Part shown: positions 1 to 64,000 of the stretch, piece after piece | Position numbering within the stretch: the first letter of the stretch is position 1 | How the letters are laid out: each line of letters starts with the position of its first letter | Source: Owenia fusiformis | Taxonomy: Eukaryota; Annelida; Polychaeta; Sabellida; Oweniidae | Assembly: GCA_903813345.2 (NCBI GenBank) | Contig: CAIIXF020000007.1 | Span: forward strand, 24,723,564 to 24,787,563 | Length of the DNA: 64,000 bases | Direction: 5' to 3' | The notes under the pieces: generated by a model | The model's input: only the letters and a program-made list of their open reading frames with translations | Database searches by the model: none | What the model was told of the DNA's origin: nothing | Position numbers and translations under genes: made by a program

Positions 1-1583
1 GAATTAGATATAGATAAGCCACCTGTACGTGTAGACACTACCCTATCAGAAACTCACACTTCTATCTTGGCTTTATCAAGAACACACTTGTCTACTTACC
101 ATGTCTATGGAACATATGTGCCCTGAGTGATAACCCCAATATGTAGACACTACCCTTGAAATTCTCTTATTCAAAATAGTGTGTTAAGTATATACCTCCC
201 AAATTACTATTAATATATGTATCTGGATTGAAGAAAATTCCCAAATCACAAAGAAACATTTTTTTTGGAAAAGTAGATTGATGAATTTGCTAATTTGGTC
301 TCACTTTCAAGTGAAGAAAATAATTTGTCCCATTGAATGCATTTGCTTTGAAATTCCTTCTGAACAACATAACCAAGATTTTCAAGAGAAACAGAGTAAC
401 TACCATTGCTTCAGAATGTGTTTGACGACATGAATGACATAGTTACAAATGATACAGACAAGAAGGACTGAGAGAAGGGATTGACAAAAGATACAAGACA
501 ACAAATGAAAAGGACATGTACATGAGTAGATGAGCCAATCAATGGTGTCTTTTGATATGAGACAATATCAATCAAAGCCAAGGGACTTCAGCATCAACAC
601 AACTTGAGATACAAGTGCTCACCATCTGCCTACTGAATCCAAAGTAAGATAAGACCTTCTGATCTGAGTCAATATCAGAGATCACACACACACACGACAA
701 CAACAATATTCGACATTAACACCTTTGTATATGTACTCCCCAATGATGTAAAAATATCATTTGGACCACGTGTGACAGAAATTTCATCAGCTTATTAATT
801 GATTGTTATAACCATGGAGATGATGTCATAGTGAGAGAACAATAGACATAAGGATCGTTCAATATAATGTTTCTGTTAACGAGACTTAGACTACTCCACC
901 CTGATGGCTTTACCTTATGTGCATGTACTTTCAAGGGCCCAAATGCAAAGTAACACAGAACGTGTCTGAAACTCAACAGGCCAAACCAACTACCATCAAC
1001 ACATCTTTAGACATAAGTGCTCATCATCTGGCAAATGAACCCAAGGTCAGATGCATACCTCAGACTTCAAGCACATTAAGTGGTCCACTACTGGTATGAA
1101 AGGCTGCCATGTGCGCTAATATTATGTTGGTGTATTGGGTATACTCAAGAACACCTTCAATGAGAAGTTCCCGGGTTAGTCTTCCAGGGTCAAAATACAG
1201 AAATCATGAATCCCACTAAAGAGGTAAAGTAGACCAAATATAGGGATACCCAAAGAAGATGTAGCAGAGTCACCATGCATAAAAGATTTTCTCTTGTGGC
1301 GAAGACAAGACTAAGACTTTTCTGATGGACCCACTCAACACAGCCAGATGTATGTATGGCTACCTTCTCAGCTACAACATGATTACCCAGTATAACACCA
1401 GTGTTATGACTTAAAACTGCTAGAATCACTTCATCTGCCTTTTGTTATGAAAACATGCAATACTCTTATACCGATTCATTTAGTCGCACCGTCATCGCCA
1501 TCTGCTTTTTAAAGCCCAATGTCAAGTTTACTGATGGTTGCTCACAAGGCCTTACTTAACTTCTAACCTGTATTTTAACCTCT
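1..1583. other. Unassigned sequence with one internal diverged duplication
   Basis: I recognise no gene here. Short open frames exist on both strands, at 917-1099 plus and 1190-1429 minus, but none has a convincing splice context or a recognisable domain. A roughly 80-base segment is present twice, at 577-656 and 979-1060. A minus-strand donor-like GTAAGT lies near position 80 (plus-strand ACTTACCATG) without a matching exon. Confidence 0.4.
577..1060. repeat. Diverged direct duplication, copies at 577-656 and 979-1060
   Basis: Both copies share the order CATCAACAC, then AAGTGCTC, then CATCTG, then a GAAYCCAA-type stretch. Read on the plus strand, both give S-A-H-H-L, then E-x-K-V-R, and several differences fall in third positions. 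That hints at an old coding origin, such as a transposon exon or a domain duplication. The minus strand also reads partly open in both copies, so the coding strand is uncertain. Confidence 0.4.
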
Positions 1584-2163
1584 TTAAAGGGTGACGCATA
1601 TCATTTAGCAAATCGAACGCTCGTTTCTGGTGTTGCTCACCGTTTAGTATAAAAGGCCCGATCCCGGAATAATACTCAAGGGTTCACAGGTTGGAGGTCG
1701 TTGTGTCAACACCTCTAACTGTTATATAGCATAAGTATATTATAGATCGTCACACATTTATAAAAAGGTGATTTTTATTTTGACAAATCAATTCCACATT
1801 TATGGGTGAAGTTTCAGGATCTTCTATTTGTGTATAATAAGGAAAAATTGGCATCTAAATTTCCCCATAACGTAATAGCACACAGCTTGGCATATGAAAT
1901 ATCCTACAAATGAAACAAAGCAAGACAAACCGGTTTCTAATACAAGGATTTATATTGGCTGTTGTACATGTATTCTTTGAACGCAATCGCCCTTTGGATA
2001 ACGTTTTCAAAATCATTATAAACGGATTACTTTATCTCAAAGACAATTTCAATAAACTGGATTTTACAGAAGTCCCCTTATTTCTAAAAAATGGACTGAT
2101 CCAGTTGATTCGCCTGGAGCCGCCATATTGTTTTTATACGGGATGCTAATCGGAACCCTTTAA
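1584..2163 (+). mobile_element. Family D TTAA element, copy 1 (piggyBac/Kolobok-type non-autonomous)
   Basis: The 580-base unit is nearly identical to 31410-31989; I count about 13 substitutions. Both copies start TTAA-AGGGTGACGC and end GGAACCCT-TTAA. This gives a TTAA target duplication and a short AGGGT/ACCCT terminal inverted repeat. TTAA targets are typical of piggyBac and Kolobok transposons, so this is probably a non-autonomous relative of one of them. A 79-codon open frame (1910-2149) lies inside. Differences between the copies change amino acids more often than not (about five replacement, two silent), so it does not look selected. A TATA-like TATAAAAGG lies near 1649. Confidence 0.8.
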
Positions 2164-2715
2164 GAACATGGTTTATGCAAACAGCCTGTTTATTTTCAAC
2201 AGGAAGGTATTGTTCTTTGATGTGGTATGATAATTAGATGTTATTTAGTCCAAACATGAGCTGTCCCAGAAGCTAAACACATAATATTGTATAAGAGCCT
2301 TTTAATGGGCTTAAAGGGCTATATTTAGCGAAATAAAAACAACAATAAAGTTTTGATGGAAATGAAGCCAGATTTTGAAAAGAAATGTCTTGGTCTTCAG
2401 GAAGTGAATTGCTTTTCACGTCAAGGAAGACACATGACGTTTCCCTCTCATGGTACAAGATGATACGACATCAGTAACACATAACCATATATGGTTCAAT
2501 AACAAAATGCATATCCTATCCTTTTTTTTATCATGCATATCTTATGCATGATAAAAAAAAGTGTATTTCCCGATCACTAATTTGTAAGAAATGACATCCT
2601 GTGTGCCAATATATCTATAATAACATGCCTATCTGTGTACAAAACTAGAGAAATTGGATATCAACGACTCTTTTGGGATGTACTAAACCCATGAGAAAAA
2701 AATCATAACAGTCAT
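2164..2715. other. No gene seen; contains a perfect hairpin at 2522-2560
   Basis: AT-rich sequence without credible exons. The only structured feature is the inverted repeat listed separately. Confidence 0.5.
2522..2560. repeat. Perfect 18-bp-arm hairpin
   Basis: The left arm is eight T followed by ATCATGCATA. The right arm is its exact reverse complement, ending in eight A, and only three bases separate them. It could be a cruciform-forming repeat, a tiny foldback remnant or a transcript hairpin. Nothing nearby indicates a function. Confidence 0.8.
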
Positions 2716-2855
2716 GTTTTGAAATGTAAAATATTGTAAAAAGAGTGAAATCTGCGAGGAATAAAGTAAATGAGTATGTAAATAATACTCTAGATTACAT
2801 AAAAATGCCAGGGAATTAGGCAGTTCATTCAAATTTTAGACAGAAATACTTAGAA
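2716..2855 (+). repeat. Family A module, plus orientation
   Basis: It contains the family landmarks in order: a GAGGAATAAAGTAAA-like core, an AATACTCTAGATT segment, and the end TTCATTCAAATTTTAGACAG. Boundaries are approximate. Confidence 0.75.
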
Positions 2856-4134
2856 TAGCGATGACTACCAGGATTTCTTTTCAGGAATGCAGTATAATGA
2901 TTTGGTGCTTGCTTTTACTCTTGGAAACCAATGTTCTGATAGAAATTGCTGTAGAGGATATTTTCACCAGTCTAATGTACAGGCACAGACATCTACCAAA
3001 TACCAATTCTCCATTCATCTACACGTGACAATTTTATGACGTTTTACTGCAGCAGTGCATGAGACTGAACAGTAGTTCTGGTTTCTTGAATTTCATTAAA
3101 ACTATTATTTCCGAGGTTAATTCTGCATTTAAGATAACATGAAAGATTTATCTAATTCTGAGAATGTTGTGAGAGTAGACATATGTGCCAGGTACTAAAA
3201 CATGCATTTCCTCAGCTATTAACTGCAAACCCTTTTAAACAGGATATAAAATCAAGTTTAATTCAGACAGAAATATCTGAAACTAAACATTTGGTTCTTC
3301 TCTCACTTCTTTCTCAAATTTTTAATGACTTTATAAACTTTGGTTTATATTATACATGTGACATTTTATGTAGTATTTCTCACCTTTCCTTTATCTTCTG
3401 AGGAAATTCCAACGGCCATTAAATTATACAATAAAACTATTGAGATATGAACAATGGTGAACATATTGATAATGAATAAAAATACAACCTTGAAACTCTA
3501 TCTTAAGAATCAAAAATCAATAATAAGGTCATAAAAAATCTTATTCTTCCTGGTTGTATTCAAAACTCAACAAATGTCTAGAAAGTTGAAAAGTAACAAT
3601 AGTACTCCATGAATCTTTTCAAAAACTAAAGAAGCCTCTGTCTCCAAAAGTCTACGTTCATACATAGATGCATATAAAAATTCCAATACATTATATAGGA
3701 AAGACATACTTCTACTAAAATAACAATGTATGTTTAAAAGGCTTTTAGTGTATACCTTTTATATACAGGGGGCAGAATCAATAAAAGCCTTTCAGGAGTT
3801 TCAGGAATTCTTCTGGAGGATTCCTCAAATAAAAATAATAACGAAAAGTACGAAAATTAATAACTCTCACAGATAATTACAGGCACATCATAATTTCACA
3901 AGTTACCTAAGCTACCTTTGTAAAACACCAAAAAATGACAAGATTATCTTTTAAAAATCAAGTTTGTCGTTAATTTATATTTGATGATGTAATTTGATGA
4001 AAAATGCATGATAGTCATCATGTATTTTTATGCCAAGACTGATCAATAATTATATGTAATACACATAAAACTAGAGACCTGGCTAGTTTGTATATTCTCG
4101 TGACAAAAGGATCATGGTGGCCATGCTAATTTAA
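2856..4134. other. No gene seen; AT-rich unassigned sequence
   Basis: Only short open frames occur, for example at 3183-3401, with composition like the surrounding non-coding DNA. No repeat family used in this annotation is recognisable here. Confidence 0.45.
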
Positions 4135-4290
4135 TGGTTTTCTCTCTAAACTTTGCAAGAACCACCTCATTTTCTTGCATTTCCATATAATCTAGAGTGT
4201 TATTTACATGTCTGTTCACTTTATTCCTCGCTTATTCCACTCCTTTCCTCTCTATGCTATGTTTTAAATTTTGACAAAAGAGACACTCTT
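4135..4290 (-). repeat. Family A module, minus orientation
   Basis: It begins TTTCTCTCTAAA and contains TTTTCTTGCATTTCCATA, CTAGAGTGTTATTTACATG and CACTTTATTCCTCGCTTATT. It may pair with the plus-oriented copy at 5975-6115 as the outer arm of a nested inverted structure. Confidence 0.75.
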
Positions 4291-4454
4291 TGTACAGGTA
4301 GGCGGCATTATCAAAGATAGATTTTTTCAGCAGATCTTCCTCAATAATCAATGTGTGAATGAATCTAGTGTTCTGTAGTATTAAGAACCGTATGGATCGT
4401 GTCATAGTGTTTTCTCTACTTGTGTGCCATCTCAGTATGCCTCTCTTAGGATTG

Positions 4455-4570
4455 AATGAGTCCTATTTCTTCTATTTCTATATGATTTAGAGTGTTTTTT
4501 TACTACATGCTTATTCACTTTATTCCTTGCTGGTTCTACTCTTTCATTTTATTTTTTATTTTTCAAAACA
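4455..4570 (-). repeat. Family A module, minus orientation, partial
   Basis: It contains TTTCTATATGATTTAGAGTG and TTCACTTTATTCCTTGCTGG. The outer end is degraded. It could be the inner partner of the plus copy at 5350-5500. Confidence 0.65.
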
Positions 4571-5349
4571 GATGGGGCAAAACAAAGGATAGCCACCAAA
4601 CCATTGTTTTGTAAAAACTAGGCCATTTGGGAAAAATTTAGATATTTTACAATATGATTACTTAACTAAGGAGAGAGCATCATTGTCTTGTGAAAAAATA
4701 AAGGCACTACACTTATTTTGTAAAATGAAGACACTGTACATATGCCATTATTTTGTATGCAAAGTGGTTGACAGAATCAATAAAGTGGATTAGGAGTCGT
4801 AAACGTTGAGTTAACCGGATTATACCTTTTCAACACTACTTGTATAAACATTACAACGGAGCCAGGTCTCGGTCATTGATCTTACGTCGTCTCACAAAAA
4901 TATCTAATTTTATGACATTGCATTGTTTTGCTAATTTTGACAAAGTGTCCTGTGAAATTAATGACTTGGGGAAATGTCTTGGGGAAATACAAATACATGA
5001 TGAATCCAAGCAAATGAAGACCTGTAAACCATAGAAAATTCATCTTTTGATAATACTCACAACAACATTTTACTAATTATGTATTCCATGTACAGGTTAC
5101 TCCTACTACAAAACTGCATCGAAACTTATCAAGGTCATTTCCTGGCATAAAAAATTACTCGAGTTCAAATCTATCGGAAGTTAATTACGGAATCTCGAAA
5201 ATCAAAAATTGCAATCTCAACTTGGAAATTGGCAAATAATTCCAAGAGCCAGTTGCTGAAGTAACATTTGTTCCATGATGAACAACATGATTTGTTTGTT
5301 AGAGTATTTTACCAAATCTACAATGGATCACATTGACTTCCCTGAGAAA
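4571..5349. other. No gene seen; interior between inverted family A copies
   Basis: A 64-codon open frame at 4840-5034 has no recognisable domain or splice context. The stretch is flanked by oppositely oriented family A modules, so it may be the interior of an old large foldback element. Confidence 0.4.
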
Positions 5350-5500
5350 ATATGGCATGATGGTCATTTTAAAATGAAAAACTGATGGGGAAAGAGTGGA
5401 ATCAGCAAGGAATAAAGTGAACAGGCATGAAGTTGATACTCTAAATTGTGTAGAAATTCAAGAAAATAAGCATGTTCATTCAAATTTTAGAGAGAAAACT
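5350..5500 (+). repeat. Family A module, plus orientation
   Basis: It contains AATCAGCAAGGAATAAAGTG, ACTCTAAATTGTGTAGAAAT and the end TTCATTCAAATTTTAGAGAG. Confidence 0.8.
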
Positions 5501-5974
5501 AGTGGAGTATGTGTGACTGAGAGAGAAAATTTGTAATTCCAATATCAATAGATAGTGAGAGTGACACTTGAATGGCTATTGCAATGCTGATTGAGGGTAT
5601 AAAGTAATGTCATAGTGACAGATATTTTGATATCCTTATAGAAACTGTCAAAGATATCCCCAAGATTTCACTCTATGAACAATTAATAAAAATCAGGCAT
5701 TGTCTCATATTCCCGTTATACACTGGTTATTAGAGCCTCGCAACACATATTGCAAGATATAGTATACTGTCTCACAAGTTATCATTCAGAGATAACCCAA
5801 CTTAAAGGACCAAAAGGTAGAAATACTGTATATGTGTTGTTACAAAAATCATTTGTTTATTTTCTGATTCACTGACAGTAACTTCTGCAATGCATTAAAA
5901 AACAGTTTTCCAAGGATGACTGATTACAATATGGTCTTTGCAGAGTTCTAAAGCCAGCCAATAAGAAACATATC
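5501..5974. other. No gene seen between two plus-oriented family A copies
   Basis: AT-rich sequence with no open frame of note and no recognised repeat. Confidence 0.4.
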
Positions 5975-6115
5975 GTAATGGTCATATTTCAAAGTACAAA
6001 ATAGAGAGTAAAAGAATGGAATTAGCAAGGAATAATGTAATCGGGCATGTAGTCAACACTCTTAATTGTATAGAAATATCAGAAAATCAAGAAGTTTATT
6101 CAAATTTTAAAGAAA
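5975..6115 (+). repeat. Family A module, plus orientation
   Basis: It contains GGAATTAGCAAGGAATAATG, ACTCTTAATTGTATAGAAAT and TTATTCAAATTTTAAAGAAA. Confidence 0.75.
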
Positions 6116-6576
6116 AATAGAAGTGTAATGATACAACCAATTTTTTGATGTGGGCACTATCGGCTTAACTCAATCAGGAATTAGGACTAATATGACTTCT
6201 TATTGGTTTAGTGACACAGACTTATTGGCACCAAGCCTTTCTCCGACATACAAATTCAATCTAACTTCCAAGCTGTCAATTAACCAATCAAAAGCTATCA
6301 AACAATATTTATGCAAATGAGATTAAATTCCCATAATCCCAGTCAACATTAGAAGAACAAAATGAAATTATAAGAAACGATTGATGTTATCTCTTAGGCC
6401 AAAACAAATATAAAGAGTGCATATGTATTTGCAATATACAGTACGAAGAAAGAATTATGTCAGTTCAATATAAGGTCTTTAAAAACAGAAACATAAGCTG
6501 AACTCAAATCTCAAATTACAATAAATCATATGTGCGGGCCGGCTATTATCAAAGTAACAGAGAGGAACTAACATAT
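6116..6576. other. No gene seen; unassigned sequence
   Basis: Unassigned AT-rich sequence between a family A copy and a family C element. No exon or repeat is recognised. Confidence 0.4.
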
Positions 6577-6585
6577 GAATCTTTT

Positions 6586-6695
6586 TAGTCTCGCTACAAG
6601 CCACTGTGACCCCCTCTTCTGACTGCATGCCCTCTTACACTTGAGGGGAGGTATGTAGTGGTGTGTGGGGGATCACAGGGTTTGCAGCTAGACTA
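6586..6695. mobile_element. Family C MITE (TAGTCT termini) with perfect 9-bp TSD
   Basis: The 110-bp element begins TAGTCTCGCTACAAGCC and ends GGTTTGCAGCTAGACTA, which are near-complementary, and the inverted match extends further inward. GAATCTTTT flanks it on both sides (6577-6585 and 6696-6704), an exact 9-bp target duplication. Nine-base duplications fit Mutator-like or Merlin-type transposases, but no transposase is present, so the superfamily is inferred. Other family C copies lie at 25778, 32790 and 42678. Confidence 0.85.
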
Positions 6696-6704
6696 GAATC
6701 TTTT

Positions 6705-8029
6705 GAGTCTATACAAGTCTTCAGTCTCTCATGGGACAAAATAATGCAATACGTACTACTTGATTAACCTGTACAGACAAAGGCTAAATTCACATTTGTG
6801 TTGTCTGTCAATCTGCATTACCGAAATTATATCAGAATATTGGTTATTTTCACCAGAGGGACTCGCTTAACAAGATGTGAGCAATTATTATCTAATGAAG
6901 AATAATATGCCAAATAGGAAACTAAAACCTACACTTTTACAATAAGTAATGTACATACTTGAGGTCTTGCATCAAGGCTATTAATGCTCAACATCAACCA
7001 CCCCTACTCCCATATCCTCCCCACTCCTCCCCACCCATCCCCACCCCTCCCATACCCCTATTTGCTCAATTAAAGTAACAAAATGAAATTGTTGGAAAGG
7101 GCATAAAGGGTAAGTCCGGCTAAGTAGAATATTGCTAAGGTAGACCAAATGTATCAGTCCCAGGTGAAGCAACATTATACTAACTCCATTAACTCTACAC
7201 CTGATTCTGGCGCCAAAACTCCTCCAACATATTACCTAACAGATGATCCTTATTTTTGTTATGGAGAAGTCAGGTAAAACAATCTTTAATCATCATAAAT
7301 ATAAAGATGACCCTAAATTAAACCCTTACAGGTATTTTTCAAGCTTAAAAAAAGAAATAAAATATTGTTTGATTAATATTTACCTGAGAGGTTACAAACT
7401 TTTTTGGCAGATTATGATTTTTGGCTTCTGGGTGTGAGTGATGGACATTTTAGAGTGAATTATTAGTACTAGTATGTTAAATCTTTTCTTATCAAATTCA
7501 AGAAAACTTGAAATCCTTAGTTAGGAGTTCTGAAAACAGGCAAAATGAATGATAAAAATTAACAAGAGGCAAAATTCACAGTTGTGATATTCCTCAACAC
7601 AACAGGCAATTTTTGTAAAAATGACTGAAGAAAAAAACATGTTGCTTATTAAACCCCTGAATAAGCAAAATTATAACAATAAATAGAAATAACATTCCAG
7701 ACATAACAGTTTTCCTATTTTTTTACAATTTCTCAGTTTTTTTGCCATTTTGTGACTAGACTACATATGTTGAATAAAATCTTGATGTGCCAAACAAAAC
7801 TCTTCGATCACGAGAGCACTTAAAATCATTTTTAATTCTCCCACAAAAATGTTCCACAAAGTGCATTATTTCTCTGGTTTTCTAAAACATGTAAACCCTA
7901 ACATAAACATATCAAATGTGAAAATGAGAGTAACATAATACTTTAGAACAACTCTCAAAATCTAAACTTCTTTTTCAGACTTTGAAGTTTTTCTGCCATG
8001 TGTATCCTAATTTGAGGTGTAAAGTAAGG
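6705..8029. other. No gene seen; includes a C-rich simple stretch near 7005-7050
   Basis: A strand-biased run of CCCC with interspersed A and T occurs at about 7005-7050. The rest is AT-rich and unassigned. A donor-like GGGTAAGTC at 7108 has no open exon upstream in a usable frame. Confidence 0.4.
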
Positions 8030-8900
8030 AGATCTGATATCCATCCCGAAAAAAACGTCACTCGAGAAACCATTTCACGCTTTTCTCTTCAAATTACCCG
8101 ACTTCCAATATTTCAATATCATAGATAGTGCAGAGATTGAATTTGTATACTTAATTTCTTGCCAATACTCCTATTCGCGATAAGAGTTCAGGTGCTAATT
8201 TACATAAATATCTCCCATGATGCATCGCTTTGGAAGGGACAAATTTTCATTGGCCCGCCGAACGAGTCGATTACTCTGAACGTTTCTCAGCTTCTGATCT
8301 TCCATCAGCCCTCAAGCATAGTTATATAATCCAATCTATTCAATAATCAGAAAGATAATCGGAGATTCAAAGTAACATTATTTATATTTTTTCTATCTTC
8401 GATGGCGTCTGAGCAATTTCTTGGATATCAGTGACGTCACTTGAATTGGACGGCATTTTCAACTACAGATTTCTTCGGATTTGGGGATAATAGTTCAAAA
8501 AGCTTTGTCATATATCTTAATTGCATACATACCTATCGTTTGTGCAAATGAAACTCTGCATAAATGTTTAATAGAGTCGCAGTGCGGCATCGAAAATAGC
8601 ACCCCTGTGTAATCCAATGGGAAAGAACCCGGATGTAGACGAAGTTGTACCATACATGAGAGCTCTTCAAACGGGAAGTAGCTAAACTGAACGAAATTAA
8701 ACGTTATCGCGTATTGGTATATTCCTCTCATTTTCGTTATTTTCTCATACAAAAATATGGAAATCATGATTTTGAATTTACGGGAAAGTAAGTATATATG
8801 ATGCATATCAGCTAAGCTGGATTTCATTAGAAGCAAATTCACAACAAAATACAACTTTTGATATTTTTGTGATATTTTTCCTAAAAACAAAATCAGTCTT
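8030..8900. promoter_or_regulatory. CpG-rich, non-repetitive patch with a full CRE; candidate regulatory region
   Basis: CpG dinucleotides are common here (well over a dozen in 8400-8720), whereas the surrounding DNA is CpG-poor. No transposon family is recognised. A perfect palindromic CRE, TGACGTCA, lies at 8432-8439. A CACGCTTTTC stretch and several TCG-containing motifs surround it. A 131-codon minus-strand open frame (8495-8890) has no recognisable domain and is probably chance. By analogy with unmethylated promoters in CpG-depleted genomes this could be a promoter or enhancer. That is inference, since no transcript evidence exists here. Confidence 0.4.
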
Positions 8901-9424
8901 TGATGACATCAGATAGGGAGCAGGCATAGTTCAACGTTCTACATATTGGTCAATTATTCCCTCGTGGGCAATTAGACAGGTGAAAGCTAGACAGGTATTT
9001 TATTAATTAAAGGTATGAGGTTAACAAAGGTGACCATTCGCCCCCTCATTGTTTACAATGAAGTACAAAAAAGAGTGCTGTTTTATACCAGATGTTTTCT
9101 GCTGTTTCAATATTTCTACAACTAAACTATAATAATTATAGATACATTTAATAATCTCTAAACATGTATGTAAAAGGAAGTATCCTGTTTCAAATCCCTG
9201 ACATTATCAATATGATTCAGTAAAATTAGTATTCAATTTGACTTGTATAAAATTTGAACAGATGGTTGCTTCATTTTCTTACGTATTGGAAAACAATCTA
9301 GTTATGTAACCTGCATCAATATTTCATGATATATGACCACTAATCCCTTTACATTATGCAGTATTTATAAATTGATTGAATCATAATTCCTATGTCAAAT
9401 ATTCCTCCCCGATGAACATGATTT
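8901..9424. other. No gene seen
   Basis: AT-rich unassigned sequence between the CpG-rich patch and a family A copy. Confidence 0.4.
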
Positions 9425-9570
9425 TACAAAATTTCTCTCAAATTTTGAATAAACTGCTCCATTTTCTTGCATTTCTATACAATTTAGAGTGTAAACTACA
9501 TGCCAGTTTACTTTATCTCTTGCTAATTTCACACATTTCTTCTCTTTTTACATTTTAAAATATGACCGAT
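9425..9570 (-). repeat. Family A module, minus orientation
   Basis: It contains TTTGAATAAACTGCTCCATT, TTGCATTTCTATACAATTTA, ATGCCAGTTTACTTTATCTC and TTGCTAATTTCACACATTTC. With the plus copy at 10635 it could define a 1.4-kb inverted-ended element. Confidence 0.8.
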
Positions 9571-10634
9571 CGTGACATTTTTCTGACAATATGCCATTTC
9601 GTAAGAAATTAAGGCAAGAGAACAAAGAATGAAAATTATGATGCATCACTGACTCATTGGTCAACCAATAACATAACATAACCAAGATAAGATAGGGAAA
9701 CTGTCATCTCTGGTCCAAAAATGCCACAGCCACAGAAAACACCATACATGTGATAAATGATTAATAGAGACAGATAGAGTCCCTCAAGTTAAGGTAGTAT
9801 TCACGAATTCAACTGCTGGCTGATGGTTTAACCAACCCTTTTTATAGCCAACTCGATTAAATATAAATGGTACAGACAAATATAGCGGTAGGTTATTTAT
9901 ATCTAAATGAGTTGGCAATAAAGTACTAGATTAATACATCAACGAGCAATTGAATTTGCAAATGCTACCTTAGTCATTTCTTGAGGCTGTCAGTTGGACT
10001 GTACATTTCCATAATTTGGCTATTATGTCCAAAAGTTTGCATGTGAGTAGTTGAGAAATATGGGATACCAACTCAATGGACATAATACGGATTATAGGAT
10101 TAGACATATGTAAAATGTTTTGTAGTGGACAAGACTATTACATTAAGCCAACACATGGTGAAATTCTCATAAAATCAATGCTTTATATGTATCTGAATTC
10201 CAACATTTCTCTTTGATCTTTTGAGTATCTATTCTTTCTTTCTGGAATATTAGATTGCAATTTAGATTGCAATTTAGAATGCTCGTTTTACGCCTATTTA
10301 TTACTTAATTTCTTACTGTCTCACTTTATATCCTGTTTGACATTAAAAATCCACCGATAGATATTTTTTTCGAGGAGTTTAAGAGAGACTCTTCAGTGTT
10401 TGAATTTCAATTTCATTGAAGGGAGTCGATTTTTCAAGTTGTCGTGATTATTACGTTCGACTCAATCAAAGGAATTTGATTTGTTACAAATTTTGCCAAT
10501 TATACTCTTTGAACATTGCGATAGAAGAAACTGATCAACTTAACAATCTGGATGTTTTTATAGATTTTTATATTTTTATGGATGATACAACACTCTACAA
10601 GTGGTACCTAATTACACTCTACTTCAAAAGAAAT
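9571..10634. other. No gene seen; interior between inverted family A copies
   Basis: A short tandem duplication of TTTAGATTGCAA occurs near 10250-10280. A 75-codon open frame at 10416-10643 runs into family A sequence and is not credible as a gene. Confidence 0.4.
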
Positions 10635-10800
10635 AATTCATGACAGTTGCATTTTAGAATGCAAAATAGAGAACAAAGGAGTCAAATTAGCAAGGAATAA
10701 AGTAAACAGGCATGTAGCAAACACTCAGAATTGTAAAGAAATGCAAAAAAATCAGACAGTTCATTCAAATTTTAAAGAGAAAAAGTACATAATAAGCATG
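10635..10800 (+). repeat. Family A module, plus orientation, well preserved
   Basis: It contains GTCAAATTAGCAAGGAATAA, AGTAAACAGGCATGTAGC, TTGTAAAGAAATGCAAAAAA and TTCATTCAAATTTTAAAGAG, followed by an AATAAGCATGA outer end that also follows other copies. Confidence 0.85.
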
Positions 10801-11419
10801 AACAACTTGTAGATTTTCTCGAAGGGATTCCACCCGGAGGTATAATATCACACCTTTTGAACAATACACAATTTGTAAAGAAAAAACAAATTATCCGTAT
10901 AAAAGGTATAAACTGCTGGACTACAGTTTCCTGATAATGTGTGAATGATGTCTAAATGCGTTATGATGAATAGGCAAGTACTGAAGAGAATCCAATGGCG
11001 CCAGATTTGAATAGATCTATGATCAATATGTCTGGGATTACAAAGGGAGATGGGAAAAAACAATAGATTTTCAGTCTGAAGTATCCGCTTTCTGGTAAGA
11101 TAAACACAATCTCAAACCCTCGGCAGAACTTTCAAATTCTTCATTTTTCTACCTTAAAATATATTAAAAATATATGAAGACCCTGATAAACACTCAGTTA
11201 TATCCTAACAAAGGTTACTCACCAATATCACAATGATAACCACTTTTTATCTAAAGCAGCGAGATATGTAACATTTTTATATTACTTGAAAAATGTTTGG
11301 GGGCATTAATATAGTTCAGAGGCTATGAGCACTTACAATATTTATCCATCCATCGCCCCAATCTATACTACTAACGACAATAGACATGAAACAACCCATC
11401 AGAAAAATATCACACTTAT
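10801..11419. other. No gene seen
   Basis: A minus-strand donor-like GTAAGTGC lies near 11330-11338 (plus-strand ACTTAC). The upstream minus-strand sequence is open for a short distance, but there is no good acceptor, so I do not call an exon. Confidence 0.35.
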
Positions 11420-11545
11420 TTTTTTAAATGTGAAATAAAGTTAAATAGATTGGAATCGGCAAGGAGTAAACCAAAAGAGGTTGTATTCAGCACTCTAAAG
11501 TATATATATTGCATTGAAATTAGGAACATAATTTAAATTAAAGAT
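11420..11545 (+). repeat. Family A module, plus orientation, degenerate
   Basis: It keeps GGAATCGGCAAGGAGTAAAC, GCACTCTAAAGT and a weakly matching 3' end. Confidence 0.55.
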
Positions 11546-11724
11546 AGAAATAGTCAGAGTGATGTTTTAGGAATAGGTATAACTAAAAACAACAGACGTG
11601 AGACAATGGTATTACTATTATACGATAAGTTTGTGTTGTACGATAAGTGTAGTATTGTATATTGAGTACTAATTTGAACCTATGACTAAAATTCCATTCT
11701 TTGAAAGTCTTGTTTTTTGCTATC

Positions 11725-11825
11725 AGAAAAGAAAGGTTTAAATTTAGCGAGGAATAAAGTATACAAAAATATAGTCTATATTCTTAATAACACAAAAATA
11801 CCACAAAATTCAACCTTACTCCTAA
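11725..11825 (+). repeat. Family A module, plus orientation, degenerate
   Basis: It keeps TTTAGCGAGGAATAAAGTAT and a TCTTAATAACACAAAAATAC stretch corresponding to the family middle. The outer end is lost. Confidence 0.5.
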
Positions 11826-12259
11826 AAAGTGCATCAGAGTCAAATAGTAATGAAATGATGAAAAATGGTAAATAAAAATTTGTCAAAGCCAAAAGCCTCA
11901 ATCCTATTTTAAACTTAATTTCATTAATTATTTGGTTGTTTTACATCATCATAAAGTTCTCACGGCTTCAGCCCAAGCCTTACAAAGGGAACTATTTCTT
12001 TGGTTTCAGTTATATTTGAAATTTAACATGAGGTGAAGGCCCACATCAAAGGAACTATTTATTTTATACTTGACTGACCACAATCTATTCTATACAGTCT
12101 CTCCTTACATGTTCAAAATGATTTTCTCTGAAACAGAAAGAAAAAAGAATTCTCTGGTATTCTGATATTCATCCCTTTTCAATGTTTAATTCTGCTTAAA
12201 AGAGAGCTTCATCTCCTGTCACTACTATGAACATCTGGACTTTGGGGTAGGTAATTTCA

Positions 12260-12340
12260 TTCAACTTAATATCTAACCTACATTAGTGCATTTCCCTCCT
12301 TGCTAATTTCATCCTCTATTCCTTGTTAACCTATTTTCTT
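12260..12340 (-). repeat. Family A fragment, minus orientation
   Basis: It keeps CCTTGCTAATTTCATCCTCT and a poorly matching CATTCAACTTAATATC upstream. Confidence 0.4.
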
Positions 12341-12489
12341 TATTAGTTCAATAATGACCAATCTATCATTAAATCTCAGAGAACTTCAAATAAATATAAA
12401 TATTGTGGCATTTACAGAAACAGAGCATATTTCCAGAGCCACGACCATATGGTTCAAGCTCATTATAGCCATGAGTAAAATATCACGAT

Positions 12490-12655
12490 ACTCATGTCAA
12501 AAAAGCTAAAATAGAGAGGAAACATGATGACATAGCAAGGATTAAAGTAAACAGGCATGTAGTTCATGGTCCAAAGTATACTGAAAGTCAAAAGAATCAG
12601 ATACTTCACTCTAATATTAGAGAGATATGGAGTGGAATAAGCATGAGTAGATGAA
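12490..12655 (+). repeat. Family A module, plus orientation
   Basis: It contains CATAGCAAGGATTAAAGTAA, ACAGGCATGTAG, CTCTAATATTAGAGAG and the outer end GGAATAAGCATGAGTAG, which is useful for defining the element terminus. Confidence 0.8.
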
Positions 12656-13099
12656 ATTTTGGTCATGGGTGAGTCAAATCATGGCTCTATAATTATGCAC
12701 TATAATATAAACACTAATTTCCTATGTAGCCTTTTAACTATTTACCCCACCCAAAAATACTACAAAAGTATTACACCTCATTATAACTACCACAAACACA
12801 TCATACAAGAAATTATCTCAATAGTTTCTATTCAAAAAAATTCATAGTAATACCAAATTCCTATGAGATTCAGTTATTGTCATTTTCGAAATATCAGAGA
12901 AATATTGTAAAATTTGGAAAGGCAGCGATATTTAAAACAGGAAGCTATCTGAAGAGAACAGTATTCTAATGGACCAATACATGAAAGCACTCAGGGTGAT
13001 GTGGGATATATTTCAACAGCAAGGCTGAGTCTATTTTCTAAATTGACCAGAACATCCAAATTCATATACTTTTTGGTTCTGTCATTTTTCAGCATATTT
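12656..13099. other. No gene seen
   Basis: A 62-codon open frame at 12659-12847 starts with a GGGTGAGTC donor-like site just after its first codons. No acceptor or domain supports a gene. Confidence 0.35.
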
Positions 13100-13290
13100 T
13101 AGGATTTTTCTAAGAAATTATGGGCTTTTCAGCTTTGGCACTTTTCATCTATGATAGGTTTTTAGCCTTTTCACTAACATGATGGACTTTTTAGCTTTGC
13201 AAGCTTTCAGCAATACGAGCCTATTAGCTTTGTTACCCTTAAACAATGATGGGCTTTTTAGCTTTGCACCTTTTCAACATTCTCATTAAA
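13100..13290. repeat. Degenerate minisatellite, period about 32 or 64
   Basis: Versions of GGGCTTTTTAGCTTTGCA recur at about 13119, 13181 and 13248. Weaker half-period copies, GGTTTTTAGCCTTTTCA and CCTATTAGCTTTGTTA, lie between them. The unit seems to be about 32 bases, arranged as dimers. Confidence 0.6.
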
Positions 13291-13609
13291 ATACCTGAGC
13301 TAATTCCAACAACCAATCTTCTATACTTAAAAGCACTTATAGCTTACTACTAGTGTCTTTAATGAGTGATTCTGGAAAACAACAGTTGGTATTAACATAT
13401 ACTATAAGTGGCAGTGTGTCTTGCGTATGTCCTTGTAGCGAACATATTATAGTGACAGCTTAAAAACCATCATTTCCCAAGAGAAATAATGAACAATCAG
13501 ATAACTGAAGAATCGTTAGCGCACGCTGCATATCTCGACATCAAGTTGGATAAGGTGAAGAGGTCACTTAAGCATGAACAAAAAGGATATTAGATTTGTC
13601 CTTTCAAAG
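13291..13609. other. No gene seen
   Basis: Unassigned sequence between the minisatellite and a family A copy. No exon signal. Confidence 0.35.
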
Positions 13610-13730
13610 ATGATTAGGTTAAAAAGTATTCGAATTAGCTAGAAACAAAATAAACAAGCATGTGGTTTACACTCTTAATTTGTATAAAAATACCTGAAAA
13701 TTCAGCATTTCTTTCAGGTTTTGGAGTAAT
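13610..13730 (+). repeat. Family A module, plus orientation, degenerate
   Basis: It contains CGAATTAGCTAGAAACAAAA, AAACAAGCATGTGGTTTACA and a diverged TTTCTTTCAGGTTTTGGAG end. Confidence 0.55.
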
Positions 13731-14672
13731 CGGCTGAAATAAGGGTGACAAGAGAAATCAATGTGTTGGTCAACTTAGATGCAAATGAGTCAAATTACTC
13801 ACTTAGAGCACAACACGATGGCCCTTTGACCGAGCCATTATTGATTTATCACAAAAATGAATTCCAAAGGACGGAGGATACGTTAATGTTCTTCAACGCA
13901 GATGATTTTCCTAATGCACGCCACAAACTTAATTTGAGTCATCCGCAATCCAATATCTATGTACAATGAGCAGAAAACCAATTGTTGATTGCTTTACAAA
14001 ATTGGCTTTTTCTTGATTATTTCTTCGGTCATATTTTACATGGATGGGTACTTCATAAATTGTGTCATTTCATGAAGTCGTTATAGTATTTTACTCTTGC
14101 AATAACAGATCTATCAATACAAATGTCTTTATCGACCCCTGGTTGTCAGATTCACTATAAACAGGTTCTTCCTCATTTTAGAAAATAATATTTTTGAACA
14201 TTCATGAATTTTATCTTTGAGTTTCTAAAAAAAAGCTGAATCTTGATAAATAAAGATGTATGGATTCACGTAAGACTCATGATACATTCTTAAACAAGAT
14301 AGCCCATTGTTATGGTACCAGAATATCTTTCAAAATGACTTTCCAACCATTGAAACGGACTACTTACGAGCTGAGAACATGTTAGATTAGTTGAACATCG
14401 CCATTTTGACATTTAGTGTCTCAAAATGCATATCTACTTGGGGAGAATTGAAACATTAGATTAAGCCTACAAAACTCCCAATCATAGCCTGATAAAGCTA
14501 AAATCAGTCATTTCTAGTAATCATTTACCTTTTAGAGGTATGCATTAGACAACATGGCAAACCTAAACAAGAATCCTGACAATTTACCTAATAACAAATT
14601 TGAAGATCCGCAACAACTGGCACATTTCAAGCTAATTCCAGGAAGGATGAGTATACCAAGTGTTGAGGGGTA
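13731..14672. other. No confirmed gene; short open frame at 13745-13969
   Basis: A 74-codon plus-strand frame, 13745-13969, is rather polar and has mixed codon use, but it matches no family I know and has no clear splice sites. The remainder is AT-rich and unassigned. Confidence 0.3.
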
Positions 14673-14765
14673 CTGCCACACTAATGCTACATTGGCTTTC
14701 TATCTGCCACACTAATGCTACATTGGCTTTCCATCTGCCACACTAATGCTACATTGGCTTTCTAT
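14673..14765. repeat. 31-bp tandem repeat, three copies
   Basis: The unit begins CTGCCACACTAATGCTACAT and continues TGGCTTTCTAT. The three copies are exact apart from one T/C difference in the middle copy. The near-identity indicates recent expansion. Confidence 0.95.
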
Positions 14766-15870
14766 GGAAGACATGCTCTGAGATACCTTGATGAGTCAAG
14801 GTGGAGTATGTGTATAAAAAACAGGTTTGCTAACACGTATAGCCTTGCATCAAACCCCTGTATTCTCCTCTTACATTCTATATCTAACACAAGTCGGTTC
14901 AGTAGATACTGGGGTAGGGGAAAGTACTGGTCCAAATCTAGTCCCATATATATTAATACAAAATATGAAAATTGGATGAAAACACTTCATATACGTACAT
15001 CGTACCATATATATATTTCATATATAATTCAAAGAAATAACCCAAAAATACAACACTTGTACATTTTGCTATTTCATTTCAAAAGATCAGATGCAATAAA
15101 ATATGAGACATTTGATTTACATTTTAGAAATAAAGAGCAATATGGATGGCTAGATAGATATTCTAAGTTACCCTGATGCTCTAAAACTAGTGCTATTTAC
15201 TACAAGATTAAACTTCTTGTTGGGATGCTTAATCAAAAAAGGGTAATTTAAGGCACGAGTGGACCAGTTATTTTGATTGAACAGAAAACCTCCCAAAAGG
15301 ATCTATAAACTAATATGGCAGTAATTGCTTGTCATCCGCAGTATGAATGCGTTTCCTCACAAAAAACATGCTCAAAATAGGAATTATCAAAAGACATGAT
15401 AATCCGGGCTAGTACTCAAATCAGTCTTATATTCAGTAGGTATGCATTTTCCCATGTTGTCCCAAGTGATTTCAACGTCACATGTCTTCAAGAAAATATA
15501 TTCTGATTTTTTTTATGCAATTTATTTCATCGTAGCATCATATATATCTTGGATAGGCTATAAACTCTGAAAACAGTAATTGGTTGTCAAGTATCTACTT
15601 ATTTTAACGATTTTGTGGAATTTGACGCAAAATATATTGTATAATGAGAGATTTAACTAAACCCATATGATGAAACATTCATACCAACAAATAATCACGA
15701 AATGAAACCTTATCTTTATTCAATAATTCTATGAATCCCAACTTTTCATCAGAATTAACAGAAATATTAGCTGCAGTAATGTCATCATGATCTAAGCTTA
15801 TCAAACAAAAACTTGCAAAATAATCAAATCTTTCTGATACGAGTCAATGACTGTCCATGCAAAAATTGTT
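14766..15870. other. No gene seen; weak family C-like end near 14840
   Basis: A TAGCCTTGCATCAAACCCC stretch at about 14840 resembles a family C terminus, but its partner is unclear. A 153-codon plus-strand frame runs from 14715 to 15176 across the tandem repeat and into AT-rich sequence. Its composition looks like chance. Confidence 0.35.
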
Positions 15871-15955
15871 CATATTTTGAGTTGTTTACATTTTGAGGTG
15901 TTTACATTTTGAGGTGTTTACATTTTGAGGTGTTTACATTTAAAGTGTTTGTATT
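15871..15955. repeat. 16-bp minisatellite, about five units
   Basis: The unit CATTTTGAGGTGTTTA occurs about five times, three exact in the middle and degenerate at both ends. Confidence 0.9.
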
Positions 15956-16199
15956 ATAAATAGAGGTGCTCGCATATACATGTTTTACAGTACAGTTTAC
16001 ACTTGAGCAATTTCAGCCCCCCTCCCCTCTTTGCCCTCTATTCCCACACTCAACTTATAGAATGTGATGACAATGCTCTTTCTTTGGAAAATGCAGCAAC
16101 ATAGTACTACAATACACTGGTATAAGCATAATCAAAAGCTAATGTTTATCTAATCTCCCTTATCTTAGCAGTGATACCCACCCTCCTAAAACATCACTT
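15956..16199. other. No gene seen
   Basis: Unassigned, with a CCCCCCTCCCCTC stretch near 16020. Confidence 0.35.
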
Positions 16200-16345
16200 A
16201 ACAACCATGGAAATTGAACACTTTTCACTTCCTAATTCCAAATAAACTACTTCAATTCTTGCATTTCCAAATCCAGAGTTTGTCAACTTCACCCCTGTTT
16301 GGTTTATTCCTCCTTTTGTCCCCTATATTTCATGTTTTTCAATGA
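16200..16345 (-). repeat. Family A module, minus orientation
   Basis: It contains AATTCCAAATAAACTACTTC, TTGCATTTCCAAATCCAGAG and TGTTTGGTTTATTCCTCC. It is diverged. Confidence 0.65.
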
Positions 16346-16929
16346 TGATCATGAGATTTTCTTCGTAGGTATGAAGGATGATAAAGAATGAATCAATGGG
16401 ATGTCACCATGGATTCAGCTGAAATTACTCAGGAGATGTCTAATTTACCAAGTTTCTCTGATACAGCTAACTGAATTATCTATCTCCCTCTGAGTGAATT
16501 TTATCCTTATCCTGCACAAAAAGTATCACAAATCAGGTCCCATACCCATTTCTAAAAATCTGATTTTACTTTTTTATAAGAGAACTTCATCTAGCAAAAG
16601 TAACACATGGGTTTAATACAAGACTCGCAAAAGTCCTGATTTACAGATTTGATATATGAAACAGAGGTAGTCTCGCATTTGGTCTCTGGCCTGGATCCCC
16701 TCTTCCTGATATTTCATTGAAGAAATTTATTGAAGACATACATGTTGTATACTACCAACTGATTTTTATTTGTGATATATGTTATAATACTTAAGTTTCA
16801 AGGGCTTTGAAATCATATAGAATCCCATGTACTGTCTATTATTTTATTAATGTTTGTGTGGCTCAGGGGTCAAATATATATTCTGAAAAAAAGATCTTAC
16901 TAAGATAACTTTTTCCAGGTTAATTAATT
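16346..16929. other. No gene seen; family C-like ends near 16605 and 16668
   Basis: GGGTTTAATACAAGACTC near 16610 and TAGTCTCGCATTTGGTC near 16668 resemble right and left ends of family C, pointing away from each other. They may be two truncated copies. Confidence 0.35.
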
Positions 16930-17340
16930 TAACTAACTACCTATCGTAATGAAAAGGGTGAGAAAATTGTTTTTAAGCACCAAAAATGGGTGTCGCCTTT
17001 TGGCTTGCAACCAAAGATACCTCAAGAAAAGCCGGGGACTATCGAAAATTTTCTTGGCAAACAAAGTTGGCCGAGGGTACCCCGAATGTGAAGAGGACGT
17101 CTCTAATTGGTCAAAAATAGAGGCACGGCATTCTCCGTCAGATTGAATCGGCAAAATTCGGTTGTATGGCTTACCTTCGGCTGCATGACCCAATCTCGAT
17201 TGAATGGAAAAGATGCTGTCCCCACCAATAACAACTGACATTTGAACAAATTATATGTGAAGTTACGGATCGCGGAAATTGTGACTGACAGAAGATGCAC
17301 GGTAAGGCTGTAAAATAACCTCCTGCAATATGACAATCAT
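16930..17340. promoter_or_regulatory. CpG-rich non-repetitive patch around a candidate exon
   Basis: About sixteen CpG dinucleotides occur in roughly 320 bases of otherwise CpG-poor DNA, and no repeat family is recognised. A candidate minus-strand exon (17175-17307) lies inside. The patch could be a promoter with a first exon, or a conserved coding block with flanking sequence. Confidence 0.35.
17175..17307 (-). other. Candidate 133-nt minus-strand exon
   Basis: On the minus strand an acceptor-like TTATTTTACAG precedes 17307, and the segment ends GCAGCCGAAG followed by the good donor GTAAGC. Two frames are open across the whole segment. One ends ...FNRDWVMQPK in phase 0. A third frame starts at an ATG at 17241, after an in-frame TAA, and would give 22 codons beginning MSVVIGGDSIFSIQ before the donor. 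If the ATG frame is right, this is a first coding exon. If not, it is internal. I recognise no protein family. A plus-strand donor-like CACGGTAAGG also overlaps, so strand is not fully settled. Confidence 0.35.
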
Positions 17341-17354
17341 TCCCTTTTCTTCTA

Positions 17355-17450
17355 GATAAATGAAAAGAAAATGAGTGAAAAAATAATAAAGTAAACAGAC
17401 TTCTAGCTCAAATTATAAATTATACATAAATAGAGCATTCAAAACAATTC
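17355..17450 (+). repeat. Family A fragment, plus orientation, degenerate
   Basis: It keeps AATAATAAAGTAAACAGAC, TTATAAATTATACATAAATA and GCATTCAAAACAA in the family order. Confidence 0.45.
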
Positions 17451-19354
17451 TATTATTATTTTATTCTATATTTTAATGACAATAGGCAAAGACATATTGA
17501 AATCCTTTGTATGAGTATCTAGAAGTTATCTCCATAGTTGAGTGTTTACAATATAGATTGCTTCCGACTGGAAGTAAGTCAACTTGGAATTCTTCCTTTT
17601 TTGATAATCATATTTACTTATGATAGATTTATGAATCTGTACTCAATGTTGATTTGGTTTATTCTAAGATAAAGCCCAAGTATATCTCCCAGAATAAGTA
17701 TTCTGTACATTCTGTGATTCATTCCTTTACAATTTCGATACAATCTTGGCCCGTAACAAGAGTAGGGAGAGTGTTAAGGGAGGGGGTTAGAGCCAAAAAT
17801 TCCCAGGCAATAATTCTTTCAAAATCATGCAGTTTTTCACTATTCTGAGCATTTTCAAGGGATTTTATCCAGAGTTGTTAAATGTGACCCCCCTGGAGAT
17901 TTTTTGAAGTGAACCCCTCTTGTCAAAAGCTTGCTACAGGCCTGAATGTATATGTATGGTTGATCTATGCCTTGTTTTAGTGTTGCAATACAGAATACCT
18001 GAATCCCCAGGGTGTATTATCTCGAGTCTTTGACACAAACAAATTGCCCAGTTCCAATAAGTTCAACTGATCACAGGCTGAAAATTTGAGATTGATGCAT
18101 TTTGTAAACAAATAAAAACAGGTCATAGCCTTTGGATTCTAAATAAATTCGCAGGGTCACGCTATCATGAATTATTATCCCCTATATAAATGGAAGGCCA
18201 TCAATTTTCAGACATTTGTTTCTAAATGTTGAAGGGATCATTCCCTTTAATCCTGAACTTAATAAATTCTCTGTTAGTGTTATTTTATAGGGATTAAAGT
18301 GACAACTTAAAATATCCTGTAAGGGAACCGGGAATTATTTGTAAGGGCAAGGGTTGACAAGGTGTTAGATTTACCTGTCAGCACTCGTTAAGTCCAGGTG
18401 AGATATCGCTATACATGTACCCTAATACTTTCAATACCTTTACCTTTGCGGAACCACTTACCACTTGAGCAAAATACACAAAAATGGGTCAGAGGCGAAA
18501 TCAATTTGAGATTTGATATACTGATAAGGCATGTTCTGAAAATAAAATATTTTGCAGTCTCCCTTCTAAAAACATTATTCTGATTAAATGTGTATGGAGT
18601 GTCATTGTTAATTTATCTCTCAAGAATAACAAAATGGCAACTTAGATACATAAAACGCAAAATTATAAAATTGATCTTTCAGTTTTTCTTATACAAAAGC
18701 ACAATCTGTAATTTGTTCATGTATATGCTAACCAAACAGTATCTTAATATCTTGAATGGGCAGGGGCATAAACTCTTTGAAAATGTGTAAAATATTGACA
18801 ATAACAATAAAAGGCACGTTGAAGTATTATGGTTCCATCAGACTTGTGACACCTGTGTTCCGAGAGCCATTGTAGAATGCTAGAATCTATCTAACTCAGG
18901 AAGACCCCATATGTATATTCAGACCCCTCCAAATAGACAAAAATTGATCTCATTTCCTGAAACTTGGTTTTTACCATTAAATGTCTCCTTGTTGTTTTTA
19001 GATTTAATAATGACAATATTTTCTTTAATGACTAATTGAATCATAGTTCAGTATTGATAAAATATATCCTTGTTTCAAATAGATTTCTCAAAGATAGACC
19101 TATGTCAGTAGAACTCTATCACTGATATTAAGAACATTTTGAACCTGCCGGATATTGTTTTTGAAAGAAAAGTCGAAAAATGGTATCTTTGAATCGAAGA
19201 ATAAAAGAACTTCAGGGTTCTACAAGCCAAGTCCGGTCAACCTCACCAATATCTAATTTGTCCCAGTTGGTGGCGATTTACATGACAACACAACTAACAT
19301 ATAATATGCACCTAAACTATCAGTCTGCTTAGGCATTAAATCATGTCATTTCTA
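17451..19354. other. No gene seen; unassigned AT-rich sequence
   Basis: Open frames at 17654-17848, 18398-18583 and 18590-18790 have no domains or splice contexts. No repeat family of this window is present. Confidence 0.4.
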
Positions 19355-19490
19355 CCAAAAATTTGAATAAACTTCCCGATTTTCTTCAATTTTCATACTA
19401 TGTAGAGTATTGACTATGTACCTATATAGGTTATTCTTTGTAAATACAACTTTAAAATTGTGCTTTTTGAATTTTTAAATATGACCACAC
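19355..19490 (-). repeat. Family A module, minus orientation
   Basis: It contains ATTTGAATAAACTTCCCGAT, ATGTAGAGTATTGACTATGT and a shortened TTATTCTTTGTAAATAC core. Confidence 0.65.
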
Positions 19491-19989
19491 TAACACTTTA
19501 CCTCTTGGTACAACACAATAGTCTCTCCCCAGCCTGGCGCCATACTTTCATATCAAAACATACTCTTGTAAAAGCAATGTTGGTTATATTAACTCATAGA
19601 GAACAACAAAACATAAACATTCAATTTTATTCAATATATATAAATGTCCAATGATTATTAAGATGGATCAAAATATAGAAAATCATAGGTGAACCTATAT
19701 ACCGGTAAGTAATTTGTAAAAGGAAACTTTGTTTCATTTTGAGTATTTGTAAGGGCGTCTTTAGAATTCAGGCAAAATACATTGGTTATATTTTTTATGA
19801 ATTCAGAACTTAAAGAAGAAATGTGATATTTTGATGTTATCAAAATGTAAATTAAATTTAAAATGTTTTCACTTTCACACATATGGTGATAGTACAAGTC
19901 TAATAAGTCTACCCAATGACATATTCTCACCTTAAAATATCAATACGACTGATCCGAGCCTATACTGCGTTCATCCTATAACTTGAAAA
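19491..19989. other. No gene seen
   Basis: Two short open frames, 19460-19654 plus and 19658-19930 minus, look like chance. A minus-strand donor-like GTGAGAAT lies near 19925 without an acceptor. Confidence 0.35.
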
Positions 19990-20110
19990 AAACTACAACT
20001 TTCTTACATTTCATAATACTTTAGAGTGTTGGCTACCTGTCTGTCAATTTTATTCCTTGCAAATTCCACTCTTTTTCACTTTATTTTGAATTTGAAAACA
20101 TAAACACGGT
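19990..20110 (-). repeat. Family A module, minus orientation
   Basis: It contains TTTAGAGTGTTGGCTACCTG, TTTTATTCCTTGCAAATTCC and CACTTTATTTTGAATTTGA. The outermost end is missing. Confidence 0.7.
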
Positions 20111-21269
20111 CACTTTTTATTTGATGGAGTTTTAGTCATTGCATGACAGAATTTTGTATTTTGTGAGTTATTTGGGGACAGAGTACATGGTCATTTCACC
20201 TATGAGAATATTTCTCATTTGTTTATTCTTAACTTTTTCAACTCAGTTTTTTCATATTTACCCAAAAAATGTTCAATAGGAGATAAGCAAGGATTTATTT
20301 CATGATGAAATACGATATCTAATACCACTCCCAATATTCTTTGACTGGACATAAAAACAAGTTCCTTGATAACATAACAGCAGCTATTAGATACTATTGA
20401 TATCCCCCTCTTATCGAAATCTAGGCCGAAATCTAAACCATATCTTGAGAAATCAAAGAACATCATATTGGTGTCAAAAAGCCTATATGAAAGTCTAGTC
20501 TGAGAATATCTAGCAAATAAATGCCTATTTGCACATCCTTTGTCCAAAGTGCCGCTAAAGTTCTCTCCTAACACCATGTCTCACTTAAATACAATAGAAA
20601 GACTCTTAAATGTGCTTTTTATGTTGCATGATAGGACGAACATTATAGCTGAATTCAAGGAGTGTTGTGAAATAGAAAGCGAGGTAAATGTGTTTTTAAC
20701 CTAGATACTCAAAAGTTCTCAATTGCTGGGTTCGTAAATAGTACTAAGGAAATCGGATCATGTTCATTTTTATTCGTAAACAATTGAGGTACAAATAAAG
20801 TCATATAATAAACAAACCAAAAAGTCTTCAGAAAACCATGAACCATCCTCTCATCTCTGCATTCCACTGACTTTTGGGAAAGATGTACAATATGTACAAT
20901 ACTGAAAAACCTAATGAACATAAGTTGAAAAAATGGTAGGATACAGAATCTTTTATATTATCAAATGAGTCTTAAACCCTCCTCCAGGTATCCTCCCCTC
21001 TACGTCTGCTACGTATCACCACTTTTGAGAGCGAGAGAAAAGTGGGAACTTGCAGGAATTGTCAAATACCCTATAAGCCAACTTTACAAGACTGAATCAA
21101 ATGTAATTAATGATACAGATATTCCTCAGACCTGATAATACAGGATCAAAACAAATGAAACAAAGGCTTATCGTTACAAGCAATTTACCTGATTGCAATT
21201 TGCCCACTGTTTAATTAGTAACAAATGTTGAGATTATTTGTGTCTGCTCCTAAAGATTTCATTCTATCC
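20111..21269. other. No gene seen
   Basis: The minus-strand frame at 20215-20577 (120 codons) is the longest here. It has no recognisable domain or splice context. I treat it as chance with low certainty. Confidence 0.35.
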
Positions 21270-21710
21270 TTGCTCATTTTGGTCTCTATCTCTCTAAAAT
21301 TTGAATAAAATGTCTGAAATTTTTAGATTTCTATATCATTCAGAGAGTGAACATTATGCCTGTATAGTTCATTCCTTGCTGATTTCACTCTTTTTTCATT
21401 TATTTTGATGAGGAAATACATGACTAGTGTGAGATTCTGTCCAGGAGAGACAAACAGCTCAAGAGCATCCCCTCTCAGGGAGTCTAGCATACTGTCTCCC
21501 TCACATCTGCCATGGATATTCCCAGCAGACGACTTATGGAAAAAATGTCATGATAGTCTATTTTGAAATGCAAAATAGAGTGGAAAAGAATGAAATCAGC
21601 AAGAATTAAACAAACAAACATATAGTCAACATTCTGAATTTTATAAAAATGTCAGAAAACTAGGCAGTTCATTCAAATTTTAGAGAGAAAATGTGTGAAA
21701 TAGCATGAAT
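21270..21710. mobile_element. Family A foldback element: inverted pair with short loop
   Basis: The left arm, about 21285-21425, runs TCTCTCTAAAATTTGAATAA through TTCATTCCTTGCTGATTTCA. The right arm, about 21540-21690, is its diverged reverse complement, ending TTCATTCAAATTTTAGAGAG. About 115 bases lie between. This shows family A modules can be the two terminal arms of one element, as in a MITE or foldback transposon with very long inverted repeats. I could not define a target duplication. Confidence 0.75.
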
Positions 21711-23039
21711 ACAATGTATGATAACCCAGCTGAGACTCTCCAAATGTTACACAGCCAATAGTATACTGTAGTACTATGTATTACAATCCATGCGATAAGG
21801 AGCCTAATACTATGCAGGTACTGTCTAATTCAACAAGAAGCTGAATATTAGGGAATATTACATCATTGATGAATATATTCCAAATTTTTTTAAACTAATT
21901 AAATACACTTAATACAAACTGTAATATAAAAATTACTGGCACTTAAACACAACGGACCACAACATTTGGAAATGAAGCTAATTTGGGTCTAACTCATTTC
22001 CTGTGAATAATGAAATCTAAGTCATAATTATTATCAAAATATCCTTACCTGTATAGGTTAATCCAAGTATAATGGATAATCCCAGAATGATAATCCAATG
22101 GTGAAGAATATAATCCATTATGATGTATAAATATACAGGATCAAATCCAAATATTCCAAATTATATTTAGTTCCATTTGGCCATTGTTAGTAGATTGATT
22201 ATCACAGCACATATGAAAATAAAATAAAAACTCCATAAGAATATGTTCACCTTAGACTATATATTGTTGCTAGGGTAAAAGAATTCTCCCATTTTTATTT
22301 AAAGTACTCCTCAATTGCAGTATTTTTTATTAACTAGTCACACTTTCATGTTTTGTGCAGCTACCCTCTATTCAGCTGATCTCGTATGTCTTCATTGAAA
22401 ACCCATCTTCCAATAAACTTATACGTGAACACCCTCGCAAAAAATACCACACAAAATATTATACCCTAGATAACATCAAACAAAATATCTTTTTAATACT
22501 CTTAATTCACTCTATGGTATTTTCAGCTTTATATTTTGTATTTTATTTCAAAAACATTCTTTAAATTATAAAAAAAATATGACCACCATTATTTCGTTCA
22601 AGGGTGCCATTAAGCAGTAGCATAGGTATGTGGTTATCAACTTTATACCAATGAGGCTTACTCAGTTTATTTAATTAGATGGAAAATAGAGGTTATTTAT
22701 AGGTGACAACTATATTTACAGTTTGTTGTATATTATACATTTAATAATTTATAACAAATAAAATACATACACTCATACACAGTAAAATAACTTTTTTACT
22801 TTAAAATAAAATTCAAACTTTGATTTTTAATTCAAATATTTATGTCTGTTGATAAATTGTGATTTGTACCATAATCAGATCTAAAACTTCCATGATAAAA
22901 AATACTACGTTACATCTTACATCGTGATATTGAACATTCAATCTAATACTATATTACACTTCTACCATATGTTGGTCTCACATGATAAAATCATACATCA
23001 ACCCAGATCATAACATTCTTCATATTTCTTTTTGACCAT
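21711..23039. other. No gene seen; very AT-rich
   Basis: Tracts of A and T dominate, with near-repeats of ATAATCCA around 22070-22130. The 69-codon frame at 22355-22564 is AT-driven. Confidence 0.4.
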
Positions 23040-23725
23040 GCTTATTTTAGTATATTTACTTTAAAATTTGAATGAACTGAATAATTTTCTGGTATTTGTA
23101 TATAATTTAGAATGTTGACTACATGCCTTTTTTTTTTATTCCTCGCCGAGTCTCCTTAATTTTGATGTATTTTGTGTTTCAACACATGACTACTGTGAGA
23201 CTTTATTTATTGGTAAATCTCAAAAATGTAATTTGCAAATTCTGCCAATCATTCAGTGCAGTCTTTATTTACAGGCCCAAGAGAGAAATCTCACGTCAAT
23301 GTCATGTTTTAAAATGAGAAAATACATGGAAAAGAGTGGAATTAGTAAGGAATAAAGTAAACAGGCATGTAATCAACACTCTAAATTATATATATAACTT
23401 TTATATAACTTTTATTGACATATTGTATCATAACATGATTACATTAGTCATAAACTACTCACTAAAACTACTATCTACTACTAAACTACTTACTAAAACT
23501 ACATCTTTATAAAAATATACATGATTTGATATATTTACAGAAAGCATACAAGAAAGGCAAAATATTTTAAAGTGTGATGCACAAATTTTGCTGATTATTC
23601 TAAATTGTTAAATGAATGGTATATAAATTTACCAAGATGTCGTTGGAAGATGATATTATCATTAGAAATTATATTAGAAATGCAAGAAAATCATGCTGTT
23701 TAATCAAATTTTAGACAGGAAATAA
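23040..23725. mobile_element. Family A foldback element split by a LINE-like insertion
   Basis: The left arm starts near ACTTTAAAATTTGAATGAAC (23060). The right arm begins near 23300 with GTCATGTTTTAAAATGAGA. The right arm stops at 23391 and resumes at 23675 with TAGAAATGCAAGAAAATC, completing the family sequence. Removing 23392-23674 restores a normal family A arm. Confidence 0.8.
23392..23665 (-). mobile_element. LINE-like 3' end inserted into family A, 9-bp TSD
   Basis: AAATTATAT flanks the insert at 23383-23391 and 23666-23674. On the minus strand the insert ends with TGTCAATAAAAGTTATATAA followed by a repeat of AAGTTATATA, that is, a polyadenylation-like AATAAA plus a short tandem tail. 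The same end occurs at 52958-53035. A truncated body, terminal microsatellite tail and TSD fit a 5'-truncated non-LTR retrotransposon or a SINE sharing its tail. No coding part is visible in these 274 bases. Confidence 0.65.
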
Positions 23726-24147
23726 GCAGAATATACAGACAGAAAGTAAATGTCACAGACATTCTTTATTTATCAAGTGATGATACTTATGTTATTGGTA
23801 TGATTTTAATGCTTATATTATGGTTATATACCAGCCATCTAGTCTCCTTGCTTCACTGGCTGCCCTTTGGTAATCAAATCATTTTTTCAAGAATTTCCTT
23901 ACGTAACACAGAGGGTTAGGATATTAGATAAGACTAACTGGGCAATCAGGATATTTGCTTAAAAGTAAAAAACAAGATTTTGGACACCCTGCCCTGCCCT
24001 GCCCTGCCCTACCCTACCCTACCCTACCCAGGCAAACTAATCGCAATATAGCACCCAATGGTCCAAAAGCAAAAAGATTAAACACAGAAACATCAGAGAC
24101 TAATGATTGGGGTTGAAACAGTGTCCTGTACCACAAATGTTCTATTA
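23726..24147. other. No gene seen apart from a pentanucleotide array
   Basis: Unassigned sequence. The (CCCTG)n(CCCTA)n array is listed separately. Confidence 0.4.
23987..24030. repeat. Pentanucleotide array CCCTG then CCCTA
   Basis: Four to five CCCTG units are followed by about four CCCTA units. The five-base period differs from the six-base animal telomere repeat, so this is an ordinary microsatellite with a unit switch. Confidence 0.9.
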
Positions 24148-24861
24148 TTAAAGTCCCCGTCTAAAGTTTGAAAATATTTTTTTATCATTCATTTACTATT
24201 AGTCAGGAGATTTTTGAACAAAAAAATTTTTTGAAAGATTATCTTTTTAACACCAATGCAAAGATTGAACAAAAGACACGCTATTTCAATAATAAAATGT
24301 CATATTTAATGGGCCACTTCAATGTTTAAGCTTATCAAAAATATTTTGAAACATTAGTGATGTCACTAAGGTAACAAAAACTTTTTGAAAAAAATTGAAT
24401 TTTTTTTTTCGATGTCAATCTTTTCTAAATATGCTAGACTTTCATAAAAAACCAATGTTGATTGTCTAACCAGGTTAAAAGGAAGAATAAATTATGTTTT
24501 AGATATCATTGTACCATTGGTTTCTATGAGAACTAAAATTTTGAAATGCATTTTTCTCAGAACCATTTTCATGCACTGATAAGTTCATTTCTCGCTTGTT
24601 TATCAACCGATTTTCTTAATTTTTTCGGCAAAAAACATGGGAGGATGAATGCTATGCATTGGTATGAATTGTGGCTAATTAGAAGATATGAGTGACCTCT
24701 AAAAGTTGGTTTTAAATAAATTCACAAATTTTGGAACAAAAAGTCTATCAAAAACCACTTTTTGAAATTTAAAAAAATAGTTTCACATATCACACTTTGA
24801 TAACATTGGGTAAGACTACAATATAAGCCAAAGTGGTTTAAACTTTACACGGGGCCTTTAA
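24148..24861. mobile_element. Family E TTAA transposon, about 706 bp, non-autonomous
   Basis: The left end is TTAA-AGTCCCCGTCTAAAGTTT. The right end is AAACTTTACACGGGGCCT-TTAA, which is its reverse complement with a few mismatches. TTAA at both borders is the expected target duplication for piggyBac or Kolobok transposases. The interior is AT-rich, has long A and T runs and lacks a long frame, so any transposase must be supplied from elsewhere. Confidence 0.8.
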
Positions 24862-25768
24862 AGACATTTGTGACTCCTCACAATTAAAGGGAGACTGAAG
24901 CTAAAAAGGCGTTGGATGAATACCATCAAACTGCAAATTATATACAGAAAAACAAAGGAGCAAAGTACATATACATTTTATGAGAGAAAAGATATAATTG
25001 ACAAATTGCAAAACATTTTGGTTGAGAGAAGCCTCCTATCTCTACTCTGCAATACTATCATTCAATACCATTAAATCATAATACGGTCCAATATGTAATA
25101 AAACGTGGCATTTATAATGATTTTGTGTGCTTCAAATGAGAAATGTGATTGACCTAGGCGCCTACGCTAATTCCGTTAATTGATGTCAGTTAGATGTCAG
25201 ACAGAGCGTAGATGACATCACGCTTAAAGTACTTTTCAGGTCGATGATGTTAAAATACAGGATTATTATGTAACATATGGTTTCTTTCTCTTATGGAACA
25301 GCTTTGATACCCTTTCCAATGATTTTGATTTTTAAAAGAGAGCTTCATGTTATGTTATGTCCTTTGACACTCAGGTTAGGGATTGGGTGGTATATAGGAA
25401 CTTATGTGAGACATAGATATATTAGTTGTTCACTGGGGGTCCATCAGTGGCTCTTGAGAGGTGCCCACAAGCATGAAGTACATGTAGATTTATAGTCCAA
25501 TGTCTGCATTGGTCAACCACAATACATCCCTCTATTGATCTATACCAACAAAACAGATATGTCAGTGTCTCCAAAAGTCTTATCACTCATCCAAGAAGGA
25601 GCAAAACAAGAGCGTGATGTTTTCTTAAACTTAAGTTTTACATCATTTCTTCAGATGGTTCCTTTGCTACCATGATTTCTCAAATGAACTTATCACAGAA
25701 CTCCTCCTTCTACAAAAATGATATCACTTAACAACAATCTTTTGATGTTTTGATTCAGATTCTTACCT
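24862..25768. other. No gene seen; possible 5' end of another TTAA element at 24884
   Basis: TTAAAGGGAGACTGAAGCT at 24884 resembles a TTAA element terminus, but I see no matching right end. An AAAAGAGAGCTTCAT motif at about 25337 belongs to the family B subterminal motif. A CpG-containing stretch lies around 25150-25250. Confidence 0.4.
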
Positions 25769-25777
25769 ATTAATCTT

Positions 25778-26096
25778 AAGTCTATCTACAAGCCCTTGTG
25801 ACCCCTCCCCCTTACTCCAACCAGGCCCGTAGCCAGGATTTGCCAGGGGGGGTTCAGTTTTCCAAAATTTCCAGGGGGGTTCACATTGACAATTTTTGCC
25901 CAAATATGGTGAAAATCACTTGGGAAGTGCTCAAAATGGTGAAAAACTGCATGATTTTGAAAGAATTTTTGGCCAGGGAGGGTTCGCCTGAACCCTGCGA
26001 ACCCCCCCCCCCTGGCTACGGGCCTGCCAACTATATGTGTGAGAAGATGTTTAGTCACCTAAAGGGGTGGGGTCATATCGGCTTGTAGCTAGACTT
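25778..26096. mobile_element. Family C MITE carrying a nested hAT-like element
   Basis: It begins AAGTCTATCTACAAGCC and ends GGCTTGTAGCTAGACTT. The flanks ATTAATCTT (25769-25777) and ATTCATCTT (26097-26105) match at 8 of 9 bases, so the 9-bp target duplication seen at 6586 is reproduced. A second transposon interrupts the interior at 25822-26026. Open frames on both strands across this region are by-products of the repeat. Confidence 0.8.
25822..26026. mobile_element. hAT-like MITE nested in family C
   Basis: The termini CAGGCCCGTAGCCAGG and CCTGGCTACGGGCCTG are exact reverse complements of 16 bases. CCAAC borders both sides (25817-25821 and 26027-26031). The CAGG-type start resembles hAT elements, but hAT usually gives 8-bp duplications and only 5 match here, so the superfamily call is tentative. 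G and C runs follow each terminus. Confidence 0.7.
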
Positions 26097-26337
26097 ATTC
26101 ATCTTTATTCATCTTCCATTCTTGTATACAATGTGTATCTAATCAATGTAATGGCAAAAGGGGTGAACAAGAAGAGTGTGGCTAGAATGGTGATAATTAT
26201 GGCCTGCTGCAACAACTTGTGGAAGTCATGAAAATTCCAGTAAGTGATCTCATATAAACAAATGACAAACTAGATTTATTGAAACTATTTCAGGAACACA
26301 TTAACCCAGAATCTCTCATTTGGAATTCTATTTCAGA

Positions 26338-26671
26338 AGTTGAGAATCAACATATGCAAGTTGGGATTCATCATATGTAAGTTAAGATTCATCATATGTA
26401 AGTTGGGATTCATCATATGTAAGTTGAGATTCAACATATGCAAGTTGGGATTCATCATATGTAAGTTGAGATTCATCATATGTAAGTTGGGATTCATCAT
26501 GTGTAAGTTGAGATTCAACATATGCAAGTTGGGATTCATCATATGTAAGTTGAGATTCAATATATGCAAGTTGGGATTCATCATATGTAAGTTGAGATTC
26601 AACATATGTAAGTTGAGATTCATCATATGTAAGTTGAAATTCATCTTTTCAAAGTTGATGTTCTTTATGTA
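26338..26671. repeat. 21-bp satellite, 15 units with higher-order alternation
   Basis: Fifteen units of the type AGTTGRGATTCATCATATGT plus A run from 26338 to 26652, with a degraded unit after. GGG and GAG versions alternate, making a 42-bp dimer. A variant ending AACATATGCA returns about every four units, hinting at an 84-bp order. Because 21 is divisible by three, both strands stay open and give 7-residue repeats (LHMMNLN and ICKLGFI types). I regard these as by-products rather than proteins. Confidence 0.9.
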
Positions 26672-28180
26672 AGTTTTGAAATACCATTGTAGATAGGTAG
26701 GTTATGTTTTGGTACAAGCAGTAGGAATCATAGACAGAAACCTTTAATTCTAGCTTTTTTGGTTTCCTTTGTTTGTATTGGGTCTTTATGCTTTCTCTTT
26801 CTGTTTCTGTCGAACAAGAGGAGCAGTTTGGGTTATGACAAGCCATATTATAAGATCTGAGAGACACCATAAAGTTAAACCATTTCCAAGAGTTTGATTT
26901 TGCTTGCGCTTTGAGTAATGTACTAGGTTTTGGCACTCAGGATATAAACCTAAAGCTCAGTGGAAGACCCATAACTTGAATCATTATCAGTGTTTATGTC
27001 CATGCTATAGTTAAGATCTCCACACCACTTCACTTGAAACAGGTGATTTCTGGCTATCATGGCTAAACCACTTTTTTATGTGCAACTTGTGGGGTTTCAT
27101 GATATCAATTAGTGCACTGGGGCTTACTTCACCAGTCCAGAATCTCAGTTTGTTTATTATTCAATGTTCCTTTCCCGTTTCCTACCATCTATTTATGATG
27201 TGATTTCAGACTTGGTCTTGTTTGAACAACTGACAAAGTTTAAATTTAACAAAGGGGTTTGTCTGTAGGAAAGACAATAATTGACATCATAATTTCTAAG
27301 TCAACATCATTTCTCCTCCTCTCCCAAGTTGTTGGACAGTTTGTTTGTTAATGTATGCTTTCTGCTGCTTTATCAGTGGTTGCACACAGCCGAAGTGCTG
27401 CTAATCTCCATACTGGGCTATGAACTTCTCCTGATTTCTTATTGTGGCCTTTGACTCCTTCTTAACATCCCATCATAAACAGGTTATCACAAAGACAAGT
27501 TGATTTTATGAGTAATAGAATGGAAAGGAGTGGAATTAGCAAGGTAAGCATGAGTGAAATCAACAAAAGTCAGAAAATAAACAAGGCATTAACATGCAAA
27601 AGGTCACCACTATCCATTTGTTACAGACACTGACCACCACCCCCCAAACACTAGACACCATCTACAAAAAAAGTTGAGATTATAACAAAAAGTCTATTAC
27701 CATTTAATATAACAACAAAGGAGTACATATGTTAAGTAGAAAAGAGAAAATCTACTTCCTATGATAGATAACGAATTAAATTTTTTGAAACATCACCAAG
27801 TACCACTAAAATAATTGAAAATAGATGAACAATTGAGCATATGAGTAGCTTTTAACTTAGGAAATTATTAATAACACAAGTGGGTATCATATGATTATTG
27901 GCAGGTTTAAAATGGTGGGCTGCCAGAACATGTGGAGACATGTGCGCAAAAGTGTGAATCTTGACACTGTGGGTGTGTATTAGCTATATTTAGTGTCTAA
28001 TTAGTTATTTTGTTGTTACCCCACCAGTGTGAGATCTTACGAATCCAGCTTTTGAAGTTTTCCAGTTTCCCCCAAGTGTGAAAAGACATTGTTGTCCAAT
28101 GCAATTACATCATGATCTAATTACAAGTTGGATCTCTTTAATAAAGAAGCAAACAATTGAAAATGTAGATGTGTGGTCAA
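26672..28180. other. No gene seen; family A fragment near 27510-27560
   Basis: The 95-codon minus frame at 26649-26936 has no recognisable domain. GAAAGGAGTGGAATTAGCAA then GGTAAGCATGAGTG near 27518-27555 is a shortened family A copy, not a splice donor. Confidence 0.4.
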
Positions 28181-28189
28181 CTCAGTTGA

Positions 28190-28541
28190 TACCCTGCGTG
28201 CAGAGTCTAGTTATAAACTACCCTCAGCCTAGTATAGACTAAATTACAGTTTAGCAGTCCCGCCCCAAAGATTGGTGCCTCTGACAGTCCGGATAATAAA
28301 TCATTTGATAAATCTACCATGTTGAACCTTACTTAACCAATCAGCGATGTGGAAGGAACACACGCTAATTACGTCCTCATTAACTATGGGGTGGTGTCAG
28401 AGGAAATTACCATATAGAAGGTCGTCCGTATTTTGACGACGAAATCGGATTGGCTCGGTAAAATCAGAGATTTATTGTAAACTGAAAGAGTGAAGATGAA
28501 GCTCTCTTTTAAGAAGTGAAGTCAAACGAATGCAAAGGGTA
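28190..28541 (+). mobile_element. Family B MITE (TACCCT termini), copy 1, perfect 9-bp TSD
   Basis: It begins TACCCTGCGTGCAGAG and ends CGAATGCAAAGGGTA, giving a six-base exact terminal inverted repeat. CTCAGTTGA is duplicated exactly at 28181-28189 and 28542-28550. The internal motif GAAGCTCTCTTTTAAG lies at 28498-28513. Copies at 32893 (plus) and 32030 (minus) also have 9-bp duplications. No transposase is present, and Mutator-like or Merlin mobilisation is an inference from the duplication length. Confidence 0.9.
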
Positions 28542-28597
28542 CTCAGTTGACGTTCTCGATGGACATGGCACATTTGCATTTCAAAATGTGCAACTTA

Positions 28598-30229
28598 TGC
28601 CTTGGTCACATTTGCTCCGATTTTCATTACGGCGCCTGGTCAATTGAGTATTTTGTTCAAAATTGAATACAATATTGAACAAGAACACAAATGTGTACAA
28701 AATGTCCCCACCTATTGGTGATCCCGTCAAATGGTTATCCTAAAAATGAGTAGACAAGACTTTACCGACACAATTTGAGGACGGAAAATCCAAAATGGCT
28801 GCCTTAAAATTTACCCAGAATGCCCAAAAATTAGTCAGTTCTAGATTTTCATACTAAGAACCACCCCTGAAAATTTGAAATTGATCCGTCACACAGTTAA
28901 CCAAAAAACATGTAAACAAGACTTTACAGACAAGATTTGAGGACAGAAAATCCAAAATGGCTGCCTTGACATTTATCCAGAATGCCCAAAAACTAATCAG
29001 ATCTAGATTTCCATACTAAGAATCATCCCTGAAAATTTGAAATTGATCTACCAAACAGTTCACCTAAAAACGCTTAGACAAGACTTTACGGGCAAGATTT
29101 TAAGACGGAAAATCCAAAATGGCTGCCTTGACATTTATCCAGAATGCCAAAAAACTAATCAGATCTAGATTTTCATACTGAGAATCATCCCTGAAAATTT
29201 TAAATTGATCTACCAAACGGTTCACCTGGAAATGCGTAGACAAGATTTTACAGACAAGATTTTAGGACGGAAAATCCAAAATGGCTGCCTTGACATTTAC
29301 CCAGAATGCCCAAAATCTAATCAGATCTAGATTTTCATACTGAGAATCATCCCTGAAAATTTGAAATTGATCTACCAAACGGTTCACCTGAAAATGCGTA
29401 GACAAGACTTTACAGACAAGATTTTAGGACGGAAAATCCAAAATGGCTGCCTTGACATTTACCCAGAATGCCCAAAAACTAATCAGATCTAGATTTTCAT
29501 ACTAAGAATCATCCCTGATAATTTGAAATTGATCTACCAAACGGTTGACATGAAAACGCGTAGACAAGACTTTATAGACACGATTTTAGGACGGAAAAAT
29601 CAAAAATGGCCGACAATAAAAAAGTGATTATGAGTTTTTGCTGAATTCGTTTAACAAAATTATCACATATAACTACTGTTAACAATAACATAGGCTTTTA
29701 CAACAAAGTACACCTGAAATTATTTATAAAGCTAAGAAATAGTTTAAGTATGAAAACTGAAAAACACCATTCAATATGATACAAAGTATTATCGTGCGCT
29801 AACTTTTCTTAAAACATTCAAAATGGCTGACATGACTGAGCTAACAGGTCCAAAACCTAATCAGATCTAGAATGAAGTGAGCTGAACAAGATATTAAAGT
29901 TTTAAAAGCAACTGTGAAGCCGTTTTTCTTAAAGTTTGCAGACAAGGATTTTAGCATTTGACTTCAAAATGGCCGACAGGAAGTAGGTATCGAGTTAATT
30001 TTTTTTCATCCACATCTGTATGCACTCATAAGTTATCCCTGAAAATTTGAAGGTGATATCTGTAGCGGTTTTGGAGAAAACTGCCGGACGTACGGACAGA
30101 CAGACGGACAGACAGACGGACGCGCCTAGGCCGACAATATGGCCCCACACTATGTGGTGGGGACATAATAACAAAACACTCAATTGGCCGGCCGCCGGCC
30201 GATGGATCGGAGCAAATGTGACCCAGGCA
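28598..30229. mobile_element. Family F Harbinger-like element carrying a 162-bp tandem array
   Basis: The left terminus TGCCTTGGTCACATTTGCTC and the right terminus, reverse complement TGCCTGGGTCACATTTGCTC, match closely. TTA borders both ends (28595-28597 and 30230-30232). A three-base TWA target is characteristic of PIF/Harbinger transposons. The 1.6-kb interior has no transposase. It holds six 162-bp units plus decayed ones, then a GACGGACAGACAG stretch near 30095. It is therefore a non-autonomous carrier of satellite DNA. The small foldback at 51736 is a relative. Confidence 0.75.
28720..29610. repeat. 162-bp tandem repeat, about 5.5 to 6 units
   Basis: The landmark GGACGGAAAATCCAAAATGG recurs at an exact 162-base spacing, near 28779, 28941, 29103, 29265, 29427 and 29589. 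Each unit also has AATCAGATCTAGATTTTCAT and CCTGAAAATTTGAAATTGAT. Decayed relatives continue at about 29815-29870 and 29930-30070. The unit length falls in the range seen for many animal satellites. Confidence 0.95.
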
Positions 30230-30232
30230 TTA

Positions 30233-31409
30233 ATAGAACAGTTATATCAAGCTATAAAAGCTATAAGACAGCTATGATTTTCATCTTTGAGCTGCAATAT
30301 ATTGATTGATTTTGATGTACTTTTATAGTTCTCCAGCTACTTAGACATACTGTCTCTGGGGAGAGCATTAGCATGAATGTAAAATCTTAATTGTAAACAT
30401 GGAATAAATCATATCAGTGTAATATGTTGTTATTTTGCTATATCACCATAGTAATGTAGTATGATCTAGCATTTTCTTAGCAATGCCTCAGATTTAGTTT
30501 GAAACCAGGGAAAGTTGCGTTTTTTTTTTAAATGTCAGAAAAACCGAAGAAGTGCCGTTTAAAATGTTGTCATATGCAGCATGAAACTTATCTCAATTTA
30601 CTGGATTTGCAATCTTCCCATTAGGAATGAAACATAAATTCAGATAGAGGATATTGTAACTCTAATTTTCTCATCTGAATGTACCCACAACTGTCAACAT
30701 ACATTAATAGATTGACAAGACCTCTGACTCAATCTAATTAGTGAATGTCTCCTGTGATGTTTATCAATCAAAGACAACAAATTGAAAATGTTGCAGTCTC
30801 AGGTCTTGATGAGTGATTTGCTTGATTTTTTAACCCACACCATTTTTTAACCTGCACCATGTCTATGACCCTTTAATGCTACCCTATCAGATTCTAAAAT
30901 ATATGGTGGTATATCAGTACTTCTTGATCCATGAAGATTAGTTTTGTATCACCTGAGAGGGGGAGGGGTACATTTGGAAACAGGGAACAGTGAGCAGTAT
31001 TAAAGGCAGAGAAAGCATTCATATCTAGGCATCATTGCTTTTTCGGAAAGATGAAAAATGTTCAAGTGAAGATGTGTAATGAAATGGAGATAAAGCCATA
31101 TAATTGGAAAGGATAGGCCAGGCCCATGGGGAGATGAGACATGTACTGCAGGGAGCAAAAACAAGCATCAGGTCTCATTTAGAACTAGTGGATATGTGAG
31201 TACAATATGTCTTGCTGAAAAAACATTCCGTTTTCACATTCATGCAGTGTAGCCCCATTCCATACCGAAAATAGTTCAAACTTTTAAATACTTTCCAAGC
31301 TAATATGACAGAAATCTGGAATTTATACCTCTCCTCTATATTTGTTTTTTACTTCAAGGCACTAACTTCATTGCTTTTATTAAACTTTCCTATAGTTTGC
31401 CTTTGCTTC
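30233..31409. other. No gene seen; right part is the flank of an older family B relative
   Basis: Unassigned AT-rich sequence. The last 30 bases (CTTTCCTATAGTTTGCC and CTTTGCTTC) match the terminal region of the family B relative at 43736, and are continued after the family D insertion at 31990. Confidence 0.4.
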
Positions 31410-31989
31410 TTAAAGGGTGACGCATATCGTTTAGCAAATCGAACGCTCGTTTCTGGTGTTGCTCACCGTTTAGTATAAAAGGCCCGATCCCGGAATAATA
31501 CTCAAGGGTTCACAGGTTCGAGATCGTTGTGTCAACACCTCTAACTGTTATATAGCATAAATATATTGTAGATCGTCACACATTTATAAAAGGGTGATTT
31601 TTATTTTGACAAATCAATTCCACATTTATGGGTGAAGTTTCAGGATCTTCTATTTGTGTATAATAAGGAAAAATTGGCATCTAAATTTCCCCATAACGTA
31701 ATAGCACACAGCTTGGCATATGAAATATCCTACAAATGAAACAAAGCAAGACAAACCGGTTTCTAATACAAGGATTTATATTGGCTGTTGTACATGTATT
31801 CTTTGAACGCAATCACTCTTTGGATAACGTTTTCAAAATCATTATAAACGGATTACTTTATCTCATAGACAATTTCAATAAACTGGATTTTACAGAACTC
31901 CCCTTATTTCTTAAAAATGGACTGATCCAGTTAATTCGCCTGGAGCCGCCATATTGTTTTTATACGGGATGCTAAACGGAACCCTTTAA
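31410..31989 (+). mobile_element. Family D TTAA element, copy 2
   Basis: It is about 98 percent identical to 1584-2163 with the same TTAA-AGGGT and ACCCT-TTAA borders. The insertion target is the TTAA inside the conserved motif CTTCTTAAAAGAGAGC: the left flank ends GCTTC-TTAA and the right flank resumes TTAA-AAGAGAGCTTCATC. The 79-codon frame is at 31736-31975. Near-identity of two copies 30 kb apart indicates recent activity. Confidence 0.85.
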
Positions 31990-32029
31990 AAGAGAGCTTC
32001 ATCTACCCTAGTGTACTAGACTCTAACAC

Positions 32030-32340
32030 TATCCTTTGCATTCGTTCGATAATTTCAATAAATCATTGAAGTCACCAAGTAATCAGAATTCCATGTCAAA
32101 ATAGGGACGACTTTCTATGTCGAGTCATTTTCTCTGATGTAATCGCATAATTATTATGCACACGTTTAGCACTTGCTCCTTCCAGCTCACTGATTGGTTG
32201 TGAATAGGTCAGCGCCGCAGGCGTGAAATGATTTAAGACCCGAGCTGTCCGGGGCATCGGTCGTTGGGGCGGGGCTGCTAAACTGTAATATAGTCTATAC
32301 AAAGCAGAGGGTAGTTTATAACTAGACTGCGTACAGGGTA
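32030..32340 (-). mobile_element. Family B MITE, copy 3, minus orientation, 9-bp TSD
   Basis: It starts TATCCTTTGCATTCG and ends TGCGTACAGGGTA, the reverse complement of the family B ends. CTCTAACAC (32021-32029) and CTCTAATAC (32341-32349) form a 9-bp duplication with one mismatch. It is about 40 bases shorter than the other copies because the part with the GAAGCTCTC motif is missing. It lies inside an older related element together with family D copy 2. Confidence 0.85.
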
Positions 32341-32349
32341 CTCTAATAC

Positions 32350-32789
32350 ATACGATAAAAGCTAAGTAGGAGGATAAAGATAAAGGGACTTGATTCTTTT
32401 ATTTGATTTTTTTTTATTTTAAAGGGACTTGATGGTAGAACATTCCCATCATCCCAAAGAATCCAGTTGTCTTAGCTATAGTGTTGCTAACTAGACTGCC
32501 ACGTACCTCTACCCTCCCACAATTAACACAACTTTGAAACCTATGTGTTAGAGACACAAAGTCTATCCCAAGACTAACTATGCCAATAAGGCCTGTTGGT
32601 TCTTCTCTCCACAATGCCAGAGATGAGTAGCTGTTAGGTTGGAAGGAAGTTATTAATATTTCCTATAAAAACAAAGTGCCATCAATAATCAGAATTGACT
32701 TTGACAGTTTCCAGATAACACTCATTTGTCAGACATCACTCAGACAACCATCATTTATTGGGATCACAAATTCCACTATTCATCACTAC
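32350..32789. other. No gene seen
   Basis: The first part (ATACGATAAAAGCTAAGTA) appears to continue the older element interrupted at 32030. The rest is unassigned, with AAAGGGACTTGAT present twice near 32382 and 32421. Confidence 0.4.
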
Positions 32790-32870
32790 TACTCTAGCTA
32801 CAAAGCCCTTGTGACCCCCCCCCCTCCACTACTTGACTACATACCTCAACTACAAGTAGGTAAAGAAAAT
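32790..32870 (+). mobile_element. Family C partial copy, left end only
   Basis: TACTCTAGCTACAAAGCCC then TTGTGACCCCCC matches the family C terminus, and CTTGACTACATACCT matches its interior at 6620. No right end is found. A family B insertion follows 22 bases later. Confidence 0.6.
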
Positions 32871-32892
32871 GGGAGGTCCATATTCTCTAAGA

Positions 32893-33242
32893 TACCCTGC
32901 GTGCAGACTCTAGTTATAAACTACACTCTGCCTAGTATAGACTATGTTTCAGTTTAGCAGCCCCGCCCCGAAGATTGGTGCCTGTGACAGCCCGGGTAAT
33001 AAATAATTTCAAATCTACCACGCTGATCCTTTCTCAACCAATCAGCAAAGTGGAAGGAACATGTGCAAAATACGTGCTCATTAACTATGCGGGGATGTCA
33101 GAGGAAATTACCATATAGAAAGTTGTCCGTATTTCGACGACAAACTCTGATTGGCTCGGTGAGATCAGATATTTAATGTAAAATGAAAGAGTGAAGACGA
33201 AGCTCTCTTTTAAGAAGTGAAGTCGAACGAATGCAAAGGGTA
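32893..33242 (+). mobile_element. Family B MITE, copy 2, 9-bp TSD
   Basis: It runs TACCCTGCGTGCAGACTC to CGAATGCAAAGGGTA, about 350 bases, and aligns throughout to copy 1. TCTCTAAGA (32884-32892) and TCTCAAAGA (33243-33251) form a 9-bp duplication with one mismatch. GAAGCTCTCTTTTAAG is at 33199-33214. Confidence 0.9.
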
Positions 33243-33251
33243 TCTCAAAGA

Positions 33252-34604
33252 GAGACTATATCACTTATTTCTGTTTTCAAACAATTGCAATATGATTTCT
33301 CTTACCCTGAATGCAGGCTTATAAATTAGGTAGACGAAGCTACCTTTTAAAGAAAAAAATATATCCTCTGCCAATCATGAACAGAATATTAACAAGAGAT
33401 ATGAACAACAGGTACACTGGCTAAATTGCGTACATCTACTTTACAACAGATTTCAATGTAGAATCTGACCAGAAGACTGGCTAAATTGTATACCACTGAC
33501 TGACCAATAAAAATGGAGAATTTGAACTGCTGTGTTTGAAACGAAACCATCAGATTTGCTATATGCCTTTTTGTAAGGAGACATGACCTTACATACAAGG
33601 TTGGACCAAGAAAGATTACTGCTGAAACTTAGCTAAACCCCTGGAAGGTCTGACATTATCAAATGATGTTTTTACTGTTGAATACGATGCATGTTAGTCA
33701 TGGCTTGTATTCACCAAATAACACAGAATGTAATGACATTAACAAGATATATGATCTGATGGAATCACACATTCACAAACTAAATTGTATAGATATGTCT
33801 GAAATGAGATGATTCATTCAAAGTGAGAGAGAAATGATCGCAATTATTCTGATTCGGGGAAAATAATTTGGATAGAAAAGGCTGTTTGGAATATATGTTT
33901 CACAAGTAATGTGGGAAAAACACAACTCGAAATATGTTTTCCTCACATGGTAGAAAGCCAACAGACTAAAGAAAACTTACCAAAAAATATTTTACTACAG
34001 TATCAATTGGATTTTTTCTCAAAATTGTTATATAAATGGTGCTAATTATTTTTGTCTGGTTAGATATCTATGATAACTCCACATTCTGATACTCATAGCA
34101 TCTTTCAGTTTCACCAGAAACATCGCAAGGCTGAGAAGAAATGAGATGTCATGGTTTATCATGATGAACACTCCATACACTTTTCTTTAAAAGTTGTACA
34201 AACTTATCAAGTTTCAAGCATTTGAATTCAGCTCATCAATATATTGCTCCATTTAATAAATAATCACATTATATGCAATGCATATAATATTACATGTTAA
34301 GGATCAAAAACAAAATGAGTATTCTAATATAAGAAGCAATAATACTTTTCAATCAAATAACCACATCCTTTCATGAAGCCTAATCACCCACATTCCTCCC
34401 ATTTGACATATTCACTTACCAGTTCGATTTTAAGGTATGAGGACGTCATACCTTGGTAATCAAAGATGCCTATTTGAACCAGGGACCATTATTTAAGTCT
34501 CATTTCAACCCTTTGTGATCCATTCCCGCCATACACATGGGGTCCAGAGACTCGACACAAGACTATGGTAATTCGTCTCAGAGATAAAAATAACCATCAC
34601 TTAC
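33252..34604. other. No gene seen; family A fragment near 33765-33835
   Basis: ACTAAATTGTATAGATATGT and TTCATTCAAAGTGAGAGAGA near 33778-33832 are the distal half of a family A copy. The remainder is unassigned. Confidence 0.4.
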
Positions 34605-34720
34605 CTGTATATCCATTGTGATGTCATGGTTGAGAACATCCATTGAGAATAGGAGAGAATCGGGTATCATTGTTCGATGAAGCAGGAAAATATGGAAATA
34701 TAAAAAAACACAATTCATTA
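34605..34720 (-). other. Possible minus-strand exon end or acceptor
   Basis: The minus-strand sequence GGATATACAG is followed by GTAAGTGATGG, a consensus donor. One frame before it is open for more than 30 codons and ends ...MDVLNHDITMDIQ. However, the same tract is pyrimidine-rich and free of AG for about 100 bases, so TATACAG could equally be an acceptor with exon downstream. The two readings exclude each other and neither is recognisable. Confidence 0.2.
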
Positions 34721-37589
34721 GTTAAGGTTATAAAATAAACATCTTGATTTATACCATATTTCATACACAGTAATCGTTATAATATTTCTAAAACAAGCTT
34801 ATGTAGAATATTATCTTGTTATCACATTGCATATTCTATCACGAATGTATCCTGGAATGAGGATGGATGAACTTGATTTCAAATAAGCTGAAATTCAAAT
34901 CTAAAGATGCGATCTGAAATTCTTTCTTACTTATCTCAAGAACTTTAGGATCATTTCAGAGTTTTGTATATTTTTCTATTGGAACCTAAACAGACATTGG
35001 ATAGAATACAGTGATGTTTGGAAGTTTGAAATAACAGTGGCACATGGCTAATTCAAACATATCTTAACACTGAATATTGGTTGTCACAGTCACAACATTA
35101 ATTGTTACTGTGGCAACATTAGTTGTCATGGTAACAGCATTATTAGTTACCGGTGTTGCCTTGAATGCCAGCACAGGGTACACTAAACAAGATTTAATAT
35201 TTGCTATTTTTGCTTGAAATACTATCAAACTTCAATCTTTAAAAATCCTACATCAAATACTTTCATATCATATAATAGAATTGTTGATATTATCAGCCTG
35301 GGGTGAATATCAAACTGCACTACAAATCCTGGAAAATTATCTCAATACCTAGTTTGACATGTTTGATGGCAACATTTCAAATATATTTCAATATACAGGA
35401 GGATTTGCACAGTTGGCACAGTAGCCAAGCAAATTAAAACTACTGGTAAGATTGCCCCATATGGTCAAATACCCCCAGACAAATTATCAACTCTGTCATA
35501 CCATTATACTAAATAACAGAAAAATAACCAATTTTCTGAGAGGAACTGAAGGTTAGAACATAATGGGGACACTATCAGCCATATATGAACCAGAGAAAAT
35601 CAGATGATTTGTTCAAATATTAAAGGAATCGTTACAAATGAGGATAATTAGTGTGACATTTTCTTTGTTGGATTTTTGCACTGTACGGTGGAATAACTGC
35701 CCAGGCTCCCCACGTTATTTGGGGTTGCACCAACATTCACACATTTCTGAAGTATGTTTTCTTGCCAGGGGCGTCAAAGTTACAAATGTTTTTGTTTGGT
35801 GTATAATTCATATGGCCTCCTATTCAAAGGTTTTGAATATCAGAAACACCAGAAAAGTTTGTGAAGTATGTGACTGATTTTCTGGAAGGGCAACTGTCCG
35901 GTATTTGGTCCACTTTCATGTTGAGAGAAACATGAATTAAATGACATTTTAACAGAGACCCCAATTTTGTTTTAGTAACAGAAATTTCAGTCCAATATTT
36001 GGATTATCTGTATACCAATCAATCATAATACTCAAATCCATGTAGAGTTGTTTGGGTGCCATGTTTGTATAAAAGACTATGGCCCTTCTAGAAAATCTCA
36101 CAATTCATCCCTTAAAATATCTAATAATAGAGCTATGCATTATCTGATTGAAAAACAGAGATGACCCTCATAACAGATATATAATATAAAATTCATGAAA
36201 ATGATAACAAATAATCGAAGCAGCTTTTATAAGATATTCTTCACTTTTCAAAATTGCGGAATATGATTTGAAAGAATTTGCGGCAATTTGACAGAATTGA
36301 TGATCAATGTGGCGTTAGATTTCATAAGCTTATCATAATAAAACACAACACCAAATAACAATTGATGCAGAATTGCATACTCCTTCATCTAGATAACTTC
36401 TCACTCAGGCCAAAGAAAAGCCTCTTCCAGGTTAATCCGCCCTTACAAAATATTTCCCTCTCCTCAAGGTTACTTTATTATTTTATATAATGTAATAATA
36501 AATAATTTTATCATATTATGTATAATTCATAGTCAATATTTCTTGAAGATTTCTCATGTTTTTAATACATCAACTGGATGTAACTCTAAAAAGCACGCAA
36601 ACTGTGTCATCATATTTTGCGTGGGTAAAATGCAGGCTGAGATTAAGCGGAATACAGTAATAAAGGTAACATACGGTTGGGCACCTCAATCATTGAGCTT
36701 GGGATTTGTATCACATAACACGATTGAAACATGCCGTAATACACTCATTCTTGTCACATAATGTTACACTTAAGAAGTTTACAATACTGAAAAATATGTA
36801 ACAATATTCGTTAATATGAGCTTGGGTTACTAGATTTTAAATTTGATTTGATTTTGTTAATAAATCTCTGACTTTTTCTATAAACTTTATTTGCTACACA
36901 TGTTTAATTGGTTATTGATCTGGGAATTATGATCCAAATTAACATACAGAAAGTCTGAAATCTCACAGATTATGATAATCTTGACCTCCCAAGGAAAACC
37001 AGGTAGACTAATCCATAGATAGTCCTGCAAGTCTGGAGAGGTGGTCAGATATGAGCTTACTGGATTAAAAAAAGCTTGACAAAATGCTAATGGCTTTTCT
37101 GTGATTAATCAGAACCAAATTTGCTAACGCTTGTGCTCTCTGTCAGGGACAGAAGAGGTTTAAATAGCACCAACAACAATGAATTTTTCCAGCTTGTATG
37201 CCAGACTATAGAGAATTATGCCATCATTATATAATTTTGTTCCACCTTCTATTTTTCTCAAACTCCAAATTTAAGTTAATCAAAATGACCAGTACAGGGG
37301 CAAGATACCTCAGTCATATATTTGTCATATTTTTGCATTATTCCTTACTATTTCCTCTCATTTTCATTCTCAGGGAACAAAATTACCTTGTGACATTTTC
37401 AAAGGTCAAACATGTCCGCATTCACTTATTATTCTAATTACACACATTTCTATCCTACATTGCCAAAGTTAATTACACAACTCAAACATGACTGTTGACT
37501 TTCAACACAATTGATACAGAATATTTCTAGAATTGATTCTTTCCGATAGATCCTTCCTCAAAATATTGTTCCCCCGTCTTCCCTTGTTC
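34721..37589. other. No gene seen; one small minisatellite at 35083
   Basis: Open frames such as 35638-35877 and 36543-36761 lack splice context and recognisable domains. A weak family A fragment (CAGATGATTTGTTCAAATAT) lies near 35600. Confidence 0.4.
35083..35153. repeat. Degenerate 21-24-bp minisatellite, three units
   Basis: Units GTCACAGTCACAACATTAAT, GTTACTGTGGCAACATTAGT and GTCATGGTAACAGCATTATT follow each other, each ending in a TTAGTT-like step. Confidence 0.65.
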
Positions 37590-38290
37590 ATGCTTTTCTG
37601 TCTAAAGTCGAATGAACTGGCTGATCTTTTTTTGGAACTTCTATACAATTCTGAGTGTTAACTATACATTTTTTATATTTTATTCCTTGCGGATTCTACA
37701 CTTTTTCATTCTTTTTCATTTTTAAGTATGGAACATGGTGACATTTTTCTCGTGAGATAGTGCTTATTTCTAAACCCAAGGACTTGTTAAACATGAATCA
37801 AATTAGGAATTTTCTAATGATTTTGTAATAATGCTTGATGAAATGTCATACTGTACTTCGGTGGTAACAAAATCATATGAAAATTTTTCATCATTGTGAG
37901 ACTATTTCTTCTATTTCTATTCTATTGCTAACTTCAAAGTCGACTTTTTTTTATAATGTTTAACATCTGAGATTTCGATTAATTTAGCTCCAGGATTTCA
38001 TAATAAAATGATACAAAAGCAAATTATATTTTTAACTATAATTATTCATTAATGAATTATTCAATATACCTTATTGAACTAATTCCGGGTAGGCTGGCTG
38101 GTGGCTTTTGTGGGTTTAGTAAACCCTGAGAAAATCTCACGACAGACATGTTTTTTAATTCAAATTAAGATAAAAATAAGTAAAATTACCGAGGAATAAA
38201 TAAGCAAGCATGTAGTCAACACTCTAATTTGTACTGATACACAAGAAAATCAAAAAGTTTAATCAAATTTTAGAGAGAAAAAACACTGAA
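37590..38290. mobile_element. Family A foldback element, about 700 bp
   Basis: The left arm (37590-37745) has TCTAAAGTCGAATGAACTGG, ACAATTCTGAGTGTTAACTA and TTTTATTCCTTGCGGATTCT. The right arm (38150-38290) has TTACCGAGGAATAAATAAGC, AAGCATGTAGTCAACACTC and AATCAAATTTTAGAGAGAAA. About 400 AT-rich bases lie between. The arms are inverted relative to each other, as at 21270 and 23040. Confidence 0.75.
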
Positions 38291-39454
38291 ATTGGGGTGG
38301 TCAGCAAGAATTTTGCGGAATGGTATGCCTGATTTAGTCTATATCCCTATTGAGAGATATAATGCATAATTTCCGAAGAGCTCTTATAGCTTGACCACTT
38401 GGCGTGTCAGCATGACCCCGAGGGAGATGAAACAATAGCGATCATTTGTGCCACAAAATGATAACATATATCGCTTGTACAGGGCACACGTATTATCCTC
38501 TTGCGTGTCTGTCAACTTTCAACGATAAAGCCAATAATCTACTCATGATATCTTCCTCAGGGACACACAGGAATTAAAAGGATTAATAAGACAAAAGCCA
38601 ATGACAATTTATTAATAGATGAATTTTAAGGACAATGGACATCACAAAATGTCTGTAGCAGAGTCAATATACATTTGAAGATTACCATATACAAATCTGA
38701 TTAAACTAAAAGAACTGGTCGTGAGAATTTACAAGCTAGATTTGACAATGGTTTCATATAAATTGACCGTCATTAGAGATTACGAAATAGAAATGAAATG
38801 AAAGTAATGTTTATTAATATTAACAGAGCTCTGGGTTTTAAGAGTTGAGCAAATACAAGTGAATGAGAGGGCATGTTCACTCAATCAAATGTCTTATTAA
38901 AACCTTTCATCTTTGAAAAACCCTGACATTTTTCTCCTCGACAGAGGCTTGAGAATTCTCCACTGTAGAGGAATTAGCTTCCTGTAGACACGGACCAAAT
39001 GAATTTCAATGTATTAATAACTTTCTATCTGCATGCGCTTGAATTTAATTCTGCTGCCGTCAAGGTTATTCAACAAAATTTCTCCATACAGTTTGAATCA
39101 AGTACATGTATCTGATTTTCTAGCATTTCTATATAGTTAAGGATGTCTACTTCAAACCAATTTTGTTGATTCCCTACAATATATAATACACTTTCTATAT
39201 TTGAAACAGAAAAACAATGACAATTTCCACGTCTTCACAAGCTTTGTCAACACTTCGTTCAACATTTTATCGAACAGAATATCATTCACAACAATAGTAA
39301 TGATAAAATCAGTTTAGAGAACTCTACAGAAGTCGAACTGATCAAAATCAAGATTTAATATGATTTACAACTCTTAACAGTATACTTGATTGCTGATAAA
39401 AAAAATTGGTATAGCCATCGTTTGAAAGTTCTATCCAAACCTCACTATTTCATG
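38291..39454. other. No gene seen; family A fragment near 39110-39215
   Basis: TGATTTTCTAGCATTTCTAT and ACACTTTCTATATTTGAAAC near 39115-39210 match family A in minus orientation. The rest is unassigned. Confidence 0.4.
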
Positions 39455-39595
39455 GTATTCCTCTCTAAAATTTGAATGAACTGCCTGATTTTCTTGCATT
39501 TCTGTACAATTTAGAGTGTCTCCTAAATGCCCATTTATTTTATTCCTTGCTGATTTCACTCTTTTCCATGTAATTTTCAGTAACAAAATATGTCC
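39455..39595 (-). repeat. Family A module, minus orientation, well preserved
   Basis: It contains CCTCTCTAAAATTTGAATGA, ACTGCCTGATTTTCTTGCAT, TCTGTACAATTTAGAGTGTC and TATTCCTTGCTGATTTCACT. No inverted partner lies within 5 kb downstream. Confidence 0.85.
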
Positions 39596-39783
39596 ACCTT
39601 GTTATTGTTTCAACGGTGAATGGTCAATATATTCCTGCTATTTCAATAACGCCGTCCAAGTATTGCAAAAACGTAATGAAAAATCCATGGACCCGGAAAT
39701 AAAAAGTGATTGCGTTTTGTGGACGCAGTGCAAGCCATACTCATACAATCAACTTTGGATGAATGATTTGATAAAGATCTTAC

Positions 39784-39838
39784 CTTCAGTCTCTTTATTT
39801 CGTCAGAATCCAATAAATAATTGAAGAAAATTCTATTT
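39784..39838 (-). other. Candidate 55-nt minus-strand internal exon
   Basis: On the minus strand the pyrimidine-rich acceptor TTTTATTTCTTTTAG precedes the segment, and AGACTGAAG is followed by the donor GTAAGATC. Of three frames only one is open across the segment. It reads NRIFFNYLLDSDEIKRLK, entering in phase 2 (one base completes the previous codon) and leaving in phase 0. The peptide has normal, mixed composition, unlike the AT-driven chance frames nearby. I do not recognise the family. A promoter-like motif cluster lies just upstream at 39870-40070. Confidence 0.45.
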
Positions 39839-39869
39839 CTAAAAGAAATAAAATTTTCTTTCGAAATTT

Positions 39870-40070
39870 CCTTCCCGGAAGTTGATTTCTGATCGAAATA
39901 GTACGAGGCATGTGATAGGACAAAAATTTATACAATACTCGATTTCCGAGCAGTAATCAGTATGAGTCCTACGATTGGCCGGTAGCTTAAGACCTGATTC
40001 AAACCATTTTCAATTGGTCAAGTGTGATCACGTGATCATTATTTGAGACTGCATATGCGCAAGAAACTGA
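39870..40070 (-). promoter_or_regulatory. Promoter-like motif cluster
   Basis: In about 200 non-repetitive bases there are an ETS-type CCGGAAGT (39875-39882), inverted CCAAT boxes ATTGG (39974-39978 and 40013-40017), the 14-base palindrome TGATCACGTGATCA with a CACGTG E-box (40025-40038), and an NRF1-like TGCGCA (40056-40061). This combination is typical of TATA-less promoters in animals. Strand is inferred from the exon candidate next to it. If that exon is internal, this may instead serve an alternative start or a divergent gene. Confidence 0.4.
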
Positions 40071-40329
40071 ACTAAAAAGTTGAACATCGCGCAGATTGCC
40101 CCTAAACTAAACATGCTAAAGCAAAATCAATAGCAAATTGTTTCGAAATTCGCAAGGAAAAGGTGTTTTAAATGGGAGAATATAAGTTATGATGGTATCT
40201 GTATCATTCAATGACATACTAGACTTGCAAGAACGCTGATTCAGACCGATAAATAGCAAAAGCAGTGGTACAAAATTTCATCAATTTATTTCATCCAGTG
40301 TAAAAACGTGACTTTTGAATTCCCGGGAA

Positions 40330-40410
40330 CATTTTTTCAAGGGACGCAGTTTTTTGAAGGGAGACGCATTTTTTGAAAATCATTACGTCGAAGGGACGCA
40401 ATTTTGGACA
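40330..40410. repeat. Short degenerate tandem repeat
   Basis: AAGGGACGCAGTTTTTTG, AAGGGAGACGCATTTTTTG and AAGGGACGCAATTTTGG follow each other with irregular spacing. Confidence 0.7.
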
Positions 40411-42677
40411 AGCCTACTGAAAACACTGTATTCTAGATGAGTATTGGGTCAACACGACACGAGACAACCTCTAGTTTACTTGATCTATAAAATAATCACA
40501 ACAGATCGCATAAATAATATTACAACTCGCCATATCTGTTCAAGCTAAGTATCTTGTAAAACATATAAATTGACAAAAAGGTGTTAGTCAATATGATTGA
40601 AGTCCACGTTCGAGTATGTAAAATAAAAAAAATAGTCCATTGTTTCTAAATTTCGAGAGCTTATCATGACAAGCATCAAGAACTAAGAGATAACTTTTGA
40701 CGGGGAATCAACAAAGAGGCAGACAAAGTATGTTCTTGTTAACGTAGCAGACAAAACACTTTGAAATTACAAGGAAATAAGAGGCTCATATGACTAATTT
40801 AACAGTATGTCCCCTATTGATCTTGAATTCAACTGTTTCAACCCAATTGATTTGTAATTTCCCAATGATATATGAGCCAAAGAGGTTTTCTGTACAAAGG
40901 TAGTTTATGGTATAATCTGAGATGTAACCATGTACTAAAATTACAACCAGAATCATTTTAACCTGAATGATCCATAATAGTACCATTTAACAGAATCGAT
41001 TTGTAATTTCCTAAAAGACATTATGTTCACGTAAAAATGTTATACAAACTTGGAAACTAAAAGAATATCCAAAATGAACCCATGAAGAATTCACATTCTC
41101 AAATGTTCATAGTTAATATATAACTTACAATACCATCATATCTGAATTACATTACGTAACTAATCTTCATATTACATGAACATTTATATTAAACCCCAGT
41201 CTGATATACAGCACCCTAAATTTCTCTAAAACCTTCCTTTTTAAAACAGAATATACATATTACACTCATATACGACTTCAAAATATTTATAACTCTATAT
41301 AAATCAAAGTGAAAAACACAGGTAGTAGGAAGAAAGAAATGGCATTGGTGATGTATAAAAAGAAGTCCAAATATGACCTAAAGGTAGATCTGAACATAAC
41401 TATGCACAAGTACAAGCAATTGGTGTCAAGGTACATGTAAACACAGGGCTCAAGTATATATGATCCAACAAAGATAAATCATTGCTCAACAAACTGCATA
41501 TATTTTATAACACACTGTGTAAGCAAAAGCACAAGCAGACCATATAAGAATATAAAGAAAACCCTCTGATATCTTAAAAACTATCGTCTAATGAACAAAA
41601 ACAATGTCTTGCACCGAAATATCTGACACCCTCCCCTACCATCAATAAATGACCTAGTATGTTTGTTACACTGGTGGCACCAAAAACCAATGGGATCCAA
41701 TATTTGATATCCTCAGTAGCAAGGAGCTCAATTTATATTTCACAGTGGCAATTGTGGTCTCTTATTCACGCTAATGATTCAACAACTCTTTCAAGACTCT
41801 TAATAAACCTATAACATATTCAACATTCAATCGACAACTTTTGATCAGCGAAAAAATTACCAATTATCGGATCTTTATTCTGGCAGCATATAGGACTGTC
41901 TCGAGTGCTCAATGAACAGAACTCAGATATTTCTGAAAAATAATGTCTTCTATTGCATCAGGTCCACTCCATCAACCTGGAATGGTTTGACTCATTGATG
42001 AAGATTACATGAAGTAATGATGTATTGGCACAACAGACGCCAAACCAGCAAGATACCTGCTCAAATAATTTCAATTCTCTAATGACTATTTCAAACTGTC
42101 TTTCAAAATAAAATAAGTTGGTTTCATTTCTTTGATTCAATCTAAGAGAGAATTTAAATCAACTCGTGCTAGTTTACAATATTTGAAAAAAAATTGCGTA
42201 TATAACATGTTTTAAGAGGAAATTCATGATAAACATGTTGCTTAATTAAGTAGTTAATGAGTTGTAGTATATTAGGGATGTAATTAAGCGTAATAATTAA
42301 TATTGAAACAATGCTGTCCATCTAAACCCCCACCTGCCCCTCTCCCACTTCAGAAATCTTTGAAAATTCTATAAATTACAAAAAAACACTTTGATTTTTG
42401 AAGTGAAATAATTCTAGGAACATTTTCAAGTTTCTGAATAGACTAGTATTAATGAAGAAGTATTTTTTTCCTTCATGGATAATTAATTCTGAGTCTGAAT
42501 GGTTTTCAAATCTGTTACAACTGACTTTGAAAAAGTTTCATGGAAAACCTACAAAATTCGGAAATGATAAAAGGTGCAAAATGAAAAAATCCTAAATATC
42601 ACTAATTTAAACATTTTCACTGACAGTCATATTCATTTTATGAGTATCAAGCATTGTAAAAAAATCACAGGAGTAGA
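40411..42677. other. No gene seen; unassigned AT-rich sequence
   Basis: Two short minus frames, 40786-40986 and 41958-42140, have no domains or splice contexts. No repeat of this window's families is recognised. Confidence 0.4.
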
Positions 42678-42762
42678 TAGTCTTGCATCAACTCTCTGGA
42701 TCTCCCTTCCCCATATACTAGGTGAGTTGTGTAGGTGGTCACAAGGGCTTGAAGCAAGACTA
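42678..42762. mobile_element. Family C MITE, short copy
   Basis: It runs from TAGTCTTGCATCAAC to GAAGCAAGACTA, about 85 bases, with CACAAGGGCTTG before the right end as in other copies. The flanks AGGAGTAGA and AGTCATAGA agree at only 6 of 9 positions, so the insertion is old or the boundary slightly off. Confidence 0.65.
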
Positions 42763-42879
42763 AGTCATAGAGATGAGTTATTTTGCACTATTGGGGCCAA
42801 ATGATCTGTTATTGCTGAAGAAATGGGTAAGAGATGGGGGTATCCAAAAGTCAAAGTGCTTATCAATATTACCACTGAA

Positions 42880-42920
42880 GACAAAGCTCTCATTTAGAAG
42901 TTAAATCAGACTGGGTAACA
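42880..42920 (+). repeat. Family B subterminal motif fragment
   Basis: GAAGACAAAGCTCTCATTTA then GAAGTTAAATC and CTGGGTAAC follow the order of the family B right end. The left part is absent. Confidence 0.45.
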
Positions 42921-43226
42921 CTAAGGGCCATAGTAAGAACAAGAAATTGTTTGCCAAAGTATATGAAGAAGAACTAAAATTAGCGATAAGATAACTTGTA
43001 ATTAGGGCAAATGGGTTGTTGGTGCTGGAAATGTGTCTTAATGTAAGATATAGAACAACAGCAGGGACTGGTTAAGATAGTGCAATTAGCACAAATGAGT
43101 TGCATGTCCATGATTAATATTATATGATTGCAGTTAAATTATCTTAACACGATAATGAAGAAGCAATCGACTGATCCTCGTTAGACTAACAATGTCTTAT
43201 GTATTATAATCAGGGGGAATTCAAGC

Positions 43227-43463
43227 ATGCCTCTGGAAATCTGTCAGGAAGATCATAATTCATATCATAACCCAGACCTCACTTTCGTCAAAAATGGTTC
43301 TCTCAAAATATTCTTTGGTAACTGTCTGAATTCTCAGTTTGTAAGCCCTTTCTCTCCTTTTCACAAAAGAGGTACCAGCGATTTAGACCCCTTTGTCCCT
43401 CAAGGTCCTCTGCCTCAGTGTAACTGTGAAAAGCTCTGGCTCAAACACTATAGGTGCGATTAA
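43227..43463 (+). other. Open frame of higher GC, possible terminal exon
   Basis: A 78-codon plus-strand frame lies in DNA that is clearly less AT-rich than its surroundings. An acceptor-like TATTATAATCAG precedes it by about 12 bases. The frame ends with a stop after ...HYRCD and contains C-x-C and several prolines (PFVPQGPLPQCNC). I recognise no domain and see no polyadenylation signal close by. It may be an unknown exon, a decayed transposon gene or chance. Confidence 0.25.
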
Positions 43464-43735
43464 TTATTGAATTGGAAGTAATTCTGGCCACTATCATCGA
43501 TGACTCAACCGCCTTTGATCCATAAACAGAGTGAGTAAGAATAACAACAATCACTTCTACATTCTGTCTATTAAAGCTTTTCATACAAACAATGGACTGA
43601 TTGAGACTTCGAGATCTCCTCTGATTTTTCAGTCCTTCTTTGTTGTATGCTCTCTTCTGGAGATAAAAGAGGCCATAGAACCCACAATGACAGTAATCCC
43701 AATTCTTACAGTACCCCTCTCTGTGCTTTATTTTA

Positions 43736-43830
43736 TACCCTTTCCTATACAGTAGTTCGATTTTGTTTCTTAAAAAAGAGAGCTTCATCTACCTTCTTCA
43801 GGCTACTAGTCTCTGATACTAAGGATAAGT
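43736..43830 (-). mobile_element. Family B relative, terminal fragment, minus orientation
   Basis: TACCCTTTCCTATACAGTAG then TTTCTTAAAAAAGAGAGCTT and ACTAGTCTCTGATAC match the split element around 31380-32380 and the fragment at 58593. Open frames on both strands that cross this end are therefore partly transposon sequence. Confidence 0.6.
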
Positions 43831-44509
43831 ACTACATGGAGTTTTCTTGCAGGGGATCTCTTCGGCAGCGTGAAATTTGGGTCAAAGTACATGATATCTG
43901 GGTCAAATAAAACCATATCTTGATCAAAGGAATCTGTATTATTGATAGGATAAAATAGCAGAATACTATGACACTATATATACAAAAAATTTTCATAGAG
44001 AATAATGTCATATTCTGTTGCTGTGCCTTCACAGTATTTCAGCATGATGAAAATAGGTCAGCATACTTTTGGGATATCATATCAAAACTACAAAATGATT
44101 AACTGGCTAGAACATTTCAAAGAAGGTGTTCAAATATGAACATCATTTTTGTAAAAGCTTCAGGTATTTGATGTTTGTGCTCATTTAGGATATTTTGCTA
44201 TTCATTAGAAAAGTACATTCCTATAACCTTTCACATAAAAACCTTTTCAATAGCAGCAGATGCTAAACACACACAAAAACATCCACCCAAATAGCCATTT
44301 AAATTTTTTTTGAAGTCCTATACATTTCAACTGTTTGTAGTCTATTATGAAATATGCCAAGGATAGATAGCTATTGAAGGAGGGGTGAAAGTGATCTGAT
44401 AGACATGAAAAATGACTGATAATTTGTGTTCAATAGGAACAAAAAGGAGAGGCATAAGAATGTCAATGTGTGAAGTCTCATTCATCTCGGTCTCTCTTAA
44501 AAAACTTCA
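43831..44509. other. No gene seen
   Basis: AT-rich, no repeat or exon recognised. Confidence 0.4.
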
Positions 44510-44670
44510 AGATGATCATGTTTTAAAATGTAAAATAAAGTAGAATATAGTACAAAAACAAGAAATTAAATTAACAGGCATATAGTCAACACCCTAAATT
44601 GCATGGAAATGAAAGAAAATCAGACACTTCATTCAAATTTTAGAGAGAAATAAAGTAAAATAAACACGAG
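44510..44670 (+). repeat. Family A module, plus orientation
   Basis: It contains TCATGTTTTAAAATGTAAAA, ACAGGCATATAGTCAACACC, CTAAATTGCATGGAAATGAA and TTCATTCAAATTTTAGAGAG. Confidence 0.85.
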
Positions 44671-46469
44671 CAGACGGACACGACCAGCACAGGTTGACAC
44701 AAAGAAACTCTTAACATGTCAGTATTCTTTTTTCTGATCCAGTAAATGGAGAAACTGTGAAAACACCCTCACTGAACAAACTTTCACACATGCAAGAGAA
44801 AAGATCTAAGTTCTTTAGATTTGCTACAAACTCGAAGCTGATTCTATTTCATATGTTCAAAGGTCTGTAATATATTCCTTGAAAATTTCACAGTTCTGAC
44901 AAACATCTCATGCAGTATCTTACTAATCAGCATAGAACATCCCTGTTAAAATATACATCTGTCTTATCATGTGTACTGAAAGGCTTATGCTCACTTACAA
45001 TCTAAAACTAACAAAGATACCCCTAATGAATTAAAAAATTTGGCTATTTTTAAAAATCATGAAGAAACAAATTTTTACACAGTTACCAATTTGATATTGA
45101 TCTTTGACCTTATCACATTTCTGGTCCCCCACCCCCTGCCCCGGTTCCAAGTATCCATTTATTTGACAGAACATAACAATATGTTCAGGATGATGTTCTT
45201 TGTGGGGGCTTGGCTTATAGATATAGGATTCCTGATTGGGAAGTACACCTGGTGAAGACCTATCACTATCAGACATAGCTATGAGTGGCTCTGACCAATA
45301 TACAGTTCAACCCGTACAAGTATGTAAACATATTTAAATCTCTTATGAGCCGTCCCCAAAACGTATTGAAATTCCTGTCTGTTACAAATAACCTTACGAT
45401 GTGACCCCTATAAAAGTCACTTTGAGTGATATTTGATATAGGGAGTCGTTTGTGTCATAGAGGTATTCATCTTGAGTGTTTGTCTTAGAAACGTGCTGTA
45501 CATGACAAGTTTCACTGTAGAAAAATTAGTAGCAACCCCTTGGTTATTTTATTACACCGTTGGGTCTGTACAAACAGTAGGTTTATTGAAAGCAAACATG
45601 GAAGAGACTAAGAGACGTGAAAAAATATCACAAATGTATTTCCCATAAAATAAAGTCTACCACTGTGCAAGTATACTTTATATAGGATTGATGTTAAAGA
45701 CTAACCACAGCACATTGGTTAATAAGAGCCACTCAAGAGGTGCCAGGATTTTAAGTCCCATAAAGTTATTCTAAGGAATACTTCCTATGGAGACGAACTG
45801 TTCCTGTTTTATGAACCACAACTTTTACAGATAATTCTACCTTATCTCAAAGTTTATTTTATTTATTCTTTTAAAGAATAAGTTGTTTCTCCTTTGTCAT
45901 ATATATGAATTGTACTTTCAACCTCAACTCTATTAGTTCACAAATCCCTCCTTTCCTATGCTTTATCAATTTTTTGGCCACCCTTATTATCCATTTCCAC
46001 AACCAATTTCTCTAAATGTCTTGCTTAGTCCTTTCCTTTTCCCTATATTCTACAGTCCAACACAGCAAATATTACATTCATACAAGATGGGAACATAAAA
46101 CACCATTACCTACTGAGACAGACATATAGGTATGCTGTTTATTTTGCCAACTGTGTATGTGTAACCTCATTTTAAATACTGGAACAAGGAACAGTGCCAG
46201 AGTTTTTCAAATGATAACTCTGGTCATGTTGCAGACATTGTCGAATCAGAATTCACCTGGTTTTCAAATGCAGCCACAATGTGTGAAAAATGGCCATTGC
46301 TCAATCACTGGTATGATAAAATGGTTTCATTAATTTAGTAAATCAACACGAATCTATGTGATCAATCATTGTACCTTACAGCTATCTGGTATATACTTAT
46401 TAGGATACTTATTGCATCTCCATTTTGCGACAGAGAAATCTCTCTGTTTGAACAAAATATAGCAAGGGA
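44671..46469. other. No gene seen; C-rich stretch near 45125
   Basis: Short open frames at 45031-45276 lie opposite each other on both strands and have no recognisable domain. The rest is unassigned. Confidence 0.4.
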
Positions 46470-46518
46470 TAGTCTTGCACCAAGCCCTGTATTGATCCCT
46501 CTCCTCAGTACAAGACTA
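46470..46518. mobile_element. Possible very short family C copy
   Basis: TAGTCTTGCACCAAGCCC at the left and GTACAAGACTA at the right form an 11-base inverted pair. No target duplication is visible. Confidence 0.4.
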
Positions 46519-46554
46519 AACATAATGTAATATAAGAACTCTCTTAGAGTTATC

Positions 46555-46625
46555 AATGTACCACATACAGAATATAGAAGTGAAAGAAAAATCAAAAATG
46601 TCATTCAAGTTTTAGAGAGAAATTG
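46555..46625 (+). repeat. Family A fragment, plus orientation
   Basis: Only the distal part survives: GAAAGAAAAATCAAAAATG, then CATTCAAGTTTTAGAGAG and AAATTG. Confidence 0.6.
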
Positions 46626-47980
46626 TACACCCCTAGATGATAGCAAGACACCATTTTAAAAGGCTCTCTCTGCTTGATATGTCAATATGAATTAACTCTT
46701 GTCTGACAAATGAGGGAAACAAACACATGGTCTTGCCGACCTACCAGCCTCAGAACAAACAAACATCCCCAAATAAATGATCTAAATAGGCAATTACAAG
46801 TGATATCCTCTGTCAGATGGAATGTATTTATATGTGGCGTGTCATGACTCAGTTATCAACCAATCAACCATGAAGATTTATTAATTCCATGAACCACCAT
46901 GAACATATTCATAGGGTAGCTGCTTGACCTAGTTAGTTGATAGTTAATTTTGAGAGCACTTCAAGGTGATAAAACCAGGCAGTTCTGAAGAAGATAATGG
47001 GTGGTTTATCCCACATTTATCTCTTTATTCTCTATTTGATTCAGTAATCATGTCATCACCGCCTCTTTTCACAAGTTTTTATCAGATTGATGTAGAGCAG
47101 TGAAGCAACAAGCCATAGAGTGGGAACAGAAGTGAGAACAACTCCCAGGTGAAACATGAAACACAACATGGGGGCCCCCAAGGATTCCTGATGCCTCTAA
47201 CTATCTTTATTCGTATCTAACTATCTTTATTCCGTCTTCACGACATATGACCACGTGTGCAGCCTACCCTAAGTGAGTAAAGCTCAATAGAACACAATGC
47301 AGAAACCCCCAAAGATTCCAATACATATAATTACATTGAGTCATTAAATGAACAATACATAAGCAATTGTCGCGGAATGAACTCCCAAAACTAAACATGA
47401 AACAAAACAAAGACTGCAGAAGTTCCTCAATTATTCCCTGATGTAAGACCATTGTTTAAATTGATTGAAACATTGAACCATCAGTAATGATTATGATCAT
47501 GCAACGGCACCTTAACAAAAGGGTTCCGCGAATTGTTAAAAGAACATCAGGGGGTTCCTTACACCACATGATGACGCACAATTCTAAGTTGCCACCCACG
47601 GCCAGACAGGACCTTTTTTTAACTCTGTGAAAACATCAAGACAATGGGCTTCCATAGCTTCCCCATTCTCCTATCCAAAGTATAAGAGTATATGGGTTAC
47701 AACACCATCTTGATCCATCAATATATTTCTTGAATTTTTATGATTGAGGATCAAATCGGTTTTACATTATATAACAAAAGAATTCAAATGGTGAAAGAAA
47801 TACATATCAAAAAGTGTTCTCTCACAAAGCTACGGATAAGATAAGGCCACTATATTGCCCTTCAGAATAAATGCATCTCATCAAAAAACTACCTCACAGG
47901 ATAGACCAAGAGAACCTTCTTGTTGGATAATACTGGACCTCTCTCTGGGAGTTGCTTTTTATTAATGAACTGTGGTAATT
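46626..47980. other. No gene seen; two-copy tandem at 47195-47237
   Basis: TCTAACTATCTTTATTCGTA is followed by TCTAACTATCTTTATTCCGT. CCCCCAAGGATTCC (47175) and CCCCCAAAGATTCC (47306) may mark a larger old duplication. Confidence 0.4.
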
Positions 47981-48002
47981 CTAACTAAGGACTTCACCAG
48001 TT

Positions 48003-48167
48003 CCAGAGCAATAGCTGTCACCACCTAGTGTTGCTGACACAGTTGTCATGGTAACAACATCCATTATTGGCACTTTCACTGGGAAGATGAATGTCCTTTT
48101 CATCATTGGTACATCTATCACATTTGCATTCTTGAAAATATTGAATTTCTTCTGGATCCTACCAGTT
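48003..48167 (-). other. Weak candidate minus-strand exon
   Basis: On the minus strand a GATTGGTTAG acceptor-like site lies just upstream, at about 48180, and CTGGAACTG is followed by GTGAAGTC, a moderate donor. The open frame between is varied in composition and reads ...VPIMDVVTMTTVSATLGG... near its end. No domain is recognised, and the acceptor lacks a strong pyrimidine tract. Confidence 0.2.
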
Positions 48168-48224
48168 AATCTTGACATGCTAACCAATCAATTTGAAGAA
48201 TAGACTAACTTTTGAGGAACAACT

Positions 48225-48300
48225 AGAAAATTAAACTATATTCCTTAATTTCAATCCTTTCCACTCTAATTTTGCATTTTAAACATATCCTTCCACCAAG
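48225..48300 (-). repeat. Family A fragment, minus orientation
   Basis: TATATTCCTTAATTTCAATC and CTTTCCACTCTAATTTTGCA keep the family order. Confidence 0.5.
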
Positions 48301-48829
48301 ACAATTGGGCAGCTGCTTATGTAAGAATGTACATTGGTTTCCACACTATGTTAGAATGCTTCATATATTCATGTATGGTCCCAGACAGGAAAGACAAGAC
48401 ATGGGACACCTGGGTTAAATGTGTCAATGTCACTAGATTTATCTGTCAACTATCAACCTATCTAATATTCTGGTAAATGTTTCAGCATCATTATCCCCCT
48501 CTGTTTAAAATCAACCATTAGGAAGAATATTACTAAGGAATCTACATTTCGACTTTTGAGGATTTCCATATGTAGCATAAATATATGTCCATATCTTTCT
48601 ACATCAATATTCAGATTTTGTTCTCAGTTCGAAAGTTTATCAACCAGCAAAATATTACTTTCATGAGTGTCATTGTTCAGTATCTTTGAATGACCTTAAT
48701 AAATTGTGATATTTATATGTACTTGTACGCATATATTAACTACTCAGAATCTGACATGGCAAAGTTTTTCTAAGATAAGGTCCTATCTGGATGTCTAAAC
48801 AAACCTATAGAGTTGGCCATAGGGTTCAT
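48301..48829. other. No gene seen
   Basis: Unassigned AT-rich sequence. Confidence 0.35.
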
Positions 48830-48965
48830 ATCTTTAAATGCAAAATAATGTGGAATCAAATAGACTTAATGGACACAAAAACTTCAAAGGTGAGAAGCAA
48901 ACACGCCATATTATACGGAAATATAAAAATATCAGACATTTCATTCATATTTAAGAAAGAGAATG
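48830..48965 (+). repeat. Family A module, plus orientation, degenerate
   Basis: ATGCAAAATAATGTGGAATC, ATATTATACGGAAATATAAA and TTCATTCATATTTAAGAAAG keep the family order. A 125-codon open frame (48791-49168) passes through this repeat and is not a credible gene. Confidence 0.55.
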
Positions 48966-50409
48966 AGAGAAATGTTTGTGATCTCAATGAAATTGTTTGG
49001 GTAGGGAGCCCTGAGCTTGTTTATAGACTTGACAACATCAGAGACAAAAATCTACTGAACATGCTATTTATCAAAACAAGTCAACAAAGTATAACAGTTC
49101 TGTTCTCCAAGCTATTTTTCTTTTACATAATAAGGATATTGTCTAATTTATCAACTTCTAAGAGCTAAAGCATCTTGGAGATCTTGATTCCTAACTTCCT
49201 AAATGCTACCATTAATCATAGGCATGACTTTCTTGAGAATGTTGCACTGATTGGAATTGAGTTTGTTGTACTAATCGAGGTTGTTATTAGGTATTACATT
49301 CACAGAGGTGATTATATCTGGTGCAGGTTTAAGTGCTGAAACGGGGTTAACATCAGTGCCTTTGTTTATATGCTGGGGATTACCTTGGCTGTTTACATCA
49401 TCACTATTAACTTAATCAACAATGAGGCCAAACTAGGCACCAACATTCTAGACAGCTTCAACATAATCCAAATCCTCTATTAATATAGCATACATTATAT
49501 GTGCATAGTATATCGTCAGACCATTCACACACAAAGTAATTGAGACTTTTAGGCAGTAGTCGGACTGACGACCTGGGACTTTCAAAGATTGAAAGGTCCA
49601 ATTCAATAGTTTTACATTCATTTTCTCTGCATGAGTGTAAGATTAATTAAATTTTATTTCTTCCATTGCTACAATTTCAATTTATTTTTAAAATATGTGG
49701 TGATTACATTCCTTATCAATTCCAATCTTTTCTTGAATGCTCCCAGGTAAAACCCATGAATGGATTATACTAAGATCTTTTAAACAGGTCTTTGGAAATA
49801 TATTACAGAGCTGCTAAAATCATTATGAAAACAATAGTAACTGAATTCCAATTCCCACAGTATGTAGGCATGCCTTCCAGTCTTTCTAGCCTAACAATAC
49901 AAATGTCAAACAAGACTTCAGACTCCTGTATGAATTCTTTATTGACAACCAGCATCTGTGTGTATATAACACCCATGACTTAACTCTAGTTAAATCATTC
50001 TAAAAACCTTTGAACTATTCTACCAATCATTGTATGATTGGCAGCAGAAAAATAAATTAATTAATGAATTACATAATGAAAATATTTACTTGGTGATAAT
50101 TCTTCTCAATACTATGAAAATTGTTATTTAGCCCCTTCATAACTGTCCTCTCATTTTTTCATATTTGTGTATGATTCCTTACTATTTCCTATTCAAAGGT
50201 ACAACAATAATGACTCCCTTGAAAACATCACCAGTTTATTTCACAGCAACATTAAATGTCTGAAATGACTGTAATTGTCTCAATGTTGTGCACTAGATTG
50301 AGATCCTGAAGTCCAGTGCACTGGTAGGTTTTATAGGGCACTTGAAAGCACTTGAAACAAGCTTTGATGTGTTCTTGCTGGTGATGCATTTGCAATATAT
50401 ATACTCTAA
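48966..50409. other. No gene seen; unassigned sequence
   Basis: The part near 49200-49450 is slightly less AT-rich and not recognised as a repeat, but shows no long frame. A CATTCAATAG-type A/T stretch follows. Confidence 0.35.
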
Positions 50410-50545
50410 GATCTTAATGGAGTCTTTGATTTTAGGGTTTCTATATAATTAGGAATGATACCTACATGGTGTTTACTTTATTCATTGCTTATTCCTCATT
50501 TTAGTCTTTGCTCCTTGTTTTCTACTTTAAAGCACGACAACTTCA
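50410..50545 (-). repeat. Family A module, minus orientation, degenerate
   Basis: It keeps TTTCTATATAATTAGGAATG, CTACATGGTGTTTACTTTAT and TTCATTGCTTATTCCTCATT. Confidence 0.6.
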
Positions 50546-50799
50546 GATTTTTCTGATGGGTTGTGCCACTTACTAACATATACTCCTGTCAACTCAAATA
50601 AGGTCATCTAAGTTAAAGTCAATCCATGTAAATTTTAACCATCTTGGGATAAGTTGAAGACAAAACAAGACAAATGTCAAAAGTTGGGACATGTTCGTGA
50701 ATGTATACAATCTATATGCATCTGTTCCCTGAGGTAATAAGAACAGTTGGTACATGGACATCATCCCTTCTCAGCATGGTGAGGAATTTCAGAACAAAG

Positions 50800-50890
50800 T
50801 TAACAGTGATGGAGTCAACACCCTAAATTAGATAGAAATTCCAAAATCCATAATTTGCATTTCATTCAAATTAGATAAAAAGCAATTAGA
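50800..50890 (+). repeat. Family A fragment, plus orientation
   Basis: GAGTCAACACCCTAAATTAG, ATAGAAATTCCAAAATCCAT and TTCATTCAAATTAGATAAAA match the distal half. With the minus copy at 50410 it would make a 480-base inverted pair. Confidence 0.6.
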
Positions 50891-51732
50891 AAAGATATTA
50901 GATCAGAGAATAGAACCCTGGATAACACCTTAATTGTTACAATGAATCAATCTCTGAGAAATTTATGTAATGAGAACACTGGAGAGTGAAATTCCTTAAA
51001 ACCACTAAAGGCTAAAGGAGAATAAACAAAGGTGTTGAAATAGACAAGAGCTAACCTTGAAAATGAGTTATCTGAGCATAAAATGGAACATAGAGAACCA
51101 AAAGCAATGAAGAATTCTGTTCAGATTAAAATACCATATGGTAATTCTGTTTATTGGTTATAAACCATATCATTAAATAGGAACATCTACATTCACGCTG
51201 AGTCTTCAGTATCTCAATACTGTCTGGCCCAACCACATCCTTGCATCCTTTATGAAGCTTGTATTGTGGGAGGTCATAGAGCATAAGGTTGAACCTATGC
51301 AATGTCTAATTCTACTTTGAATTCAATCAATTATAAAGTTCCCAATACTCGGGATAATATGAAGTGGAGAATTAGAGGTCTAGCTCAATATAAACTAAAG
51401 AGGGATTAGGATGTGGAAAGAGCACTCAAAGGTCCTAGATGGAGACTGTCAGGCAGAGGTATAATACGACGAGACATCAGTGTCAACTTGTCAAGTTACT
51501 ACAAGTACCCCCTCTCTTTCTCCCTACTTCTCCTATAAAGTAAACTGTGACAAATTTCCAGACGAACAATCATGTTTCTTATACATAAACTGGGTAGACC
51601 AAAAAACTGAAATAATTGTTGATATGTTCCATTGTAAGAAGATACCTATACCTGAAATATAAAACAAAAGTGTCATATGTGACACTATTGTCACAAATCT
51701 CAAGGTCTAAAATGTAAGTAAAAATATACCAT
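50891..51732. other. No gene seen
   Basis: The 60-codon frame at 51480-51662 has no splice context. Unassigned otherwise. Confidence 0.35.
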
Positions 51733-51735
51733 TAA

Positions 51736-51879
51736 TGCCTGGGTCACATTTGCTCCGATCGGCGCCCAGCCGATTGAGTGTTTTGCTCAATATTGTATTC
51801 AATTTTGAACAAAATACTCAATCGACCAGGCGCCGTTGTGAAAATCTAAGCAAATGTGACCAAGCAAGCAAAAAAGGCA
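51736..51879. mobile_element. Family F foldback MITE, Harbinger-like
   Basis: It begins TGCCTGGGTCACATTTGCTC, and its right half is the inverted counterpart, GCAAATGTGACCAAG, followed by an extra 12-base piece and GGCA. TAA borders both sides (51733-51735 and 51880-51882). The arms pair over about 55 bases, including GGCGCC segments and ATTGAGTGTTTTG with CAAAATACTCAAT. It shares both termini with the 1.6-kb element at 28598. Confidence 0.7.
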
Positions 51880-51882
51880 TAA

Positions 51883-52403
51883 GCTGGGCATACTTGAAAC
51901 AAAAAAGGTTAGTAGAAATCTTAAATTATACATACTAAAACCTCTTAAGGTATAGCTTTACAAATTGCATAGATAATACATGTATTGTTAAACTAAAGAT
52001 TTCTGATATTGTAACACTAGGGAATAATGAATCATAGATTTACAATTGTTTTAAATATACTTTCACAAATATTTTACAACTGTGCTAACGAGTAAATCTA
52101 CTTCTTTTGTTTTTTTAAAGTAAATCAATTCATCTGTACTAACACATAAACAATAGTTAGAATAAATGAGAGTTACGTTTAAATTGTGTTAGCATTCCTT
52201 ACTAATAGCCTAAAGTAGACATCCAAGCCAGAAAAATAAAATCTTATCCATTGATGATTTTCTGTACAGATGGTAATAAAAAAGAAGTTACCAATAAAGA
52301 ATACAAAAATTACATACTGAATTACATACACATAAAACAAAATTTACGTACTTTGTTCAAATTTTTCGACAGAATCAATGAGAACTATCATATTTACAGA
52401 GAA
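51883..52403. other. No gene seen
   Basis: AT-rich, unassigned. Confidence 0.35.
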
Positions 52404-52701
52404 CTATTCTGAGGGGGTTTGCAATATTCTGCAGCGAGCAAAAGAGAGTAATTTACGTTGAAAATTGTTGGAATGCTTAAATGATGAGCCCATTACACGT
52501 GAAGAATCTATGAACTTGATTAAAGAGTCAGACCTTGTTGTACCAGGGATCAGAACAATCTCATGCGTCTCTCTACTTAGTTCCAGACTTATTTCATTAG
52601 ATGTATTCTCCACGGTTAACCCCACAGGATTCATGCCTGAAGTCTTCTGTCTATTTTATACAGAATTTCATTGTATCATTGTTGCATCCATGTTTGTTTA
52701 A
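52404..52701. other. Overlapping open frames on both strands; possible unknown exon
   Basis: The minus-strand frame (52404-52634, continuing open a little upstream) has mixed, gene-like codon use and reads ...LTVENTSNEISLELSRE.... On the opposite strand the frame 52465-52701 is also open, reading ...ISLDVFSTVNPTGFMPEVF.... Possible minus acceptors are weak, such as GACTTCAG before 52636. GC is higher than in the flanks. I recognise no family and cannot choose the strand with confidence, though codon composition mildly favours minus. Confidence 0.3.
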
Positions 52702-52730
52702 ACTTTAACATCTCGGTCTAATGAAACAGA

Positions 52731-52815
52731 AAGGTATATCCTAGTACTGTATACTAAGTACAGTATTGTATACTAGTACAGTACTGTATAGCCGTTCAAT
52801 ATCGTATACAAGTAT
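52731..52815. repeat. Self-complementary cluster of TACTGTATA-type words
   Basis: AGTACTGTATACTAAGTACA, AGTATTGTATACTAGTACA and GTACTGTATAGC follow one another. The words are palindromic or mutually complementary, so the stretch can fold on itself. Confidence 0.6.
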
Positions 52816-52957
52816 TGAAAGTATACAAGATTCATCTACACACTTCAAAGAGTAGCACTGCTTTATACAAAGGTAGCTAAAGAAAGATGAGCAAACTGAC
52901 CCAATGGGTGAAACAAACTATATCCAAATTCCCAAACTCAACTATACTCCTTCAGTC

Positions 52958-53130
52958 CTATATATAACTTTTATATAACTTTTATTGACATCTTGTATCA
53001 TAACATGATTACATTAGTCATAACTATGAAAAAACTAAATATCTAAACTACAAATACTAACTAAGGCAAAAGTACAAAAATATATACGAGATATACAAAA
53101 ACCCAAAATACCTGTATGGATCAGGATGGG
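52958..53130 (-). mobile_element. LINE-like 3' end, second copy
   Basis: On the minus strand the terminus AATAAAAGTTATATAAAAGT, preceded by CATGTTATGATACAAGATG, matches 23392-23470 over roughly 75 bases. The inland part diverges, as expected for independent truncation. It lies 1.8 kb past the endonuclease fragment at 54961 and on the same strand, so both could belong to one decayed element. Confidence 0.6.
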
Positions 53131-53910
53131 TCTATAGACCATCATTTAGGTGGTCTATTGTTGTAATGTAAGCACATTTGGGCTATAGAATGAATATAGC
53201 ATTATCAATGGCCTTTAAATGCAGTTCATGATAGTGGAGGGCCCATGGTCAGACAATGTATTTCTACTTCAATAGTTTGATTCCGCCCTTTTAAAAGAAA
53301 GCTTCAACTGTAGTAGCCCAAGGACCTCAAAGTAGACAAGTTACTACGTACTTTACTGTAAAATCAGATTCTAAGAATGAAACACAAAATCTGGAAAATA
53401 AATTATCGAGAATATAAAATATGAACAATATATGAAAACAAACCAGAGGACAATTTCCACTGACTTTACAGATCATACAGTAAATCTAGTAAAGGTATCT
53501 AACAACAAGTAAATTGTAGTTACAATTCAGCATGTTTTACAGTACCAAACTTAGTTCTAAGGGTATAGATCATTAGTATGAACCGTTGGAGCAATATGAA
53601 GGATTCTAGCTGTTATTTTAATGACCAGTTGCTGCTCAGTGAAAACAGCACCTGGGGTCCTTTGCCTGACCTTATATTGTTTATTTGACACTGTTGTCCG
53701 ACCACAGATAGTTTCAACTCATAGCTCATCTGTATAGTTTAGAATATAAAGGATGTGACCTATCTGAAGTGTTTATTAAACCTTAAGAGAATCCAATATA
53801 TCAAAGACAAGTTGAATTTGTTTGAAACTTTTTGAGTTTTGAGTTTCAATCGAAGTCAATTGTAATTCACTGTAAAACAAATTTGACTAAAGCATGACAA
53901 TTCAAAACAT
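53131..53910. other. No gene seen; family B motif near 53291
   Basis: CCTTTTAAAAGAAAGCTTCA near 53289 is a copy of the family B subterminal motif. No ends are visible. Confidence 0.4.
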
Positions 53911-54080
53911 GGAAATTTAAAACCTGTCGAAGTAGAACACCATTGGTACCTCTAAAAAGTGTTTTACTTATACAGGTTCATTTAGCATTAATAAGTCAGT
54001 TGATCTTGGGCCTCTGAAAGTGTACTACTAACAGAGGTGTACCATTTCTAGAGGTGTTCCACTTTACAGGTTTCACTGTA
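53911..54080. mobile_element. Tc1/mariner-like MITE
   Basis: The right end on the minus strand reads TACAGTGAAACCTGTAAAGT then GGAACACC. The left end reads AAACCTGTCGAAGTAGAACA then CC, its diverged inverted partner. CAGTGAAACCT-type termini with a TA border are common in pogo/Tigger-like mariner relatives. The outer few bases at the left are degraded. Confidence 0.5.
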
Positions 54081-54514
54081 ATTTTAAGCACTGGAATTAT
54101 ACTTGAATATACAAAGGATTACATAAATGATAGATCAAATACAAATCACGGGAGTCTATTATTACTACTAACATATGATTGAGAAATGTAAGGCGATCAA
54201 ATACGTCTCCATTTCAGATCTTACCATCAATCTTTATACAGGGAATAAACACACAGGCACGTTCCATCTCAATAATTCAATATTGGTACACCAATATTCT
54301 GAAACTTATATCAGAAAATATTAATAAGCCAGTTTTTAAGTTTGTCCTTACTACTGATGATAATTGCAAATCAGAAAACACTATTTCAAAAATTACTCAA
54401 CCGATCAATGCTTTTTATCAGATATTCTATCAGGTATCTATGACAACAAGGTAAAATAAAGATCTCATAGGCTTTACCATGCGAACCATTTCCTCTTTGA
54501 TCTTGCTTATATTG
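54081..54514. other. No confirmed gene; open frame at 54179-54454
   Basis: A 91-codon plus frame begins in AT-rich DNA. TCTCCATTTCAG at about 54218 could be an acceptor, but no domain is recognised. Confidence 0.3.
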
Positions 54515-54660
54515 CACATTTTCTCAAGAAAATTTGTATGAACTATCCAATTTTTGGCATTATCATACAATTTGAGATATTTACTTCATGCCTGTTTGCT
54601 ATATTTCTTGCAAATTCCACTATATGTCACTCTAATTCTGATTGAAAACCTGACCCTGCA
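54515..54660 (-). repeat. Family A module, minus orientation, degenerate
   Basis: It keeps TCAAGAAAATTTGTATGAAC, ATCATACAATTTGAGATATT and TTTCTTGCAAATTCCACTAT. The position suggests insertion into the older LINE-like region. Confidence 0.6.
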
Positions 54661-54960
54661 TGTCATTTTTGTCGAGGTCTGTCATCAAACTCACAGTGTA
54701 ATATTGTTTGTGGAATGATTTATTGGCTGGACTATTTCATTGTTCTAAGAGCTTCTTATTAATAAGGTTGATCTTTAGATCAAACGGCATCACGCTTCCA
54801 TGTGAAGGAGCAGTATAATGAGATATCAACTACTGCAGTAAAACCATAGAGAAAAGTCATGACTTGAAAATATGGTATCCACATAAAGGAAGAACATATA
54901 TTAGCATAATGATCATTTTAAATATAATTTTTCATCTAAAGTGATCAAATTTTTGTTTGT

Positions 54961-55420
54961 TCAAAGTGATATTATGTTCTTTAGAAGATCAAGGAAATTT
55001 CCTGTAGGATCTAGCATTACAAGAACACATCTGGAATCATTACTGAGGCTAAACCCCAAGATGGAGAGAACTACGATTATGAACACCCCAGTGCCAGAGC
55101 TGACATGGCAATTGAGGTCACCCATAAAAACTAATCCCAACAATTTCCCAGCCTCATATTTCTACCAGACTTATAATCTCTAATTTCAATGGAAGCATGT
55201 CCAGTTCTTCACTATTTTTCAATATATCTACATTTTGAGCCTCCATGTTATTTCTTGTTATTTCCCTTGTTTCCACGTGAGAAATAGTATCACCATGGTG
55301 ATACTTCATCATTATGGGATATATCTTTTTCTCAACGTTTGGGGAGTTAAAACAAAGGAGATTCCAATCTTTTATCTGGTAAAATGGTTCATTAGGCGAC
55401 TTGGGTAGAATACTATGCAT
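54961..55420 (-). pseudogene. Decayed non-LTR retrotransposon endonuclease fragment
   Basis: The upstream minus frame (55154-55420) contains a W-N-L-L-x-F-N-S start, a KYHHGDTIS step and VETRE, which fit the first strands and catalytic E-T motif of the APE-type (EEP) endonuclease of LINEs. After a stop and a one-base shift, the next frame reads VFMGDLNCHV, the GDxN motif of the same domain, then LDPTGN, resembling the usual P-T-G step. The total is too short for a full domain (about 220 residues), so internal parts are deleted. No reverse transcriptase is recognised downstream. The assignment rests on motif order by eye. Confidence 0.5.
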
Positions 55421-56787
55421 CGATTTGCAATCACCCCGAGGGGTCTCAAGAGTTCAAAATAACCTTATGGTTCATTTTATTGAATATTTTGAGACTGAAA
55501 AAATGCATTTCCTCTTTAGGGAATACATGTACATATATTAAGGTTTAAGTGTAACTAATGATGTGGTATTTGCATTCACCCTGGAAGATTTCTAGGAGTC
55601 TATCTTGTAAATATCAAATATAAATCCAAATAAAAACAGATTATTGTCCAACATTTCCGAGTAATATTATGTGATTCAGCAAAGTTACAGAATTTTTTCA
55701 ATTTAAAGTCTCACAGAAAAAAAGATATCATTCTATACATAATTGAAATATAAAGAATTCTTTACAAGTAGACATTATAGTTTTGATCAACACATCAACT
55801 GATCATATGACAAACTGTTATAACTGTCATAATATCACATAACTGAAATTTCACAATCGTTAATATACAGCAGCAATATACATTAAAAAGCAAATCTTAC
55901 AAGGATAGAAAAGCACTGAAAGATGATTTATTAAGACATTCTACAAAGATTATTCCCAAGGAGGATTAGCTGCTACTGTAATAATAAACTTACTAATGAA
56001 TTCCCTACTTAAGCCTAATCACCCAAAAAACTTGATAAAACTATGGATAGGTTTAATCAAGAAACGTTGGTGGTAGGACGGCATTGTTTTAAAGTGTTAT
56101 ATTTGAGAAATGAATCATTAAAATATAATTTGGTTATCATCAAATCACATATCATTCGTCACATTTGCATATCATAGCAGTTACAGCTGCAAAATCACAG
56201 ATGTTGATATGCATAATTTTTACAGGAAGATAGATATACAGGCCAAGCCAAAGACCCAGGGAAACATTACCATTTAACCAAATAGATCATACGTCAAATC
56301 TATGCATGTCTTCGATATTCTGCATGCTTTGACCAAAGTGACATTTGTCAAACTGTCCAATCAAGATATTTGAAGCATCATTGAAATGGACATATAGAAT
56401 GTGAAGATGTTTGTGTTAATATCCCAAAAGGAGAAATAATAAGATAAAGCACAACTATCATATCACAAATCAATCATATTTGATAATTTCAAGTATAATG
56501 GCTTAACATGTGTATTATATATACCACCAAAACAACATTAAGAATGCAGAATGACAATGTACTGTATTTTGGACAGAGCCAACACCTAATTTCCAGAAAC
56601 GGCCATAACATGTACATGTTGCAACTATGCTGGGTATCACGTCCCAAAGATGTAGTCACATAACTTTGGGCCTTCTCATTAATAACCCAGAATGATAATT
56701 AAAATACATCAAATGTGTTTACCACATATACATACATGTACATACATATAGGATAACAAGTATATTATACACTTTAATAGGTTAGAG
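55421..56787. other. No gene seen; unassigned AT-rich sequence
   Basis: A short CATA/TACA-rich tract lies near 56725-56750. No exons are recognised. Confidence 0.4.
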
Positions 56788-57160
56788 TGCCCTGCGTGCA
56801 AACCCACAAAGAATTTTATCTTGAATGAAATCCTTGTAGATAACGCTAACAAATTATTTCACACATCTCCCCAATGAAAACATGTGTTTTTAATGAACTA
56901 AGTGACTTTCTAAGTCAAAGTGAATTTACAATGCTATGTTGAGTACATATTCATCTATACAAGCCTTGGTGATCTATATATTCAGGAAAATGCCTTATTT
57001 TGTGAACTTTTTATCATTGGTTCCAAAATATCAATCAAAGCTCAATGTTTATAACCAGGAAATAAATTGCTAATTGAGCAGAAACCTCTCTAACAAAAAA
57101 CATTTTTCAGCAATGATAAAGCTCTCTTTTAAGAGGCAAAGTCAAAATGAGCACAAATGT
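56788..57160 (+). mobile_element. Family B MITE, old degenerate copy
   Basis: The left end TGCCCTGCGTGCAAAC and the subterminal ATAAAGCTCTCTTTTAAGAG with GTCAAAATGAGCACAAA match the family B order and spacing (about 370 bases). The right terminus and target duplication are no longer clear. Confidence 0.65.
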
Positions 57161-57774
57161 TTCCATGTGTTTTAGGGCTGAACAGTGAACATTACTCAGT
57201 CCTATCAGACAAACTGGATTGATCGCCCATATAATCCAGGCACAATCTTAGGTACACAATAGCAGATATATTTGGACTTTAGGGCTCTTGGTGTCAACTT
57301 AAACATCCTGTATGAGATTCACAGGTGAACAAACAAACTGGAGTCAAATAGTACAAGATGGAAATTGTCATCCATGCCTCTGTGATATCTTATTCTCGGT
57401 GATCCTTCAATACATGTATTTTGATTTGATTTGCCCAAATTATTGATACAAAGCTGAGCCAGCGGAAGTCATCAGTTGCTTTCAAACTCCTCCTTAGAGA
57501 AGGTTTTCTGATTGAAAACTACCATGAAAAACATGAAAGCCTAGTTTTCAATAACTTCTAGCCACATGGGTGTGAGACTGTGACTACGTGTTCCCATATC
57601 GCCTTCCCAAGAAGCTGTTTCTATACCACCAGATATGGTGTAAGCGGTGTGAGAGTATATTATCAATAAGGAGGCTGGAGCATCTGCCTAGTGATGAGAG
57701 CAATAGATAGAGGCATGAAATAAGGATAACTCGGAGCAATAAGATACATTTCAATCATCCTAACCCTACCTTAA
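57161..57774. other. No gene seen
   Basis: Unassigned sequence between family B and family A copies. Confidence 0.35.
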
Positions 57775-57945
57775 ATTCTCTATGATCTCATGTACTTTCC
57801 TCTCTTTCTCTCTTACATGTCAATGAACCGTATCATTTCCAGGCATTTTTGTACAATTTAGAGTGTTAGCTCTATGTATCTTTACTAAATTCCTTGCTGA
57901 TTTCACTCTTTTTGACTCTATTTCACATTTCCAAACATGACCAAA
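57775..57945 (-). repeat. Family A module, minus orientation
   Basis: It contains TTTCCAGGCATTTTTGTACA, ATTTAGAGTGTTAGCTCTAT, AATTCCTTGCTGATTTCACT and a TCACATTTCCAAACATGACC inner end. Confidence 0.75.
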
Positions 57946-59139
57946 GAGGGATTTCAACAACTCTTGGTTTAAATACCCCTGATGTTGGATTTCCTGTGAT
58001 TACATTTCTAGAACAGTAAGTCATTATTTTCATGTAATCTTTCACTGCTGCTCCATTCTTCACAAGTTTAGCTAATTCCCAATATGAAGCACATTCACAC
58101 AAGAAATACAGTCAAATCTTCGAATAAATATATTAACAGATAAATTATAGAACAATTTTAACATAGATAAATATTACATTATAGAATGTCAAGCATATAA
58201 ATAAAGGGGCACCAATAAAGGCACCGTGTTTCTTGGACCTGTACTACCCCCCTCTCCCACACACACACACATTCAGCAACTGGAGTTTGATAGATCATTA
58301 TAACTGCCCGAGGTGAAGTCCCCCATATTCTGACAATCATCACATCTTTCTGTTTTCAAACCACCAATACCATATGAACAATATGAAAAATACTGGTAGA
58401 AGGTTATGATCTTTCAGGATGAGTCTCCCAGAATATGCAGACTATGATATACCTGGAAGGTGATGTCATATCGCAGGACAGGTGCAAGGTACATTGTAAC
58501 ATATGGCCCTGCGATTACAAAATGTTGAGGTGGCACATTCATACAGGTACATATTACATGAAAAATTCTGATTGCAAGTACATGACTAAATGTACCCTTT
58601 CCAATACTTGATTTTGCCTCTTAAAAAGAGTGCATCAACTCTAACGTTCTACTAGACTCTACTGGGGTAACATAAGAGGGGAAGTTGTCTCTGTTCTAAG
58701 GCAGGACCAATGCTTTACCTATAGCATTGCCGTGCCATTTTGGAATTGAAACCATTGAAGCTCCATTGAATTTATGATTTGAAAGTTACCTTATGCTCAG
58801 ATTGAAAATCTAAATTTTTCACGAATTTTGTAAATCGTAAAAATATATTTTTGAGCTTTTGACACATACGAGTCTGAATATTTCAAATGGGGTTTGTATC
58901 TACTTGGAAGAAAGTCCAGGTCAAGCACTCCTACCTAAGAAAACCATTTTATTTATTGAAAACTTCACACTTGAGAGCATATATCTTCCCATTTCATCAG
59001 ACCCAATTCCCATAGGTAAAATGCACTTCTGGTAAACATAACATTAACAGATTTTTGTATATATCAGTTATGTAGGAAGTGGCAGATTTGCTGGCATTTC
59101 ATGTCAATCGGTGTCAGCCCGGGGATTCAAAATTAGAAT
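57946..59139. other. No gene seen; CA-rich microsatellite near 58255
   Basis: CACACACACACAC occurs at about 58258-58271. The family B relative at 58593 is listed separately. Confidence 0.4.
58593..58669 (-). mobile_element. Short family B relative
   Basis: TACCCTTTCCAATACTTGAT, TGCCTCTTAAAAAGAGTGCA and CTACTAGACTCTACTGGGGT follow the same order as at 43736 and in the element split at 31410. The ends TACCC and GGGGTA form a short inverted pair. No target duplication is clear. Confidence 0.55.
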
Positions 59140-59310
59140 AAAATGATTACAACAAAACGCTTTCAAACATGAAATGAACTAAAAAGACGTAATATGAGCA
59201 AATATATTAATAAACAGTCATATATATAAAACTCTGATTTATATAGAAATGCAAAATAATTTATATATTATATAGGTTTTAAAGAAAACCAACTTGAAAT
59301 GAGCATGGCC
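59140..59310 (+). repeat. Family A module, plus orientation, strongly degenerate
   Basis: AATATTAATAAACAGTCAT, ATTTATATAGAAATGCAAAA and TAGGTTTTAAAGAAAACC keep the family order. Confidence 0.4.
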
Positions 59311-61061
59311 AGATTTTAAAGTGACATGTTAAATGGTGGCATACTATTATCCTAGCGATCTCTAAGTGTGCTATGGACATTAAAAGCCTTGATAGAGTTT
59401 GATAAGTTGACATGCAATGAAAGCTCAAATCAACCAAAGTAAAGTAAAATTAATTTTTTATCCTCTTTTGCATTGGGACTATACAACAAAATGCATGCCC
59501 TTAAAGAACCAGGTATTAAATGGATTTAATTAGTTAGCGGTTCCCACTTCATAGAATTTCAATTTGAGATAGCCTACCACAAGAAAAATCCGCAATTCAA
59601 AATAACAATGATTCATCCCCCTTCAGGTATCGGCGAATGTAACCTAAGGTAATTTATTTTAACCATTCCTAAATGTTATTTTCTCATTAATATCTCATAA
59701 TCACTCGTAGCTGTTCTACCCATTGTTTCAACATATTAATTGTACACAGGTAAATTGCTAGTTTCTACAGGTAAATTGCCATTAAAGCCGATATCAGGTG
59801 AGTCAGGTGTCTCTCTAGACAGAACCATCTCAAAAAATAAAAAAATGATCAAATAATCCATCATTGTACCATCAAAAACCCTCGAAAAGAATATGCACAT
59901 ATTCTTTATCTTGTATCTAAATACAAGCTTGCTCATTTATGTTTCTAATATGCATTTTTAATTTTTAATAACCTTCACAAAACAAAGAATGACCATGGTT
60001 GAATTTTTGTAAGGAAAGCATGCTCATCATTTTCCATCTTGGCAGACATACTACAGACGCCCTTACTCTTGGGATCTCATCTCTGTGAAATTATAATCTT
60101 TGTTTTTGTTGGTGCAGTAGAGAAAACTACATATAGTGAGACCTGTATATACAAATAACTTTTAATTCTGAACACCTTTCAATGTGAACATCTTTTCAGT
60201 CCTTTTTTCTCCCACTGGCTGCTAAACTAATCAATCAAAATGAGTTAATAGGGAGGTGATCTGAACTTTACCTAGCATTCAGATTAGACTAGGTTTACTT
60301 AAAAAATAATTATTCAAGTTATGAGTGAGTATACAAGTTCTCAAATTTTTTTGCTTTTCGTAAAATTCAGCATTCCTTTCTCTAATAGCTATGCACTTGA
60401 AATACATAAGTTTATACATTTGTACTTGTAGTACTTCGCGACATTTGATCTTTCTTTGTTCTGCTCCTGGAGCAATTCAAACATGTTTTTGTTATTTCAC
60501 CACAGCAAAAATGTTGTGAATTTTGCCTTGAGAGGTCTCGATACATGATCGCTAATTATCTTCATGCTTTTTTACATAATCATCTAATCATAACACTTTA
60601 AGGGAAAGTTAAAAATATCAAGTACAAACCGATGACATGTATGTAATAACTATTCAGAAAGTACTTGTTAAAATCAAATATTTTGACTGATTTTGAATTT
60701 TAACACGGAGTTCAATGGGCTTATGGGCCAGCCTTAATTAGGGGGTAAGAATTCGATATGTCAGTATGTTGCATAACCTGCTACTGCTGTCAGTTATTAT
60801 GTTGCATAATGAACAGTTTTCCTGATCCCAACACCTGAGAAATTATATTGCATGATTATTATTATATTATACAGGCGATGCCATGATTTTTCATTATAAC
60901 ATCTTTAATTTCTAGTAATGGTCTTTTTGTTAAAGATGGGCAAATAAGATCAGAAACAAAGAGTTGCTACATGTAAATATGATATATAGTACAGTCCAGT
61001 GTTGACTTCTTAGTCCCGGTATGATCATAACTACAAAAAACTAAAATAGAAATATGATGGA
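59311..61061. other. No gene seen; possible mariner-like end near 60135
   Basis: TAGTGAGACCTGTATATAC near 60136 resembles the terminus of the element at 53911, but no partner end is clear. The rest is unassigned. Confidence 0.35.
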
Positions 61062-61173
61062 AAGCCCTGCATCAAGGCCCTGTGTTGTTCTCCAATCCTC
61101 TTCCTCATACAGAACAGCAATGTTTGGGTAATATACAGTAGGAAAGTAACTAGTAGGGTTTGATACAAGACTT
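61062..61173. mobile_element. Probable family C MITE, old copy
   Basis: AAGCCCTGCATCAAGGCCCT at the left and GGGTTTGATACAAGACTT at the right match family C ends in inverted orientation. No target duplication is evident. A donor-like GTAAGTC on the minus strand at its edge comes from the terminus. Confidence 0.5.
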
Positions 61174-63017
61174 ACCAAATATAGCAATAGTGTTATAATT
61201 GCACCATTCAAAAGAATATCATAAATAATGAATTGTTACCACGGAAAACCCTATTATGATGTATGTTATACTTCAAAGCCATATGCTAATATAATCTCCT
61301 ATTCGGAACAATTACAAACCATCAATCAAAGATATAATACATTTACTGTCATGGAGAATCGCATAGCTCTAATAGTTTTTATCTATTTTATCAATATACT
61401 GGAAGTATGTTAGAGGATATACATAGATAATAGTATATCCTATAGTTGATTCATATGGAATACTGAAAATATTGAACAATAAATCGTTAACTCAAATATA
61501 AAAAAAAAATATATATAGGTATTTAATTTCTGAATATTAAGATAGATTATGGAGTATGCCATTGGATGTAGCTAGGATATGCATTGGTTTTTGTCAAAGT
61601 CATTATTGTTCAATGCTTCCTTTATTCTATACCTATTAAACCAGGGGTAATCATTCTTTATATGACAACACACTACGATATAATGGCATTATCTTTGGGA
61701 GAACATATTGATACTCATATTAGTAAAAGGAGCTGATGAATGTGATAAAAACCTACTGTCAGAAGATCATAGAACATCATACACTGACTGCCTAGTAGCA
61801 ACATGACTTTTGACAGAATTCTCGACTGTGCAATTCTGCATATAAGCCAAAAGGTGCTCAAATATGAGCTTATTTTTATAAGATAGTTAGGCTAGTTTCT
61901 CTGGCTTGAATACAGGACTAGGTAGATGATACTCCCTTCCACCATCCAAAATTTGAAACCTTTAGAACCCAAGATATGTAAACTTATCTGGCTGAGAATC
62001 AAGTTGCCTAATCATCAGATGCGATTTCTACGATTCTTGGCAAATTCCTTCAATAACTATAATCACAAACTGGTTAACAGCTATTGCGCAAAGTAATTAG
62101 TGAATAATTCCAGTTGAATCACTGTAACAGATACATCTTCGATATTCAATTCTTGGATACCCGTCAAGAACGATGAATAAGTGATTGTTTCCGTTATAAC
62201 TGTGTAAAAGAACAATTAACTATTTAAATAATAATCTTATCAATCTTCATATACTTATACAGATATATAATATAAAAACGGTTTCATAATTGAAAAATAA
62301 AGTTGTAACATAAAAATAGGGAAACTGGCCATTACAATGCACCGACAAAGAAACCACTAAATTCACTTATATGGGAAAATAATTTGAGGTCTGTGCTCTG
62401 GACTGTATTAATAATACACAAATAATAAATTTCCAATAGACAATATTTTTTTGATATGTACCAAGCCAAGAAAGAAAAGTCAAATGTATAAGTGTAGTAT
62501 CATTCTATGATCAAACCATTTCTTAAAATCACTTTGTAAAATTTGTATGTTTTACCAGAGATCTAAAAATCACTTTATAAAATTAATACCAGGTGTAATA
62601 CTTCAACATTTAACATCAAGACGCAAACATAAGTGTTTGACTTTAATTAGAAACTGTCGGGATGAGTTAATATTGTTTGACACATTTGTTAACCCTTATA
62701 AGTCTACACTGCTAAAGATATCCTACATATAAACAGGCTGTGACTGTAATACATATTGCCAGATGGATTAGGATAATCCATCTTGGAGTTTGGAATCTGC
62801 CAATAGTAATAGCTAGGATTCCAATAGAAATTCAGAGATATTGCGAATTTCTATAAATTACGATACAGATAAAAGATGAATGACACGACCCTGTGTGTGA
62901 AATGATCTTTGGATGCAATAATCTCAGAGTAATGGATCTTGCAGCATGAATCACGCCAAATAGTACGGAGTAGAAGGTCTTAGACAGGCGAATATTAGGT
63001 TTAATTTCCTGTAGAGT
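61174..63017. other. No gene seen; unassigned AT-rich sequence
   Basis: Frames at 61228-61413 and 62547-62732 (plus) have no splice context or domain. No repeat family is recognised. Confidence 0.4.
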
Positions 63018-63265
63018 CTAATAAGGCAGAAATATATCTACATACTTTTTCCACATGCTAATATTGCTGGCTTTATGATAAATCTGTTTGAAGTGTAAAC
63101 TTTGATGTTCAAGATATCTACGCAGATTACTCTCAAGAAATTCTGTTTGTATTCTGGTTATAAAATATTTTGAGCGACTGATTGAATATTTTCTCAAATT
63201 TGTGAGGTTTTGACTGCTTCTGCTTTGCACTTTTGTATGGGGCATTTTGAATGCATGTGCTTCAT
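63018..63265 (-). other. Candidate second, terminal exon downstream of the signal-peptide exon
   Basis: This minus-strand frame of about 80 codons is rich in S, R, K and Y and ends ...KKYVDIFLPY then a stop. Upstream lies a good acceptor, CACCTCCCCTGCAG (near 63285), but using it after the 63568 donor (phase 1) meets a stop at once. An AG at about 63266 (TTCAATGAAG) would keep the frame open. The joined product would be a secreted protein of a little over 100 residues. No family or polyadenylation signal is recognised, so the link is speculative. Confidence 0.25.
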
Positions 63266-63567
63266 TGAATGCATACTAAGCTGCAGGGGAGGTGTCAACT
63301 TAATTCAGAGTTGACAATATTTCATGTGGACCTCAGTGGGGGCTAAGTAAAGGACCACTGCACTCATTCAAACCACAACAATGGCAGGTCAATGGACATG
63401 CATTTTAAACTTCTGAACAAATTCCACCTTCACTTCGGAGACGTTCTAGGCCATGTACATTGCCGAAATTGTGCATATGCGTAGGAAGAGTACTCCATAT
63501 TATGAGTTTCACTTGCTGCCTTTGATAAGCGATCTGAAATGAAAGTTATAAGAAGTTGAAAACTTAC
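63266..63567 (-). other. Putative first intron of the minus-strand gene
   Basis: It begins with the consensus donor GTAAGTTTTC after 63568. CpG-containing bases around 63430-63490 lie inside. The downstream boundary is uncertain because the best acceptor breaks the frame. Confidence 0.25.
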
Positions 63568-63646
63568 CCAAAATATTTGTAAAATAGTTCAGCAGCAAAA
63601 TCCATCCAACAAATATCCAACTGTTCATCTCTTGATTTCGCCCCAT
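63568..63646 (-). CDS. First coding exon of a secreted or membrane protein (signal peptide), partial
   Basis: A minus-strand ATG at 63646 (in-frame TAA 10 codons upstream, at 63677-63679) opens a frame of 26 codons plus one base that ends exactly at a consensus donor, TTTTGG-GTAAGT. A second in-frame ATG, at 63628, has a better start context (AAGAGATGA). After it come N-S, then the hydrophobic run WIFVGWILLLNYF, then TNIL-G. That is the layout of a cleavable signal peptide: short polar start, hydrophobic core, small residue at the exon end. A signal peptide on its own first exon, with a phase 1 donor, is common in animal secreted proteins. Mature protein and family are unknown. A competing 64-codon frame over the same bases is less compelling. 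Confidence 0.5.
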
Positions 63647-64000
63647 ATTTACACTTTTCCCTCTTTCCTCCGATATTTACAGGTCCATGTGTTAGACATA
63701 TGTCTCCTAGATATAATTCTATGTACAAATAATCCACATTAGGGGTGAAATACAGCAAAAAATCATAGGAGTTTTAGTTGTACATCCATCCTGTGTGAAA
63801 CTGTTGTGTAGTGCCAAAACGAGGCTAGGTCAATTAACCTTATATGGTCATAAGCTCATTTGCATATCGCGGTCAATTCAAACTTGTAATCAGAGGTGCG
63901 AAGAATGTACAAACATGATAACAAGGGGAATTAGTACAATTAGGAAGGATGTTTATCAATGTTTGTTTATCTTACGAATAATATGATAGAATCAACTGTC
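63647..64000 (-). promoter_or_regulatory. Presumed 5' untranslated and upstream region of the minus-strand gene
   Basis: Upstream of the signal-peptide exon on the minus strand the DNA has no recognised repeat. It contains an octamer-like ATTTGCAT (about 63858-63865) next to ATCGCGG, and scattered CpG. No TATA box is well placed. The transcription start cannot be located, and the window ends here. Confidence 0.25.

Follow-up and report, generated by a model that had tools for sequence, protein, structure and literature searches.

Evidence for a HINE-type element with a 162-bp tandem array nested within a Harbinger-like MITE of Owenia fusiformis

Results

The outer element and its inverted ends

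In the 64,000-nucleotide stretch of Owenia fusiformis DNA analyzed here (the window), a segment of 1632 bp (28598-30229; hereafter the long copy) is bounded directly on both sides by TTA and contains a tandem array with a period of 162 bp (Table 1). Its left end bears the twelve-base motif TGCCTTGGTCAC on the forward strand (28598-28609) and its right end the inverted partner TGCCTGGGTCAC on the reverse strand (30218-30229), the two differing by one mismatch. Taken alone this motif is not significant: with up to two mismatches allowed, it is matched five times in the window against 2.84 expected, a count reached in 13 of 100 shuffles. One such match, at 25505 with two mismatches, was set aside as showing no extended similarity to the element in BLAST. 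The motif is part of longer inverted arms, comprising 28584-28621 paired with 30206-30243 (84%) and 28630-28657 paired with 30170-30197 (86%), which span about 60 bp with an interruption and include a perfect core of 18 bp; the longest such core among 2000 random pairs of window stretches was 13 bp. Taken as a whole, the outer ends are real.

The TTA found on both sides of the long copy agrees with the 3-bp TWA target duplication described for PIF/Harbinger MITEs in the available text of PMC9033116, and the element is likewise short with terminal inverted repeats. A TA duplication of the mariner type was rejected, as it would give asymmetric termini. Hence, we regard the outer element as a foldback MITE of about 140 bp that is probably Harbinger-like, as judged by its TTA duplication, and the name that the earlier note gave to these ends is a plausible one.

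Autonomous Harbinger elements encode a DDE transposase and a Myb-like protein. A Pfam scan of seven of the nine stop-to-stop frames of at least 110 aa in the window gave nothing above a cut-off and three weak matches with E of 0.06-0.07; the remaining two frames run along opposite strands of a 21-bp array at 26337.

Table 1. Features of the long copy, its insert and the solo copy (window coordinates; a point marks features without strand)
Feature	Position	Strand	Basis
Left TTA of the 3-bp target duplication, outer element	28595-28597	.	Sequence
Left part of the outer MITE (Harbinger-like), 85 bp	28598-28682	+	BLAST to 51864-51778, 92.0% over 88 columns; gapped alignment
AACAA, left copy of the 5-bp repeat at the inner junctions; host or element (ambiguous)	28678-28682	.	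Sequence
Inner inserted element, about 1487 bp, probable HINE / non-autonomous Helentron-like, 5' end at right; boundaries within about 5 bases each	28683-30169	-	Alignment gap against the solo MITE; internal features
Short 3' palindrome ACACAAATGTGT	28685-28696	-	Sequence; fold of the end not above shuffles, z 0.46
3' subterminal inverted repeat of 11 bp, pairing perfectly with 30156-30166	28702-28712	-	Length of 11 bp attained by 3/2000 random pairs
162-bp tandem array, 5.4 units	28728-29610	-	TRF, unit comparison, autocorrelation
Variable segment, 483 bp, with decayed monomer pieces at 29814-30057 and 30032-30080	29611-30093	-	Score 51 (best of 200 shuffles, 29); profile search
(GTCY)n microsatellite, GACGGACAGACAG stretch	30094-30121	-	TRF, sequence
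Inner inverted repeat 7 bp from the 5' subterminal repeat and complementary to it with one mismatch	30139-30148	-	Read from the sequence
5' subterminal inverted repeat, 11 bp	30156-30166	-	Sequence comparison of the ends
AACAA, right copy of the 5-bp junction repeat	30170-30174	.	Sequence
Right part of the outer MITE	30170-30229	+	BLAST to 51785-51735, 81% over 59 columns; gapped alignment
Right TTA of the target duplication, outer element	30230-30232	.	Sequence
Solo copy of the outer MITE, satellite-free; paralogous empty site of about 133 bp, interrupted by 11 further bases at 51865-51875	51736-51879	-	Motif search, BLAST, sequence, gapped alignment

A solo copy of the outer element as an empty site

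Another copy of the outer element, in the opposite orientation and free of satellite, lies 21 kb away. It has TAA beside it at 51733-51735 and 51880-51882; at its right end 11 extra bases, CAAGCAAAAAA, precede GGCA and the TAA. We accept this TAA pair as the same TTA duplication on the other strand, a reading that rests on one interrupted end. The stretch 51736-51867 folds as a near full-length hairpin (-41.8 kcal/mol, z -10), with none of 200 shuffles folding as well, in keeping with a foldback MITE. In a gapped alignment of the solo with the long copy, 28601-28677 and 30170-30234 (8-base gap) match and all that lies between them is absent, as one large gap of about 1.49 kb; the score is 206, whereas 332 control alignments with random window stretches reached 90 at most; the other 68 of the original 400 controls had been dropped for lying near the two loci. 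BLAST likewise places the left arm of the long copy on the right arm of the solo copy at 92% identity over 88 columns. Since the solo copy follows the long copy collinearly at both ends and has none of the intervening 1.49 kb or so, it can be used as an empty site, a single paralogue diverged by about 8% on one arm and 19% on the other, and the long copy can therefore be read as a MITE of about 140 bp interrupted at 28683-30169.

No other copy of the outer element was found in the window, and BLAST returned no second copy of the interrupted form there. The comparison of unit numbers among copies sharing these termini, proposed in the earlier note, thus reduces to one further copy in the window, which carries no satellite at all. 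The same note had named as one refutation that the termini might be two unrelated fragments; this is ruled out by the collinear solo copy and does not apply, since the outer termini are the two ends of one TTA-flanked transposon.

The 162-bp array and its decayed remnants

The array occupies 883 of the 1632 bp between the TTA flanks (54%). TRF gives a period of 162 with 5.4 copies, 90% matches and 0% indels, and autocorrelation over periods of 20-399 reaches 0.90 at 162 and 0.87 at 324, the next best value being 0.37. The first five units are 83-97% identical among themselves, and the sixth ends after about 73 bases. That inverted, TTA-bordered termini enclose 1.6 kb with a 162-base array, as the earlier note had it, is thus confirmed by the sequence, TRF and autocorrelation; its 162-base period holds, and in place of its six units 5.4 are recognisable.

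Beyond the array, a profile search of the window with 28728-29699 masked recovered remnants of the monomer at 29814-30057 (E 8.9e-11) and 30032-30080 (E 0.0093), along with four further matches at E of 0.93 to 7.4. These remnants, with the GACGGACAGACAG stretch at 30094-30121, uphold the suggestion that the array continues in decayed form up to that stretch, which is the sole run of at least three GTCN units found in the window on either strand. The segment 29611-30093 resembles a pattern reported for mollusc satellites, in which fragmented monomers alternate with unrelated sequence beside such arrays (PMC5139131, in the part available).

Exact 20-base patterns from the unit, the outer end and the inner end had no matches in viral contigs and one among prokaryote genomes, in a Flavobacteriaceae MAG; the 321 bases around that match show no further likeness to the 162-bp unit, and we hence take it to be due to chance. 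Among the literature matches listed for short stretches of the sequence, no paper had a repeat-related title. Searches against Rfam at gathering thresholds and for tRNAs under bacterial settings returned nothing.

Anatomy of the insert and its junctions

Read on the minus strand, the insert presents, in order: three bases; an 11-bp repeat; an imperfect inverse of it 7 bp inward; a GTCT/GTCC microsatellite; 483 bp with monomer remnants; the array; the 11-bp repeat again, inverted; and a short palindrome close to the end. Among 2000 random pairs of window stretches, 3 attained an 11-bp pairing like that of the subterminal repeats. The fold of the 5' end is moderate (z -1.72, 10 of 200 shuffles as good), and that of the 3' end has a z of 0.46, with 135 of 200 shuffles at least as good. 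With the insert known from a single copy, its ends are set by one junction pair.

Both inner junctions share AACAA/TTGTT, a 5-bp repeat that may be either a duplication or bases common to the ends. Simulated non-duplicating insertions gave an overlap of at least 5 in 197 of 20000 cases with the target base taken as T; the T-rich ends of Helentrons would raise this figure. The target itself is T-rich, reading TTTTGCTCAA in the solo copy and TTTTGTTCAA in the opposite arm of both copies, as described for HINEs. An insertion between T and T would require the target base to have been T, the base of the opposite arm; the solo copy carries C at this position.

Other repeats in the window

Further repeats were noted in the window. 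An interspersed family of about 110-180 bp, with roughly 69-88% identity between copies on both strands, is present in more than 12 copies by BLAST (2694-2849, 4122-4275, 5345-5498, 5966-6120, 9421-9584, 10629-10805, 21539-21709, 39445-39594, 44499-44672, 57805-57942 and others), one of which has the core AGCAAGGAATAAAGTAAACAGGCATGTAG. A 580-bp direct repeat joins 1584-2163 and 31410-31989, 30 kb apart at 97.8% identity, and could be a recent duplication or a transposon pair. A repeat of about 360 bp (28188-28545) stops about 50 bp to the left of the long copy and has copies within 5 kb (32891-33247, 32053-32340), direct at 87% and inverted at 73-74%. The array at 26337-26675 has a period of 21/42 bp with about 15 units of 21 bp, and is open from stop to stop on both strands (122-129 codons). 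Finally, a direct repeat of about 110 bp (23389-23496 and 52959-53064, 88% identity) has a short TATATAACTTT array in both copies.

Discussion

The proposed nested insertion and its alternatives

Taken together, we propose that the locus very likely represents a nested insertion, with a HINE-type element inside a foldback Harbinger-like MITE; HINEs (Helentron-associated interspersed elements) are non-autonomous Helentrons. The following parts described for HINEs are present in the insert: (i) paired subterminal inverted repeats, given as 11-15 bp for the class and here a perfect 11 bp; (ii) an inverted repeat complementary and close to the 5' one, at 30139-30148; (iii) a GTCY microsatellite on the 5' side of the array, at 30094-30121. 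The 162-bp array would then probably have arrived with the HINE-type element rather than as part of the MITE family. The converse nesting, with a MITE inside a HINE, is ruled out by the order of the ends. The case for an insert separate from the outer MITE is stronger than the case for its name: the AACAA at the junctions, the T/C difference at the target base, the weak end folds and the 3' spacing agree less well with a HINE, which makes that name, and with it the placement among the non-autonomous Helentrons, probable and not proven.

Two of these misfits bear on the most probable alternative, in which the insert would be a tandem-repeat element of another superfamily that duplicated 5 bp of its target and came to a HINE-like order by convergence. 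The AACAA at both junctions and the weak 3' palindrome are what such an element could leave; yet the subterminal repeats, the complementary repeat, the GTCY microsatellite, the unit length and the order of the parts all match the HINE scheme, and we consider this alternative unlikely. Less probable again is a different order of events, with the HINE entering the MITE elsewhere and the interrupted MITE then moving here as one 1.6-kb unit. The outer TTA flanks, intact on both sides, accord with it, and either order of events would leave them so; it is opposed by the lack of a second composite copy in the window and by an insert that parts the two arms of a hairpin-like MITE, and a single late insertion takes fewer steps. 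Lastly, the 162-bp satellite could be a regular component of a Harbinger family, dispersed by the transposase of that family. This would explain why the whole 1.6 kb is bounded by TTA and inverted ends, but it is the least probable of the three, as the sole further family member found in the window runs collinearly through the insertion point without the satellite and the insert has paired ends of its own. The latter two observations also tell against the earlier view of the satellite as an internal part of a Harbinger-like element.

Briefly, we advance the following plausible history under the nested insertion. First to land at the site would have been a foldback MITE of about 140 bp, with inverted ends and a TTA target duplication. 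A HINE-type element with a (GTCY)n microsatellite and a central 162-bp array would then have entered its T-rich middle in minus orientation, so that the satellite reached the locus as HINE cargo. Such an element is presumed, following the published mechanism, to be copied by rolling circle using the Rep/helicase of an autonomous partner, which is not in evidence here. Thereafter, slippage or unequal exchange may alter the number of units; those closest to the 5' end appear to have decayed, as the remnants suggest. That the interrupted MITE might still be mobile as a composite, with a cut-and-paste transposase dispersing a satellite first brought by rolling circle, is conceivable and most improbable.

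The locus illustrates how a satellite array can seem to be part of one transposon when another has brought it; the solo MITE 21 kb away provides the empty site, which is the evidence needed for reading such composites. The dispersal of repeats of about 160 bp by HINEs and the insertion of these elements into other transposons are already in print (PMC7492417, in its available text). As for the idea that a mobile element disperses the satellite, it accords with this published role of the HINE class; the Harbinger-like element as the carrier is not supported.

Comparison with known systems

As far as the available part of PMC9033116 goes, the outer element is like PIF/Harbinger MITEs in being short, with inverted ends and a TTA duplication, and differs in that no transposase was seen and no named family was matched by its termini. 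For the insert, the closest parallels lie with the HINEs, whose layout is described in oyster (PMC7492417) and, with somewhat different spacing, in mites and Drosophila (PMC4067079), again from the portions available. The Cg_HINE of Crassostrea gigas has, in order, subterminal inverted repeats of 11-12 bp, a complementary inverted repeat 1-12 bp away, a GTCY-type microsatellite, a variable segment of 10-500 bp, the array, the 3' subterminal repeat and a palindrome; its arrays are short, with repeats mostly of 140-180 bp and cluster consensus lengths of 138-181 bp (PMC7492417, text available in part). According to the same partial text, oyster HINEs prefer TT within T-rich sites and have been found by an empty-site test inside other transposons, mostly DNA transposons; frequent integration of this kind is expected of HINE-type elements, and HINEs are reported to make no target duplication. 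Among the literature matches listed, there was no report of a Harbinger MITE interrupted by a HINE, an absence that carries little weight.

Measured against that account of Cg_HINE, our insert agrees in the order of its parts, its T-rich target and its location inside another transposon, and its 5' end fits the scheme, with the subterminal repeat 3 nt from the end as placed here and the complementary repeat 7 bp inside. The variable segment of 483 bp and the unit of 162 bp also fall within the oyster ranges (PMC7492417). The insert differs in the 5-bp junction repeat and in a distance from array to end of about 45 against 60 bp, the comparison being one of layout. The mite HINEs, as far as described in the part of PMC4067079 at hand, have the 3' subterminal repeat 38-60 nt and the palindrome 8-35 nt from the end, in contrast to 19-24 and 2-7 nt here.

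Two further systems of this kind deserve comparison. The Pearl family of bivalves (CvA, CvE, CvG; Gaffney et al. 2003), with up to six repeats of about 160 bp, has been re-classified as a non-autonomous Helentron (as cited in the available parts of PMC7492417 and PMC11136912) and resembles the insert, by its description, in its short array of such repeats. DINE-1 of Drosophila (PMC4067079, in part) shares subterminal inverted repeats, an inverted repeat nested with the 5' one, a microsatellite and optional tandem repeats, and its 3' stem loop has a weak palindrome as its counterpart here; it has a 13-bp subterminal repeat and core, and the comparison is again one of layout, the 3' spacing being set here against mite HINEs only.

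Finally, MITEs that contain a satellite, such as miDNA4 of Xenopus (Scalvenzi and Pollet, as reviewed in the available portion of PMC12628747), resemble the long copy in having inverted ends around a tandem array. However, in those the repeat belongs to the MITE family, whereas at our locus the other copy of the MITE is free of the repeat and the array has what appears to be a carrier of its own.
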